The notes beneath the pieces are model-generated. The model was not told the origin of the DNA. It ran no database searches and worked only from the letters and a program-made list of their open reading frames with translations. Made by a program: the position numbers and the translations under genes. A stretch of DNA of 62,350 nt, taken from the NCBI GenBank assembly GCA_903834145.1, contig CAILHY010000011.1, forward strand, positions 1-62,350, written 5' to 3'. This document shows, piece after piece, positions 1-62,350 of this stretch; within the stretch, counting starts at the first letter, position 1, and each line of letters opens with the position of its first letter. This DNA is from an uncultured Actinomycetes bacterium. GTDB taxonomy: Bacteria; Actinomycetota; Actinomycetes; Nanopelagicales; Nanopelagicaceae.

Positions 1-54
1 CTAGTTGGCCTAGTTGGCCTAGTTCGCCTAGTTCGCCTAGTTGGCCTAGTTCGC
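1..54. repeat. 9-bp tandem repeat after fabI
   Basis: Six consecutive 9-bp units, CTAGTTGGC or CTAGTTCGC, run from the window edge to the fabI stop codon; a seventh CTAG overlaps that stop. The units differ only at position 7 (G or C). On the fabI strand each unit carries a TAG in the same frame as the fabI stop, so the gene is followed by a ladder of in-frame stops. The array continues to the edge of the window, so its full length is unknown. It may be a real minisatellite or an assembly-edge artefact. Confidence 0.85.
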
Positions 55-822
55 CTAGCCCCCCATGGCATGCATGCCGCCGTCGACATGGAGGATTTCG
101 CCGGTGGTTTTAGGCAGCCAATCCGAAAGCAAGACCACCGTGGCCTGGGCGGTGGGAACGGGATCGGTCACATCCCAGCGAAGGGCTGAACGTTCATCCC
201 AGAGATGTTCAAATTGCTCAAAACCTGGAATCGATTTAGCTGCCATCGTCTTGATGGGGCCCGCTGCAACCAAATTCACGCGAATATTTTCAGCCCCAAG
301 GTCTCGAGCCAAATACCGAGAAGTGGACTCCAGTGCAGCCTTAGCAACGCCCATCCAGTCATATTTCGGCCACGCAACACTGGCATCGAAATCTAAGCCA
401 ACGACGGAAGCGCTCTCTAAGAACATAGGTTTTGCTGCCATAGTCAGCGCCTTCAGGGAAAATGCTGAAACGTGGAGAGCTGTGGCAACATCGGGCCAGG
501 AAGTGTTGAGAAAATTACCGCCGAGCGCCGCTTCAGGTGCGAAACCAATTGCATGAACAACGCCATCCAAATGGGGAACATACTGGCGAAGGCGCTCAGG
601 AAGCGCGGCGAGATCCTCCTCGTTTGTCACATCAAGTTCCACAACGGGAGCAAGATGCGGAAGCCGAGCTGAGATCCTTTCAGTCAAGCGAAATACTCGG
701 CCGTAAGAACTCAAAATAACGGTGGCTCCCTCCTCTTGGGCAAGTCGTGCAATATGAAATGCAATGGATGCATCGGTGAGCACGCCTGTTACCAAAATAT
801 TTTTGCCAGTAAGTAAAGCCAC
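55..822 (-). CDS. fabI: enoyl-[acyl-carrier-protein] reductase (NADH), FabI/InhA type
   Basis: Reduces the trans-2-enoyl-ACP double bond, the last step of each type II fatty acid elongation cycle. The 255-aa protein is a short-chain dehydrogenase/reductase. It opens with the InhA-like motif GVLTDASIAFHIA (residues 13-25) of the nucleotide site and has the ENR catalytic pair Y154 and K161 in YDWMGVAK, a Tyr-x6-Lys spacing that separates FabI from FabG. The start codon is GTG, one base after the fabG stop, so it is cotranscribed and probably coupled with fabG. A GGGG purine run inside the end of fabG can serve as ribosome binding site. The stop TAG is repeated in frame downstream by the 9-bp array. 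Whether another gene follows cannot be seen. Confidence 0.95.
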   Translation of the reverse strand: MALLTGKNILVTGVLTDASIAFHIARLAQEEGATVILSSYGRVFRLTERISARLPHLAPVVELDVTNEEDLAALPERLRQYVPHLDGVVHAIGFAPEAALGGNFLNTSWPDVATALHVSAFSLKALTMAAKPMFLESASVVGLDFDASVAWPKYDWMGVAKAALESTSRYLARDLGAENIRVNLVAAGPIKTMAAKSIPGFEQFEHLWDERSALRWDVTDPVPTAQATVVLLSDWLPKTTGEILHVDGGMHAMGG

Positions 823-823
823 G

Positions 824-1540
824 TTAGTGCCCCATTCCTAATCCACCATCTACCGGTATGACCGCCCCTGTTATGTATGACGCTTTCTCTGATGCGATAA
901 AACCCACCACTCCTGCGATCTCTTGAGAGGAACAAAAGCGCCCCAAAGGTACTGAGGAAGCAATCTCGTTTCTTCGCTTCTCCTCAAGATTGGATGTCAT
1001 ATCCGTTTCTACAAAACCTGGCGCGATTACGTTGGAGGTGATCCCTCGGCTACCCAGTTCGCGGGCGAAAGAACGAGCCATACCCACTAGGCCAGATTTG
1101 CTCGCAGAATAATTGACTTGCCCCGCCGAACCAACACTTCCCACCACGGATCCAACAAAGATCAGTCGCCCTCGCTTGAGTTTGAGTAAACCCCGAGTGG
1201 CTCTTCGCGCTACGCGAAAAGCACCCGTGAGATTGGCGTCGATGACATCAACAAAATCTTCATCACTCATGCGCATAACCAGAGTGTCTTTCGTGATGCC
1301 TGCATTTGCCACAATTACTTCAGGGACACCAAATTGTGATTCAATCTTTGTGAATCCTTGGTCAACGCTTTCGGTAGAGGTGACATCCATAATGACTGCA
1401 TCAAAACCCTCTGGGCTATTTCCAGATCGGTGCGTCACCACAACGTGAAAGCCGATCAGTTTCAATTCTTGGGCAATTGCCAATCCGATGCCTCGATTTC
1501 CACCGGTAACAAGGGCTATCGGCGTCATAGGCAAAGTCAT
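824..1540 (-). CDS. fabG: 3-oxoacyl-[acyl-carrier-protein] reductase
   Basis: NADPH-dependent reduction of 3-oxoacyl-ACP in fatty acid elongation. The 238-aa protein has the classical SDR layout: nucleotide motif TGGNRGIG at 12-19, NAG at 79-81, the catalytic serine near 131, and Tyr144-x3-Lys148 in YSASK. The C-terminal segment with VDGG is typical of FabG. It is the first gene of a two-gene fabG-fabI unit, as in mycobacteria (fabG1-inhA). The ATG chosen lies 6 nt after a TAGATT box, consistent with a leaderless start; a second ATG four codons on is possible. The promoter region is shared, 110 bp, with the divergent DUF3099 gene. Confidence 0.95.
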   Translation of the reverse strand: MTLPMTPIALVTGGNRGIGLAIAQELKLIGFHVVVTHRSGNSPEGFDAVIMDVTSTESVDQGFTKIESQFGVPEVIVANAGITKDTLVMRMSDEDFVDVIDANLTGAFRVARRATRGLLKLKRGRLIFVGSVVGSVGSAGQVNYSASKSGLVGMARSFARELGSRGITSNVIAPGFVETDMTSNLEEKRRNEIASSVPLGRFCSSQEIAGVVGFIASEKASYITGAVIPVDGGLGMGH

Positions 1541-1546
1541 ATGGAG

Positions 1547-1552
1547 AATCTA
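1547..1552 (-). promoter_or_regulatory. -10 box (TAGATT) of fabG, leaderless type
   Basis: TAGATT on the minus strand is followed by 6 nt and then the fabG ATG. This TANNNT-N6-start layout recurs before several genes in the window and would place the transcription start at the first base of the start codon. No clear Shine-Dalgarno sequence fits the remaining 6 nt. Confidence 0.6.
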
Positions 1553-1638
1553 CTGGCTACTGTTGCGTAAGTAGGAATTTCCACGCCGAAAAACCATTCC
1601 TACAATCACCTGAGGATGCAATCTCCTTCGATGACGCC

Positions 1639-1644
1639 TAGGGT
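1639..1644 (+). promoter_or_regulatory. -10 box (TAGGGT) of the DUF3099 gene, leaderless type
   Basis: TAGGGT followed by 6 nt and the ATG at 1651. It fits the same TANNNT-N6-start pattern as fabG, which is transcribed divergently from the same 110-bp gap. Confidence 0.6.
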
Positions 1645-1650
1645 TGAGTC

Positions 1651-1917
1651 ATGGCTGATGAAATTCACGACATCACAAGCGCCCAACTCGGCCAAAGCAA
1701 CGAACTTCCTGGCCGACAAAGGCGCTATTTCATTTCGATGATGGTGCGCACTGGTTGCTTTATCGCCGCCGTCATATTGCCGAGCCCCTTTAGATGGGTA
1801 GCCCTGCTTGGCGCGGTACTTCTTCCATATTTCGCCGTTGTCATTGCAAATGCAGGGCGCGAAACCATTGCACCCGGATCGGCCGTTATAGATGACAATC
1901 CCAAAGCCCTCTCCTAG
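1651..1917 (+). CDS. DUF3099-family membrane protein
   Basis: An 88-aa protein. After a polar N-terminus (about 25 residues) comes RQRRYFISMMVRTGCF, followed by two hydrophobic stretches (about 34-48 and 51-66), so it is a small protein with two membrane segments. The R-Y-x-I-S-M-x-x-R-T-x-C-F pattern is what I recall for the actinobacterial DUF3099 family, whose function is unknown. Its end overlaps the start of the SURF1 gene by 26 bp, implying cotranscription. The ATG follows a leaderless-type -10 box. A longer reading frame on the opposite strand here lacks any family signature and was not used. Confidence 0.8.
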   Translation: MADEIHDITSAQLGQSNELPGRQRRYFISMMVRTGCFIAAVILPSPFRWVALLGAVLLPYFAVVIANAGRETIAPGSAVIDDNPKALS

Positions 1918-2626
1918 CGCAAAGAAGCAAGAGAGCGCTTCCTTCTCCATTCTGGCATCGCTCATTGCATTCGCACTCATCGTGCTGTGCCTTTGGGCAA
2001 GTCAATGGCAATATCACCGTGGAGTCGATCGCCATCACCGAAATTTCATAATCTCCATGCATGTAGCGCAACCATCTTTATCGCTCTCCCTGGCTAGCAA
2101 AGATCTCAACGCTGGAGAATGGCGATCGGTCACTTCTTCTGGCACATTCGATTCTGACCACCAAATTCTTTTGCGCAATCAATACTCCGACGGCAAATAC
2201 GGCTTTGATCTTCTCACTCTTTTTCATGACGAAAATGGCGTGAGTTATTGGGTCGATAGAGGCTGGGTTTCACCAGGTGCCACTGCTCTGTCAACTCCGT
2301 TGCTTCCTGCCACGTCATCTGGCAAAGTCTCCATTACTGCAAGGTTGCGACTTCAACGTTCCTTGCCTCAGGGATCATTCTTTGCAGTTACCTCATCTGG
2401 AAAAGGTGATCTGATTTCAAAATGGAATGCCCAAAGTAATACGCAAGTGAAAACAGAGATCTACTACCTCGATCTCTTAAGCGTTTCTGATTCAACAATG
2501 ACCCCCGCGGTACCTGTGGTTTTGCCTGAACTTACCGATGGACCACATATGGCATACGCACTTCAATGGCTCTTCTTCGGTGGGCTCGTAATTTACGGAC
2601 GTTTATTACTCAGACGAAGTCGATAG
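1892..2626 (+). CDS. SURF1-family protein (cytochrome c oxidase assembly)
   Basis: SURF1 proteins help insert heme A into the aa3 cytochrome oxidase. The 244-aa protein has an N-terminal membrane segment (about 18-38) ending in WASQWQYHR, a long extracytoplasmic domain, and a C-terminal membrane segment after GPHMAYALQWLFFGG; the N-terminal W-Q-x-x-R and C-terminal H-x-x-YALQW motifs mark the family. A heme A synthase gene (ctaA) at 10914 supports the same pathway. The start overlaps the DUF3099 gene by 26 bp. The last 21 bp overlap, tail to tail, the end of the ABC exporter on the other strand, leaving no room for a separate terminator. Confidence 0.88.
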   Translation: MTIPKPSPSAKKQESASFSILASLIAFALIVLCLWASQWQYHRGVDRHHRNFIISMHVAQPSLSLSLASKDLNAGEWRSVTSSGTFDSDHQILLRNQYSDGKYGFDLLTLFHDENGVSYWVDRGWVSPGATALSTPLLPATSSGKVSITARLRLQRSLPQGSFFAVTSSGKGDLISKWNAQSNTQVKTEIYYLDLLSVSDSTMTPAVPVVLPELTDGPHMAYALQWLFFGGLVIYGRLLLRRSR

Positions 2627-4477
2627 ATCTTGACGTGCATATAGCTCTGCATATAAACCGTTAGCACGAACAAGTTCTTCGTGAGTTCCGCGTTCAGCAA
2701 TTGTTCCTTTATCCATCACCAAAATTTGATCCGCCTCCATTACGGTACTCAACCGATGCGCGATCACAATACTTGTTCGACCTTTAAGTGCAACACGTAG
2801 CGCATCATGCACTAACGCTTCGTTCTCTGAATCCAAATGTGCAGTAGCTTCATCAAGGATCACAACGGAAGGTGATTTCAAAAGTAACCGAGCAATCGCG
2901 AGACGCTGTTTTTCGCCTCCAGAAAGTCGGTGTCCACGCTCTCCCACCATTGTGTCCAACCCGTTTGGAAGAGATGAAATCAGTGTCCAGATACGTGCCG
3001 CTTCACATGCGTCCTGCATTTCTTGCATAGTCGCATCTGGTTTCGCGTATCGCAGATTTTCGGCAATGCTTTCATGAAAGAGATGTGCATCCTGCATGAC
3101 TACACCGATGCATCCGCGCAAACTTTGAAGGGAAAGTTCTCTTATATCAATCCCATCGACCAAGATTGTTCCACCGGTTACGTCGTACAACCGTGGAATC
3201 AGGGCGCTAATAGTGGTTTTCCCTGCACCTGATGAGCCAACTATTGCTGTCATTGTCCCTGGCGCAGCGATAAAGGAAATGTCCCTTAGCACTTCCCCGC
3301 TATCTACGGTCTCTGGCTTTGCTGCTGATTCAAGAGAGGCCAAAGAGATTTCGGTCGCTCTTGGATAAGAAAAGTTAACATGTCTAAATTCAACGCCGAT
3401 TTCGGAGGTGCTGACAGTCAATGGATTAAGTGGATCCTGAACCATCGGAGTTAAGTCAAGGACTTCAAAGACACGTTCAAAAGAAACTAACGCAGTCATG
3501 ACATCGATGCGCACGTTGGACAGAGCGGTAAGCGGACCATAGAGACGAGAAAGCAAAGCCGTAATCGCTAAAAGAGTTCCCACAGTAACTTTCCCAGAAA
3601 TCGCTAAATGACCGCCAATCCCATATGCGAACGCAGTTGCTACCGCCGCAACGCTAGTGAGCGCTACGAAGAAAAGTCGATTGAGCAATGCAATGGTTAT
3701 ACCGATATCTGCAACTCGTCTGGCTCTGGAGGAGAAATACTCGTGCTCGGTTGCTGGTTGACCATAAAGAGCGACGAGCATGGCGCCTGAAACATTGAAA
3801 CGCTCGTTCATAGTGCTAGACATTTCGGCATTCATTTGGAATGACTGCCTCGTTAATCCTTGCAACCGACGCCCAACCCATTTAGTCGGAAGGAGAAAGA
3901 GTGGGAGTAAAACCAATGAAACAGCCGTGATCTGCCATGAAAGTACGAGCATCGTGATCACGACGAGCACCAAGCTCACCACATTGCTGACAACACCTGA
4001 AAGGGTTGCGGTGAAAGCTTGCTGGGCCCCTATAACATCGGAGTTTATTCTTGAGATGAGAGCGCCGGTTTGAGTACGAGTAAAGAATGCAATCGATTGA
4101 CGTTGAACGTGCGCATAAACAACAGAGCGCAAATCATAAATTAGACCTTCGCCGATTCGAGATGAGAACCATCTTCCGACAACACTCATCAATGAATCAG
4201 CAATTGCCAAAAGTCCAACGAGAAGCGCAAGGGAGGTAACAAGTCCTCCATTATGGGGAATAACACCTTGATCAATGAGTTTGCGCAAGATCAGAGGGGT
4301 TGCGATAACAAGAACGGCATCGATCACAACGGTTACCAAGAAGATAATAATTTGCCATTTATATGGCTTGGCAAAACTAAAGATGCGTGCGATTGTTCCC
4401 GCTTTAAGTTTCTGATGCTTGACAGAAGGATCGGCCGTTAACGACCTCATCATCATCCAGCCATTGTGTGATGACAC
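2606..4477 (-). CDS. ABC exporter, fused permease and ATPase
   Basis: A half-transporter of the MsbA/multidrug exporter type, 623 aa. Residues about 40-330 form a six-helix exporter domain; residues about 360-615 are the ATPase, with Walker A GSSGAGKT (414-421), signature LSGGE (518-522), Walker B VVILDEATA (538-546) and the H-loop in IVIAHRLSTV. It would act as a homodimer in the membrane; the substrate cannot be told. It begins with GTG two bases after the sufT stop, so it reads as the last gene of the suf run; three ATGs at codons 8-10 are alternative starts. Its 3' end overlaps the SURF1 gene by 21 bp. Confidence 0.9.
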   Translation of the reverse strand: MSSHNGWMMMRSLTADPSVKHQKLKAGTIARIFSFAKPYKWQIIIFLVTVVIDAVLVIATPLILRKLIDQGVIPHNGGLVTSLALLVGLLAIADSLMSVVGRWFSSRIGEGLIYDLRSVVYAHVQRQSIAFFTRTQTGALISRINSDVIGAQQAFTATLSGVVSNVVSLVLVVITMLVLSWQITAVSLVLLPLFLLPTKWVGRRLQGLTRQSFQMNAEMSSTMNERFNVSGAMLVALYGQPATEHEYFSSRARRVADIGITIALLNRLFFVALTSVAAVATAFAYGIGGHLAISGKVTVGTLLAITALLSRLYGPLTALSNVRIDVMTALVSFERVFEVLDLTPMVQDPLNPLTVSTSEIGVEFRHVNFSYPRATEISLASLESAAKPETVDSGEVLRDISFIAAPGTMTAIVGSSGAGKTTISALIPRLYDVTGGTILVDGIDIRELSLQSLRGCIGVVMQDAHLFHESIAENLRYAKPDATMQEMQDACEAARIWTLISSLPNGLDTMVGERGHRLSGGEKQRLAIARLLLKSPSVVILDEATAHLDSENEALVHDALRVALKGRTSIVIAHRLSTVMEADQILVMDKGTIAERGTHEELVRANGLYAELYARQDLSTSSE

Positions 4478-4479
4478 AA

Positions 4480-4791
4480 TTAGACCGTAAAGCCGAGCGC
4501 GCGAAGCTGGTCCCTTCCGTCATCGGAAATTTTGTCTGGCCCCCAGGGTGGCATCCATACCCAGTTAATTCTTACATCGCTGGTGAGATGAGAAAGCGCC
4601 TGACGCGTTTGATCTTCGATAACATCCTGCAAGGGGCAGGCAGCAGATGTGAGTGTCATATTCAAAACCGCAATGTTACTTTCATCAACCATGATGTCGT
4701 AGATGAGGCCGAGGTCCACGACATTAATCCCGAGTTCAGGGTCGACGACATCCTTCATCGCCTCTGTTACATCGTCAATCTGAGCAACCAT
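4480..4791 (-). CDS. sufT: SufT-like Fe-S assembly factor (MIP18/DUF59 family)
   Basis: Small maturation factor thought to help pass Fe-S clusters to target proteins. The 103-aa protein carries the family core D-P-E-L-G-I-N-V-V-D-L-G-L-I-Y (residues 18-31) and the conserved cysteine C52 in TSAACPL. It lies after sufU, the usual place in actinobacterial suf operons. The ATG is preceded by GGGAG with about 8 nt spacing. Two bases separate its stop from the ABC exporter start. Confidence 0.88.
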   Translation of the reverse strand: MVAQIDDVTEAMKDVVDPELGINVVDLGLIYDIMVDESNIAVLNMTLTSAACPLQDVIEDQTRQALSHLTSDVRINWVWMPPWGPDKISDDGRDQLRALGFTV

Positions 4792-4842
4792 CTGTTCTCT
4801 CCCTATATGACTATCTTGACCGAAGTGGACCGAGCCTACTAA

Positions 4843-5280
4843 TTATTTCTCTGCAATCTGAAATGCTGCATCTTTATATGCCATCCATCCCAGCAAGGCA
4901 CATTTCACCCGCGCAGGAAATTTGGAAACTCCAGAGAAAGCAACGGCATCCTCTAGTAACTCTTCATCACCTTGCATAGTTCCCTTGCTCTGCATCAATT
5001 CCATAAAAGAGGCAAGAACGATCGATGCCTCTGCAGTGCTTTTACCTACCAGGAGCCCAGACATCATCGAAGCGCTAGCCATGGAGATCGAACAACCAAT
5101 TCCGTCCCACGTTATGTCAGAAACTTTCCCATCGGTAAGTGAGAGATTCAGAGTGATTTCGTCGCCACAACTGGGATTGACGTGATGAACCTGGATATCT
5201 TTATCAACGCTAAGTCCCTTGTGCTCTGGATGCTTGTAATGATCCAAAATAACTTCCTGATACATGTGGTCGAGATTCAT
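4843..5280 (-). CDS. sufU: SufU, Fe-S scaffold / zinc-dependent sulfurtransferase
   Basis: Accepts sulfur from SufS during Fe-S assembly. The 145-aa IscU-like fold keeps the ligand set C38-G-D40, C63 and C127. The segment between the second and third cysteines is of the longer SufU type rather than IscU. The ATG overlaps the sufS stop by 4 bp (ATGA), so the pair that works together is translationally coupled. The gap of 51 bp to sufT is one of the larger ones in this cluster. Confidence 0.93.
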   Translation of the reverse strand: MNLDHMYQEVILDHYKHPEHKGLSVDKDIQVHHVNPSCGDEITLNLSLTDGKVSDITWDGIGCSISMASASMMSGLLVGKSTAEASIVLASFMELMQSKGTMQGDEELLEDAVAFSGVSKFPARVKCALLGWMAYKDAAFQIAEK

Positions 5281-6530
5281 GAAAACCTCGAGAAATAACT
5301 TTGCGCACCCACGATGCCAGAGAGCAACGCGTCGATATCGCTCATGTCGTTATACAAATAAACGGAGGCGCGAGTGGTGGCAGCAACTCCCAGTTTACGA
5401 TTGAGTGGCCAGGCACAGTGATGGCCGGTTCTCACGGCGATTCCTTGGGAATCCAGGAACTGCCCAAGATCATGCGGGTGAATTCCTTCGCAAGCAAAGG
5501 AAACAGTCCCACCACGCATGATGTTCGTCGTTGGACCGAAAATACGTACATCAGAAATCTTTTGCAAACCTGAAATCAGATGCATGGTCAACATCACTTC
5601 ATGATCATGAATCGCTTGCATCCCGATTCCGCTCAAATAATTAACTGCGGCGCCTAGCCCTACTACCTGGGCCATGTTTGGCACACCAGCTTCAAATTTT
5701 CGCGGTGCCGGTGCCCATGTGGCATCCGTCATTGTGACTGACTCAATCATCGAACCGCCATAGAGAAAAGGTGGAAGTTCCTCAAGCAATTCACTTCGTC
5801 CCCATAGAACTCCAACACCCGTAGGCCCAAGTGCCTTGTGTGCAGAAAATGCGAGGAAGTCAATTCCTAGTTGCACTACATCCATTGCCATATGTGGAAT
5901 CGATTGACATGCATCCAGGATTACGACAGCGCCCACGCTATGGGCGAGTTCAACAACGGCACTAAGAGGGTTTACGGTTCCCAACACATTGGACTGATGT
6001 GTCAGCGCCACAACTTTAGTTTTTGATGTAATAACGCTCTCAATGGCTGAAAGGTCTAAGCGTCCCTCGGCATCGATTGAAAACCATTTTAAGATTGCAC
6101 CTGTGCGTTTACAAAGTTGTTGCCAAGGGATTAGGTTGGCATGGTGTTCCATTTCGGTAACGACAACTTCGTCACCTGGTTGTAAAAAGTATCGCGAACC
6201 GCGTTCAGCATTACCGATGACGTACGCGAGAAGATTCAAACTTTCCGTGGCGCTCTTTGTAAATACCACCTCGTCGTCACTGGCGCCGATAAAGGCTGCA
6301 ACCAAAGAACGCGCACCTTCGTAGGCATCCGTGGCTTCTTCGGCTAATTGATGCGCTCCCCTATGAACCGCGGCGTTATGAAATCTGTAGAAATCCATCT
6401 CAGCATCAATGACCGAGATCGGTTTCTGGCTTGTGGCTCCGCTATCGAGATAGATGAGTTTTTTCCCATCACGTACTGTACGTTCAAAGATCGGGAAATC
6501 TTTGCGGATTCGAACAGTATCGAGAGTCAT
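5277..6530 (-). CDS. sufS: cysteine desulfurase SufS
   Basis: PLP enzyme that takes sulfur from cysteine for cluster assembly. The 417-aa class V aminotransferase fold has the cofactor lysine K232 in SAHKALGPTG, the histidine H130 that stacks on PLP in EMEHHANLIPW, and the persulfide cysteine C372 in RTGHHCAWP. The short active-site loop places it in the SufS group. It sits 18 bp after sufC and overlaps sufU by 4 bp. No clear ribosome binding site precedes the ATG. Confidence 0.95.
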   Translation of the reverse strand: MTLDTVRIRKDFPIFERTVRDGKKLIYLDSGATSQKPISVIDAEMDFYRFHNAAVHRGAHQLAEEATDAYEGARSLVAAFIGASDDEVVFTKSATESLNLLAYVIGNAERGSRYFLQPGDEVVVTEMEHHANLIPWQQLCKRTGAILKWFSIDAEGRLDLSAIESVITSKTKVVALTHQSNVLGTVNPLSAVVELAHSVGAVVILDACQSIPHMAMDVVQLGIDFLAFSAHKALGPTGVGVLWGRSELLEELPPFLYGGSMIESVTMTDATWAPAPRKFEAGVPNMAQVVGLGAAVNYLSGIGMQAIHDHEVMLTMHLISGLQKISDVRIFGPTTNIMRGGTVSFACEGIHPHDLGQFLDSQGIAVRTGHHCAWPLNRKLGVAATTRASVYLYNDMSDIDALLSGIVGAQSYFSRFS

Positions 6531-6548
6531 ATGTATGGCAATAATCGG

Positions 6549-7301
6549 CTATGCGCCGACGTACTCCGCGTATCCGTTGGCTTCTAGCTTGTCGGCAAGT
6601 TCTGGCCCGCCTTCTTCAACTATGCGTCCATTGGCAAATACGTGAACAAAATCCGGCTTGATGTATCGCAGGATTCGCGTGTAGTGAGTAATAAGGAGAA
6701 CGCCAAGATTGTTGGCTTCTTTCGCTCGCACGACGCCTTCAGAAACGATGCGAAGTGCATCAACGTCTAGGCCTGAGTCAGTTTCGTCAAGAATTGCAAT
6801 CTTTGGCTTGAGCAGCTCTAGCTGCATGATCTCGTGGCGTTTCTTCTCGCCACCTGAGAAACCTTCGTTGACGTTGCGCTCTGAGAATGCGGGATCCATG
6901 TTTAGCGCGCTCATTGCTTCTTTCACTTCACCAACCCAGGTACGCAACTTCGGAGCTTCTCCTCGAATTGCTGTTGCTGCTGTTCGAAGAAAGTTAGAAA
7001 CCGATACTCCTGGAACCTCCACTGGATATTGCATTGCTAAGAAAAGTCCAGCACGTGCCCGCTCATCAACGGTCATCTCCAGAACATTCGCTCCATCAAG
7101 AGTGACACTTCCCCCAGTGATCGTGTACTTGGGATGGCCAGCAATGGAATAGGCAAGAGTGGATTTACCGGATCCATTTGGTCCCATGATTGCATGTGTC
7201 TCACCAGAGGAAATGGTTAAATCCACTCCGCGCAAGATTTCAATCTGGCCTTTTTCTGTTACTACAGAAACTTCTAGCCCTCGGATATCAAGTGTGCTCA
7301 T
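6549..7301 (-). CDS. sufC: SufC, Fe-S assembly ATPase
   Basis: Cytoplasmic ABC-type ATPase that drives the SufBCD scaffold complex. The 250-aa protein has Walker A GPNGSGKST (40-48), the SufC form of the signature, FSGGEKKRHEIMQ, and Walker B IAILDETDSGLDVDA, where the D-S-G-L-D run is typical of SufC. Unlike transporters it has no permease partner nearby. An AGAGGAGAAG ribosome binding site lies directly before the ATG. Confidence 0.96.
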   Translation of the reverse strand: MSTLDIRGLEVSVVTEKGQIEILRGVDLTISSGETHAIMGPNGSGKSTLAYSIAGHPKYTITGGSVTLDGANVLEMTVDERARAGLFLAMQYPVEVPGVSVSNFLRTAATAIRGEAPKLRTWVGEVKEAMSALNMDPAFSERNVNEGFSGGEKKRHEIMQLELLKPKIAILDETDSGLDVDALRIVSEGVVRAKEANNLGVLLITHYTRILRYIKPDFVHVFANGRIVEEGGPELADKLEANGYAEYVGA

Positions 7302-7327
7302 CTTCTCCTCTTTCGCTGGCTTAAGAA

Positions 7328-7624
7328 TTAAATTTCGATCGTGACGGAATCTCCGTCAACGTGTACTGGATAACTTTTTACATTTTCAGTAGCGGGCATG
7401 GAAACAGCTTCACCGGTGCGCAGGTCAAAGGCGGCTCCATGGAGCCAGCATTCAACCGCAAACTTCTCAACGTCGCCTTCAGACAGTGATGCATCTGAAT
7501 GTGAACAGGTGTCATCTATCGCGAAAACTTCTTGCCCAACTTTGACCACGCAAATGGCCTTACCGGATTTCTCTAAACGAAATGGCTTACTTTCTTGAAG
7601 GTCGGAAAATGCAATATCAGACAT
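7328..7624 (-). CDS. Rieske-type [2Fe-2S] ferredoxin in the suf cluster
   Basis: A 98-aa single Rieske domain. Cluster ligands are C40-S-H42 and C59-W-L-H62, the C-x-H...C-x-x-H pattern of soluble ferredoxins of non-heme iron oxygenases. No signal peptide or membrane segment is present. It lies between sufD (3 nt gap) and sufC, as in other actinobacterial suf operons, where it may supply electrons for assembly or be a client; its precise job is not known to me. Confidence 0.9.
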   Translation of the reverse strand: MSDIAFSDLQESKPFRLEKSGKAICVVKVGQEVFAIDDTCSHSDASLSEGDVEKFAVECWLHGAAFDLRTGEAVSMPATENVKSYPVHVDGDSVTIEI

Positions 7625-7627
7625 GTC

Positions 7628-8719
7628 CTATTGACCCGCCTTTGCTAATTCTCCATCGATACCAACCATTAAACGTTCTTGAATAATTTCATCGCCAATA
7701 CGAGAAATGATCTCGGAAAAGAAACCACGTACAACTAATCGGCGAGCCTCATGCATGGGTACTCCTCGAGACATCAAGTAGAAGAGTTGCTCGTCATCAA
7801 AGCGGCCTGTCGTGCTTGCGTGTCCAGCTCCTACGATCTCACCCGTTTCAATCTCTAGATTTGGAACCGAGTCGGCACGTGCTCCATCACTCAAAAGCAG
7901 ATTGCGATTAAGTTCGTAGGTATCAGTTCCCTCTGCAGCGGCGCGAATGAGAACGTCACCGATCCATACGGTATGGGCCTTATCTCCAGAAAGTGCGCCT
8001 TTATAGTTCACCCGTGATTTTGCTTTTGGAACTGCGTGATCTACGTGAATGCGATGTTCAAAGTGTTGTCCCTCTTTGGCAAAATAGACACCAAGAAGTT
8101 CGGCCGAAGCACCAGAGGCGACAAACTCTACTGTAGGCAAAATTCGAACAAGCGAACCACCTACCGTAACGGTTACCGATTCAAAGGTTGCATCACGATC
8201 GATAATTGCATGATGCCTTGCTGCGTAAATCGCCGGTGCATCCCATTCTTGAAGAGTGACAAACTTCAAGAATGAATGTGGAGCTAATACAATCTCAATA
8301 TCTTCTCCGAGTACAAGGTTGCCACTGTTTTCCACGATAACAACTGCACGGGAATTCTCCCCAACGGTAATCCGAACACGAGAAAGCTCGCTCTCTCCAG
8401 AACGTTCAATTACTCTGCGAAGGTGAATCGCGCGCTCAACTTCAATACCTGGGGAAATCTCGACATGGAAAACCGTTGCACACTCTGCTTGAGCACGCGA
8501 AACGATGACATCATCCGACTGAGATTCTGGTGCAAGTAGTTCACGAGACACTCGTGAAATTTTGACCCCCGCTTGTGCTGTTTCTGGTCCTGTCATTGAC
8601 TCGGCGTCAGAAATATCTACCGATCCATCATGAAGACCACCTAAGCGATTCAGGGGCGTAAATCTCCACGCCTCTTCGCGCCCAGAAGGTGTCAAATAAT
8701 TTGTGGCGAGAAGAGACAT
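7628..8719 (-). CDS. sufD: SufD, Fe-S scaffold subunit
   Basis: Partner of SufB in the SufB-SufC2-SufD assembly complex. The 363-aa protein has the beta-helix core shared with SufB and the C-terminal SufBD motif, with [23 protein letters not shown] near residues 290-320. It is shorter than SufB and diverges at the N-terminus, as usual. Its ATG overlaps the sufB stop in a TAATG junction, so the two subunits are coupled. Confidence 0.94.
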   Translation of the reverse strand: MSLLATNYLTPSGREEAWRFTPLNRLGGLHDGSVDISDAESMTGPETAQAGVKISRVSRELLAPESQSDDVIVSRAQAECATVFHVEISPGIEVERAIHLRRVIERSGESELSRVRITVGENSRAVVIVENSGNLVLGEDIEIVLAPHSFLKFVTLQEWDAPAIYAARHHAIIDRDATFESVTVTVGGSLVRILPTVEFVASGASAELLGVYFAKEGQHFEHRIHVDHAVPKAKSRVNYKGALSGDKAHTVWIGDVLIRAAAEGTDTYELNRNLLLSDGARADSVPNLEIETGEIVGAGHASTTGRFDDEQLFYLMSRGVPMHEARRLVVRGFFSEIISRIGDEIIQERLMVGIDGELAKAGQ

Positions 8720-10128
8720 TAACCAACCGCGCCTTCCATTTGGAGCTCGATAAGTCTGTTGAGTTCGAGGGCGTACTCCATTGGTAGTTCACGAGCGATA
8801 GGTTCGATGAAGCCACGAACAATCATTGCCATAGCCTCGTCCTCTTTAAGTCCGCGGGACATGAGGTAGAAAAGTTGATCGTCGCTGATCTTGGAAACCG
8901 TCGCCTCGTGTCCCATCGAAACGTCATCTTCTCTGATGTCCACATACGGGTACGTATCTGATCGTGAAATCGTGTCAACGAGCAAGGCATCACATTTGAC
9001 AGTGCTTTTCGAATGATGCGCGCCCTCTTGAATTTGGACCAAACCACGATAAGAAGTGCGTCCGCCACCGCGAGCTACCGATTTCGAAATAATCGTTGAA
9101 GAGGTATATGGAGCCGCATGAACCATTTTTGCACCAGCATCTTGATGTTGACCTTCACCTGCAAATGCGATGGAGAGAGTTTCACCTTTTGCATGCGGGC
9201 CCATTAAAAATACTGCGGGATATTTCATAGTTACCTTAGAGCCGATATTTCCATCAATCCATTCCATCGTTGCGCCTTCTGCGCATGTGGCTCGCTTGGT
9301 CACTAAGTTATAGACGTTATTTGACCAGTTTTGAATCGTTGTGTACCGGACGCGTGCACCCTTCTTGACAATGATTTCAACAACTGCCGAGTGCAAAGAA
9401 TCAGATTTGTAAATGGGAGCGGTGCATCCTTCAACATAATGAATGTAGGAATCTTCGTCTGCAATAATGAGCGTACGTTCAAACTGCCCCATATTTTCAG
9501 TATTGATGCGGAAGTATGCTTGCAAAGGAATATCTACATGGACTCCCTTGGGAACATAGATAAATGATCCGCCAGACCAAACTGAGGTATTGAGTGCGGC
9601 AAACTTATTGTCGCCCACTGGGATAACGGAGCCAAAATACTCCTTAAATAGTTCTGGGTGTTGCTTTAATCCAGAATCAGTATCAAGAAAGATCACGCCT
9701 TGTTTTTCAAGATCCTCGCGAATGGAGTGATAGACAACTTCGGATTCGTATTGAGCCGCGACCCCAGAGACGAGACGTTGCTTCTCTGCTTCGGGAATAC
9801 CAAGTCGATCATATGTATTTTTAATCTCTTCAGGAAGTTCTTCCCATGTAGTGGCTTGCTTCTCAGTTGATCGCACAAAATACTTAATGGTGTCGAAGAA
9901 GATTCCCGAGAGATCAGAACCCCATGTGGGCATTGGCTTCTTATCAAAAAGAGCCAAACCTTTAAGCCGTAGATCTAGCATCCATTGCGGTTCTGATTTC
10001 TTGGAGGAAATATCTCTCACGACTTCTTCGTTAAGTCCTCGTCGTGAATTCGCGCCCGCTTTATCGCTATCAGACCAGCCGTATTCGTAATTGCCCAAGC
10101 CCTCAAGCTCTGGATGCGCGATTGTCAT
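8719..10128 (-). CDS. sufB: SufB, Fe-S scaffold subunit
   Basis: Main scaffold on which the Fe-S cluster is built. The start chosen gives 469 aa beginning [12 protein letters not shown]; a frame 20 codons longer exists but runs back into sufR. The chosen ATG shares a base with the sufR stop (TAATG) and has GGAGGG just upstream. Recognisable blocks are [19 protein letters not shown], the long conserved core, and the C-terminal [21 protein letters not shown]. First structural gene of the suf operon, coupled to its regulator. Confidence 0.95.
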
Positions 10129-10862
10129 TATTTCCCTCCGGTAGATGACATGAGTGAATGTGAAATTTTGGGAATGAAAGTTGTACATACTCCATCGCCA
10201 TGAGCGATAGTTGCTAAACGTTGAACGTGCGTACCCAGGAGACGGGAAAATGCTTCAGTTTCTGCCTCGCACAACTGTGGGAACTGGGCAGCCACATGCG
10301 CGATCGGGCAATGGTGTTGACATAACTCATCGCCATTTGCGCGATTCAAAACATCTGCTGCATATCCCTCATCGGTGAGGAATTGGGCAAGAGCGCCGAC
10401 TGGGGATCCCTCAGATGACGCGATTATCGGGGCAAGAGTTCGCTCGATCTCACCAGCACGAGCATGTGCGAAATCAACAAGTGCGGACTCACCTACGGAG
10501 GCGGCCAGGAACTTCAATGCAGAAACTGCTAAGTCGTCGTAGTCATGCTCAAATTTTTCTCGGCCGCCATCGGTCATGACGAAAACTTTGGAGGGGCGCC
10601 CCCTTCCGCGAATCAGGGCTGAATGAGGCTCCCGCGCCTCTAGAACGCCTTCCTCCACCAAAGAGTCCAGGTGTCGGCGAATGCCAGCAGGCGTCAAACC
10701 CAGGCTCTGGGCCAATTCAACCGCTGTGCGAGGGCCTTTTTCCAGAATTGAGCGTGCCACCAAGTCGCGTGTACGTGGATCTTCGCTCTTTTTCACAACA
10801 GAAGTGTGTCGTAATTCCCCCAAAAGCGCCAATTCAAAGTTGTGGGAGGTGCCACTTCTCAT
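10128..10862 (-). CDS. sufR: SufR-type transcriptional regulator
   Basis: Probable Fe-S-sensing repressor of the suf operon. The 244-aa protein has an N-terminal winged helix-turn-helix (about 35-80, recognition region near [15 protein letters not shown]) and a C-terminal cysteine set C181-x3-C185-x12-C198-x27-C226 that can hold a cluster. It is the first gene of the suf run and its stop overlaps the sufB start, so it is likely autoregulated. It is divergent from ctaA across 51 bp, so an operator there could affect both. The ATG used has no obvious ribosome binding site; a GTG 22 codons in is an alternative. Confidence 0.9.
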
Positions 10863-10900
10863 CCCTACCTACTTTCCCGTCTTTCGCGCACCTCACCTCC

Positions 10901-10906
10901 TAGGCT
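10901..10906 (+). promoter_or_regulatory. -10 box (TAGGCT) of ctaA, leaderless type
   Basis: TAGGCT is followed by 7 nt and the ctaA ATG, the same TANNNT-N6/7-start layout seen at fabG, uvrB, coaE, polA, pyk and others. It lies in the 51-bp gap shared with sufR. Confidence 0.6.
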
Positions 10907-10913
10907 ACGCACC

Positions 10914-11771
10914 ATGATACGTAGTCGACTTGAGCGCGCCCTGAGCCCCTTGTTGGGTTTCCTTCTCTTCTTACAGGCAGGGATCGTCGTTACTGGTGGC
11001 GCGGTTCGACTCACGGGTTCGGGATTGGGTTGCCCAACTTGGCCCGAATGTACGCATGGATCAATAACCCCTGTTCCTCATCAAGCTCAAGGTGTTTTCC
11101 ATTCCTGGGTTGAGTTTGGAAATCGACTCCTCACATTTTTACTGATTGCGGCATCAGTTGCGGTCTTGGTTGCTGTCATCAAACTTAAAAGAAAAGATAT
11201 TAAGAAATTGGCGATTTGGCAGTTGCTCGGAATTATCGCGCAGATACCACTTGGTGGAATTACTGTACTTACGCATCTCAACCCCATTCCAGTTGCCGCA
11301 CATTTCCTACTCTCCATCGCTCTCATCGCTGCAGGCACCTCCCTTTTCGAACGAAGAAATATCTTGTCCGTGGTCGGGCATAAAAAGAAATCCGTTCTTG
11401 CACGGATACATACAATTCTTACCGGCACTGTAATTGTTGTAGGAACTATTGTTACAGGCAGCGGGCCCAATGCTGGAGATATCTCAGCTCCACGATTTAA
11501 TATCAAAATTGATACCGTGGCATGGATCCACGCAGGTTTCGTGATCTCACTTCTTTTGCTTACAGCAATACTCTTTACTCAATCGACTTCTAACGCATTG
11601 CTGAAAAAGAGAATCATTATTTTTGTCATTGCCTCACTGGCTCAAGGATCTATTGGATTTCTCCAGTACTACCAAGGTCTACCTGAGTTGCTTGTTGCCA
11701 TGCACTTGCTCGGCGTCACACTCGTGTGGATCAGCGCTTGGCGAATCCACCTAGCCGCAAAGATCGGATGA
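10914..11771 (+). CDS. ctaA: heme A synthase (CtaA/COX15)
   Basis: Membrane enzyme that oxidises heme O to heme A for aa3-type cytochrome oxidase. The 285-aa protein has about eight hydrophobic helices in two similar halves. Heme-ligand histidine candidates are in VFHSWVEFGNR, LTHLNPIPVAAHF, WIHAGF and AMHLLGV. The N-terminal G-A-V-R-L-T-G-S-G-L-G-C-P-x-W-P-x-C block is diagnostic. A frame 24 codons longer would run into sufR; the ATG chosen follows a leaderless -10 box. The stop overlaps the tkt start (ATGA). Heme O synthase ctaB, often a neighbour in Actinobacteria, is not beside it. Confidence 0.93.
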   Translation: MIRSRLERALSPLLGFLLFLQAGIVVTGGAVRLTGSGLGCPTWPECTHGSITPVPHQAQGVFHSWVEFGNRLLTFLLIAASVAVLVAVIKLKRKDIKKLAIWQLLGIIAQIPLGGITVLTHLNPIPVAAHFLLSIALIAAGTSLFERRNILSVVGHKKKSVLARIHTILTGTVIVVGTIVTGSGPNAGDISAPRFNIKIDTVAWIHAGFVISLLLLTAILFTQSTSNALLKKRIIIFVIASLAQGSIGFLQYYQGLPELLVAMHLLGVTLVWISAWRIHLAAKIG

Positions 11772-13831
11772 AAATGACTACTCCACCACTTAGTGCTTGG
11801 CTCGAGATCGATGACCGCGCGGTAACTTACGCGCGAGCCCTGGCTATGGATGCGGTTCAAAAAGTTGGCAACGGCCATCCTGGAACAGCCATGGCACTTG
11901 CGCCCGTTGCTTACACTCTTTTTCAGCGTCACTTAGTTCATGATCCTTCGGATCCACAATGGCTTGGTCGAGATCGCTTCATACTTTCCTGCGGACACTC
12001 ATCACTTACTCTCTACACGCAACTATTTTTTAGCGGCTACGGCGTTGAGATCTCTGACTTAAAGGAATTCAGAACCTGGGGCGCGCTCACACCTGGCCAT
12101 CCAGAATATGGTCACACGGCAGGGGTAGAAACAACTACAGGACCTTTGGGTGCTGGTGTTGCAAACGGCGTTGGCATGGCAATGGCAGCCCGTTATGAAA
12201 AAGGGCTTCTCGATCCGGATGCTCCATTGGGTGAAAGTATTTTCGACCATCGTATTTGGGTGATTTGCTCTGACGGAGACCTTCAGGAAGGAGTCAGTGC
12301 TGAAGCTTCCTCGCTAGCCGGTACACAAGAACTTGGACTTCTCAACCTAATTTATGACGACAACCGAATCTCCATTGAAGGAGACACGCATGTTGCTTTC
12401 ACAGAAGATGTCTCTGCGAGATACCGCGCGTACGGATGGGAAGTTATTGAAGTTGCTGCAAAAGCCGATGGAAATGTAGATCGCGAAGCTCTCGAGAAGG
12501 CAATGATTTGCGCACACGAGCAAATACTTAAACCCACCTTAATCAGACTCAAGACGGTCATTGCCTGGCCAGCTCCATCGGCACAAGGAACATCTAAATC
12601 ACACGGATCCGCTCTAGGGGCAGCTGAAATTGCAGCGACGAAGAAAGTGATGGGCCTTAACCCTGACGAAGATTTCGCGATGCCTGATGATGTTCTGGCC
12701 CATGTTCGCGCTGTGAAAACACGTGGATCCGAAGTTCGAAAAGAATGGGATCTCAAATTTTCAGAGTGGCAAAGCGCCTACCCGGAAAGAGCCGCACTTC
12801 TGGCTCGCTTGCGGCAACGCGCTCTCCCACTTGGCTGGGAATCCGCTATTCCCGAGTTTGCCCCAGGTAAAGAAGTATCCACACGTAAAGCATCTGGGGA
12901 TGTCATCCAAAAGATTTCTGAAATCCTTCCTGAGTTTTGGGGCGGCTCGGCCGATCTAGCAGAAAGCAATAACACCACCATCGAAGGTGGAAACTCTTTC
13001 TTGCCCGCATCGAGTTCTATGAAGAACGCATCTCCTTACGGGCGCATCGTTCACTTTGGTATTCGTGAACATGCGATGGGCTCGATCCTCAACGGTATTA
13101 CTCTTCATGGTTTGACGCGCACTTTTGCAGGAACTTTCTTAGTCTTTAGTGACTACATGCGACCATCTGCTCGTCTTGCATCCCTCATGAAACTCGGTGT
13201 GACGTTCGTATGGAGCCATGATTCCATCGGACTTGGCGAGGATGGCCCAACGCATCAACCTGTAGAACATATTGCAGCCCTCCGTGCAATTCCTGGGCTG
13301 GCTGTTATACGTCCAGCAGATGCCAATGAAGTCGCACAAAGTTGGAAGGAGATTCTTCGACGTGATGAACCTTGCGCACTTTTGCTCTCTCGTCAAAATC
13401 TTCCAGTTTTCGATCGCTCCGACTTTTCATCAGCCGCAGGAGTTGCCCAAGGTGCTTACATACTGAAAGAAGCAAGTAAGAATCCCCAAGCAATTCTCAT
13501 AGCAACGGGTTCTGAGGTATCACTCGCAGTTGCCGCGCAAAGCGCATTGGAGGCCGAAGGAATTCCTACTCGCGTAGTTAGCGCCCCATGTCTTGAATGG
13601 TTTGCAGTCCAATCAGCGGAGTACCGTGAAAGCGTCATTCCCTCTGCGGTGCCAACGCGCATCAGCATTGAAGCCGGAATTGCTATGGGGTGGAGAGAGT
13701 TAGTTGGAGATCACGGCGCTTCGATATCCCTCGAGCATTTCGGTGCTTCAGCTTCTGCCTCCGTTCTCTTCAAGGAGTTCGGATTTACCCCCGAAGCAGT
13801 CCTTTCTCTTGTGAAAACTCGTCTGGCATGA
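11768..13831 (+). CDS. tkt: transketolase
   Basis: Thiamine-diphosphate enzyme that moves two-carbon units in the non-oxidative pentose phosphate pathway. The start at 11768 gives 687 aa and overlaps the ctaA stop by 4 bp; an ATG two codons on is equally possible. Visible signatures are GNGHPGTAMALAP near the N-terminus, the cofactor motif D-G-D-L-Q-E-G-V-S...D-D-N-R-I-S in the first domain, and the pyrimidine domain with GIREHAMG and GEDGPTHQPVEH. Followed by tal with another 4-bp overlap, so ctaA-tkt-tal-pgi form one coupled unit. Confidence 0.95.
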   Translation: MKMTTPPLSAWLEIDDRAVTYARALAMDAVQKVGNGHPGTAMALAPVAYTLFQRHLVHDPSDPQWLGRDRFILSCGHSSLTLYTQLFFSGYGVEISDLKEFRTWGALTPGHPEYGHTAGVETTTGPLGAGVANGVGMAMAARYEKGLLDPDAPLGESIFDHRIWVICSDGDLQEGVSAEASSLAGTQELGLLNLIYDDNRISIEGDTHVAFTEDVSARYRAYGWEVIEVAAKADGNVDREALEKAMICAHEQILKPTLIRLKTVIAWPAPSAQGTSKSHGSALGAAEIAATKKVMGLNPDEDFAMPDDVLAHVRAVKTRGSEVRKEWDLKFSEWQSAYPERAALLARLRQRALPLGWESAIPEFAPGKEVSTRKASGDVIQKISEILPEFWGGSADLAESNNTTIEGGNSFLPASSSMKNASPYGRIVHFGIREHAMGSILNGITLHGLTRTFAGTFLVFSDYMRPSARLASLMKLGVTFVWSHDSIGLGEDGPTHQPVEHIAALRAIPGLAVIRPADANEVAQSWKEILRRDEPCALLLSRQNLPVFDRSDFSSAAGVAQGAYILKEASKNPQAILIATGSEVSLAVAAQSALEAEGIPTRVVSAPCLEWFAVQSAEYRESVIPSAVPTRISIEAGIAMGWRELVGDHGASISLEHFGASASASVLFKEFGFTPEAVLSLVKTRLA

Positions 13832-14919
13832 TCGATATCTCCAAAGGCGGCACATCGATTTGGTTGGATGATCTCTCTCGAAGCAAGATAACCGGGACTG
13901 ACTCTCATTCACTCCCGCATCGAATTTCAGCCAATCATGTTGTCGGAGTAACAACAAATCCAAGTATCTTCAATACCGCAATTTCGCAAGGAAGTGAGTA
14001 TGCCTCGGATATTGCAACGATGCGTGGCACTTCTGCCGAAGAAATTGTCACAAGACTTACTACCGACGATGTTCGAAATGCCTGCGACCTATTCTTGCCG
14101 ATCTATGAAAATAGCTCTGGCGTCGATGGTCGTGTCAGCATAGAAGTAGATCCGCGATCGGCACATGACACGAACGCGACGATCTCTGAAGGACTCCACT
14201 TGTGGAAGCTTGTTGACCGACCAAACCTCATGATCAAGGTCCCGGCAACCCTTGAAGGCTTACCAGCAGTCACAGCGCTCATCGCTGCCGGTGTGAGCGT
14301 TAACGTCACTCTCATCTTCTCTGCAGCCCGATACTCACTTGTTGCCGATGCTTTTATGGCTGGACTCGAATCTCGCGTTTGCGCGCAAGCTGATATTTCG
14401 CGAGTCACCTCTGTTGCCTCTGTATTTGTCAGCAGAATTGATAGCGCCATCGACACTCTCTTGAAGAAGCAGGGCTCCGAAATCGCTATGTCGATGCTCG
14501 GGAGAGCTGCGATAGCAAACGCAGCTCTTGCCTACGAAGTCTATGAAAGCAAAATCGCCTCACAACGATGGAAATCTCTCGCTGATGCCGGCGGGGAAAT
14601 GCAAAGACTCTTGTGGGCCTCCACGGGAGTGAAAGATCCCGCATATCTAGATACTCGATACGTGGTGGAACTTGTTGCACCGAATACTGTGAACACGATG
14701 CCTCAAGCAACTCTTGACGCTCTCGTAGATCACGGAATCGAACATGACGTGACTCTCGCTACGCGGTACACCGAGGCCGCTTCAGTTGTCTCGACCCTGT
14801 CAAATCTCGGTATCTCGCTAGAGAAGATAACCGACGAGCTCGAAATCGATGGAGTTATGAAATTCGAGCAGGCGTGGATTGAACTTTTAAAAAACGTTGA
14901 AAAGGCGGCAAGCAATTGA
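13828..14919 (+). CDS. tal: transaldolase
   Basis: Moves a three-carbon unit between sugar phosphates, working with transketolase. The 363-aa protein shows WLDDLSR, GVTTNPSIF and the Schiff-base lysine in LMIKVPAT, the order found in the longer actinobacterial TalB group. The ATG overlaps the tkt stop by 4 bp; a longer frame reading back into tkt was rejected. The stop overlaps the TTG of pgi. An A-AAA-AAC run in frame near the end was examined as a frameshift signal and rejected. Confidence 0.94.
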   Translation: MIDISKGGTSIWLDDLSRSKITGTDSHSLPHRISANHVVGVTTNPSIFNTAISQGSEYASDIATMRGTSAEEIVTRLTTDDVRNACDLFLPIYENSSGVDGRVSIEVDPRSAHDTNATISEGLHLWKLVDRPNLMIKVPATLEGLPAVTALIAAGVSVNVTLIFSAARYSLVADAFMAGLESRVCAQADISRVTSVASVFVSRIDSAIDTLLKKQGSEIAMSMLGRAAIANAALAYEVYESKIASQRWKSLADAGGEMQRLLWASTGVKDPAYLDTRYVVELVAPNTVNTMPQATLDALVDHGIEHDVTLATRYTEAASVVSTLSNLGISLEKITDELEIDGVMKFEQAWIELLKNVEKAASN

Positions 14920-16454
14920 TTTCAATTCATGGCGATGCCCTTTCTAAAGTTGACTACATAGATCCTCGATATCAGGAACTCGTTGCGGCAAATGAACGGC
15001 TCGCGCTCAAGGATGCGACGCTCTGGGGCCAAGAGGCGGCGACCGAGGCAGGAATTCGACTCAACTGGATTGACCTTCCGTCGCAGTCACGCGAACTGTT
15101 GCCAGAACTTGATGCGCTCAGCGCCAAGTTTCGCCATTGCACGCGAGTCATCTTATGCGGAATGGGTGGTTCATCTTTAGGACCAGAAGTCATCGCTGCA
15201 ACCTATAAACGTGATCTTTTTGTACTCGACAGCACTGATCCGACTTATATTTCCCATGCGCTCCAAGGCGACTTCGCTAAGACTGTTGTGATCGTGAGTT
15301 CTAAATCTGGTGGAACTATTGAGACCGCTTCACAGCGTGCACTCTTTGAAGCCCACTTCTTATCTTTGGGCATTTCTCCGCAAGAACAGATGGTCATCGT
15401 GACCGATCCAGGATCTCCGTTGGATGTCGATGCACGTGCTCGAGGATTCATTGTCATTAATGCTGATCCGAAAGTAGGGGGACGCTTTAGCGCTCTGAGT
15501 GCATTCGGATTGGTTCCAGCAGCTCTTATCGGTGTCGATGTTTCACTTTTACTAGATAGCGCTCAAGAGTGCATAGAACAACTTATTGCACCGCGCTCCC
15601 CTGCAATTGCGGCTTCGTTCTTAATTGCACATTACGCAGATCAGTACCTCACATTTAACGACTCCCATTCGACCATGCCAGGTCTTTCAGATTGGATCGA
15701 GCAACTTATTGCCGAATCTACGGGGAAGAATAATATTGGTCGTCTGCCTGTAGTAATTGAAGAGTCCGGCGCTATAACAAGTGGGCAGGCAATGCATATT
15801 GCATTCGCTGGTAGAGCCGATCTAGTTGTAGAAGGCGATCTTGGTGCGCAATTTATTTTTTGGGAATGGACTACAGCACTTCTTGGAGTAGCACTAGGAG
15901 TGGACCCTTTCAATCAACCCAATGTGACAGAAGCAAAGAATCAAACGTCAATTCTTTTGCAGGAGTGGTCTGGCGTGGTCCCTCAAACTCAACCTGTCTC
16001 CCAAGAAGGCGTTGTGGAAATATTTGCCAACGCCCAATCTGTCATCGAAGCACTGACGAACGTGGTCGATGGCGTGAGCGCTGATGGATACATCGCCGTG
16101 ATGGCTTACTTGGATCGAAATGATGATGCTGAGATTGCTCAGCTTCGTCGCGTCCTCGCTGAGAAGAGCGGACGTCCCGTAACTTTCGGATGGGGTCCAC
16201 GCTTCTTGCATTCAACAGGTCAATTCCACAAAGGCGGTCAACAGAATGGAATTTTCTTACAAATTACAGGCGAGAGCCAAGAGGATGTTCTGGTTCCAGG
16301 CAAGGAGTTTTCATTTCACACTCTCATCATGGCTCAAGCTTTAGGTGATGCACGAGCTTTAGAGTCTCGTGGGTTTACCGTCGTGAGATTGCACATTCAA
16401 AGCCGAGAGGATGGCGTTGCGCAGATCCTTGATGCAGCTCGATCAATAATTTAA
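14916..16454 (+). CDS. pgi: glucose-6-phosphate isomerase, actinobacterial tal-linked type
   Basis: Interconverts glucose-6-phosphate and fructose-6-phosphate. The 512-aa protein contains the sugar-phosphate motif SSKSGGTIET, ESTGKNNIGRLP, and the C-terminal HKGGQQNG block. This divergent type is, as I recall, found fused to transaldolase in some bacteria; here the two are separate genes overlapping by 4 bp (TTGA), with pgi in the -1 frame. TTG is the only start that fits the junction. zwf, opcA and pgl, which often follow in Actinobacteria, are absent; rbpA follows convergently after 16 bp. Confidence 0.88.
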   Translation: MISIHGDALSKVDYIDPRYQELVAANERLALKDATLWGQEAATEAGIRLNWIDLPSQSRELLPELDALSAKFRHCTRVILCGMGGSSLGPEVIAATYKRDLFVLDSTDPTYISHALQGDFAKTVVIVSSKSGGTIETASQRALFEAHFLSLGISPQEQMVIVTDPGSPLDVDARARGFIVINADPKVGGRFSALSAFGLVPAALIGVDVSLLLDSAQECIEQLIAPRSPAIAASFLIAHYADQYLTFNDSHSTMPGLSDWIEQLIAESTGKNNIGRLPVVIEESGAITSGQAMHIAFAGRADLVVEGDLGAQFIFWEWTTALLGVALGVDPFNQPNVTEAKNQTSILLQEWSGVVPQTQPVSQEGVVEIFANAQSVIEALTNVVDGVSADGYIAVMAYLDRNDDAEIAQLRRVLAEKSGRPVTFGWGPRFLHSTGQFHKGGQQNGIFLQITGESQEDVLVPGKEFSFHTLIMAQALGDARALESRGFTVVRLHIQSREDGVAQILDAARSII

Positions 16455-16470
16455 AGAAATGTAAGAAGAA

Positions 16471-16815
16471 CTACTCGTCATCTCCGCGAAGCTTTGCGAG
16501 GGCGTCTTCTAGAATTTGAAAACCTTCTGCATCGCTGCGGCGCTCTTTAACATATGCCAAGTGAGTTTTATATGGCTCATTCTTGATAGGGCTTGGCGGG
16601 TTAGCTTTATCGCGACCGGCAGGGTATCCGCAACGCGGGCAATCCCACTCGTCAGGAATAACTACCGTTCCGTCCTCCGCAAAAGAAGGAGTTGTCTCAT
16701 GCCCGTTGGAGCACCAATAGGAAACCTGAAAACGACCGATGGACTCTCCGCGCTCGGCCTCGCCCATTGGACCAGCACCGACACGACTTCCGCGAATTGC
16801 ACTTCCACCAGCCAT
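16471..16815 (-). CDS. rbpA: RNA polymerase-binding protein RbpA
   Basis: Actinobacterial transcription factor that binds RNA polymerase and the principal sigma factor and stabilises the open complex. The 114-aa protein has a flexible N-terminus with G-S-A-I-R-G-S-R-V-G, a zinc-binding-like core with cysteines in YWCSNGH and WDCPRCGYPAG, and a basic linker/sigma-interaction end (KTHLAYVKERRS). Downstream of secG on the same strand, convergent with pgi. AGGA lies about 5 nt before the ATG, and a TATATT box at about -22 is a possible promoter. Confidence 0.95.
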   Translation of the reverse strand: MAGGSAIRGSRVGAGPMGEAERGESIGRFQVSYWCSNGHETTPSFAEDGTVVIPDEWDCPRCGYPAGRDKANPPSPIKNEPYKTHLAYVKERRSDAEGFQILEDALAKLRGDDE

Positions 16816-16849
16816 TTATTCCTGCTTCCCTGTGCCTAATATAAAAATG

Positions 16850-16886
16850 TTCTTTTTTCTTTTTTCTCTATCTTTTCTATCTTTTC
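16850..16886. other. homopurine/homopyrimidine tract between secG and rbpA
   Basis: The plus strand holds an almost pure C/T run (TTCTTTTTTCTTTTTTCTC followed by two ATCTTTTCT-like units). On the coding strand this is a purine run of about 37 nt between the secG stop and rbpA. No hairpin terminator is evident. It could affect DNA structure or supply a purine-rich leader for rbpA; its role is unknown. Confidence 0.6.
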
Positions 16887-16905
16887 AAGAAGAAAGCCTC
16901 TGTAT

Positions 16906-17133
16906 TTACTTGAGAACCAAACTCAAAGCTACAACACCGGCAAACCAGAGGCCGCCCACAACGATCGTAATGCGATCCAAGTTGCGCTCGACTACTGAGG
17001 ATCCCCCGTAGTTGGAGGAGATACCGCCGCCAAATAGGTCGGAGAGTCCGCTGCCTTTGCCTTTATGAAGCAGGACAAGCATGATCATCAAGACGCTTGT
17101 AATGACCAACAAGATCGATAGACCCAGCTTCAT
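16906..17133 (-). CDS. secG: SecG, protein translocase subunit
   Basis: Small subunit of the SecYEG channel. The 75-aa protein has two membrane segments (about 1-21 and 52-73) joined by a Gly/Ser-rich loop with KGKGSGLSDLFGGG, the standard SecG layout. The ATG has a good AGGAG ribosome binding site, 6 nt away. It follows tpiA by 58 bp, a conserved order in Actinobacteria. The 90 bp to rbpA hold a homopurine tract on the coding strand. Confidence 0.93.
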   Translation of the reverse strand: MKLGLSILLVITSVLMIMLVLLHKGKGSGLSDLFGGGISSNYGGSSVVERNLDRITIVVGGLWFAGVVALSLVLK

Positions 17134-17191
17134 GACTTACTCCTAAAATTCTTTGAAGGGCGATCCAGACAAGGGCAAAGGATACTGTAGA

Positions 17192-17965
17192 TCAGCCTGC
17201 TACATGAAACTTGACGATCTTGGCCAATTCTTCCGGATCCAGGCTTGCCCCGCCGATCAGTGCGCCATCCACATCGGGTTTCTTCATGATTTCAGCGATA
17301 TTGGCTGATTTCACCGAACCTCCGTAAAGGATTCTCATGCCTTCTGCGATTTCAGGTGATCCAATTTCCTCGATCTCGCCTCGGATAGCAGCACAAACTT
17401 CTTGGGCGTCCTCTGGCGTGGCTGTTTTGCCCGTTCCAATCGCCCAAACGGGCTCGTATGCAATAACTATCTTCTTCAATTCTGGCTTGGTGAAATTGGC
17501 TAACCCTGCTCGAATTTGCCTAATGACGTGGGAGACATGGGTGCCTGATTCGCGAACTGCTAACTCTTCTCCAACACAAAAAATCGGTGTTAATTCATGA
17601 GCGAGAGCCGCTTTAATCTTTCGGTTGATAAGAGCGTCATCTTCTTTGTGAATAGCACGACGCTCACTATGGCCGATCACAACAAAAGTGCATCCAAGTT
17701 TGGAAAGCATCGAAGCAGAGATGTCGCCAGTGAATGCACCGCTAGCGTCGGGTGAGACATCTTGCGCGCCGTACATCAATCGCAATCTGTCGCCATCAAC
17801 GAGAGTCTGAACCGAACGAATATCTGTAAAAGGTGGAATGACCGCTACATCTACCGCGTCGTAATCTTTGTCATCCAAGCTGTAGACCAATTTTTGAGTT
17901 ACGGCGATAGCCTCAAGGTGATTGAGGTTCATCTTCCAGTTTCCTGCCATCAGTGGTTTACGCAT
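17192..17965 (-). CDS. tpiA: triose-phosphate isomerase
   Basis: Interconverts dihydroxyacetone phosphate and glyceraldehyde 3-phosphate. The protein is about 257 aa. Active-site elements are the lysine in AGNWKMN, the histidine in VIGHSERR, the glutamate in [14 protein letters not shown] (catalytic loop), and the phosphate-binding GGSV and GGAS. Three consecutive ATGs precede RKPLMAG; the third is chosen because the purine run AAAGGGA then has normal spacing, while the first abuts it. Middle of the gap-pgk-tpiA-secG run. Confidence 0.95.
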
Positions 17966-18015
17966 CATCATTCCCTTTGCATTCGTTATTTCGCGAGTGA
18001 AGCTTTCCTAATCTT

Positions 18016-19190
18016 CTACAACCCTAAGGCGGTTAAACCTGGCAGCGCCTTTCCTTCGAGGTATTCCAGCGATGCTCCGCCACCGGTTGAGATGTAACCA
18101 AAATCAGAATCGGCAAATCCCAATGATCGCACCGCAGCAGCGGAGTCTCCCCCACCGACTACAGAGATTCCGGTGACATGCGTAAGTGCCTCGGCGACAA
18201 CTTTTGTACCGTGAGCGAAGGCGGGAAATTCAAATACACCCATCGGCCCATTCCAGAACACCGTTGCACACGTTGAAATGGCCTGAGCGAAATCTTTTGC
18301 AGAGGTCGGTCCAATATCAAGTCCCATGGAACCTTCAGCGATGTCATCAGCGCTCACAATGGTTGCTGGTGAGTTAGCTGAAAATGCGGGGGCGGTCACA
18401 ATATCCGAGGGTAAACGTAAATCAACGCCCAATGTTTGAGCACGCGCAATGAGTTCCTTCACTACGGGGATGGAATCAACTTCCACCATTGAATTACCGA
18501 TATCTTTACCAAGCGCCGCTAAGAAAGTGAAGACCATTCCTCCGCCAATTGCCATCACATCAACTTTGTCGAGAAGATTGGAGATAACTCCGATTTTGTC
18601 AGAGACTTTCGCACCACCAAGAATGACGCCATAAGGCCGCGCTGGATTCTGAGTGAGTTTTTTTAAGACTTCTACTTCAGCAGAGACAAGAAACCCTGGT
18701 GCATGTGGCAAAAGTGCTGGTAAATCAAAGACCGATGCATGCTTGCGATGAACAGCTCCAAAACCATCTCCCACATAGCCTTGGGCAAGGGAAGCTAAGA
18801 CTCCAGCAAATGTAGCGCGTTCAGTTTCATCCTTGCTTGTCTCGCCAGCGTTAAAACGTAAATTTTCTAAGAGCAAGATTTCACCAGGAGCGAGCGAACG
18901 AGCCTGCTCTTGGAAATTATCTCCTGCAAAAATCACTGGCCTACCCAGTAATTCTGAAAGTCTTACCGCTATCGGGGCCAAAGAGAGTTCAGCTTTTATT
19001 TCTCCCTTAGGGCGACCTAAATGCGCACCGACAACAAGAGAGGCACCTGCCGCTAGCAAGTACTCCATCGTTGGTAGTGATGCCCGGATGCGGCCATCGT
19101 CGCCGATGACCCCATCCTTAAGCGGCACATTCAGATCACACCGAAGAAAGATTCGCTTGCCTGATACATCAAGCGATTGAAGGGTGGACA

Positions 19191-19191
<1 letters not shown>
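18016..19191 (-). CDS. pgk: phosphoglycerate kinase
   Basis: ATP-forming step of lower glycolysis. The 391-aa two-domain kinase has the N-terminal RCDLNVPLKDG, the substrate-binding GAHLGRPKGE, NLRFNAGE, the hinge FWNGPMGVFE and the nucleotide-loop GGGDSAAAV. Its ATG overlaps the gap stop (TAATG), so it is coupled to the preceding enzyme of the pathway. 50 bp separate it from tpiA. Confidence 0.96.
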
Positions 19192-20333
<1,142 letters not shown>

Positions 20334-21320
20334 TCACTCCAGCGAATTGAGTTGATCGGGCAAAAGCCCCGCCTCCGTGTCGGCAATTCCCAGCTCGGAT
20401 GCACGTTTATCTGCCATGGCCAGAAGGCGACGAATCCGACCTGCGATTGCATCTTTCGTCATTGCTGGCACTGCCAAGGAACCTAACTCTTCAAGACTTG
20501 CTTGCCCATGATTGATCCGTAACTCCCCCGCCTCCTTGAGGTGATCAGGGATATCTGGGCCAAGAATCTCCATTGCTCTTTGCACTCGGGCAGAAGCCGC
20601 AACTGCAGCTCGCGCAGATCGTCGAAGGTTTGCATCATCGAAGTTAGCTAAACGGTTTGCCGTCGCCCGCACTTCACGCCGCATCCGGCGCTCCTCCCAA
20701 GCCAAAACACTTTCATGAGCGCCAAGTCGAGTAAGAAGAACTCCGATTGCATCTCCATCTCTGATGACAACACGATCTACTCCACGAACTTCGCGTGCTT
20801 TAGCAACAATTCCCAATCTGCGAGCAGCCCCGACAAGAGCCAGTGCCGCTTCAGGGCCTGGGCAAGTGATTTCCAAGGAGGAGGATCTACCTGGTTCGGT
20901 AAGGGAGCCGTGCGCAATAAAAGCGCCACGCCATGCCGCTTCCGCATCGCACATTGCAGCTGAGACAACTTGAGGTGGAAGGCCTCGTACCGGGCGCCCA
21001 TTCGCATCAACTAAGCCGGTCTGACGTGCAAGAGCCTCGCCTTCGCTGATCACGCGAACAACATAACGATTCCCTTTACGCAATCCGCTCGATGAGAGCA
21101 CAGCCAAATCACTATCGTGGCCATATACGTCGGCAATATCTTTGCGAAGTCGCCGGGCACTTTGCGCGGCATCAAGTTCGACTTCTACAACGATTTTGCC
21201 ACCAACTATATGTAGTCCGCCGGCGAATCGAAGCAGAGCTGAAACTTCAGCTTTGCGACAACAAGGTTTTGTGACCGCCAAGCGGCTCAATTCATCTTTC
21301 ACTGCTGATGTCATGGCCAT
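20334..21320 (-). CDS. whiA: WhiA, sporulation/division regulator family
   Basis: Conserved Gram-positive DNA-binding protein related to LAGLIDADG endonucleases; in Streptomyces it activates division genes. About 328 aa: an N-terminal KDELSRL and [16 protein letters not shown], the two degenerate homing-endonuclease repeats in the middle, and a C-terminal helix-turn-helix (about 275-315, with [25 protein letters not shown]). The start [10 protein letters not shown] is preferred by similarity; an ATG four codons earlier would overlap yvcK by 8 bp. Third of the rapZ-yvcK-whiA cassette. Confidence 0.93.
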
Positions 21321-21324
21321 GTGC

Positions 21325-22275
21325 TTATCCAACCAGGCTATCGCTCATGATGTGACGGAAAACGGAGGTCAATTTTTCGGGATCATGATGAACGCTGCCT
21401 GGAGCCTCGCGCAGATCTCCAACAATGAGAGTTCCACCCATACTCATTACTTGATTTTCCAATTCTAAATGATTAGAAACGACAGAAGAGTCAACGATCA
21501 CATAATCACATCGCAACTCCGGTGCATATTGACTAATCCAGGCTAAGTGCTGCTGTGGTGTAGATCCGGCCAATTCATCACCCGTAACGGCCGGATCGGC
21601 ATCCAGGTTCAAGAGAATTATTCTCTTGGCGGCACTGGAAGATAATGCTTGCCTTTGAGCGGGAACGAGAAGATGCGGAAGGACGCTGGTGAACCAGGAG
21701 CCTGGGCCCATGGTGATCCATCGAGCATCCCTGATCGCCTCTAGCGCCTCAATCCGCGCTGATGGACGCTCAGGAATGATTCGCAACGATTCGAGTTCTC
21801 CACGCGCTGCCGCAACTTGGGCTTGTCCTCGAATAACAACTGCTCCCTCGGGCAGGATAAATGTCGCTTCAATATCCAGTGGTACCGCCGCCATTGGCAG
21901 AACACGGCCAACGACTTTTAGCAAAGAGGCCACTCGGTCTAAACCTTCAACGGGATCGTTGTCACGATCCCATAAGGCAGCCAATAAAAGATTACCTACG
22001 GCGTGACCTTGCATAGAACCTTCACCAGTAAAACGATATTGCATGATCTGCGCCCAACTCCGGCCCCAATCATCATCACCACAGAGCGCAGCTAGCGCCA
22101 TCCGTAAATCACCTGGGGGGAAGATTGGAAACTCATCTCGCAAACGCCCACTTGACCCACCGTTATCTGCAACAGTGACAATCGCAGTGAGTTCGTGAGT
22201 TATTTGTCTCAACGCACGTAAAGTTGTAGCAAGACCGTGCCCACCACCTAAGGCAACAACTCTATTTCCTGACAC
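21325..22275 (-). CDS. YvcK/CofD-family gluconeogenesis factor
   Basis: Cytoplasmic protein of the YvcK family, linked in other bacteria to growth on gluconeogenic carbon sources and to cell shape. The 316-aa protein has the nucleotide-binding start [10 protein letters not shown] and the family motif [14 protein letters not shown], then [10 protein letters not shown]. The GTG start shares a base with the rapZ stop (TAGTG), so it is coupled. Its position between rapZ and whiA is universal in Gram-positives. Confidence 0.92.
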
Positions 22276-23150
22276 TATTCCCTGCCAACATCGCGATGAA
22301 CTGCGTAGGCGTCAAGATCAACAGGGCCTGGAAAACTATTGAGACGCTGAGCAATTTCACGGGCAATAGCAACACTTCGATGTTTTCCACCCGTGCAACC
22401 GATCGCAATCGTGACGTATTTCTTACCTTCTCGCAGATATCCTTCAGACATCTCGCTAAAGAGAGCCACATAATCATCGACGAATTTATCGACACCAGGT
22501 GTTGCAAAAACGTAAGCACTCACTTCATCGGTTAGACCGGTTAATGGACGAAGTTCGGGCACCCAATGAGGATTAGGAATGAAGCGACAGTCAAGCACCA
22601 GGTCAGCATCTACCGGCATCCCATACTTGTAACCGAACGAGAGAACATTTACACGGACACCGGATGTTTGTCCGGCAGCAAAAATCTCACCAACTCGTTT
22701 CTCTAATTGGTGCACGTTGAGATTACTTGTATCAATCACAACATCAGCACGCGAGCGAAGATCTTCAAGTCGGGTTCGCTCGCGCGATATACCATCAAGA
22801 ATCCGGTCAGAACCTTGTAGTGGATGTGGCCGTCGTGTTGACTCAAAACGTTGGACGAGTGCTTGATCAGTGGAGTCGAGGAAAAGCAGTCGATGATGTA
22901 TCTCACTGACATCAAGTTGGGATAACGAATTATTCAAATCATCGAAAAAACGTCCGCTTCTCACATCTACAACGACTGCCATCGAGGAAAGTTCGGCAGT
23001 TTTTGTGGCTTCGACGAGGGCAGGAAGCAAGGATGCGGGCAAATTATCCACGACATACCAGCCCAAATCTTCAAGGGCATGGGCAACGGTAGATCTACCG
23101 GCGCCAGACATCCCTGTAAGAATGAGAACTTCGCGCGCGTTATCTTTCAC
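22275..23150 (-). CDS. rapZ: RapZ/YvcJ nucleotide-binding protein
   Basis: P-loop protein that binds GTP/ATP; in enterobacteria it controls decay of small RNAs, in Gram-positives its role is less clear. The 291-aa protein has Walker A GMSGAGRST (13-21), DNLPASLLP, the Walker B-like VVVDVRSG, and the C-terminal domain with YGMPVDADLVLDCRFIPNPHWVPELRPLTG and the end block CTGGKHRSVAIAREI. It starts at GTG, 20 bp after uvrC. Confidence 0.93.
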   Translation of the reverse strand: MKDNAREVLILTGMSGAGRSTVAHALEDLGWYVVDNLPASLLPALVEATKTAELSSMAVVVDVRSGRFFDDLNNSLSQLDVSEIHHRLLFLDSTDQALVQRFESTRRPHPLQGSDRILDGISRERTRLEDLRSRADVVIDTSNLNVHQLEKRVGEIFAAGQTSGVRVNVLSFGYKYGMPVDADLVLDCRFIPNPHWVPELRPLTGLTDEVSAYVFATPGVDKFVDDYVALFSEMSEGYLREGKKYVTIAIGCTGGKHRSVAIAREIAQRLNSFPGPVDLDAYAVHRDVGRE

Positions 23151-23170
23151 GTCTCATCTTCTCGTACATG

Positions 23171-25093
23171 TCAAGAACCATCAAGAATCTCTCCCGTTTG
23201 AGCATCGATCGAGATGTTTTCATCGCGCATCAAGTAGGACGAAATCATTGACGCCGTCTTTGGGCCAATTCCCGGTATCGACGCGATCTCATCTTTGGAT
23301 GCTTTTCTCATGGCTGAAACAGATCCAAATTCATCGAGAAGTGCACGCCGTCTCGACTCCCCTAAATGGGGAATCTCATCAAGAAGGGACTCGAGCATCA
23401 CTTTGGATCGTCGGGAGCGGTGAAAAGTAATCGCAAACCTATGTGCCTCATCACGAACTCGTTGCAGCAGATATAGACCTTCACTGGATCTGGGCAGAAT
23501 AAGAGGATCTTTAGAATTGGGCATCCACACCTCCTCCAATCTCTTGGCCAATCCGCATAAAGCAATATCCTCCATCCCGAGTTCTTGGAGAGCCCTGGAT
23601 GCTGCAGAGACTTGTGGTGCCCCGCCATCCACAATGATTAACTGAGGTCTATATGCAAACCGTGAATTCTTGCCGCCGAGATCTTGAACCTCAGTAACAT
23701 CCGTCTCTTTTTCCGCGATGAGCCGCTTAATTCTACGGGAAATAACTTGATGGATGGCTCGAGTGTCATCCCACGCTGTCTGGGTATCGATAATAAAACG
23801 TCTGTATTCACTTTTCTTGGCCATTCCATCTTCAAAAACCACCATTGATGCCACGACAGAGGTTCCGGAAATATTTGATATATCGAAGCATTCAATTCGC
23901 AATGGTGGGATCGCTAAATCCAACGCCTCTTGAATCTCTACGAGTGCGCGTCCACTTATGGCGCTATCGGAGGATCGCTTATTCACGTACTGGATCAACG
24001 CGTAATGTGCATTTCTCTCAACTGTTTTAAGGAGGTCAAACTTTTCGCCGCGCTGAGGGACCTTGATTTCAACTTTGCCTCCCTTGCGAGAAGTGAGCCA
24101 TTGCTCCAAGGAATCTTGCTCTGGCGGCAACTCATTTACCAGAATCTCAGAAGGAATATCCTCCACTTCGCTCGCCCCGTAGATAGAGAAAAATAGCGCT
24201 GATATTTCATCCTCCCCTTCCAGCGAAAGTTTTTGATCCACGAGCCACGAGCGAGAACCTCTGATGGCTCCTGCCCGTACTATGAAGATAGAACCTGCTA
24301 CATGCATTCCTTCGCGATGTATGGCAATGAGATCGGCGGAAAGATTTTCTGACAAGCTTGCTTCACTGGATTCAAGGGCGCGTTCCATGGAGGCAATTTG
24401 ATCGCGAATTTTCGCGGCTCTTTCATATTCCTCATTGCTCGCTGCGCTTTCCATCTCCTTGCGCAAAGTAGGCATTAAATCGCCTTTGCCTGCCTCCATG
24501 AAAGAAGACATGCGCTTGGCAAGATCTTTATGCTCCTCTTGCGAAACCCAACCAACACACGGCGCAGAACATTTCCCAATATCGCCTAACAAACATTGTC
24601 TATTTGTTCTCTTGGCTTTATCGAAATTCCCATTGGAACAAGACCGCACCGGAAAAACTTTAAGCACCACATCGAAAGTGTTCCGCAACGCCCATGTATG
24701 CGTATACGGCCCAAAATACTTGAGACCAGGACGTTTTTGTTTACGTGTGATGAAGACTCTTGGATATTCCTCATCTAATGAGATCGCCAAATATGGATAA
24801 GACTTATCGTCTCGAAACTGTACATTGTAAGTGGGAGCGAATTGCTTGATCCAGGAGAACTCTAATTGAAGTGCTTCGACCTCGCTCCCGACGATGGTCC
24901 AATCAACACGAACAGCTTCGTGAACCATCCGATTGGTTCTCTCCGGAAGATTGCTCTGAAAATAATTACTGAGTCGTGATTTTAAACTAAGTGCTTTACC
25001 TACGTAGATAACTTTATTTTCTGAGTTGAAGAAGCGATAAACCCCAGGCAGCCCAGGAATATCACTGGGACGGTAGCTGCTTGGCTCTGCCAT
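23171..25093 (-). CDS. uvrC: excinuclease ABC subunit C
   Basis: Makes both incisions in nucleotide excision repair. The 640-aa protein has the N-terminal GIY-YIG nuclease (about 15-95, GVYRFF...VIYVGKA), a cysteine cluster with CSAPCVGW, a UVR domain (about 205-240) that meets UvrB, the RNase H-like second nuclease (CFDISNISGTSVVASMVVF and IIVDGGAPQ) and a C-terminal helix-hairpin-helix pair (IPGIGPKTAS). Its ATG overlaps the uvrA stop (TAATG). The whole uvrB-uvrA-uvrC set lies here in order. Confidence 0.96.
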   Translation of the reverse strand: MAEPSSYRPSDIPGLPGVYRFFNSENKVIYVGKALSLKSRLSNYFQSNLPERTNRMVHEAVRVDWTIVGSEVEALQLEFSWIKQFAPTYNVQFRDDKSYPYLAISLDEEYPRVFITRKQKRPGLKYFGPYTHTWALRNTFDVVLKVFPVRSCSNGNFDKAKRTNRQCLLGDIGKCSAPCVGWVSQEEHKDLAKRMSSFMEAGKGDLMPTLRKEMESAASNEEYERAAKIRDQIASMERALESSEASLSENLSADLIAIHREGMHVAGSIFIVRAGAIRGSRSWLVDQKLSLEGEDEISALFFSIYGASEVEDIPSEILVNELPPEQDSLEQWLTSRKGGKVEIKVPQRGEKFDLLKTVERNAHYALIQYVNKRSSDSAISGRALVEIQEALDLAIPPLRIECFDISNISGTSVVASMVVFEDGMAKKSEYRRFIIDTQTAWDDTRAIHQVISRRIKRLIAEKETDVTEVQDLGGKNSRFAYRPQLIIVDGGAPQVSAASRALQELGMEDIALCGLAKRLEEVWMPNSKDPLILPRSSEGLYLLQRVRDEAHRFAITFHRSRRSKVMLESLLDEIPHLGESRRRALLDEFGSVSAMRKASKDEIASIPGIGPKTASMISSYLMRDENISIDAQTGEILDGS

Positions 25094-27954
25094 TACTTCT
25101 TACCTGAAACGCTCTTTCGATTAGAGCCAAGAATCTCTGCAAGAAAATGACCTGTGTAACTTGCAGGATTAAGTGCGACATCCTCGGGAGTTCCTTCTGC
25201 GATAACGGTGCCTCCTCGGAACCCTCCCTCAGGACCCATATCAATCACCCAGTCCGCAGACTTGATGACATCAAGATTATGCTCGATAACGATGACGGTA
25301 TTTCCCGTATCCACCAATCGATTTAACACACCTAAAAGTTTGTTGACATCTTCAAAATGAAGTCCCGTTGTTGGTTCATCCAGTACATAGATTGTGCGAC
25401 CGGTAGAACGTCGTTGTAATTCTGTTGCCAGCTTCACTCGCTGGGCCTCTCCTCCAGAAAGGGTTGGAGCAGATTGACCCAATCGCACGTATCCAAGCCC
25501 AACATCGCACAGTGTTCGCAAAAAGCGCGCAATTGTTGGGACCGCTTCAAAAAAATCTCGCGCTTGCTCTATAGGCATATCCAATACTTCTGCGATGGTT
25601 TTCCCTTTGAAGTGAACCTCTAAAGTTTCGCGGTTGTATCGAGCGCCATGGCACACCTCGCACGGAACGTAGACATCAGGCAAGAAGTTCATTTCAATCG
25701 TGATCGTGCCTTCGCCGGCGCAATTTTCGCACCTTCCACCTTTTACATTGAAGGAGAATCGGCCTTGTAAATATCCGCGAACCTTAGCCTCAGTTGTTTC
25801 TGCAAAGAGCGCGCGAATCTTGTCGAAAACTCCTGTGTATGTCGCGGGGTTGGAGCGTGGCGTTCTGCCGATAGGTGACTGATCCACGTGGACTACTTTG
25901 TCTAAGAGATCTACTCCGGTAACCGTGCGATGTCTTCCCGGAACCAAACGGGCACCATTGAGTTTATTGGCCAGAGTTACATAAACAATGTCGTTGATTA
26001 GAGTCGATTTACCTGAACCACTGACTCCCGTAACTGCCACGAATGCGCTCAAAGGAATCGCGACATCGATATTCTTCAAATTATTTTCTTTCGCACCCTT
26101 AACTACAAGCTGGCGCTTAGGATCTACAGGACGGCGAACGGTGGGAATTTCGATGGCTTTACGGCCTGATAGGTAGGCCCCCGTGATTGATTCGGGCGAA
26201 TCAAGGAGAGCTTGGTAGTCCCCGGAAACAACAACCTTGCCGCCGTGCTCGCCTGCACCAGGACCTATGTCGACGATCCAATCTGCGGCGCGAATTGTCT
26301 CTTCATCGTGCTCTACAACAATCAACGTGTTTCCAAGGTCTCGTAACCGCGTGAGCGTTTCAATCAGACGTCGGTTATCCCTTTGATGGAGACCAATGCT
26401 GGGTTCATCTAAAACATAGAGAACACCTACTAAGCCAGAACCAATTTGCGTGGCCAGGCGAATGCGCTGGGCTTCCCCACCTGAAAGAGTCGCAGCTGGG
26501 CGTTCCAAAGAAAGATAATCCAAACCTACATCTAAGAGAAAACCAAGACGTGCGTGTACTTCCTTCATGACACGTTCGGCGATCTGACTTTCTCTGGCGT
26601 TGAGTTCAATACTCTTTAAGAAATCCGCTGTATCTGAAATAGAGAGCGCACAAATCTCTGCAATATTTTTACCACCGACAGTGACAGCTAAAACTTCAGG
26701 TTTGAGTCGAGCGCCATTACATGCAGGGCAAGGAATCTGGCGCATATAACCCTCGTACTTATCACGACTGTATTCGCTGTCGGTCTCACCATGGCGACGA
26801 TGTATAAAAGGAATTACTCCTTCAAAACCAGTGGAGTAATTACGCGTTCTTCCGTAACGATTTTTATACTTCACATGCACTTCATATTGATAGCCCTGTA
26901 AAATCGCCTCTTTGGCCTTGGCCGATAACTTCTTCCAAGGATTATCTAGGGAAAAGTTGACTTCGCCCGAGAGTGCCTCAAGCAAACGCAGAAAATATTC
27001 ACTCGTTTGTCCAGAGGACCACGGAGCGATTGCACCTTCATTGATGGAAATGGAGTCATCGGGAATGATCAATTCCTCATCTACTTCTAACTTAGTTCCG
27101 ATACCAGAACACTGCGCACATGCGCCAAAGGGTGAGTTGAAGGAGAAGGAGCGCGGCTCTAACTCTTCAAATGAAAGTTCACATTCATGGCACGCCAAAT
27201 GTTCGCTATAGGTGCGTTCTTTATCCTTACCTTTTGAGTCCACGAAGTCCAAGAGAACAATCCCTTGTGCCAATCGCAGCGCCGTTTCAATGGAATCCGT
27301 TAAACGTCCTTTAGATTCGGGTTTGGCGGTAAGACGATCGATCACCACTTCAATTGTGTGCTTTTCTTGCTTCTTCAATTTAGGGACTTCGGCTAAGGCA
27401 ATGACAGTGCCATCAATACGCGCACGTGAGTAACCCTGGCCAATGAGGTCTTGAAAGAGATCTACGAATTCACCTTTTCTGGCCCGAATCACAGGCGCGA
27501 GAATTTGAAATTTCGTGGTCGCAGGCATAGCCAATATTTGATCAACGATCTGTTGAGGACTTTGGCGAGAAACCGGACTTCCGCATTTGGGACAATGTGG
27601 TCGACCTGCACGGGCAAAGAGCAATCGAAGGTAATCGTAAACCTCCGTGATGGTGCCGACGGTAGAGCGAGGATTTCGATTCGTAGATTTCTGATCGATC
27701 GAAACCGCAGGAGAGAGCCCCTCAATGAAATCGACATCAGGCTTATCCATTTGTCCCAAGAATTGGCGTGCGTAAGCAGAAAGTGACTCTACATAGCGCC
27801 TTTGGCCCTCTGCAAAAATCGTGTCGAAGGCAAGGCTGGATTTTCCGGAACCTGAAAGCCCTGTAAAGACAATGAGTGAATCGCGTGGAAGCTCAATGGA
27901 AACATCCTTGAGATTATGTTCTCTGGCACCACGGACAATGAGTTTGTCGATCAC
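25093..27954 (-). CDS. uvrA: excinuclease ABC subunit A
   Basis: Damage-sensing ATPase of excision repair. The 953-aa protein has two ABC modules: first Walker [10 protein letters not shown] (32-40) and second GVSGSGKST (near 645). Zinc-finger cysteines are seen in [35 protein letters not shown] and [10 protein letters not shown], and signatures in [10 protein letters not shown] and [10 protein letters not shown]. It begins with GTG directly after the uvrB stop, with no base between. Confidence 0.97.
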
Positions 27955-30039
27955 TTACACTCCCGCCGTTTCCATGCCTCGAAGTTCTCGCTTCAGATCT
28001 TTTATTTCATCGCGCAATCGAGCCGCAAGTTCAAATTGCAGATCGCCAGCTGCGCTGCGCATCTGATCAGTGAGCGACTCTATCAACGCCAGAAGTTCTT
28101 GTCTTGGCATGGATGCCAGAGCCTTCGTATGTAATCCTATGGCCGGAGTCTTGGATCGCTGCCCTTTTCGCCCGCTAGAGGCGAGGAGTTCTTCTGTATC
28201 TTCACTTTCTCTGTTAATAAGATCAGTGATATCTGCAATCTTTTTGCGAAGAGGCTGCGGATCGACACCTCGTTCTAGGTTGTAAGCAACTTGCTTGGCG
28301 CGACGACGATTAGTTTCATCAATCGCTTTCTCCATGGACTTGGTGATGTTATCGGCATACATATGTACTTCACCGGACACATTTCGGGCAGCGCGACCAA
28401 TGGTTTGGATAAGGGCGGTGCTAGAACGAAGAAACCCTTCTTTATCTGCATCCAAAATTGCGACCAGCGAAACCTCTGGTAGATCAAGTCCTTCGCGCAA
28501 CAAGTTGATACCGATCAAAACATCATATTCACCTGATCGCAACTCTCGAAGCAATTCAACACGACGTAAAGTGTCTACTTCTGAGTGGAGGTAGCGCACT
28601 CTCACGCCACGCTCTTGAAGGTAATCCGTAAGGTCCTCGGACATTTTCTTTGTGAGGGTCGTTACGAGAACTCTTTCATTGCGTTCGGCTCGGATATTGA
28701 TTTCGTTCAATAGGTCATCGATCTGACCCTTTATGGGTTTAAGAACGATCTTGGGATCCACTAAACCAGTCGGGCGAATAACCTGCTCTACAACATCGCC
28801 CTGAACCTTCTCCATTTCATACTTTCCAGGAGTTGCCGAGAGATAGACCTTCTGCCCTACTCTTTGTAAGAATTCATCCCACCGAAGAGGCCGGTTATCC
28901 ATGGCACTGGGCAATCGGAATCCATGTTCGACAAGAGTGCGTTTGCGCGAAGCATCCCCTTCAAACATGGCACCTATCTGGGGAACGGTTACATGCGATT
29001 CGTCAATGACTAGCAAGAAATCCTCTGGAAAATAATCGAGTAGGCAATTGGGACCCGATCCGGCAGCGCGACCGTCGATGTGTCGGGAATAGTTCTCAAT
29101 ACCTGAGCAAAATCCAAGTTGCTGCATCATTTCGATATCAAAAGTAGTACGCATCCCGAGTCTTTGCGCCTCGAGCAATTTTCCTTGGCGCTCAAATACC
29201 TCCAATTGCGCTGCCAATTCAGTCTCAATCTCGCCAATGGCACGCTTCATGGTTTCTGGGCCAGCGGCGTAATGCGTGGCGGGGAAAACGTACATCTCCT
29301 GCTCATCACGGACTATTTCCCCCGTAAGAGGATTCAAGGTCGTAATTCTTTCAATCTCATCTCCGAACATTTCGATGCGCAACGCTAGCTCTTCATACAT
29401 GGGAATAATCTCTACCGTGTCTCCACGTACTCGAAATGTTCCGCGCTCAAAAGCTACGTCATTTCGCTTGTACTGAATATCAACAAATTTACGGAGCAAC
29501 TGTTGGCGATCGATTTCATCGCCGACCTTCAAGCGCACCATGCGATCTACATATTCCTGTGGAGTTCCCAATCCGTAAATACAAGAGACCGTAGCAACGA
29601 CGATGACATCGCGTCTGGTGAGTAAAGAATTCGTAGCCGAGTGTCTCAAACGTTCTACCTCATCATTGACACTTGAATCCTTTTCAATGAAAGTATCTGT
29701 CTGTGGAACGTAGGCCTCTGGTTGGTAGTAGTCGTAATAGGAAACAAAGTATTCAACAGCATTGTTGGGCATCAACTCACGAAACTCGTTGACTAGCTGG
29801 GCAGCAAGGGTCTTATTCGGGGCAATGACCAGCGTGGGACGTTGGAGCCGTTCGATCAACCACGCAGTAGTAGCGGATTTTCCCGTTCCCGTGGCGCCAA
29901 GCAGGACAATGTCTTGATCTCCACGTTCAATTCTGCGAACAATTTCCACGATCGCTTCAGGTTGGTCGCCCGCGGGAACATAATCGCTAATAACTTGAAA
30001 AGGCTCGACGCGTCGTTGGAGATCGCTTATGGGACGCAC
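27955..30039 (-). CDS. uvrB: excinuclease ABC subunit B
   Basis: Helicase-like subunit that is loaded on damaged DNA and recruits UvrC. The 694-aa protein has Walker [10 protein letters not shown] (48-56), the strand-probing beta hairpin [16 protein letters not shown], helicase motifs including DESHVTVPQ and the [17 protein letters not shown] block, and a C-terminal UVR domain (about 640-690). Starts with GTG, preceded by TACAGT and 6 nt, a leaderless-type promoter in the 19-bp gap after coaE. Confidence 0.96.
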
Positions 30040-30045
30040 GGCGTA

Positions 30046-30051
30046 ACTGTA
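30046..30051 (-). promoter_or_regulatory. -10 box (TACAGT) of uvrB, leaderless type
   Basis: TACAGT-N6-GTG on the minus strand. Only 19 bp separate coaE and uvrB, so the box is almost the whole gap. It supports transcription of the uvr set apart from coaE. Confidence 0.55.
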
Positions 30052-30058
30052 CTGGGGG

Positions 30059-30661
30059 TTAGCTTTCTAGGCGTTGCAGGGCGGGGAATATGTCTTCCCA
30101 AAGATGCTCCACTTCGCGTAGCAGTTCCTCGGGGCTTGCATCATTGTGGAGAATGTAATCGGCAACCTCCGCTCGCTGCTGATCACTTGCCTGGGCCAGA
30201 ATGCGAGAATCTATTTCAGAGGCTCTCAATCCCCTTTCGGTCAGACGGGCTTTTCGCATCTGCATCCCCGATTGAATCGTCAGGATGTAATCGAACCTAG
30301 GAGAAACCCCCGTTTCTACCAGTAGAGGAATTTCATAAATCAACACATCATTCCCGTGAAGCTGGGAGATGGCGCCGTCGAAAAGTTCTCGCACTTTCGG
30401 ATGAATGATGGCTTCTAGACGAGTTAACAGAGCCGGATCTTTAAACACCAACTCACCTAAAGTTCGACGATCGATATCCCCATCCTTAAGAACTCCATCA
30501 CCAAAAGTCGCGATTACTTCATCAAAACCTTTCGTTCCACGTTCGATGGCGGTGCGTGCTAATTGATCTGCGTCAATTACTTGTGCGCCTAGTTCAGAAA
30601 AGTATTGAGCGGCAAGGGACTTGCCCGACCCTATTCCGCCGGTAAGTGCGACAACCAACAT
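30059..30661 (-). CDS. coaE: dephospho-CoA kinase
   Basis: Last step of coenzyme A synthesis, phosphorylation of dephospho-CoA on ribose. The 200-aa P-loop kinase has GGIGSGKS (8-15), the substrate segment D-A-D-Q-L-A-R, the [12 protein letters not shown] block and the lid region around RLTERGL. It lacks the C-terminal extension found in mycobacterial CoaE. It follows rpsA but is separated from it by a strong terminator, with its own TAAAGT box 6 nt before the ATG. Confidence 0.94.
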
Positions 30662-30667
30662 ATGAGG

Positions 30668-30673
30668 ACTTTA
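30668..30673 (-). promoter_or_regulatory. -10 box (TAAAGT) of coaE, leaderless type
   Basis: TAAAGT-N6-ATG on the minus strand, placed between the rpsA terminator and coaE. The terminator upstream makes a separate promoter for coaE necessary, which strengthens this call. Confidence 0.65.
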
Positions 30674-30680
30674 CTGCACG

Positions 30681-30719
30681 AAAAAGAAATCGGCCCCCGA
30701 GATTTCTCTCAGGGGCCGA
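30681..30719 (-). terminator. Rho-independent terminator of rpsA
   Basis: On the minus strand a 13-bp stem (arms 30707-30719 and 30690-30702, one G-U pair) closes a GAAA tetraloop and is followed by TTTCTTTTT. It lies 26 bp after the rpsA stop. This is the clearest intrinsic terminator in the window. Confidence 0.93.
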
Positions 30720-30744
30720 CCAGTTTCCTTAAATCAGAGATAGC

Positions 30745-32127
30745 TTATTCAGCGATGGCTGGGCTTTCTGATGTGGCAACAACTGTTGCATCTGGATCAG
30801 TCGCTGCTGCGGCATCCGCTGCGCGTGCTTCGTCCTTCTGCTTCTTGTGTGCCATGAAACGTGTTTGGGCTTCAGCGTACTGACGTTCCCACTCTTCGCG
30901 TTGTGTCTCAAAGCCAGGCCTCCACTCTTGTGACTCTGCATCGAAACCTTCAGGGTAAATGAAGTTTCCTTCTGCATCATAACGAGCAGCCATTCCGTAC
31001 TGAGTTGGATCGAATGCTTCGATTTCAACTTCATGTCCTTCATTGGCTTGTTTAAGTGAGAGCGAGATACGACGACGCTCGAGATCAATATCAATAATCT
31101 TGACAAAGAGTTCGTCATCTACCTGAACAACCTGCTCTGGAATTTCAACGTGGCGTTCTGCCAACTCTGAAATGTGTACAAGTCCTTCGATGCCTTCATG
31201 GACGCGGATAAATGCGCCGAATGGAACCAACTTGGTGACTTGACCAGGAACAACCTGATTGATCGTGTGAGTGCGAGCAAAAGCTTGCCAAGGATCTTCC
31301 TGGGTCGCCTTGAGGGAGAGTGAAACACGCTCGCGCTCAAAGTCAACTTCAAGAACTTCAACAGTTACTTCGTCGCCAACTTCAACAACTTCACCTGGGT
31401 GATCAATGTGCTTCCAAGAAAGCTCAGAAACGTGAACCAAACCATCTACTCCACCAAGGTCAACGAAAGCACCGAAGTTAACGATCGATGAAACGACACC
31501 GGTGCGTACTTGGCCCTTTTGAAGTTGATTGAGGAAAGTAGTGCGAGATTCGGATTGAGTCTGCTCTAGGTATGCACGACGTGAAAGAACGACGTTATTG
31601 CGGTTCTTATCAAGTTCGATGATGCGAGCTTCAACCTGCTTGCCAATGTATGGAGTCAGATCGCGTACGCGACGCATTTCTACAAGAGATGCCGGCAAGA
31701 AGCCACGAAGTCCGATATCAACGATCAAGCCACCCTTAACAACTTCGATGACTGTACCGACAACAACTTCGTCGCGCTCTTTTTTGCCTTCGATTTCGCC
31801 CCAGGCGCGCTCGTACTGTGCGCGCTTCTTGGACAAGATCAAGCGACCTTCTTTATCTTCCTTCTGAAGAACGAGTGCCTCAACCTTTTCGCCAACTTTG
31901 ACGATTTCGTTTGGGTCTACATCGTGACGGATAGAAAGTTCACGGGAAGGAATTACTCCTTCAGTTTTATATCCAATATCAAGAAGTACTTCGTCACGAT
32001 CTACTTGTACGACTATGCCTTCAACAAGGTCTCCATCATTAAAGTTTCTGATGGTGCCTTCAATTGCGGCGAGAAAATCTTCTGCTGTTCCAACATCATT
32101 AATTGCGATTACTGGTGAGGTGCTCAA
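30745..32127 (-). CDS. rpsA: 30S ribosomal protein S1
   Basis: mRNA-binding protein of the small subunit. The 460-aa protein has four S1 domains (about 33-105, 120-187, 205-275 and 290-360), each with the G-x-V-x-x-x-V-x-x-G/D-x-x-x-D-x-G pattern, then an acidic/alanine-rich tail; the four-domain form is the actinobacterial type. TTG is the start codon, with GGAG 4 nt upstream; no ATG or GTG fits better. A TTGACC/TACCCT promoter lies upstream and a strong terminator downstream, so it is a single-gene unit. Confidence 0.95.
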   Translation of the reverse strand: MSTSPVIAINDVGTAEDFLAAIEGTIRNFNDGDLVEGIVVQVDRDEVLLDIGYKTEGVIPSRELSIRHDVDPNEIVKVGEKVEALVLQKEDKEGRLILSKKRAQYERAWGEIEGKKERDEVVVGTVIEVVKGGLIVDIGLRGFLPASLVEMRRVRDLTPYIGKQVEARIIELDKNRNNVVLSRRAYLEQTQSESRTTFLNQLQKGQVRTGVVSSIVNFGAFVDLGGVDGLVHVSELSWKHIDHPGEVVEVGDEVTVEVLEVDFERERVSLSLKATQEDPWQAFARTHTINQVVPGQVTKLVPFGAFIRVHEGIEGLVHISELAERHVEIPEQVVQVDDELFVKIIDIDLERRRISLSLKQANEGHEVEIEAFDPTQYGMAARYDAEGNFIYPEGFDAESQEWRPGFETQREEWERQYAEAQTRFMAHKKQKDEARAADAAAATDPDATVVATSESPAIAE

Positions 32128-32169
32128 GTTGCTCCGTAGGGATAGAAAGTAGTAGGGATAGGGCGGCTA

Positions 32170-32199
32170 AGGGTACGGTTTTTACGCGCATCGGGTCAA
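32170..32199 (-). promoter_or_regulatory. rpsA promoter, TTGACC-18-TACCCT
   Basis: On the minus strand TTGACC (32194-32199) and TACCCT (32170-32175) are separated by 18 nt, a near-consensus -35/-10 pair for the principal sigma factor. It leaves a leader of about 35 nt, in which CTATCCCTAC occurs twice, before the TTG start. Confidence 0.7.
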
Positions 32200-32224
32200 A
32201 CCGTCCGAGTAGAGTGAACCCACT

Positions 32225-33454
32225 ATGAAGCGTTATCGTCAGCTTTTAGCAATTCCTCATGTGAAAGTGCTCCTCATCAGCTCTTTTCCAGCGCGGGTGG
32301 CATACGGAATGGTTGCCCTTGCTACATTCTTCAAAGCCCAGCAATCAACCGGCTCTATCGCAATTGCAGGTTTGGCCATTGGCTTGGAGACACTTTCCTC
32401 GGCGGCCACTGCTGGCCTTCGAGGTTCACTGATGGACAAATGGGGTCAGAAATGGCCACTTCGTGTATTCGTCCCAGCTTATGCGGGGATGCTCATCGCT
32501 CTCAATACATCGCATACCAAAACCTCCATATTGGTTTTTTCCTTCTTCTTAGGTCTCATGGCACCGCCGATTAATTTATCGATTAGACCGCTATGGAAAT
32601 CTGTAGTACCTGCTGAATTTCTTCGAACTGCATATGCAATAGATACCGCTGTAATTAGCGCCGCTTCGGTTCTTGGTCCCGTGATTGCAACGACTCTCGC
32701 TCTTTCACAACATCCAGGTAGCGCTCTAGCGGTCTGTTCTTTCTTGCTTTTTCTTGGTGGTGCATCACTTGCATTGACAAAAGTTTCCTCCACGTGGAAG
32801 CCAGAAGCCAAAGTGCGCGGTGGAATCGCAACATTTAGAAATCCAGCGATGCTACTTCTTATGCTCGAGGGATGTTTCATTGGGTTCGGCATGGGCTCAT
32901 TTGAAATTGGAGTTCCAGCATTTGCCACAATGGAAAATGTCCCACACCGCACAGCATGGATTCTGGGAACAATGGGAGTCACAAACATTATTGGTGGACT
33001 CCTTGGTGGAATGGTTTCTAAAAAAGCTTCACCACTTGTTGCTTTTCAACGCACGTATCTCGCGTGGTTCTTGGTGTCCTTGCCCCTGACATTCACGTAC
33101 CCGGGTTGGAGCATGGCTTTTATTGCAGGGTGCATTGGCCTTTCAACCGGTGCGGTCACCGTCTTCTATATGGAAATAATGGAGGCGGTGCGATCCAAAG
33201 GAAGTGCTATCGCATCTCTTGGATGGCTATGGACCGTTGAAGGTTCTTTCGCCTCACTCGGGGCGGCAGTCGGCGGTTGGATCGGAAATACCTCCCCGCG
33301 AATTGCTTTGGGAGTGTGCACGGTTTGTGTCGGATGTGGCTTAACCGTTTTGACTGTTGGACGCAAAAGATTATCGGCCGCCAATGCCATTCCTACGGAA
33401 GAAGAAGATCTCAATGCCATGAAAGAAAATATCGACTTACATAACATTAATTAG
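32225..33454 (+). CDS. MFS-type membrane transporter
   Basis: A 409-aa polytopic protein with about 12 hydrophobic helices and a positively charged start (MKRYRQLL). A short R-G-S-L-M-D-K-W-G segment between helices 2 and 3 matches the MFS loop motif. Substrate is not predictable; it resembles sugar/drug efflux-like actinobacterial proteins often found next to polA. A TAGAGT box lies 9 nt before the ATG. Its end overlaps the convergent polA by 4 bp. Confidence 0.8.
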   Translation: MKRYRQLLAIPHVKVLLISSFPARVAYGMVALATFFKAQQSTGSIAIAGLAIGLETLSSAATAGLRGSLMDKWGQKWPLRVFVPAYAGMLIALNTSHTKTSILVFSFFLGLMAPPINLSIRPLWKSVVPAEFLRTAYAIDTAVISAASVLGPVIATTLALSQHPGSALAVCSFLLFLGGASLALTKVSSTWKPEAKVRGGIATFRNPAMLLLMLEGCFIGFGMGSFEIGVPAFATMENVPHRTAWILGTMGVTNIIGGLLGGMVSKKASPLVAFQRTYLAWFLVSLPLTFTYPGWSMAFIAGCIGLSTGAVTVFYMEIMEAVRSKGSAIASLGWLWTVEGSFASLGAAVGGWIGNTSPRIALGVCTVCVGCGLTVLTVGRKRLSAANAIPTEEEDLNAMKENIDLHNIN

Positions 33455-36042
33455 TGGGCAGCCTCGTTCCAACTCTTACCTATTCCTACGCTGACCGCTA
33501 ACGGCGCTTTGAGCGGATAGGCCGAGCCCATTTGCTCTCTCACTAGTGAGGTCAGAACTTCCTCCTCACCTGCAACAACTTCAAAAATTAATTCATCGTG
33601 TACTTGTAAAAGGAGTCGCGATTTCAACCTCTCTACCGACAAAGCACGGTCGACATTAAGCATTGCCTCCTTGATGATGTCCGCGGCAGAACCTTGAATC
33701 GGTGCATTCAGCGCCATCCGCTCTGCAACTTCGCGGCGTTGACGATTGTCATGATTGAGATCAGGTAAATATCGACGGCGACCAAGAATGGTCTCGGTGT
33801 ACCCCACTTTGCGGGCCTCATCTACGACAGTTTTCAAATAGTCACGGATCCCGCCAAAGCGTTCGAAATATTTATCCATAAGATCTTGTGCTTGCGCCGG
33901 TGTGATAGCTAATTGAGCTGACAGGCCATAAGAGGAAAGTCCATAGGCAAGGCCATAAGACATCGCCTTAATTTGACGACGCATCTCGGAATCCACATCG
34001 GCTGGCGCTACCCCGAAGACCTCCGACGCTACCGTGGAATGGAGATCCTCCCCTGAAGCAAAAGCAGCTAGGAGATTCTCGTCATGGGATAAGTGGGCCA
34101 TGATACGCATTTCAATCTGGCTGTAATCGGCGGTCAATAAACCTACGTAACCCTTGCCTGCAACAAAACAATCGCGGATTTTGCGACCTTCTTCGGTGCG
34201 CACCGGAATGTTTTGGAGATTTGGACCCGTAGATGAGAGGCGTCCAGTAGCGGCAACCGTTTGGGCAAAATGTGTGTGAATGCGTCCATCAGAGGCGATC
34301 TCAGAAAGAAGTCCTTCAATTGTCGTACGCAATTTATTCGTCTCTCGAATTCGAAGGAGGTGGCTAAGAACAGGGTTTTGAGTCTTCTCGAAGAGCCACT
34401 CCAGGGATTCAGCGTCGGTAGTGAAACCGGTTTTGATCTTCTTAGTCTTCGGTAACTTGAGTTCGTCGAAGAGAACAACCTGCAGTTGTTTTGGGGAGGC
34501 GACATTGAATTCGTGCCCCACGGCCTCGTAAGCAGATTTAGTTTCTCGCTCTACTTCACCAACGAAAAATTGTTGTAGCGACAATAATTTCTCGCTATCC
34601 ACACTGATACCGCGTCGTTCAATAATCGCCAGCAAGTGAGCGATTGGCAATTCCAATTTCTCGTAGAGGTCTAATACCTGGCGATCTTTCATCTCCCGAA
34701 GGAGCGAATCGTGCAGAACGAAAAGAGTGCACGCACTTTGTAGAAGAATTTGACCTGGATCCGATCCAGAAATTTGAGCTCCATCTCCCCAACGTTCAAG
34801 AAGGTCATTGAGATCTTGCGCACGAACGCCCGGATTAACTACGTATGCGGCTAGCGCGGTATCAAAAACCACACCTTCGAGAGGGATTACTCGGTCTAAA
34901 GACTTAGCATCGTGGAGTATTTTAGGAATAGTTGCATCACTTGCCCAATCGCCCAATTGCGATGAGTGAACCAGAAAACCTTCCGTGGGTGACAACGCAA
35001 CCGCATATCGATGGAGTTTATCTTCCTTGATTTCATAGGAGATTGAGATGGTTTGATGATGACCCTTGAGCTTTACGGAAAGTTCTGTGGAGGTCAGGAC
35101 GCTCTCTTCTCCATCAAAGCCCAACATCATCAAAGGTTCTGATTCAACTGCCGTGTTTTGAGCGCTATGGCCCACTAGGGGTTTTATCCGATCTTTGAGA
35201 GTCCGGAACTCTAATTGATCAAAGAGGGAATACATTTTGGATTCATCTATGCCACTCCACGCTAAATCATCAACGGAAACATCCAACGGGACGTCATGGA
35301 GCAGTTGAGTAAGTTGACGATTGCGCAGAACGGTATCCACATTCTCGCGAAGAGAAACACCAACTTTGCCCGAAACTTGATCAATCTTGGCTAAGAGATT
35401 CGTTAATGATTCATATTCAACAACCCATTTGGATGCCGTCTTTTCCCCGACTCCAGGAATAGACGGCAAGTTATCGCTCGGGTCTCCCCGAAGAGCGGCA
35501 AAATCGGGGTACTGAGCTGGTGACATGCCATATTTTTCAAATACCGACTCAGGCGTCATCCGCGCCAAATCACTTACTCCACGTTTGGGATATAGGACGG
35601 TGATCTTCTCCGTGACTAATTGAAAACTGTCCCGATCACCAGAACAAATGAGTACCTCCATACCCTCTCGTTCGGCTTGTGTTGAAAGAGTTGCCAAAAT
35701 GTCGTCGGCCTCAAAACCCTCTCGTTCGAATTGAGAAATATTGAAGGCAGCGACCAAATCATGCAGAAATGACATCTGAGAGCGAAATTCATCTGGAGTC
35801 GCAGAACGGGTCGCTTTATATTCAGGGAATATTTCCGTTCGAAAAGTTTTGCGCGAAACATCAAAGGCGACAGCAATGTGGGTTGGCTTCTCCTCCTTGA
35901 TCAAGGAAATCATCATCGTCGCAAAGCCATAAACGGCATTCGTGTGTTGACCGGTGGCGGTCGTGAAGTTCTCTGCCGGTAAGGCATAGAAAGCGCGATA
36001 GGCCATCGAATGACCATCAATAAGAAGTAAACGAGCGCTCAT
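33451..36042 (-). CDS. polA: DNA polymerase I
   Basis: Repair and Okazaki-fragment polymerase. The chosen ATG gives 863 aa beginning MSARLLLIDGHS; it is 7 nt after a TAGAAT box, while an ATG three codons earlier would lie inside the box spacing. Domains: 5' nuclease (1-290, with EADDILATL and CSGDRDS), a vestigial 3' exonuclease domain (about 310-460), where the DxE-type metal ligands of proofreading enzymes are not seen, and the polymerase with motifs LLTADYSQIEMRI, RRQIKAMSYGLAYG and QVHDELIFEV. Loss of proofreading is usual in Actinobacteria. Confidence 0.95.
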   Translation of the reverse strand: MSARLLLIDGHSMAYRAFYALPAENFTTATGQHTNAVYGFATMMISLIKEEKPTHIAVAFDVSRKTFRTEIFPEYKATRSATPDEFRSQMSFLHDLVAAFNISQFEREGFEADDILATLSTQAEREGMEVLICSGDRDSFQLVTEKITVLYPKRGVSDLARMTPESVFEKYGMSPAQYPDFAALRGDPSDNLPSIPGVGEKTASKWVVEYESLTNLLAKIDQVSGKVGVSLRENVDTVLRNRQLTQLLHDVPLDVSVDDLAWSGIDESKMYSLFDQLEFRTLKDRIKPLVGHSAQNTAVESEPLMMLGFDGEESVLTSTELSVKLKGHHQTISISYEIKEDKLHRYAVALSPTEGFLVHSSQLGDWASDATIPKILHDAKSLDRVIPLEGVVFDTALAAYVVNPGVRAQDLNDLLERWGDGAQISGSDPGQILLQSACTLFVLHDSLLREMKDRQVLDLYEKLELPIAHLLAIIERRGISVDSEKLLSLQQFFVGEVERETKSAYEAVGHEFNVASPKQLQVVLFDELKLPKTKKIKTGFTTDAESLEWLFEKTQNPVLSHLLRIRETNKLRTTIEGLLSEIASDGRIHTHFAQTVAATGRLSSTGPNLQNIPVRTEEGRKIRDCFVAGKGYVGLLTADYSQIEMRIMAHLSHDENLLAAFASGEDLHSTVASEVFGVAPADVDSEMRRQIKAMSYGLAYGLSSYGLSAQLAITPAQAQDLMDKYFERFGGIRDYLKTVVDEARKVGYTETILGRRRYLPDLNHDNRQRREVAERMALNAPIQGSAADIIKEAMLNVDRALSVERLKSRLLLQVHDELIFEVVAGEEEVLTSLVREQMGSAYPLKAPLAVSVGIGKSWNEAAH

Positions 36043-36049
36043 GACCAGC

Positions 36050-36055
36050 ATTCTA
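36050..36055 (-). promoter_or_regulatory. -10 box (TAGAAT) of polA, leaderless type
   Basis: TAGAAT-N7-ATG on the minus strand. It decides the polA start. It lies about 12 bp from the oppositely directed TAGACT box of the thioesterase gene, so the two promoters overlap back to back. Confidence 0.6.
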
Positions 36056-36067
36056 TGGGGCGCAAGA

Positions 36068-36073
36068 TAGACT
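36068..36073 (+). promoter_or_regulatory. possible -10 box (TAGACT) of the thioesterase gene
   Basis: TAGACT with 8 nt to the ATG at 36082. One or two nt longer than the spacing at other genes here, so a very short leader is possible. Confidence 0.4.
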
Positions 36074-36081
36074 CACCTGCT

Positions 36082-36501
36082 ATGAGCGATCAATCAATGG
36101 CCGATTTCATGGAGATTCTACGAGAGCGTGGAAGTGGCGCCCTTGATAAGAAGATGGGGATCGTAATCACTGAAGCCTCCCCCACTCGACTCGTGGCAAC
36201 TATGCCCGTAGAAGGAAACACCCAACCTTTGGGTCTCTTGCATGGTGGCGCAAATGTGGTTCTCGCAGAAAGTTTAGGTTCCATAGGTACGCAACTGCAT
36301 GCTGGACCAGATCGCCGAATCGTTGGAGTTGATATCAACGCCACGCATCACAAATCCGCTACTCAAGGAATTGTGACCGCTGTTGCAACGCCGATTTCCT
36401 TGGGCAAAACAATGTGCTGTTACGAAATTGTCATTACCAATGACGCTGGCGAGAGAACCTGCACTGCGCGAATCACTTGTCTTATCCTCGCGCAGCGCTA
36501 G
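36082..36501 (+). CDS. hotdog-fold thioesterase, PaaI-like
   Basis: Probable acyl-CoA thioesterase. The 139-aa protein has the PaaI pattern NTQPLGLLHGGANVVLAES, in which H-G-G and the downstream glutamate belong to the active site, and a VGVDINATHHKSA strand. The substrate is unknown; aromatic or 1,4-dihydroxy-2-naphthoyl-CoA types look similar. ATG at 36082 is preferred over one 9 codons earlier because it follows a -10 box. It faces polA head to head; livF converges 11 bp after its stop. Confidence 0.85.
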   Translation: MSDQSMADFMEILRERGSGALDKKMGIVITEASPTRLVATMPVEGNTQPLGLLHGGANVVLAESLGSIGTQLHAGPDRRIVGVDINATHHKSATQGIVTAVATPISLGKTMCCYEIVITNDAGERTCTARITCLILAQR

Positions 36502-36512
36502 TTCGGACTTTA

Positions 36513-37226
36513 CTAACCGCCGAGATACGCCTTAGTTACTGCATCGTCTTTCGCAAGATCTGAAGCGTTTCCACTCATCTTGATTCGACCGGACTCGAGA
36601 ACATAGGCGCGATCGGCAACGTCAAGTGCTGCAGCAGCGTTTTGTTCAATCAACAAAATCGTAATGCCTTGTTCGCGGATTTTGATGATGGTTTCAAAAA
36701 TCATATCCACTAATACTGGCGCGAGCCCCATGGATGGTTCATCCAAGAGTAATAACTTAGGAGCGCCCATCATGGCACGTGCGACAGCAAGCATTTGTTG
36801 CTCTCCGCCTGACATTGTTCCGCCCTTTTGCTCATAGCGCTCTCGAAGTCTTGGAAAGAGATCAAGAACTCTTTCACGATCTGCTTCGATGGCTTCCTTG
36901 TCATTGCGCAAGAACGCTCCGAGATCTAGATTCTCACGTACCGACATACGGGGAAAAATACGACGGCCTTCTGGTGATTGGCACAGACCCATGGCAACAA
37001 TTTCATGCCCTTCTTTGCCATCAATGCGTTGACCTTGAAAAGTAATCGTTCCGCCTTTTGGCTTCAACAATCCAGAAATCGTACGCAAAGTTGTTGATTT
37101 ACCTGCTCCGTTAGAGCCAATCAAGGTAACGATTTCACCTTCGTTTACAGTTAAAGAAACATCCTTAACCGCGAGGATGGAACCGTATGCAACTTTGAGA
37201 TCCTTGACTTCAAGAAGAGCGCTCAT
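36513..37226 (-). CDS. livF: branched-chain amino acid ABC transporter ATPase LivF
   Basis: One of two ATPases of a Liv-type importer. The 237-aa protein has Walker A GSNGAGKST (37-45), the signature MSGGEQQML and Walker B LLLLDEPSMGLAP. The GLAP ending and ALDVADRAYVLESG block place it in LivF rather than LivG. ATG overlaps the livG stop by 4 bp. It is the last gene of livJ-H-M-G-F. Confidence 0.93.
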   Translation of the reverse strand: MSALLEVKDLKVAYGSILAVKDVSLTVNEGEIVTLIGSNGAGKSTTLRTISGLLKPKGGTITFQGQRIDGKEGHEIVAMGLCQSPEGRRIFPRMSVRENLDLGAFLRNDKEAIEADRERVLDLFPRLRERYEQKGGTMSGGEQQMLAVARAMMGAPKLLLLDEPSMGLAPVLVDMIFETIIKIREQGITILLIEQNAAAALDVADRAYVLESGRIKMSGNASDLAKDDAVTKAYLGG

Positions 37227-38002
37227 GCCTTCTCTCCCTTTGCTTTGCCGAGGTAGGCCTCGATCACACGTTGATTGGATTTAATTTCTGCAGGTGAACC
37301 TTCAGCAATCTTCTCGCCTTGGTCAAGAACTGTTACACGTTCTGAAACTGTCATAACCACACTCATATCGTGCTCGATGAGAAGGATGGAGACATCCTGC
37401 TCATCCCGCAACTTATAAACGAAGTTAATGAAAGTAAGAGATTCTTGTGGGTTCATTCCTGCCGTTGGTTCGTCCAGAAGAAGAACCTTGGGCTTCAAAG
37501 CAAGCGCACGAGCAACTTCTAGACGACGTTGGTCACCATAAGAAAGGTTTCGTGCGTACTCCCCTGCCCATTTACCAATACCGACAAAGTCCAACAATTC
37601 ACGAGCGCGCTCACGAGATTCGCGTTCCTCGCGTCGCTGATTGGGGGTACCGAAAATCGTGGCCAGGATTCCTGACTTCAGTTGAGAATGCATGGCGACC
37701 ATGACATTCTCTTCGGCTGTCATAAGACCGAACAATCGAATATTTTGGAAAGTACGTGCAAGGCCGCCTGCTGCAATTTTGTGAGGTGGACGAGCGGTGA
37801 TATCTAAATCGCCAAAGAAAACATTTCCGCTTGTTGGTTTATAGAGTCCAGTCAGGACATTGAAGAAAGTAGTTTTGCCGGCACCGTTTGGACCGATAAG
37901 GCTAACAATCTTCCCTTGGGGGATATCAAAGGTCACGTCATTTACAGCGGTGAGGCCGCCGAATTTAACAGTGATGTCTTTGGCTAATAAAGCGTTGGTC
38001 AT
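37223..38002 (-). CDS. livG: branched-chain amino acid ABC transporter ATPase LivG
   Basis: Second ATPase of the importer. The 259-aa protein has Walker A GPNGAGKTT (37-45), the LivG-type RTFQNIRLFG, the signature LSYGDQRRLEVARAL and Walker B VLLLDEPTAGMNPQE. The C-terminal domain present in LivG is seen in the longer length than LivF. The ATG overlaps the livM stop (TAATG). Confidence 0.93.
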   Translation of the reverse strand: MTNALLAKDITVKFGGLTAVNDVTFDIPQGKIVSLIGPNGAGKTTFFNVLTGLYKPTSGNVFFGDLDITARPPHKIAAGGLARTFQNIRLFGLMTAEENVMVAMHSQLKSGILATIFGTPNQRREERESRERARELLDFVGIGKWAGEYARNLSYGDQRRLEVARALALKPKVLLLDEPTAGMNPQESLTFINFVYKLRDEQDVSILLIEHDMSVVMTVSERVTVLDQGEKIAEGSPAEIKSNQRVIEAYLGKAKGEKA

Positions 38003-39189
38003 TAGTGAGTACCGCCAATGTTTGCAGAGGTGTCATCGGCTTCATGCATGATTGCTTTCAGGCGCGACTCAGGAATCATTCCTTCACGCTTGTAAAGCAT
38101 CATCAAAATAAGGACGCCTCCAAAGAGAAGAAAGTTGTAGGAAGGGAAATTGATCGAAGTCTTAAATGTGTTATTGACTAGGTCGCCAAATGCTGGAAGC
38201 CCAGTTGAGTTGATCCATGCCACAAGCAGGGCACCGACCATCACTCCCCACACATTACCCATACCGCCGAGAACAACCATGGCGAGCAAGATAATGGAGA
38301 TCGAAAAGTTGAATCGATCGGCAAAGACTCCGTTTACATGTGTCGCAAAAGCAACGCCTCCAACGCCACCACTAAATGCACCCACTGCGTATGCAGCGAG
38401 CTTGGTGGACATCAATGGAACTCCCATCATGCTTGCAGCTAATTCGTCTTCGCGAATTGCTAGCCAAGCACGACCGAGTCGTCCTTTACGCAAACGCAAT
38501 GAAACAAAAACCATGACGGCTGTAAGAAGTACGAAGATTGCGAATTTCCAACTGAAGTCAAAGGGTCCAAGAACTTTTCCGGGAACGCCAATGTTGTCCA
38601 CTGGCGAAATGCCTTTTGTGCCATTGGAAAGATTAAAGCCACCAAGATTTTCACCGTTGGTAAATACCTGCGGAATGATTTCTCCGAAACCCATTGTGAC
38701 CAGAGCAAGATAATCGCTCTTGAGGCGCAGGGTCGGTGCACCGATAATCATGCCGAAGATCGCGCAGATGATTCCACCGATAAAGAGAACGGCCCAGAAA
38801 GTGACGTGAATTCCTGGTGTCTTGAGTGTTTGGTGCGGAGCGAAAATGTGGACATTTACTTGACGGAAAAAGGCCGACATGAACCAGCCAGCGCTGTATC
38901 CACCAATCGCCCAAAAAGCTACGAATCCTAAATCGAGCAGCCCTGCGTAACCCACCACGATATTCAGGCCAATTGCACAGATAACCCAGACCATCGCTTC
39001 ATTGACCGTCGTAGGTGGAAGCCATGTTTGAAAAATCGTCTGCAAACTATCAGGTAAGCGAAACATGATGTAGGTGTAGAAGGTCCAAATACACGCAGCT
39101 GCGATTAAGAAGCCAATTGTCCACTTCTTATGACTGGCGCTTTGCTTAGGCGTCTTAGAATCCTTAGATTTTCTCTTGAGCATCATCAT
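38002..39189 (-). CDS. livM: branched-chain amino acid ABC transporter permease LivM
   Basis: Inner-membrane permease. The 395-aa protein has a cytoplasmic basic start (KRKSKDSKTPKQ), about nine or ten hydrophobic helices, and the LivM motif GYAGLLDLGFVAFWAIGGY plus GFGEIIPQV. The EAA-like loop AWLAIREDELAASMMGV contacts the ATPase. The first ATG overlaps the livH stop (TGATG); two further ATGs follow. Longer than typical LivM by an N-terminal extension and an added helix before the core. Confidence 0.93.
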   Translation of the reverse strand: MMMLKRKSKDSKTPKQSASHKKWTIGFLIAAACIWTFYTYIMFRLPDSLQTIFQTWLPPTTVNEAMVWVICAIGLNIVVGYAGLLDLGFVAFWAIGGYSAGWFMSAFFRQVNVHIFAPHQTLKTPGIHVTFWAVLFIGGIICAIFGMIIGAPTLRLKSDYLALVTMGFGEIIPQVFTNGENLGGFNLSNGTKGISPVDNIGVPGKVLGPFDFSWKFAIFVLLTAVMVFVSLRLRKGRLGRAWLAIREDELAASMMGVPLMSTKLAAYAVGAFSGGVGGVAFATHVNGVFADRFNFSISIILLAMVVLGGMGNVWGVMVGALLVAWINSTGLPAFGDLVNNTFKTSINFPSYNFLLFGGVLILMMLYKREGMIPESRLKAIMHEADDTSANIGGTH

Positions 39190-40235
39190 CAGACTTTCTC
39201 TGTAACGGGTTTGCCCAGAAGGCCGGTTGGTCTAAATGCCATAAGAAGAATCAAGATGGAGAAGACCACGGTCTGGGACCACTGCTGGCCAAGTCCGATC
39301 GGCAATCCATCGTTGAGACCTTGAATTAATCCAATGAGCAAAGCCCCAAGTACAGCTCCTTGAAGATTTCCGATTCCACCCATAACTGCAGATGTGAATG
39401 CGATAAGACCCAATTGGAAACCTAAGTTATAACTAGTCAGACCTCGCGTTTGCTGAAAGAGAATTCCTGCGGCGCCAGCGAGTGCTCCACCTAATGCAAA
39501 AGTGAAGGAGATCGTCCGGTTTACGTTGATACCCATAAGTCGCGCAGCATCTTGATCCTGGGCGGTCGCACGCATTGCCTTTCCTTGGCGAGTGCGCGTG
39601 ACGATCCAGGACATCAGGAGAAGTAAAGGTGCGGTAACGGCGAAGGAAATTATTGTGGTGTACTCAATATTGACACCTGAAATATGAAATCCACCGGCTG
39701 GCAAAACGGTATTCCAAGTCTTTGGACCTGAACCATTCCAACGAAGTCCGATGAATTGCAAAACAAAGGAGACGCCAACGGCTGTAATCAAAGGCGCCAA
39801 TTTAGGGGCACGTCTGAGTCGTCGATAAGCAAATCTTTCGATGCCCACGTTGATCGTGGCGGCGAAAGTCATGACGGCAACCAAACACATGAGAAAGACT
39901 CCCCATGCCGCTGGGCCGGACTTCTCTTTATGGAACCAAATGGCAATAAAGTTTGCCGAAAATACAGCGCTCAACATAAAGAGATCGCCGTGAGCAAAGT
40001 TAATGAGTTCAATGATGCCGTACACCAATGTGTAACCCAATGCGATCAGGGCATACAAAACGCCATTACTTAATCCAATCAGAGAAGCTTGAAAGAATTG
40101 AGACGGTGACTTGTGAAAGTTAATGCCCAACCAATAAAGGATTCCGAAAGTTGCAATGATGCTTAGGCCTCGTTCGAGGTACCTTCTGCGATCTTGTCGG
40201 GCTTGATAGCCCCCAGTAAATAGTGACACGCGCAC
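39189..40235 (-). CDS. livH: branched-chain amino acid ABC transporter permease LivH
   Basis: Second permease. The 348-aa protein has about eight helices, with the LivH signature LIALGYTLVYGIIELINFAHGD and the coupling loop MRATAQDQDAARLMGINV. The GTG at 40235 and the GTG two codons on (40229) are both possible; GAGAGG upstream fits the second better. A 14-bp hairpin in the 177-bp gap separates it from livJ. Confidence 0.92.
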   Translation of the reverse strand: MRVSLFTGGYQARQDRRRYLERGLSIIATFGILYWLGINFHKSPSQFFQASLIGLSNGVLYALIALGYTLVYGIIELINFAHGDLFMLSAVFSANFIAIWFHKEKSGPAAWGVFLMCLVAVMTFAATINVGIERFAYRRLRRAPKLAPLITAVGVSFVLQFIGLRWNGSGPKTWNTVLPAGGFHISGVNIEYTTIISFAVTAPLLLLMSWIVTRTRQGKAMRATAQDQDAARLMGINVNRTISFTFALGGALAGAAGILFQQTRGLTSYNLGFQLGLIAFTSAVMGGIGNLQGAVLGALLIGLIQGLNDGLPIGLGQQWSQTVVFSILILLMAFRPTGLLGKPVTEKV

Positions 40236-40346
40236 CCTCTCAAAACTCTTGCGGTAAGTGGCAGATAGTAATACAGAAATCTAGGGTAATACAGGAATTC
40301 CGCGATGGATAGCCTCATCTCCTAGCGGAGAATCTCTTTACAAAGA

Positions 40347-40379
40347 ACATCGGAGTGGGCGCTGGGCCCACTCCGATGT
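40347..40379 (-). terminator. hairpin between livJ and livH
   Basis: A perfect 14-bp stem (40347-40360 paired with 40366-40379) with a 5-nt loop, about 33 bp after the livJ stop. On the minus strand it is followed by TTCTTTG, a weak T-run, so it may be a partial terminator or a 3' stabiliser that lets the binding protein be made in excess over the permeases. Confidence 0.75.
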
Positions 40380-40412
40380 CTTCCTAATATATGGAGCTTT
40401 TTGAGAGATCGA

Positions 40413-41681
40413 CTACTTGACGGTTTGTGCCTTCAAGGTTGTCTCTTGTCCGCCCTTTACGATTTCAATCGTTACATCCTTTGCCAATGTGTCACCTGAC
40501 AAAGTGCTGATTGTCAGCGCCTTACCAAGTACAGACTGTGCTGCTGGGATGGTGATTCCGGAACCTGAGAAGATTGCGTTTGTAACGCCCTTACGTGTTC
40601 CGTTGGACTTTGCAATTGCTGCCAAGATGACCTGGACTGCTGCAACGCCGTAGATTGGGTAAGACCCGATTGGATCTTTCTTGTATGTAGCCTTGTAAGC
40701 CTTTACGAACTTCGCGCCTGCGCCAGTTGGAGCATTCTTAAGAAGAAGTTCTGTGGAAAGACCTGCGAAGGAGAGGTATGCACCATCTGCTTCAGGCATT
40801 GAGTTGAAGTCTGGATAACCAGTAAATCCATCTGGTGCCATCATCTTTACAGCAGTGTTATTTCCAAGGACCTTGAACTTATCCTTAACAAGCTGTGCGC
40901 CGCCGTTATCGAAGATTCCGCCGATGTAGAGCATGTCTGGGTTAAGTGCCTTGATCTTTGTGAAGAGCGCTGTGAAGTCAGTCTGCTTTGCATCCCAACC
41001 TTCGCCGTATGCGCCGCTTGAAAGGACGTTAAGTCCTTGCTTCTTGGCTTCAGTAGTGAATGCCTGAGCAACACCTTGACCGTAGGTCTGTGTGTCGTTC
41101 AAAACATAAACGCTCTTGATACCAATTGACTTTGCGAACTGTGCAGCTGCTGCGCCCTGAACATCGTCAGTTGTGCAAACACGTGCGTAGTTGCGAACGC
41201 CTGTTGGGTAGTAAACATCTGGCTCGCCTGGGTTCCATGACTTTGTTAAGCCAGGGTTTGTGTTGGCGTCAGAAATCATTGTCATAGCTCCACCAGGTGC
41301 TTGGTTCAGAATTGGAACGATGATCTTTGCGCAACCTGAGTTGTAAGTTCCCATAACTGCAACCTCAGTCTTGTTGGCAACGTGTGCTTGAGCATTTGCT
41401 GCACACTTTGCATCATCCCAACCACCCTTGGCAGCTGTTGCATCGTCGTAGATCTTCAACTTGACTGTGTACTTACCAGCCTTGTAGCCGACCTGCTTCA
41501 AGTACAAAGCAATTGCCTTGTTTGTTGAATCATTTGAGTCGAACGATGATCCCTGAAGTGGGAGGTCGGTCGAGATTGTGAGAACTGTTGCTGCATTAGT
41601 CACAGCAGAAGTTGCTACGAGTCCTGTAGTGATCATTGCAACTGCGGCAACAATGCTTACAGCACGAAAACTCTTCTTCAT
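40413..41681 (-). CDS. livJ: substrate-binding protein of the Liv transporter
   Basis: Extracytoplasmic binding protein, probably for branched-chain or other amino acids (or short amides); type I periplasmic fold. The 422-aa precursor starts MKKSFRAVSIVAAV with a signal peptide of about 30 residues, likely cut after TNA. There is no cysteine near the cleavage site, so it is not a lipoprotein, which is odd for a Gram-positive. A longer frame of 53 codons upstream is noncoding leader. The ATG has AGGAAGG at a good distance. The first gene of livJHMGF, with its own promoter and a palindrome between promoter and ATG. Confidence 0.9.
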   Translation of the reverse strand: MKKSFRAVSIVAAVAMITTGLVATSAVTNAATVLTISTDLPLQGSSFDSNDSTNKAIALYLKQVGYKAGKYTVKLKIYDDATAAKGGWDDAKCAANAQAHVANKTEVAVMGTYNSGCAKIIVPILNQAPGGAMTMISDANTNPGLTKSWNPGEPDVYYPTGVRNYARVCTTDDVQGAAAAQFAKSIGIKSVYVLNDTQTYGQGVAQAFTTEAKKQGLNVLSSGAYGEGWDAKQTDFTALFTKIKALNPDMLYIGGIFDNGGAQLVKDKFKVLGNNTAVKMMAPDGFTGYPDFNSMPEADGAYLSFAGLSTELLLKNAPTGAGAKFVKAYKATYKKDPIGSYPIYGVAAVQVILAAIAKSNGTRKGVTNAIFSGSGITIPAAQSVLGKALTISTLSGDTLAKDVTIEIVKGGQETTLKAQTVK

Positions 41682-41702
41682 GTAGTGCCTTCCTGTTACT
41701 TG

Positions 41703-41714
41703 TGTCCCGGGACA
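41703..41714. promoter_or_regulatory. 12-bp palindrome before livJ, possible operator
   Basis: TGTCCCGGGACA is a perfect palindrome lying between the proposed -10 box and the ribosome binding site of livJ, where a bound repressor would block transcription. The half-site TGTCC/GGACA recurs, with a 12-nt spacer, before gltB. Confidence 0.5.
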
Positions 41715-41725
41715 GGGAGGGCGAT

Positions 41726-41755
41726 AGATTATCGGGCGAGGGCCCATCAGAACAA
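41726..41755 (-). promoter_or_regulatory. livJ promoter, TTGTTC-18-TAATCT
   Basis: On the minus strand TTGTTC (41750-41755) and TAATCT (41726-41731) are 18 nt apart. The predicted transcript start is about 35-40 nt before the livJ ATG, upstream of the palindrome. Confidence 0.6.
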
Positions 41756-41802
41756 GCCTTAATCGGTACTTATCGCAGATATAACGAAGTTGTAACCTAG
41801 AT

Positions 41803-42408
41803 TTATCTTTCCGGTACGGCAGAAGGTGAAATGACAGCAAGGGCTACCTCTTTCATGCTCAAACGCCTGTCCATGGCCGCCCTTTGGATCCACGAAAATG
41901 CCTCGGGTTCGCTGAGATTCAATGCCGCCATGAGGATGCCTTTGGCGCGATCAATGAGTTTGCGAGTTTCTAGGCGTTCGTGAAGGTCAGCAACTTCCGC
42001 GGCAAGAGATGTCATTTGCTGATGCCGACTCATAGCAATTTCCATAGCAGGCACTAAGTCGGCGATCGAAAATGGCTTCACAACGTAGGCCATTACGCCA
42101 GCATCGCGTGCTCGATCCACTAATTCCTTCTGACTAAATGCAGTCAGCATCAAAACGGGTGCAATGGAAATAATTGTCTCTGCTGCAGAAATTCCATCAA
42201 GCACAGGCATCTTCACATCAAGGATTGCCAAATCTGGTGTGAACACTTTTGCCAGGGCAATTGCTTCTTCACCATTGCTTGCTTGAGCAACAACGTCATA
42301 ACCCGCCTCGATGAGCATTTCAACAAGGTCCATACGAATAAGAGTTTCATCTTCAGCAACCAAAATCCTGGCAGGTGCCTTGGCGGCAGAAGGAATCGTT
42401 GAACTCAT
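41803..42408 (-). CDS. ANTAR-domain response regulator (PdtaR-like)
   Basis: Two-component regulator that acts on RNA, by preventing termination or blocking translation. The 201-aa protein has a receiver domain (14-130; phospho-acceptor D64 in LAILDVKMP, acidic pair E19/D20, K111 in VVKPF) and a C-terminal ANTAR domain (about 138-195, with LIDRAKGILM and FSWIQRAAM). It resembles mycobacterial PdtaR. No other start codon lies before the receiver core, so ATG at 42408 is firm; it is 1 nt after the end of a tRNA, leaving no room for a ribosome binding site outside the tRNA. Its cognate kinase is not in the window. Confidence 0.92.
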   Translation of the reverse strand: MSSTIPSAAKAPARILVAEDETLIRMDLVEMLIEAGYDVVAQASNGEEAIALAKVFTPDLAILDVKMPVLDGISAAETIISIAPVLMLTAFSQKELVDRARDAGVMAYVVKPFSIADLVPAMEIAMSRHQQMTSLAAEVADLHERLETRKLIDRAKGILMAALNLSEPEAFSWIQRAAMDRRLSMKEVALAVISPSAVPER

Positions 42409-42409
42409 G

Positions 42410-42482
42410 TGCCCCGAGTCGGATTCGAACCGACACTATGCAGTGTTTGAGACTGCCCTCTCTACCGTTGGAGTACCGAGGC
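42410..42482 (-). tRNA. tRNA-Leu(CAA)-like, short variable loop
   Basis: A 73-nt cloverleaf on the minus strand: 7-bp acceptor stem (GCCTCGG with TCGGGGC, two G-U pairs), T8, a 3-bp D stem CTC/GAG with GG in the loop, anticodon stem GCAGT/ACTGC around loop CTCAAAC (anticodon CAA), a variable region of only 5 nt (ATAGT), T stem GTCGG/CCGAC with loop TTCGAAT, and A73. No CCA is encoded. CAA reads the UUG leucine codon, but bacterial leucine tRNAs normally have a long variable arm. It lies 11 nt after the pyk stop and 1 nt before the ANTAR regulator. Confidence 0.88.
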
Positions 42483-42493
42483 GCGGGCTTAGT

Positions 42494-43933
42494 CTAGCGA
42501 TAAGCCGGCGCAACTCCGCCAATGGCATCGCCTATGCAATGCACCCGCAACGCGTTGGTTGAGCCTGGAATTCCGGGAGGTGAGCCAGCCACAATAATAA
42601 TGAGTTCGCCAACTTGTGCTCTTCCAGACTCGATGAGCACGGTATCTACCTGCTTGACCATTTCATCCGTAGTTTTTACGACGGGGGCAATCATGGATTC
42701 CACTCCCCAGGACAGAGCCATGCGGTTATACGTTCCAGCATCGGGCGTCAACGCAAGAATTGGAATCGCAGAACGCAATCTGGCCATTCTCTGAGCCGAA
42801 TCCCCACTCTTTGTGAAGGCGACTAAGAATTTAGCGCCTACTGTTTCACCAACATCTTTAGCGGCCTTAGTAATTGCGCCACCTTTTGTTCTTGGTGAAT
42901 GTTGCAGTGGGCGAATGCGATCAAGTGCTTCCGCTTCAGTTTTTTCAATAATGCGAGCCATTGTTGCTACCGCTTCAATCGGAAAGTCGCCAACACTAGT
43001 TTCGCCAGAGAGCATGAGTGCATCGGCTCCATCGAGAACCGCATTTGCGCAATCTGTAGCTTCGGCGCGAGTGGGGCGCGAATTTGTGATCATGGAATCA
43101 AGCATTTGCGTTGCCACAATGACCGGCTTTGCAGCTTCACGTGCCATTTCTACGCATCGTTTTTGCACGAGCGGAACATCCTCGATCGGAAGTTCTACTC
43201 CGAGGTCTCCACGCGCCACCATGATGCCATCGAATGCGTCGACAATCCCCTGAAGATTCTCTACTGCTTGAGGTTTTTCAATCTTGGCAATCACCGGAAT
43301 ACGGATACCTTCTTCATCCATGATGCGATGTACATCTTCAATATCTTCGGCGCTTCGGACAAAGGAAAGAGCGATGAAATCGGCGCCAGCATGTAGGCCC
43401 CAACGAAGGTCGTCAATATCTTTCTCAGACATTGCAGGCACGGAAACAGCTACGCCAGGTAAATTGATGCCCTTATTGTTGCTAACAGCACCAGGTTCGA
43501 TGACTTTGGTTATCACGTCATTACCTTTTACTTCAATAACTTCAACAGTCACTTTTCCGTCATCGATCAGGATTCGATCTCCGGCCTTGCAATCACCGGG
43601 AAGTCCTTTATAGGTGGTCCCGACCTTCTCTTTTGTGCCCTCAACCTCATCGGTCGTTATTGTGAAGATATCACCACGCGCTAAGTCATGAGGTCCATCA
43701 ATGAATCGGGCAAGGCGAATTTTTGGACCTTGAAGATCAACAAGGATCGCGACTGCAACTCCTGCCTCTTTTGCCGCGGATCGGACACGGTCATATCGAA
43801 CTTGATGTTCTTCATAGCTTCCATGTGAGAGGTTTAATCGCGCCATATTCATTCCGGCTGAAATAAGTTCTTTCACCTTTTCGGCAGACTCAACAGCAGG
43901 TCCCATGGTGCATACAATCTTGGCTCTACGCAT
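42494..43933 (-). CDS. pyk: pyruvate kinase
   Basis: Converts phosphoenolpyruvate and ADP to pyruvate and ATP. The 479-aa protein has KIVCTMGPA at the start, NLSHGSYEEH, the metal/K+ site region VDLQGPKIR, the catalytic IPVIAKIEKPQAVENL and MVARGDLGVELP, and the DSMITNSRPTRAE helix. ATG is preceded by TAAGGT and 6 nt, the box overlapping the gltD stop, so it probably has a leaderless transcript in addition to read-through. Followed after 11 nt by a tRNA. Confidence 0.96.
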   Translation of the reverse strand: MRRAKIVCTMGPAVESAEKVKELISAGMNMARLNLSHGSYEEHQVRYDRVRSAAKEAGVAVAILVDLQGPKIRLARFIDGPHDLARGDIFTITTDEVEGTKEKVGTTYKGLPGDCKAGDRILIDDGKVTVEVIEVKGNDVITKVIEPGAVSNNKGINLPGVAVSVPAMSEKDIDDLRWGLHAGADFIALSFVRSAEDIEDVHRIMDEEGIRIPVIAKIEKPQAVENLQGIVDAFDGIMVARGDLGVELPIEDVPLVQKRCVEMAREAAKPVIVATQMLDSMITNSRPTRAEATDCANAVLDGADALMLSGETSVGDFPIEAVATMARIIEKTEAEALDRIRPLQHSPRTKGGAITKAAKDVGETVGAKFLVAFTKSGDSAQRMARLRSAIPILALTPDAGTYNRMALSWGVESMIAPVVKTTDEMVKQVDTVLIESGRAQVGELIIIVAGSPPGIPGSTNALRVHCIGDAIGGVAPAYR

Positions 43934-43939
43934 TGTTTA

Positions 43940-43945
43940 ACCTTA
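43940..43945 (-). promoter_or_regulatory. -10 box (TAAGGT) of pyk, leaderless type
   Basis: TAAGGT-N6-ATG on the minus strand, overlapping the gltD stop codon. No ribosome binding site fits. Confidence 0.55.
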
Positions 43946-45397
43946 AACCATCAGTGGACGGGCAGTAGGAGGAATAGGGGCAGGCAATTGCGTGCGCCCT
44001 GTGAGATATTTATCAACCGCTGCTGCGGCACTGCGGCCCTCAGCAATTGCCCAGACGATTAAAGATTGGCCTCTACCCGCGTCGCCGCAAACAAAGACCC
44101 CTTCACTGCTCGTTTGGAAATCTTCATCGCGCTTGATATTTCCACGATCATCGAGTTCTACTTCCAATTGCGTGAGCAGTGGACTTTTTTCTGGTCCTGT
44201 AAATCCCATTGCAAGGAATACGAAATCTGCAGGAATTTCTTGCTCGGTGCCTGGAACGCTCTCAAATTTTCCGTTAACCATCTTTGTCTCAATAATGCTC
44301 AAGGCCCGCACATTTCCTCGGTCATCGCCGATAAATCTTTCCGTAGAAACTGCGAACATTCTGTTGTCATGCTCTTCGTGCGCACTTGAAACTCTATAAA
44401 TCATCGGATACATCGGCCATGGCTGTGCAGTTGGCCGATCCGATGTTGGCATCGGCATGATTTCAAGTTGAGTGATAGAGGCAGCGCCTTGTCTGGTGGC
44501 CGTTCCTAAGCAATCGGCACCCGTATCTCCCCCGCCGAGAATCACCACGTGCTTGCCCGCAACATTTATAGGAGGTTCATCAATTTCGCCAAGAGCCTGC
44601 TTATTCCCCCACGGGAGATATTGCATGGCTTGATAGATACCATCTAGTTCGCGACCAGGAACAGGAAGGTCTCGTGCCTGCGTGGAACCTACCGCCAACA
44701 CAACGGCGTCATATCGCGAACGCAACTGATGACCGGTGAGTTCGGCCCCCACATCAACGCCAGCACGAAAGCGAGTTCCTTCTTGTTCCATCTGCGCCAA
44801 TCGACGATCCAAAATCGATTTCTCCATTTTGAATTCGGGGATTCCGTAGCGCATCAATCCACCGATTTTCGAAGCCCGCTCATAGACCGCGACGGTATGC
44901 CCAGCGCGTGTAAGTTGCTGAGCGGCGGCCAGGCCAGCCGGCCCTGACCCCACAACTGCAATGGTTTTGCCTGTGAGCCGATCTGGTGCCATTGGATGTA
45001 CTTTGCCCGAAGCAAATGCTTCCTCAATCGTGCGTAGTTCTACTTGTTTGATCGAGACGGCATCAGAACTTATGGCTACAACGCATGCGCTCTCGCAAGG
45101 GGCAGGGCAAAGCCGTCCAGTAAATTCAGGGAAATTGTTCGTCGCATGAAGGCGCGCGATCGCTTCGGTTTTATCGCCACGCCAGATCAAGTCATTCCAT
45201 TCTGGAATCAAATTTCCTAGCGGACATCCTTGGTGACAGAAAGGAATTCCGCAATCCATGCAACGCCCAGCCTGTTTTTGAAGTTGTTCGAAATCTTGAG
45301 GTTCGTAAACTTCTTTCCAATCCTGAATGCGAACATCTACGGGGCGGCGCTTGGGAAGTTCGCGCGAAGTTGTCAGGAATCCTTTTGGATCAGCCAT
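43943..45397 (-). CDS. gltD: glutamate synthase, small (beta) subunit
   Basis: Passes electrons from NADPH to the large subunit. The 484-aa protein has N-terminal Fe-S cysteines ([16 protein letters not shown] and [11 protein letters not shown]), an FAD motif [14 protein letters not shown] and a pyridine nucleotide site [12 protein letters not shown]. The C-terminal [21 protein letters not shown] closes the FAD site. ATG overlaps the gltB end by 8 bp. Confidence 0.95.
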
Positions 45398-48300
45398 GTG
45401 CGACCTCCATTACATAGGTATCTGCAGGCAAACCTTCTTTGAGGGCCCTTTCCATGGACGCTAATACGCGCGCGTAATCACGAGGCATGACCATGGAAAT
45501 TCGTTGAAGGGAATTAGCCCAATCATCCAGAAGTGCCTGCGCGACTTTTGATCGTGTTTCAGTGGCAAACTTGGAGATGAGGTCAAAAAGAATTTCACGT
45601 TGATTTTCCGGTACAGCGACAATGTCAGCCATATCGGTATTCACATTTGCCGATTCAAGGTCGAGAACAAAAGCACGTCCACCTGACATGCCCGCGGCAA
45701 AGTTTCGTCCAATTCGTCCGAGCACAACGACGGTTCCGCCAGTCATGTATTCGCATCCATGATCGCCAATGCCTTCTACAACAGCAACGGCACCAGAATT
45801 TCTTACGCAGAATCTTTCTCCGACCATTCCGCGAATGAATATCTCCCCAGATGTAGCTCCATAGCCGATGACATTTCCGGCAATCACATTTTGATCGGAT
45901 GCGAATGTAGATTTGTTATCTGGACGAAGTATGACGCGACCGCCAGAGATACCTTTCGCGACATAATCATTGGAATCACCATGAAGACGTATTGTCACGC
46001 CGGATGGGATAAAGGCTCCTAGCGACTGCCCCGCCGAACCTTGAAGTGTGATGTCAATCGTGTTGGCAGGTAATCCTGCGCTTCCGAATGCACGCGTCAC
46101 TTCTGCTCCGAGCATCGTGCCGACAGTGCGATTAACATTTCTGACAGGAAGATCAATCTTCACGTTCTCTGAACGCTTAAGCGCAGGGGCGGCTAACTCA
46201 ATCAACTGATTATCCAACGCCGCACTCAGACCGTGATCTTGCGTGATCGTGTTATGGAATGGCCCTGCTACATCTGGTCGCACAAGCAAAGGCGCAAGAT
46301 CGAGCCCGCTTGCCTTCCAATGATTGATTGCTTCTCGGGTATCGAGATCTTCGACGTGGCCGATTGCTTCTTCGATCGAGCGATACCCCAACTGGGCTAA
46401 GTATTCGCGCACTTCTTCTGCAATATATTCAAAAAAAGTTTCGACAAATTCAGGCTTGCCCGTAAAACGTTTTCGTAATTCTGGATTCTGGGTTGCAACA
46501 CCAACTGGGCAAGTGTCCAAGTGGCACACGCGCATCATGACGCAACCAGAAACCACAAGAGGAGCTGTTGCAAAACCGAATTCTTCGGCCCCCAGAAGTG
46601 CAGCGATAACAACATCGCGGCCCGTTTTCAACTGGCCATCAGTCTGGACAACGATGCGATCCCGCAATCCATTCAAGAGAAGCGTCTGTTGTGTCTCGGC
46701 TAAGCCAAGTTCCCATGGTGCACCAGCATGCTTGAGGGAAGTGAGGGGCGATGCACCTGTGCCACCATCATGACCTGAAATCAGAACAACATCAGCGTGG
46801 GCCTTACTGACCCCAGCTGCCACAGTTCCAACCCCCACTTCGGCGACCAATTTCACATGGATCCGTGCATTCTTATTTGCATTCTTCAGATCGTGAATCA
46901 GTTGGGCTAGATCCTCAATAGAGTAAATGTCATGGTGAGGCGGCGGAGAAATCAAACCCACACCTGGAGTGGAATATCGAACTTTCGCAATCCATGGATA
47001 AACCTTGTTACCAGGAAGTTGTCCGCCTTCTCCTGGTTTTGCACCTTGTGCAATTTTGATCTGAATGTCGTCGGCATTAACGAGATATTCACTAGTCACA
47101 CCAAAACGACCCGAAGCAACCTGCTTGATTGCCGAGCGTTTGGAATCTCCGTTTTTCATTGGCAGGAAACGCTCTGGATCTTCTCCGCCTTCGCCAGTAT
47201 TTGATTTGCCACCAAGCCGATTCATAGCGATCGCCATGGTTTCGTGTGCTTCTAAGGAGATCGATCCATACGACATTGCACCTGTAGAGAAACGCTTAAC
47301 AATTTTTGAAATTGGTTCGACTTCGTCAATGGAAATAGGTGGGCGTAAACCCTCTTTGAATGTGAAAAGGCCACGTAAAGTCATTAAGGACTTACTCTGA
47401 TCATTGATGCGACTTGTGTACCGTTTGAAAACATCAAAGCGCTTATTTCGTGTGGAATGTTGCAAGGTAAAAACAGTTTCAGGATCGAATAAATGTGGTT
47501 CGCCATCTCGGCGCCATTGATACTCACCGCCAATCGGCAATCTCTTTGTTCCTGGAACCTCTCCGCCGGGAGGGTAGGCAATGTGATGACGAGCGATCGT
47601 TTCCTCAGCGATCACATCGAGGTTGATGCCACCTAGCCGGGACGTCGTCCCTGTAAAAAACTCATCAACTAATTCATGCGACAGACCGATTGCTTCAAAT
47701 ACTTGAGCACCTGTGTAAGAGGCGATGGTTGAAATTCCCATCTTGGACATAACTTTCAAAACGCCTTTACCTAAGGACTTAATGAGGTTACGAACTGCTT
47801 TCTCCGGTGTTATTCCGGTGATCACACCTTGCAGAACTAGGTCTTCGGCGCTTTCCATTGCCAGATATGGATTCACCGCTGCTGCGCCATAACCCACAAG
47901 GAGGGCCACATGATGAACTTCTCGTACATCGCCTGCTTCGACAATTAATCCAACTTTGGTGCGAGTCTTTTCGCGAATCAAATGGTGATGTACCGCTGAG
48001 GTCAGAAGAAGTGAAGGGATTGGAGCGTTATCGGCATCTCCATCGCGATCTGAGAGAACTATAAGCCGAGCACCTTCTGCAATCGCATGAGAAACCTCTG
48101 AACGGATTTCTTCCAAACGATTTCGTAGGCCCTCGCCATCTCCCCCTACGGGAAAGAGTCCTCGCACAATGTGTGCTGTAAATCCAGGATGATCACCGTC
48201 GGCGTTGACGTGAATAATCTTTGCCAATTCATCGTTATCGATCACAGGAAAATCAAGTTCAATTTGGCGACACGAGGCCGGGCCAGGATCCAAGAGATTG

Positions 48301-49904
48301 TGCTCAGGCCCGATCGATCCTCCTAAGGAGGTAACAAGTTCTTCGCGAATTGCATCGAGTGGCGGGTTTGTGACTTGAGCAAAAAGTTGTGAGAAGTAAT
48401 CAAAGAGAAGCCGCGGGCGATTTGAAAGTGCTGCGATAGGAGAATCCGTACCCATTGAACCCAAAGGTTCAGCACCATTTCGCGCCATCGGGGTAACAAG
48501 TATTCGCAATTCTTCTTCGGTATATCCGAATGCTCTTTGGCGACGCAACACAGATGAGTGCGGATACACAATGTGCTCGCGCGCCGGCAAGTCCACTAAT
48601 TTCACTTTTCCAGCATGTAGCCATTCACCAAATGGTGCAGAGTCGGCTAATTGATCCTTAATCTCTTCATCTTCGATGATGCGACCTTCTTGGATATCAA
48701 CGAGGAACATCTTGCCCGGTTGCAATCGACCTTTGCGCACGATTTCATCAACGGGAATATCAAGAACTCCGACCTCACTTGCAAGGACAACCAACCCGTC
48801 TTTGGTTACCCAAAATCGAGAGGGACGTAATCCATTTCTATCCAAGACGGCACCTACTTGATGGCCGTCAGTAAAAGTTACACATGCTGGACCATCCCAC
48901 GGCTCCATCAATGAGGAATGGAAACCATAAAAATCACGGCGCTTTTCACTCATTGACGTGTGGTTTTCCCAGGCTTCGGGGATCATCATCAAAATCGCAT
49001 GAGGAAGTGAGCGTCCGCCAAGATAGAGAAGTTCCAACACTTGATCAAAGGAGGCGGAGTCACTGCCTTGAGTGTCAACGATTGGGAAAAGTCGAGCGAG
49101 GTCGCCCGGTATGAGGTCACTTTCTAAAAGGGCCTCTCGAGCTCTCATCCAATTTCGATTTCCCTTTACTGTATTGATTTCACCATTGTGGGCAATGTAG
49201 CGATATGGATGTGCAAGCGGCCATGAAGGAAAGGTATTTGTCGAAAAACGTGAATGTACAAGGGCCAATGGTGATGTCACTCGTGAGTCGGAAAGATCAG
49301 GAAAGAACTCCTCTAGCTGTCCGGTTGTGAGCATGCCTTTGTAAACAATGGTTTGCGAAGACAGTGAAGGGAAATAGACAGAAAGCGAATGCTCAGCACG
49401 CTTTCGCAGACAATAGGCGAGACGATCTAAGGCCACACCTTGCTCGCCATTTTTTCCCGCGAGAAAAAGTTGCTGAAATTTCGGCATGACCGAAAGCGCG
49501 GTCTTTCCTAAAGATGCGGAATTGATTGGTAAATCTCGCCAGCCCAGGACGGTAAGTCCCTCCTCTGTCGCCAATTGCAAAATTGATGGATGAATGTCTT
49601 CATCTTGTGTAATGAATGCGATTCCGGCGACATATGAACCTTCTTCAGGTATCGCAAATGGTAAAACAGCGCGAAAAAATGCATCTGGTTGGCGAATCAA
49701 TATTCCTGCGCCATCACCGCTATCGGGTTCAGCCCCTGATGCCCCGCGGTGTTCAAGATTGCGTAGTGCTGTTAGTGCTTTTTCGACAATATCGTGCGTG
49801 GGAATCTTGTTGAGAGTCGCAACCATGGCAACACCACAGGCATCGTGTTCGTTCGCAGGATCATAAAGTCCTTGAACACGCGGATAATCTGATGTACGTG
49901 ACAT
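45390..49904 (-). CDS. gltB: glutamate synthase, large (alpha) subunit
   Basis: Makes glutamate from glutamine and 2-oxoglutarate; with glutamine synthetase it is the main ammonium assimilation route. The 1504-aa protein has the amidotransferase nucleophile C23 in [12 protein letters not shown], implying removal of 22 residues, an FMN-binding barrel with GEGGEDPER, the 3Fe-4S ligands [15 protein letters not shown], and a C-terminal beta-helix with G-x-x-x-G repeats. ATG is preceded by AGGAG. A 7-bp inverted repeat lies in the leader, just upstream of the binding site. Confidence 0.96.
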
Positions 49905-49917
49905 GAGAGTGGCTCCT

Positions 49918-49943
49918 GTTGTCCGATGAAGTTGCGGGACAAC
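49918..49943. promoter_or_regulatory. inverted repeat before gltB, possible operator
   Basis: GTTGTCC and GGACAAC are separated by 12 nt, 13 nt before the gltB ATG, close to the ribosome binding site. The inner half-site TGTCC/GGACA is the same as in the palindrome before livJ. It could be an operator or an mRNA hairpin that hides the AGGAG; the 12-nt loop makes the second less likely. Confidence 0.45.
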
Positions 49944-50042
49944 AATGGCCCAAGATAAAGGTGAACTCCTACGCCCTACCGAAGAGTTATCGGGAAGGTG
50001 TCATTAAGGGTATCAAGTCGAGACCCAGATGACTAACTTTTT

Positions 50043-50750
50043 CTAAATCCCGCTTACGTGGACGAGAGCGCCAATACCGGCCGTGATCGCCATACCAATG
50101 CTTCCGCCGATGACGACGCGCAGTGTTGGCTTGACCAGAGGGGATCCCGAACTCTTTGCGCTGATGATTCCGGTAGCGCCTAACCCAACGATGGCAAAGG
50201 CCACGATGCTCCAAGCTTTTGCTCCGGCGGTGGGCGCAAAAGCACCAAGAAAAGGAATGATCCCGCCGATGACGAAGCTGCATGCTGAGGCAATGGAGGC
50301 TTGGACTGGACGGGCTTTAGAGTGGGGATGCTGCCCAAGCTCATCGCGCAGATGTGCCTCAAGCGGATCTCGCTCGTGCATGGCGACGGCAACTTGGTGA
50401 GCCAGCTCAGGAGTCAAACCGCGATTGATGTAAATATGTTCCAGTTCAAGTAACTCTGCCTCAGGGGCTTGCTCTAAATGCGCTATCTCAAGTAAACGAT
50501 CTGATTCTTCAATGTCATTTTGGGATCGCACGGAAACATATTCACCCACGGCCATGGAACTAGCGCCAGCGACAATGCCTGCAATACCTGCGGTAATAAG
50601 AAACTTCGGAGCGCTGGCTGCAGATACGCCAATCATGAGACTTGCCACGGCAACCAAACCATCATTGGCGCCTAACACTGCTGCTCGCAACCAACCTGCG
50701 CGATGAGCGCGGTGTTCTAAATTTCGCTGATAGACCTCTTCAAGTGACAT
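50043..50750 (-). CDS. VIT1/CCC1-family membrane protein
   Basis: Family of iron/manganese transporters that remove metal from the cytoplasm. The 235-aa protein has five likely helices: the opening LRAAVLGANDGLVAVASLMIGV is the family signature, followed by GASSMAVGEYVSVRSQNDIEESD. A cytoplasmic helical segment (about 80-140) rich in E and H can bind metal. Last gene of the his-trp-dsbA-lgt run, 2 bp after lgt, but with a TAGCCT box 6 nt before its ATG. Confidence 0.88.
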   Translation of the reverse strand: MSLEEVYQRNLEHRAHRAGWLRAAVLGANDGLVAVASLMIGVSAASAPKFLITAGIAGIVAGASSMAVGEYVSVRSQNDIEESDRLLEIAHLEQAPEAELLELEHIYINRGLTPELAHQVAVAMHERDPLEAHLRDELGQHPHSKARPVQASIASACSFVIGGIIPFLGAFAPTAGAKAWSIVAFAIVGLGATGIISAKSSGSPLVKPTLRVVIGGSIGMAITAGIGALVHVSGI

Positions 50751-50752
50751 GG

Positions 50753-51583
50753 CTACAGGCTACCTGATTGCGTCTTACGCCAGTTACGCCCCTGTCTGAT
50801 GAAAAGGATCACAGATGCGCCAGCTATGAGAACACTCACCCACACATTTACTCGTAATCCCATGATGATGTGAGCGGTATCAATTCTGAGCATTTCAAAA
50901 AAGAAGCGACCAACGCAGTAAGCGCCAATGTAAAAAGTGAAACTTTGTCCAGGAACAAAACGATGACCCTGCCTCACAATGATGATGGCCACGCCAACAC
51001 ACCACAAGGATTCATAGAGAAAAGTTGGATGAAATGTAGCAAATTGCTCATACCCCACGGGTCGTAAATCGATAGGGATCTTCAATCCCCACGGAAGCGT
51101 CGTGGGGCGACCAAAAAGTTCACCATTAAACCAATTCCCAAAGCGTCCTGTTGCTTGAGCAAAGAGAACGCCTGGCGCAATTGCATCAGCGAAGATTGCG
51201 AATGTCAGCAAGCCCTCGCGACCAGATTGTTTTAATTTATTGAAACGCCACCACGCAACATAGGTGCCCAAGGCAATTGCCCCCCAAATACCTAGGCCTC
51301 CGTTCCAAATTTTGAACGCGTCCATGGGGTGCCCGCCTGCGCCGAAATACGCGTCGGGTGATGTAACCAAATGATAGATACGACCACCAATGATTCCTGC
51401 AGGAACTGCTGCAAGTGCAACATCGGCAACGACATTCTCCCCGCCACCAGATGCGCGATAGCGTCGATCTCCGAGCCATATTGCGATCACAATTCCGGTG
51501 ATGATGCAGAGAGCATAAAAATGAATCGTGAACGGTCCGATCCCAATCTTCGAACTAGTCGGCGTTGGGATGAACGCAAGCAT
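50753..51583 (-). CDS. lgt: prolipoprotein diacylglyceryl transferase
   Basis: Adds diacylglycerol to lipobox cysteines of lipoproteins in the membrane. The 276-aa protein has about seven helices, the conserved GRIYHLVTSPDAYFG region and the signature GRFGNWFNGELFGRPT, then HPTFLYESLW. It starts 6 bp after dsbA-like. Its presence shows lipoproteins are made, though LivJ here lacks a lipobox. Confidence 0.95.
   Translation of the reverse strand: MLAFIPTPTSSKIGIGPFTIHFYALCIITGIVIAIWLGDRRYRASGGGENVVADVALAAVPAGIIGGRIYHLVTSPDAYFGAGGHPMDAFKIWNGGLGIWGAIALGTYVAWWRFNKLKQSGREGLLTFAIFADAIAPGVLFAQATGRFGNWFNGELFGRPTTLPWGLKIPIDLRPVGYEQFATFHPTFLYESLWCVGVAIIIVRQGHRFVPGQSFTFYIGAYCVGRFFFEMLRIDTAHIIMGLRVNVWVSVLIAGASVILFIRQGRNWRKTQSGSL
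50757..50762 (-). promoter_or_regulatory. -10 box (TAGCCT) of the VIT gene, leaderless type
   Basis: TAGCCT-N6-ATG on the minus strand, within the last codons of lgt. It suggests the metal transporter is also expressed separately. Confidence 0.5.
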
Positions 51584-51589
51584 TATGGA

Positions 51590-52264
51590 TTACTTCTTGC
51601 CCTCGACGGCGCCAGAGAAGGCTAGCGGATCAAAATATTGGGTATTTCGATCAATGGCTTTGCCATTAACAAAAACAGTAGGAGTTGAATCAATCTTCTT
51701 GTTGGAACCATCATTGGCAACGTTAGTAACCCACGATCCATATTTAGCACTGGTGATGCAACTCTTGAAAGTGCTTGAAGTTAAACCAACGGCGGTTCCT
51801 GCTTTGATCAATCCGTCATTGGACCACAAACCTGAATTCTCTGTCGTAGATTGGTGACCATATAGATATGTGTGAAACTGTAGAAACTTGCTTTCATCAG
51901 CAGCGCAAGCACCTGCATTGGCGGCCAGAACTGATTCTGGTCCGATGAACGAAAGCAGGTGGAAAACAACTTTCGCTCTCTTTTCTGAGATCAAAGTCTG
52001 CATGTACGCGCCATTTGTAGTTTCGAAACGGGCGCAGATCGGACACTGAAAATCTTCCCAAAGGTCGACTACGGGTTTGCCTGTTAAATTGCCATTGAAA
52101 ACAATTCCGTAACCATCGCTCTTAGAGACACTCGATGGGATTGCCGCTCCCCCAATTGATTTATTGCCCAACATCGAAAAAGCAATACCGACACTAATAA
52201 CCAGCACAACCATGCCAATCACAATGTTTCGCGTGATTTTATCTCCACCGGATTGTTGTGCCAT
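51590..52264 (-). CDS. membrane-anchored DsbA-like thioredoxin-fold protein
   Basis: Probable extracytoplasmic thiol-disulfide oxidoreductase. Starting at MAQQSGGDK (224 aa), it has a short cytoplasmic start, one membrane anchor (about 13-32) and an outer thioredoxin-fold domain with the active site C-P-I-C in DFQCPICARFE. The cis-proline is likely in STPTVFVNGK. A frame 14 codons longer was not used. It lies between trpA and lgt; the stop of trpA is 57 bp upstream. Confidence 0.88.
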   Translation of the reverse strand: MAQQSGGDKITRNIVIGMVVLVISVGIAFSMLGNKSIGGAAIPSSVSKSDGYGIVFNGNLTGKPVVDLWEDFQCPICARFETTNGAYMQTLISEKRAKVVFHLLSFIGPESVLAANAGACAADESKFLQFHTYLYGHQSTTENSGLWSNDGLIKAGTAVGLTSSTFKSCITSAKYGSWVTNVANDGSNKKIDSTPTVFVNGKAIDRNTQYFDPLAFSGAVEGKK

Positions 52265-52321
52265 GGGAATACCTACTTTCTGTCTGTGACGTTTAAGAAA
52301 ATGCAAGCACAGGATAGCGCG

Positions 52322-53125
52322 CTAGCGCCCTTGTCTTACTCCTAAGGCGAGTTCTTTTGCTAGTTCGCTCACGCGAGAAAGACCAGTGATTTCATCGGGC
52401 GCGTCCAAAAGAATCTTAATAAAGGCTGAGCCAACAATGACTCCATCTGCAAATCCTGCAACATCTTTTGCCTGATCTCGGGTAGAAACACCCAGTCCCA
52501 CGGCAATCGGTGTGGTAGTCGTCGTGCGAATACGGGTTACGAGTTCTTTCGCCCCCGATGAAATTGTTGTCCTGGTTCCTGTGACTCCCATGAGCGAGGC
52601 TGCATAAACAAAACCCGAACATTGCGAGGTGACCACACCCAGACGCTTTGCGGTTGTACTCGGTGCGAGAACATAAATCGTGTTGATTCCCGCATTCTCG
52701 GCTGCACTCTTCCACCCACGAGATTCTTCAATAGTGAGATCAGGCGTCACGACACCAGATCCACCATTGCGTGCCATTTCTAGTGCAAAAGCTTGGACCC
52801 CGTATCTTTCTATAGGGTTCCAATAAGTCATAACTACCGTTGGAAGGCCAATTTCGTGAGCAAACTTCACAGTCTGGAATACTTCGGCGGCGCCAGTACC
52901 TTCCCGCAATGAAATATCTGCAGCTTCTTGAATCGTGGGGCCATCCATAACAGGATCGCTATAAGGGAAACCAATTTCAAGAGCATCCACTCCTGCATCG
53001 GACAGGGCACGAATGACTTTCTTACATCCCTCTAGCGAAGGAAATCCAGCAGGGATATAGGCGATAAGAGCAGCGCGATTTTCCGCACGAGTCTTTTCAA
53101 AAACAAGATCCAGTGGAGTACTCAT
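52322..53125 (-). CDS. trpA: tryptophan synthase alpha chain
   Basis: Cleaves indole-3-glycerol phosphate to indole. The 267-aa barrel has the catalytic aspartate in GFPYSDPVMDGPTIQ and glutamate in DALEIG, plus the loop APSTTAKR and phosphate site VGLGVSTRDQ...GVIVGSAF. The ATG follows the trpB stop with no base between. Confidence 0.95.
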   Translation of the reverse strand: MSTPLDLVFEKTRAENRAALIAYIPAGFPSLEGCKKVIRALSDAGVDALEIGFPYSDPVMDGPTIQEAADISLREGTGAAEVFQTVKFAHEIGLPTVVMTYWNPIERYGVQAFALEMARNGGSGVVTPDLTIEESRGWKSAAENAGINTIYVLAPSTTAKRLGVVTSQCSGFVYAASLMGVTGTRTTISSGAKELVTRIRTTTTTPIAVGLGVSTRDQAKDVAGFADGVIVGSAFIKILLDAPDEITGLSRVSELAKELALGVRQGR

Positions 53126-54325
53126 CTAGAGAGGAATTCCGAAATAGCGTGCCGCGGTTTCTACATCTTTATCTCCACGGCCAGAAAGGTTGATTAAGAG
53201 AATTGCCTCCGGGCCTAACTCTTTCCCAACGATCATCGCACCAGCAAGTGCATGAGCAGATTCAATGGCGGGAATAATGCCTTCTGCCTTTGAAAATAGA
53301 TCAAAAGCGCGCATTGCTTGAGAATCTGTAATGGCTCTGTATTCGGCTCTACCAATATCGTTGAGATAGGCGTGTTCTGGACCTACGCCGGGATAATCCA
53401 AACCTGCAGAAATGGAATGCGACTCGACAGTTTGTCCATTGGAATCTTGGAGCACATACGAGCGTGTTCCGTGAAGCACTCCGGGAGATCCACCCGTAAT
53501 CGTCGCAGCATGGCGACCAGTTTCAACGCCATCTCCACCTGCTTCAAAACCTATAAGCCGTACCTGGGTATCTGGAATGAATGCATGGAAAATTCCGATT
53601 GCATTGGAACCACCACCAATACAAGCAAGTACAGCATCCGGAAGGCGACCAAGAAGTTCGAGCATCTGCCTTCGCGACTCTTCACCGATAATTTTTTGGA
53701 AGTCTCGCACCATTGTTGGAAATGGATGCGGACCTGCGACAGTTCCTAATAAGTAATGCGTAGTGTCAACATTGGTGACCCAATCGCGCATTGCTTCGTT
53801 TACGGCATCTTTAAGAGTGCGCGAACCGGCGGTAACGGGAACTACTTCGGCTCCGAGAATTTTCATACGAGCAACATTGAGAGATTGACGCTTTGTATCT
53901 TCCTCGCCCATGTACACGACACATTCAAGACCAAAGAGCGCCGCCGCTGTTGCCGATGCAACTCCATGCTGGCCTGCACCCGTTTCGGCGATGATCCTTT
54001 TCTTTCCCATGCGTTTTGTTAAAAGCGCTTGACCTAAAACGTTGTTGATCTTGTGACTTCCTGTGTGGTTGAGGTCCTCGCGCTTAAGGAAGATGCGCGC
54101 TCCACCAGCATGTTCGGCGAATCTCTGAGCCTCGGTAATAATGCTGGGACGACCCGTATACGTGGCATGTAAATGAGAAAGTTCGGCTTGAAACACGGGA
54201 TCGATCAGTGCTCTGTTGTGAGCCTGCTCTAATTCTTCAAGTGCACCGATCAGTGCCTCGGGTACAAATCGCCCACCGTAAGGTCCAAAGTGGCCAATTG
54301 CTTCAGGTAATTCATGAATGGTCAT
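53126..54325 (-). CDS. trpB: tryptophan synthase beta chain
   Basis: Joins indole and serine to tryptophan with PLP. The 399-aa protein has the cofactor lysine in [14 protein letters not shown], the glutamate in [10 protein letters not shown], and the phosphate loop [10 protein letters not shown]. It is the standard TrpB1 length. A TAGAGT that includes the trpC stop lies 9 nt before the ATG, so an internal promoter is possible. Confidence 0.96.
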
Positions 54326-54337
54326 AGGCGGCGAACT

Positions 54338-55111
54338 CTACCCTTGACCTAAAAGAGTTCGCAGTGCGAGAGCGGGATCGCTCCCGCGCACAAGAGCCTC
54401 GCCCACCAAAAGTGCCTTGGCGCCATATCCCTGCGCGAAAAGGGCTTCAGCGCGGGTGCTGATTCCAGATTCAGCAACAGCAAAAATGCTCGCTGGGACT
54501 TTAGGTAAGAGATCAGCAAAAACCTGAGGATTGACATCGAGGGTCTTGAGATTTCGCGAATTAACTCCGACCAGGGATGGTGAAATTTCAAGCGCACGAT
54601 CTAGTTCATCTTCGGTGTGAATTTCCACCAAAACGCTCATTCCAAGTTCTGTGCTGAGTGCATGAAAATCTCTTAACTGTTGACTAGACAGGGCAGCAAC
54701 AATCAACAACACAAGATCGGCACCGTACGCACGAGCCTCATAAAATTGGTACTCATCAACCATAAAATCTTTTCGCAGAAGCGGAATCGAAATGCTTTCA
54801 CGCACTGCGACAAGGTCATCGAGAGAACCACCAAACCTGCGCTTCTCGGTGAGTACGCTCACGATGCTAGCGCCTGCTTCTTGATACACATGAGCTAACG
54901 CTGCAGGATCAGGAATGTTTGCTAGCGCGCCCTTGCTCGGTGAGGATCGCTTCACTTCCGCAATGATTGAAAGCCCATCGCTGCTCAATGCAGCTATTGC
55001 ATCTCTAACAGGTGGAGCCGACCTAACTAAATCGTGGATCTGGGCAAGCGGCAATCTTCGTTCGTCTAAATCTTCTCGAACCCCAATAATAATTTCATCA
55101 AGGACACTCAC
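54338..55111 (-). CDS. trpC: indole-3-glycerol-phosphate synthase
   Basis: Closes the indole ring. The 257-aa barrel has the family signature IIAEVKRSSPSKGALA, LRKDFMVDEYQ with a catalytic lysine, VEIHTEDELDRAL, GVNSRNLKTL and VAESGI. GTG start, overlapping the stop of a 56-codon ORF by 4 bp (GTGA). No trpD or trpF lies beside it. Confidence 0.95.
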   Translation of the reverse strand: MSVLDEIIIGVREDLDERRLPLAQIHDLVRSAPPVRDAIAALSSDGLSIIAEVKRSSPSKGALANIPDPAALAHVYQEAGASIVSVLTEKRRFGGSLDDLVAVRESISIPLLRKDFMVDEYQFYEARAYGADLVLLIVAALSSQQLRDFHALSTELGMSVLVEIHTEDELDRALEISPSLVGVNSRNLKTLDVNPQVFADLLPKVPASIFAVAESGISTRAEALFAQGYGAKALLVGEALVRGSDPALALRTLLGQG

Positions 55112-55278
55112 GTAGTGGCCTGGTCATTCGTCGATGGATCAATTCCTTGATCGAGTGCTTGCCAAGAATTTATATGGCGAGGTTTACGGTCATAACGTGA
55201 AGGCAATTTTGAAATACGTCGAACTCCAAAAAAGCCAATAATGATTAGCCCGGTAGCAACCAAAAAGAATTTGATCAC
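55108..55278 (-). CDS. 56-aa membrane protein between trpE and trpC
   Basis: A small ORF of 56 aa starting GTG, with one membrane segment (IKFFLVATGLIIIGFFGV, residues 2-19), a basic stop-transfer (RRISKLPSRYDRKPRH) and a polar tail WQALDQGIDPSTND. It overlaps trpE before it and trpC after it by GTGA junctions, so both ends are translationally coupled, a strong sign that it is real. Other Actinobacteria have a larger membrane protein (TIGR02234 family) at this place; I recall a similar W-x-A-L-D-x-G-x-D-P-T end in it, so this may be a reduced form. Function is unknown. Confidence 0.75.
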   Translation of the reverse strand: MIKFFLVATGLIIIGFFGVRRISKLPSRYDRKPRHINSWQALDQGIDPSTNDQATT

Positions 55279-56774
55279 GAGAGAACTCGTAACCCATTTG
55301 CCGCCGAAATCGCACCGAGAACTGCTGCAGCTTTATTCATGCATTCTTGATTCTCGGACGCAGGATCAGAGTCTGCAACAATTCCTGCACCTGCTTGCAC
55401 ATAGGCCTTATGGTCAAAGAGCACCGCAGTTCGAATTGCAATACACGTATCAATATTTCCGGTGAAATCTAAGTAACCAATTGCTCCGCCATATATACCT
55501 CGACGTGTAGGTTCGAGTGATTCGATGATTTCCATTGCACGTGGCTTTGGCGCCCCCGAAAGTGTGCCAGCTGGAAATACAGAGAAGAGAGCGTCAACGG
55601 GAGAGGACTCTTGAGCCAACGTTCCGGTAACAGTTGAAACGATATGCATTACATGCGAGAAACGCTCGATGTTCATGAACTCGACGACTTCGACTGTACC
55701 AGGGGCGCAAACACGCCCCAGGTCATTACGCCCAAGATCTACCAACATTAAATGCTCAGCACGCTCCTTAGGGTCTGACAATAATTCTCCCCCAAGTCGT
55801 TGATCCTCCTCCGGAGAATCTGAGCGCGCTCGTGTACCGGCAATTGGGTGAATGAGAACTTGTCTATCAGTTACTTTCACAAGCGCTTCAGGACTAGAAC
55901 CCACAACATCGATTCCATCATTGAGGCGAAGCATGAACATATAGGGACTTGGATTGTGCAGGCGCAGCATTCGATATACATCGAGAGCATCTGCCGAACA
56001 ATCCATGGAGAATCGTTGCGAGAGAACAACTTGAAAAGCCTCACCTGCAACAACTTCTTGCTTGACGCGATCTACAGCTGCGAGGTATTTATCCTCGGAA
56101 AGATTTCTTGAGTAGGCCGAAGTCACACGTGGATCTAGGTGGGCAATATGTCCGGGCAATGGCGCCAGTAATTCCTGCTGCATGACATCAAGACGACTTT
56201 GGGCATCTTCGAATGCTTCATCAACTCGTGAATCGCTGCCATCCCAATTGATTGCATTCGCGATCAACGTGATTGTTCCTTCGCTGTGATCTAAGACAGC
56301 AAGGTCACTAGTTAGCATGAATGTCAGATCGGGAAGCGGAAGATCCTTCTGCGAATTATTCGGGAGCTTCTCTAAAAATCGAACGCATTCATAACCCATG
56401 TAGCCGACAAGCCCTCCAGTTAGCGGAGGCAGGCCCGCAATCTTTGGTGAACGCAGATGTTGAGCCGAGATGCGCAATGCATCCAACGGCGGAATTCCCA
56501 CAGGCGCACCTGCAGGAACGGTTCCGGTCCAGATGGCTTTGCCACCTGATTCAGTTAACGTGGCTTGGCTTCGAACTCCAATAAAGGAGTATCGCGACCA
56601 GACGCCACCGTGCTCGGCCGATTCCAAAAGAAAAGTTCCTGGCAAGTTCTTAGCCAATTTTCTATAAACGCCTAGCGGGGTTTCACTGTCTGCCAGTAGC
56701 GTCCGGAAAACTGGGATAACGTTGAAATCCTTAGCGTAGGTACGAAACTCTTCTAACTTCATTTCTAATTCCAT
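55275..56774 (-). CDS. trpE: anthranilate synthase component I
   Basis: Converts chorismate to anthranilate with ammonia from a TrpG partner, which is not in the window. The 499-aa protein begins at the ATG that overlaps the hisI stop (TGATG); a frame 18 codons longer was rejected. The N-terminal LLESAEHGGVWSRYSFIG is the tryptophan feedback-site motif; the chorismate domain shows FQVVLSQRF, NPSPYMFMLR, HPIAGTRAR and LVDLGRNDLGRVC. First trp gene of a joined his-trp run. Confidence 0.95.
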   Translation of the reverse strand: MELEMKLEEFRTYAKDFNVIPVFRTLLADSETPLGVYRKLAKNLPGTFLLESAEHGGVWSRYSFIGVRSQATLTESGGKAIWTGTVPAGAPVGIPPLDALRISAQHLRSPKIAGLPPLTGGLVGYMGYECVRFLEKLPNNSQKDLPLPDLTFMLTSDLAVLDHSEGTITLIANAINWDGSDSRVDEAFEDAQSRLDVMQQELLAPLPGHIAHLDPRVTSAYSRNLSEDKYLAAVDRVKQEVVAGEAFQVVLSQRFSMDCSADALDVYRMLRLHNPSPYMFMLRLNDGIDVVGSSPEALVKVTDRQVLIHPIAGTRARSDSPEEDQRLGGELLSDPKERAEHLMLVDLGRNDLGRVCAPGTVEVVEFMNIERFSHVMHIVSTVTGTLAQESSPVDALFSVFPAGTLSGAPKPRAMEIIESLEPTRRGIYGGAIGYLDFTGNIDTCIAIRTAVLFDHKAYVQAGAGIVADSDPASENQECMNKAAAVLGAISAANGLRVLS

Positions 56775-57130
56775 CACGCGGTCACTGCGATTGGTTGATG
56801 AAAACAGGTTCGCGAACCGGTGTGACATGCGGCGCCAACCTGCTCCACTTTGAGCACAATTGCGTCGCCATCACAATCTAGTGAGATCGACAATACTTTT
56901 TGCGTATGACCAGATGTCGCACCCTTCACCCACAATTCATTTCGACTTCTGCTCCAATAAGTGGCTTGGCCGGTAGCGATCGTCTGGGCTAAGGAATCTC
57001 GATTCATCCACGCAAGCATCAGTACTTCGTGAGTCGAAGCATCTTGAGCGATGGCGGCAATGAGATCGTCAGAGTTTTTGAGCAGAGCCAGGACCGAATC
57101 ATCGAGAGTATATGAAGCGCCTTGGTGCAT
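56774..57130 (-). CDS. hisI: phosphoribosyl-AMP cyclohydrolase
   Basis: Third step of histidine synthesis. The preferred start gives 118 aa, [11 protein letters not shown]; an ATG 14 codons earlier would overlap hisF. The conserved [29 protein letters not shown], the metal-binding DCDGDA and zinc cysteines in [10 protein letters not shown] are all present. It is a stand-alone HisI with no HisE domain. Last his gene, linked to trpE by TGATG. Confidence 0.94.
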
Positions 57131-57144
57131 GCGCTTATTCTGCC

Positions 57145-57918
57145 CTATTGCAGCGCGCTCTCGCGAATGCAATATCCTGCCGCGGATAAATAGGCCTTCA
57201 CATCGCTTATTCGATGAATCCCAAAGTGAAAAACGCTCGCCGCCAGAAGTGCATTTGCACCTGCATCCAGCGCCGCCGCAAAATCTTGTAAAGTTCCTGC
57301 CCCTCCACTGGCAATAAGTGGAACGGGGGAAACCGCACGAACCGCTGTGATCATTCCGATGTCATATCCGGCTCTCGTTCCATCTGCATCCATAGAGTTG
57401 AGCAATATTTCTCCCACTCCTAACTCGCATGCCTGTTGCACCCACGCTAATGCGTCGACCCCTGTACCTTCACGTCCACCGTGCGTCGTAACTTCAAATC
57501 CTGACTCTGTTCTTGCTCTTCGTGCATCCACCGATAACACTAAAACTTGTGAACCGAAGGAATCAGATATTTCTGCGATGAGTTCAGGTCGTGCGATTGC
57601 GGCGGTATTGATAGAAACTTTGTCAGCCCCTGCACGCAAAAGTGCATCAACATCTTTAACACTTCGAATCCCTCCCCCAACGGTAAGGGGAATAAATACT
57701 TGATCTGCAGTGCGTCTGACTACGTCCAGAGTTGTTTCTCTGCCAGAACTACTAGCGGAAATATCAAGGAAAGTGAGTTCATCAGCGCCTTCAAGTCCGT
57801 ACAGGGCGGCCATCTCCGTTGGGTCGCCAGCGTCGACGAGATTTGTGAAATTGACGCCCTTAACAACTCTTCCATTTGTGACATCAAGACAAGGAATGAT
57901 GCGAACGCTCAAAGTCAT
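57145..57918 (-). CDS. hisF: imidazole glycerol phosphate synthase, cyclase subunit
   Basis: Works with HisH to make imidazole glycerol phosphate and AICAR. The 257-aa barrel has the catalytic D12 in [18 protein letters not shown], the C-terminal catalytic aspartate in [10 protein letters not shown], and phosphate sites GGGIRS and SGGAG. Its ATG overlaps hisA by 4 bp. Confidence 0.95.
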
Positions 57919-58646
57919 GGGAGTGAAATCTCTAAGGCCTGTTGCAGAGTAAACGCGCCCGCATAAAGCGCCTTCCCGACAATTGCTCCTTCAACGCCCA
58001 GACCGTGAAGAGCGACGAGGGTTTTAATGTCATCAAGGGAGGAAATGCCTCCACTTGCCACGACAGGTTTCGAAGTTGCGGCGCATACCTCTTTCAGAAG
58101 TTCAACATTGGGCCCAGTCAATGTTCCATCACGGGTCACATCTGTAAGTACGTATCGTGCGCATCCATCGCGATCTAAACGAGAAAGAGTCTCGTACAAA
58201 TCGCCACCTTCCTTTGTCCACCCACGAGCGGCAAGAGTTCTTCCTCGAACATCCAAACCAACCGCAATCCGATCTGCGTATTGGGCGACCACTCGCGCGG
58301 TCCAATCAGGATTTTCGAGCGCTGCGGTACCTAGATTTACTCGCACACAGCCCGTGTCAAGGGCTCGCGCCAATGATTCGTCATCTCGAATTCCACCTGA
58401 TAGTTCAACCTTGATATCGAGCTTACCCACGACCCGGGCTAATAGTTCGGCATTATTTCCTCGCCCAAATGCAGCATCAAGATCAACAAGGTGAATCCAC
58501 TCAGCCCCTGCGCTTTGAAACTCCAGCGCAACATCGAGCGGATCGCCATACACCGTCTCTTGAGCCAGCTCTCCCTGAACTAAGCGCACGGCCCGTCCAT
58601 CTTTTACATCTACTGCTGGGAGTAGTTCTAGATATTCGCTGGTCAT
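57915..58646 (-). CDS. priA: phosphoribosyl isomerase, HisA/PriA type
   Basis: Isomerises ProFAR in histidine synthesis and, in most Actinobacteria, PRA in tryptophan synthesis. The start is the ATG overlapping hisH by 4 bp, giving 243 aa. [33 protein letters not shown] and [15 protein letters not shown] carry the two catalytic aspartates and match PriA well. No trpF is seen in the trp genes, so dual function is likely; if a trpF lies elsewhere it may be a plain HisA. Confidence 0.9.
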
Positions 58647-59251
58647 AATGAATCCGCCCAATTCTTCAGTAATTTCAAGCCCGCTTTTCCTGACTTCTCT
58701 GGATGAAATTGTGTGGCTGACAGTGAACCATCTTCAACTGCAGCAACGAATTTTTCACCGTACGTTCCCCATGTGGTCAATTGACCTACAGATTCCTTTG
58801 CGGCATAGGAATGTACAAAGTAAAAAGACTCATTTTCGACTCCTGCAAAAAGCACGCCCGCTGGATTGGTTTCAACGCTATTCCATCCCATGTGCGGCAA
58901 AATATCTGCCTTCAATCGCGAAACTTCACCGGGCCACAGACCAACTCCTGGTGTTAATACGGCGCTATCACGAGATCTTTCTGATCCTTGAGAAAATAGA
59001 ATCTGCATGCCAACACAAATTCCCATCGTAGGTCTCTCGAGTTCACGACGTTTACGAATAATTTCATCGCCCTGAATGGCTACCAATCCTGCCATGCACG
59101 ATGCATAAGCACCGACACCGGGAACGATAAGACCATCCGCTTGCATAGCAATCTCAAAATCTCGGGTAATGACTACTGTGCGACCAGTTGATTCACATGC
59201 ACGTTGAGCAGAGCGGAGATTGCCTGATCCGTAATCAAGAATGGCGATCAA
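58643..59251 (-). CDS. hisH: imidazole glycerol phosphate synthase, glutaminase subunit
   Basis: Supplies ammonia to HisF. The 202-aa class I amidotransferase has the nucleophile C79 in [11 protein letters not shown], and histidine/glutamate of the triad in [11 protein letters not shown]. The start [11 protein letters not shown] overlaps hisB by 4 bp. Confidence 0.95.
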
Positions 59252-59832
59252 AGAGCGCCTTTTGTGGATGGAATCCCTGCAATGCCTCCATCAATAGAAA
59301 CTGCTTGATGGAGCGCTCTTGCAACAGCCTTGAATTGTGCTTCCATAACATGATGAGCGTTGCGTCCCTCGAGAACTCGAACATGCAATGCAATGTGCGC
59401 CTCGGCAACAATCGATTCCCAAATATGTCGACCAAGGGTTGTATCAAAAGTTCCAATAAGTTCAACAATCTCTGGTTGACGGTGAACCAGATATGGACGA
59501 CCCGATAGATCAACAGCTGCTTGAACAAGAACTTCATCCAAGGGCACCATCGCATCGCCAAAGCGGCGAATACCGACTTTGTCACCGAGCGCCTCACGAA
59601 GAGCCTGACCGAAAGCTAAGGAAGTATCTTCAACGGTGTGATGGGAATCTACTTCGATATCACCAGTGGTCTTCACAATGAGATTAAATCCCGAATGCTT
59701 TCCCAATTGTCCAAGCATGTGATCAAAGAAGGGAACACCGGTATCTACATCGATAGAACCATCCCCATCAAGATTGAGATCCACTAAAACATGGGACTCT
59801 TTGGTTTTTCTCTCCACGCGTGCTGTTCTCAT
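59248..59832 (-). CDS. hisB: imidazoleglycerol-phosphate dehydratase
   Basis: Metal-dependent dehydration of imidazole glycerol phosphate. The 194-aa protein has the paired metal motifs DSHHTVEDTSLAFG and NAHHVMEAQFKA, plus FFDHMLGQLG. It is the monofunctional form, without a phosphatase domain. The ATG directly follows the hisC stop and GGAGG is 8 nt upstream. Confidence 0.96.
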   Translation of the reverse strand: MRTARVERKTKESHVLVDLNLDGDGSIDVDTGVPFFDHMLGQLGKHSGFNLIVKTTGDIEVDSHHTVEDTSLAFGQALREALGDKVGIRRFGDAMVPLDEVLVQAAVDLSGRPYLVHRQPEIVELIGTFDTTLGRHIWESIVAEAHIALHVRVLEGRNAHHVMEAQFKAVARALHQAVSIDGGIAGIPSTKGAL

Positions 59833-60930
59833 TTATTTTCCTCCTAGTGATTGGCGCAAGGCGCTAATAAATTGCTCGTTCTCGGCCTCATTGCCAATGC
59901 TCACTCTTAAGTACCCTGATAATCCCACATCTCTTATCAATACACCTTGATCAAGAAGTGAACGCCATACCGATTGCGGATTTTCAACCGAAAACAGGAG
60001 GAAATTCGCGCTACTTGGTATGACGGAACAGCCCAAATCTTCAAGTTTTAGAGCGAGAGAATCACGCGACTGCCTTAAAACTTGAACGGTCGCCAATGAT
60101 TGAGCTTGGAACTCTAGGGCGGCAATCGCTGCAGCCTGAGTCAAGGTGCTCAAGTGATAGGGCAGGCGCACAAGCAACATGGCGTCCACTAGTTCTTCGC
60201 GTGCTGCAAGATATCCGAGTCGAACCCCAGCAAAGGCGAATGCTTTACTCATAGTTCGAATGACAACAATATTTGGATGATTATCAAGCAACGTCACCGC
60301 AGAGGGATCGTTGGAAAATTCAGCATAAGCTTCATCGACAACTAACAGTCCTGACACTTTTGCGCAGGCATGTGCTAGCAAATCGAGATCCTGCAACGAG
60401 ATTGAAGTTCCCGTTGGATTGTTTGGTGTAGTTACAAAAGTTAAACCTGGTTGTATCTGGGCAATTTGTGCAAGCGCTCCATCCACATCAATGGTGAAAT
60501 CCAAATTGCGCGAACCTGCATGCCACTGCGTGGCGGTTACCCGCGCTATTAATGGATGCATCGAGTAGGACGGAGTGAACCCTAAAGCTGCGCGCGATCC
60601 GCAGGCGAGAAAAAGAGATTGAATAATCTCGTTACTCCCATTTGCAGCCCAAATCTGATTCAGACCAAGTGAAGTCCCAGAAATGTTATTCAAGAATTTC
60701 GCCAATGCTGAACGAAGTTCCATAGCGTCACGATCTGGATAACGATTCAAGGTTTTTGCCACGACAGATATGCGTGCTGTGATTGCATCGACTAATTCTG
60801 CTGATGGGGCATAGGGATTCTCGTTGGTATTGAGTTGAGCAAGTGAAGGCACTTGAGGTGCTCCATAGGCAGAGAGCTCGGCTAAATCAGCGCGCAATGG
60901 GAGCCAAGAAGGCCACGTGTGTGAACTCAT
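59833..60930 (-). CDS. hisC: histidinol-phosphate aminotransferase
   Basis: PLP enzyme making histidinol phosphate. The 365-aa class I/II aminotransferase has [10 protein letters not shown] near the start, TPNNPTG, DEAYAEF and the cofactor lysine in [17 protein letters not shown]. Its start overlaps the hisD stop by 4 bp (ATGA). Confidence 0.95.
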
Positions 60931-62237
60931 GGGCGGCTCTCGTTGCGCGCCGACATTGCTTCACCATGGGCAGGAAGATCTTCAGAGTTAGCCAGCGTAA
61001 TTACTGTTTCGGTGATCTCATCAAATGCTTCTTTGTTGTATTCAATAAAATGCAATCCCCGCAAGAAAGTTTGTACGGAAAGGCCGCTGGAATGACAGGC
61101 GCACCCACCTGTCGGAAGGACGTGATTAGATCCCGCCGCGTAATCCCCCAAGGAAACAGGTGCATATCGCCCGATGAAAACTGCGCCTGCGTTACGAATC
61201 TTGGATGCATCCTCACGAGCGTTCTTGGTCTGGATTTCAAGATGCTCGGCAGCGTATGCATTGACAACATCTAACCCTTGTTCAATGGAATCCACGAGAA
61301 CAACGGCTGACTGAATCCCAGAGAGGGCTTCGCGAATTCTCTCGGAATGTTTGGTCTTCTCAACTCGAATCCGAAGTTCTGCTTGTACTGTGCTGGCGAG
61401 ATCTTCGCTGGTGGTCACGAGTACTGCCGCAGCAATCGTGTCATGTTCGGCCTGACTGATCATGTCGGCAGCAACATCTGGGGCAAAGGCGCTCTCGTCG
61501 GCAAGAATTGCAATCTCTGTTGGTCCCGCTTCAGAATCGATCCCAACGATTCCTCGCAGCGCTCGCTTGGCGGCCGCAACGTAGATATTCCCAGGACCCG
61601 TAACCAAATCGGTTTTATCGCATACGCCTTTCATGCCATAACCAAAGAGAGCAATCGCTTGAGCACCGCCAACGGCGTAAACCTCAGTGATTCCCAGTAA
61701 AGCGCAGGTAGCAAGAATTGTTGGGTGAGGGTATCCACCGAAATCTTTTTGTGGCGGGGATGCAACAGCGATACTTGAAACCTTGGCTATCTGCGCAGGG
61801 ACAACATTCATAATCACGCTACTGGGATAAACCGCCCTCCCACCGGGAACATACAAGCCAACTCGGTCTACAGGGATCCACTTTTCTAGGACTGTTCCGC
61901 CATCGACTACATGGGTAGTCCTCTCGATGCGGACTTGATCTGAATGCACCCGTCGCACTCGTTCAATGGCAACTTCTAGAGCGCTGCGGATCGCAGGGTC
62001 TAAATTTGCCAAGGCGCTTTCGAGTAATACTGCTGGAACGCGAATCGTTGGTGGAGCAATGCCATCAAATTCATGGCCTAGAGCTTTAAGGTCGGCTTCA
62101 TCTCCGTGTTGCACACGGTGAAGTATGGGAGCAATCAATTCCATGGCGGCGCCAACATCTAGTGTGGCGCGCGGCAGGGCGGCTGCGTAATCCGCTTTTG
62201 AGAGCGCCCGGCCACGAAGATCAACAGTTCTGATCAT
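60927..62237 (-). CDS. hisD: histidinol dehydrogenase
   Basis: Two-step NAD oxidation of histidinol to histidine. The 436-aa protein has [46 protein letters not shown] and AAEHLEIQT. It is the first gene seen of the his-trp run. GGGGAG precedes the ATG by a few bases, and a TAGACT box about 45 nt upstream is a possible promoter. hisG and hisE are not in the window. Confidence 0.96.
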
Positions 62238-62320
62238 GGGCTCCCCTTCTTTAGCGTTCTTCGCTCACTCAGCAACAAGTCTAAGGCAAGGTATGACTCG
62301 TACGTTGCCTCATTTAGGAA

Positions 62321-62350
62321 AGCCCGTTCAAGTAAGCCCGTTCAAGTAAG
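62321..62350. repeat. 14-bp tandem repeat upstream of hisD
   Basis: Two full copies of AGCCCGTTCAAGTA and the first two bases of a third, running into the window edge. The number of copies cannot be known. It lies about 85 bp before hisD, so it could be a regulatory array or an assembly-edge artefact. Confidence 0.75.

Follow-up and report, generated by a model that had tools for sequence, protein, structure and literature searches.

A tRNA-Leu(CAA) gene with a class I variable loop between pyk and a pdtaR-like gene, and the occurrence of its scaffold among Actinomycetota

In the window (the whole 62,350-nucleotide stretch of DNA that was analysed), a tRNA gene lies between two protein-coding genes, with all three on the minus strand. 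The upstream gene, pyk (42494–43933, minus strand), encodes pyruvate kinase with the Pfam domains PK and PK_C and ends 11 nucleotides before the tRNA. The downstream gene (41803–42408, minus strand) encodes a pdtaR-like response regulator carrying receiver and ANTAR domains (Pfam), and its ATG starts 1 nucleotide past tRNA base 73. ARAGORN reports a tRNA-Leu(CAA) on the minus strand from 42482 to 42410, and the Rfam family RF00005 matches the same interval over its full length with 52.1 bits (E 2.5e-8), which exceeds the tRNA family's gathering score of 29. ARAGORN and Rfam/Infernal arrive at one and the same cloverleaf, and no better-scoring fold with a non-leucine anticodon, an outcome envisaged by a first-pass annotation of this DNA, was found. 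A scan with the sigma-70 consensus found no promoter adjoining the tRNA.

The class I form tRNA-Leu(CAA) encoded here (42410–42482, minus strand; 73 nucleotides, CCA not encoded) reads from 5' to 3' as GCCUCGG UA CUC CAACGGUAGA GAG G GCAGU CUCAAAC ACUGC AUAGU GUCGG UUCGAAU CCGAC UCGGGGC A. Its anticodon, identified as CAA in the sequence and by ARAGORN (42447–42449, minus strand), reads UUG. The D arm (42458–42473, minus strand) presents A14, A15, G18 G19 and A20a, which are leucine identity positions (PMC9976931), on a 3-bp stem (CUC/GAG), and the acceptor stem contains two G-U pairs, U4-G69 and G7-U66. Sequence and alignment place a short variable loop, AUAGU (42435–42439, minus strand), which ends in A46 G47 U48, where a long arm would otherwise be. 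This loop of 5 nucleotides falls within the class I range of 4–5 nucleotides and below the 10 or more of a class II variable arm; in place of the usual class I core of G15-C48 and G46, the tRNA has A15-U48 and A46. The earlier description of a 73-nucleotide Leu-CAA cloverleaf with a 5-nucleotide variable loop and two acceptor G-U pairs, which gave no strand, is thus upheld by ARAGORN, RF00005 and covariation. Its further description of a weak 3-bp D stem is correct as to length and not as to weakness, since class II tRNA-Leu share a D stem of this size.

The fold was assessed in an alignment of 13 sequences, comprising 11 CAA genes of the pdtaR region (that of the window included) and the two UAA genes of the same genome. 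Cloverleaf pairing holds in 98.1% of the alignment cells and falls to 33–51% when the partners are slid, while double-change cells number 49 compared with 15.0 in shuffles, indicating compensatory covariation. The nucleotides A46 G47 U48 are invariant across these sequences. A model built from the 13 aligned sequences (R1) gives the window tRNA 90.1 bits and the genome's own class I tRNA-Leu 80–95 bits, and no other sequence tested, class II tRNA-Leu among them, exceeds 58.7 bits. R1 has matches in 363 of the 395 genomes examined from the same class, and thereby in 125 of 137 genera, in 174 of 198 in a smaller draw, and in 67 of 246 genomes of an even draw of the phylum, including classes beyond Actinomycetes. 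A lack of conservation in related genomes, which the first-pass annotation had named as evidence against its reading, is therefore not what these counts reveal. The two acceptor-stem G-U pairs, together with an RF00005 score that is modest for a class I tRNA, might suggest a pseudogene or a decayed, unused class II tRNA-Leu. We give this almost no weight, given retention of the scaffold throughout the class, its strong covariation and the failure to find an alternative CAA tRNA in the genome.

All sampled R1 hits are leucine tRNAs with anticodon CAA or UAA, joined in some families by UAG; one call of 'Phe AAA' (L134) proved to be a misread Leu UAA. When public genomes were scanned with a pattern that placed no constraint on the anticodon, all of at least 118 stretches proved to have a leucine anticodon. 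Among the matches listed, the anticodons are UAA (56), CAA (48), UAG (11), and AAG, CAG and GAG (1 each), and the named organisms include Streptomyces lincolnensis, Mycobacterium asiaticum, Corynebacterium, Nocardia, Rhodococcus, Bifidobacterium, Microbacterium and Candidatus Planktophila versatilis.

In E. coli, the identity of tRNA-Leu resides in A73, A14, A15-U48, G18 G19 and A20a, and LeuRS does not require the long variable arm (PMC9976931). The window tRNA carries every one of these nucleotides. When A14, A15, A20a, U48 and A73 are scored together, all five are present in 186 of 191 class I tRNA-Leu, 21 of 22 class II tRNA-Leu and 0 of 79 other tRNAs, a count that is to some extent built in where R1 or the pattern supplied the sequence, but not where synteny did. 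The set is also complete in the window tRNA and in all ten CAA genes found by synteny (11/11). The LeuRS of this cell would recognize the features that have been kept, namely A73, the A15-U48 Levitt pair, G18 G19, A20a and the corner formed by the D- and T-loops.

Bacterial class II tRNA-Leu, such as E. coli leuZ and Streptomyces bldA, share with the window RNA the leucine anticodons, A73, A14, A15-U48, A20a, the 3-bp D stem and, for the most part, G47-U48 ahead of the T stem. They differ from it in their long variable region, which spans 11–21 nucleotides in the class II set compared (189 of the 191 class I tRNA-Leu have a 5-nucleotide loop), and at positions 9, 12, 13, 23 and 46. Here the class I core has A9, C12-G23, C13 opposite A22 and A46, whereas the class II core mostly has G9, G12-C23 and G13 opposite A22. 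From these nucleotides we infer the tertiary contacts of the short-loop core, whose changes presumably let a 5-nucleotide loop close the L shape.

To judge what UUG means in this organism, 25 proteins of the window and LeuRS were aligned with their E. coli K-12 homologues. Leucine stands in the E. coli protein opposite 52% of UUA, 50% of UUG, 53% of CUU, 49% of CUC, 41% of CUA and 49% of CUG codons, compared with 2–26% for the other codons checked. E. coli leucine is thus found opposite UUR codons no less often than opposite CUN codons. UUR therefore stands for leucine in this organism, and leucine must be what is attached to the tRNAs that read it. Reassignment of UUG or UUA was rejected on this alignment. 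The first-pass annotation had allowed for charging with another amino acid, in which case UUG would be reassigned or mistranslated. A class I shape is indeed unusual for leucine, and anticodon and shape alone are no proof of charging, but the codon alignment, the intact leucine identity set and the restriction of the scaffold to leucine anticodons among the matches listed make this reading extremely improbable. The same annotation had also proposed a minor UUG decoder. Decoding of UUG is retained and the word 'minor' is not, because UUG makes up 407 of 2009 leucine codons in the window ORFs plus leuS (UUR, 673 of 2009) and no second CAA tRNA was detected.

The genome that contains the window (G000) has 43 tRNA matches, and its tRNA-Leu loci were typed by ARAGORN. 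The single Leu CAA gene and both Leu UAA genes (C2 and C21) have short loops and are class I, whereas the CUN decoders, Leu UAG, CAG and GAG, have a long arm and are class II. A count of the other tRNA-Leu genes, which had been proposed as a check, found no class II CAA or UAA tRNA in this genome; more broadly, no class II NAA tRNA was found among its 43 tRNA matches, in an assembly (1.75 Mb, 33 contigs, 98.6% complete) where one could be hidden, and no second CAA tRNA was found besides the gene in the window. The only tRNAs found to read UUR in this genome are thus class I. The same arrangement occurs in two closed genomes, one of the same family (G140) and one of 6.0 Mb from the same class (G074): their UAA and CAA tRNAs are class I, and none of their class II-size tRNAs, which are solely Leu CUN, Ser and Tyr, has an NAA anticodon. 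In the part of a further genome that was read (G023), the UAA tRNA is class II and resembles bldA, and the CAA tRNA is class I. One LeuRS scores above the family cut-off in the window's genome, with editing and anticodon-binding domains, and a special LeuRS for the short tRNA was rejected given this single enzyme with normal domains. Overall, the window RNA is very probably a functional elongator tRNA-Leu(CAA) on a class I scaffold, which reads UUG and would receive leucine from the one ordinary LeuRS of the cell. As a separate observation, the second tRNA-Leu(UAA) of this genome (L042:101–172, minus strand; 72 nucleotides), located ~100 nucleotides from a contig end, is one acceptor-stem base short in the alignment and, judging by its sequence, may be degenerate.

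Comparison of loci supports the earlier suggestion that similar short Leu-CAA genes occur near pyk, and it places them near pdtaR as well, across Actinobacteria. In the window's family the tRNA and pdtaR are co-directional (11 loci: that of the window and L103–L121), and in 10 of these loci, the window included, the two genes abut in a C-ATG junction (42406–42410 in the window) in which a single base separates tRNA base 73 from the pdtaR ATG. In L115 and L121 the receiver domain follows this ATG almost immediately, so that no other start codon is feasible, and any pdtaR ribosome-binding site would have to lie within the tRNA. Once the tRNA 3' end is trimmed, the remaining pdtaR mRNA would begin C-AUG, and 3' processing of the tRNA may therefore form a near-leaderless pdtaR mRNA in the window's family, as the layout of the junction suggests. 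Leaderless mRNAs are common in actinobacteria.

Given this position in the pdtaR leader, which places the RNA 1 nucleotide ahead of the start codon at 10 of the 11 family loci, and the presence in PdtaR of ANTAR, a known RNA-binding domain, the RNA might instead be a tRNA-like regulatory element of the pyk-pdtaR operon and not a decoder; the first-pass annotation had also considered a regulatory tRNA-like RNA. The association of the tRNA with pdtaR is old, but its orientation varies, and the two genes are divergent in many other families. Moreover, the scaffold is also found elsewhere with anticodon UAA, it occupies many unrelated sites, where the matches listed have leucine anticodons alone, and the genome yielded no further CAA tRNA. 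A purely regulatory RNA was thus rejected as the main role and is very improbable, whereas a secondary regulatory role is possible alongside decoding. Separately, in one genus (g15) either a class II (L060) or a class I (L064, L065) tRNA-Leu(CAA) lies at about equal distance from pdtaR. Since both forms occur near pdtaR in this genus, the form may have switched recently.

The origin of the scaffold was considered from its nearest relatives. Class II tRNA-Leu is the nearest non-scaffold sequence for 154 of 191 class I tRNA-Leu (in a comparison whose group sizes are uneven), and G47-U48, G21-A22 and A20a are common to the scaffold and class II tRNA-Leu. These likenesses suggest that the class I scaffold arose from a class II tRNA-Leu that lost its arm. 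The alternative that a different class I tRNA gained leucine identity is unlikely but deserves attention, as core positions 9, 13 and 22–23 are partly class I-like, the nearest non-scaffold sequence is not tRNA-Leu for 37 of the 191, and the tRNA tree is unresolved, the sequences being too short.

Outside Actinomycetota, the genomes surveyed came from the phyla of a Rokubacteria genome and of a Christensenellaceae genome. In the former, 9 of 79 genomes have an R1 match. Five of these loci were read, and in each the match lies within a Gly-Cys-Leu(UAA) tRNA cluster that resembles glyW-cysT-leuZ of E. coli, whose leucine tRNA at this place is class II. In the latter, only 1 of 249 genomes has a match that scores like the scaffold; of the weaker matches, the two examined proved to be Met- and Phe-type tRNAs. 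Plasmids gave no match to the scaffold. Class I tRNA-Leu occur in phages of Streptomyces, Mycobacterium, Synechococcus, Lactobacillus, Enterococcus, Erwinia and Escherichia, with anticodon UAA, CAA, UAG or CAG in the phage loci L352, L353 and L364–L369. A phage tRNA of another isotype has been reported to compensate when an essential host tRNA is lost (PMC10865867); by analogy with the M. asiaticum locus (L272), the M. smegmatis gene would be class I. A broader and more doubtful proposal, which we offer tentatively, is that one class I tRNA-Leu scaffold, spread partly by phages, replaced class II tRNAs for UUR across Actinomycetota and in a few lineages elsewhere, overturning the class II rule, and that in Nanopelagicaceae-like bacteria its 3' processing also makes the near-leaderless 5' end of pdtaR.

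According to a 2023 review, tRNA-Leu is long-armed everywhere save in animal mitochondria (PMC9976931). The animal mitochondrial tRNA-Leu(UUR) likewise lacks the long arm, decodes UUR and has A14 and A73 as determinants (PMC9976931), but it is structurally loose and served by a mitochondrial LeuRS, whereas the window RNA is a compact bacterial cloverleaf in a cell that has a bacterial LeuRS. A tRNA-Leu(UAG) in a Mycobacterium tRNA gene cluster also has a short variable loop, noted there as unlike the normal isoacceptor, although that report concerns one gene cluster and not a general chromosomal UUR decoder (PMC6582537). M. tuberculosis tRNA-Leu-2, 3 and 5 have been named as long-looped (PMC11541572), and six Streptomyces genomes are listed with one CAA gene each in passages silent on its shape (PMC4932002). 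Class I genes are routinely annotated as tRNA-Leu. In the open-access literature we found no account of class I tRNA-Leu as a general feature of actinobacteria, and earlier recognition is possible. Because the short form is normal in most actinobacteria tested, the universal long-arm rule of the review needs correcting.

Most sampled Actinomycetes genomes have a short tRNA-Leu, with species of Mycobacterium, Corynebacterium, Streptomyces and Bifidobacterium among those named, and the short form offers a natural test of what the arm contributes to LeuRS recognition and to the exclusion of other synthetases. It also bears on isotype-model tRNA annotation, on orthogonal tRNA design and on tRNA-targeting toxins that read the variable loop.

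Two minor observations concern individual loci. The class I tRNA-Leu(CAA) at L125:1000–1073 (minus strand) has G15-C48 replacing A15-U48, a compensated Levitt pair, and is in this respect an exception to the five-nucleotide identity set scored above. The loci L321, L327 and L333 are arrays of 4–11 tRNA genes with several class I tRNA-Leu (CAG, GAG and CAA) and are possibly mobile tRNA arrays.
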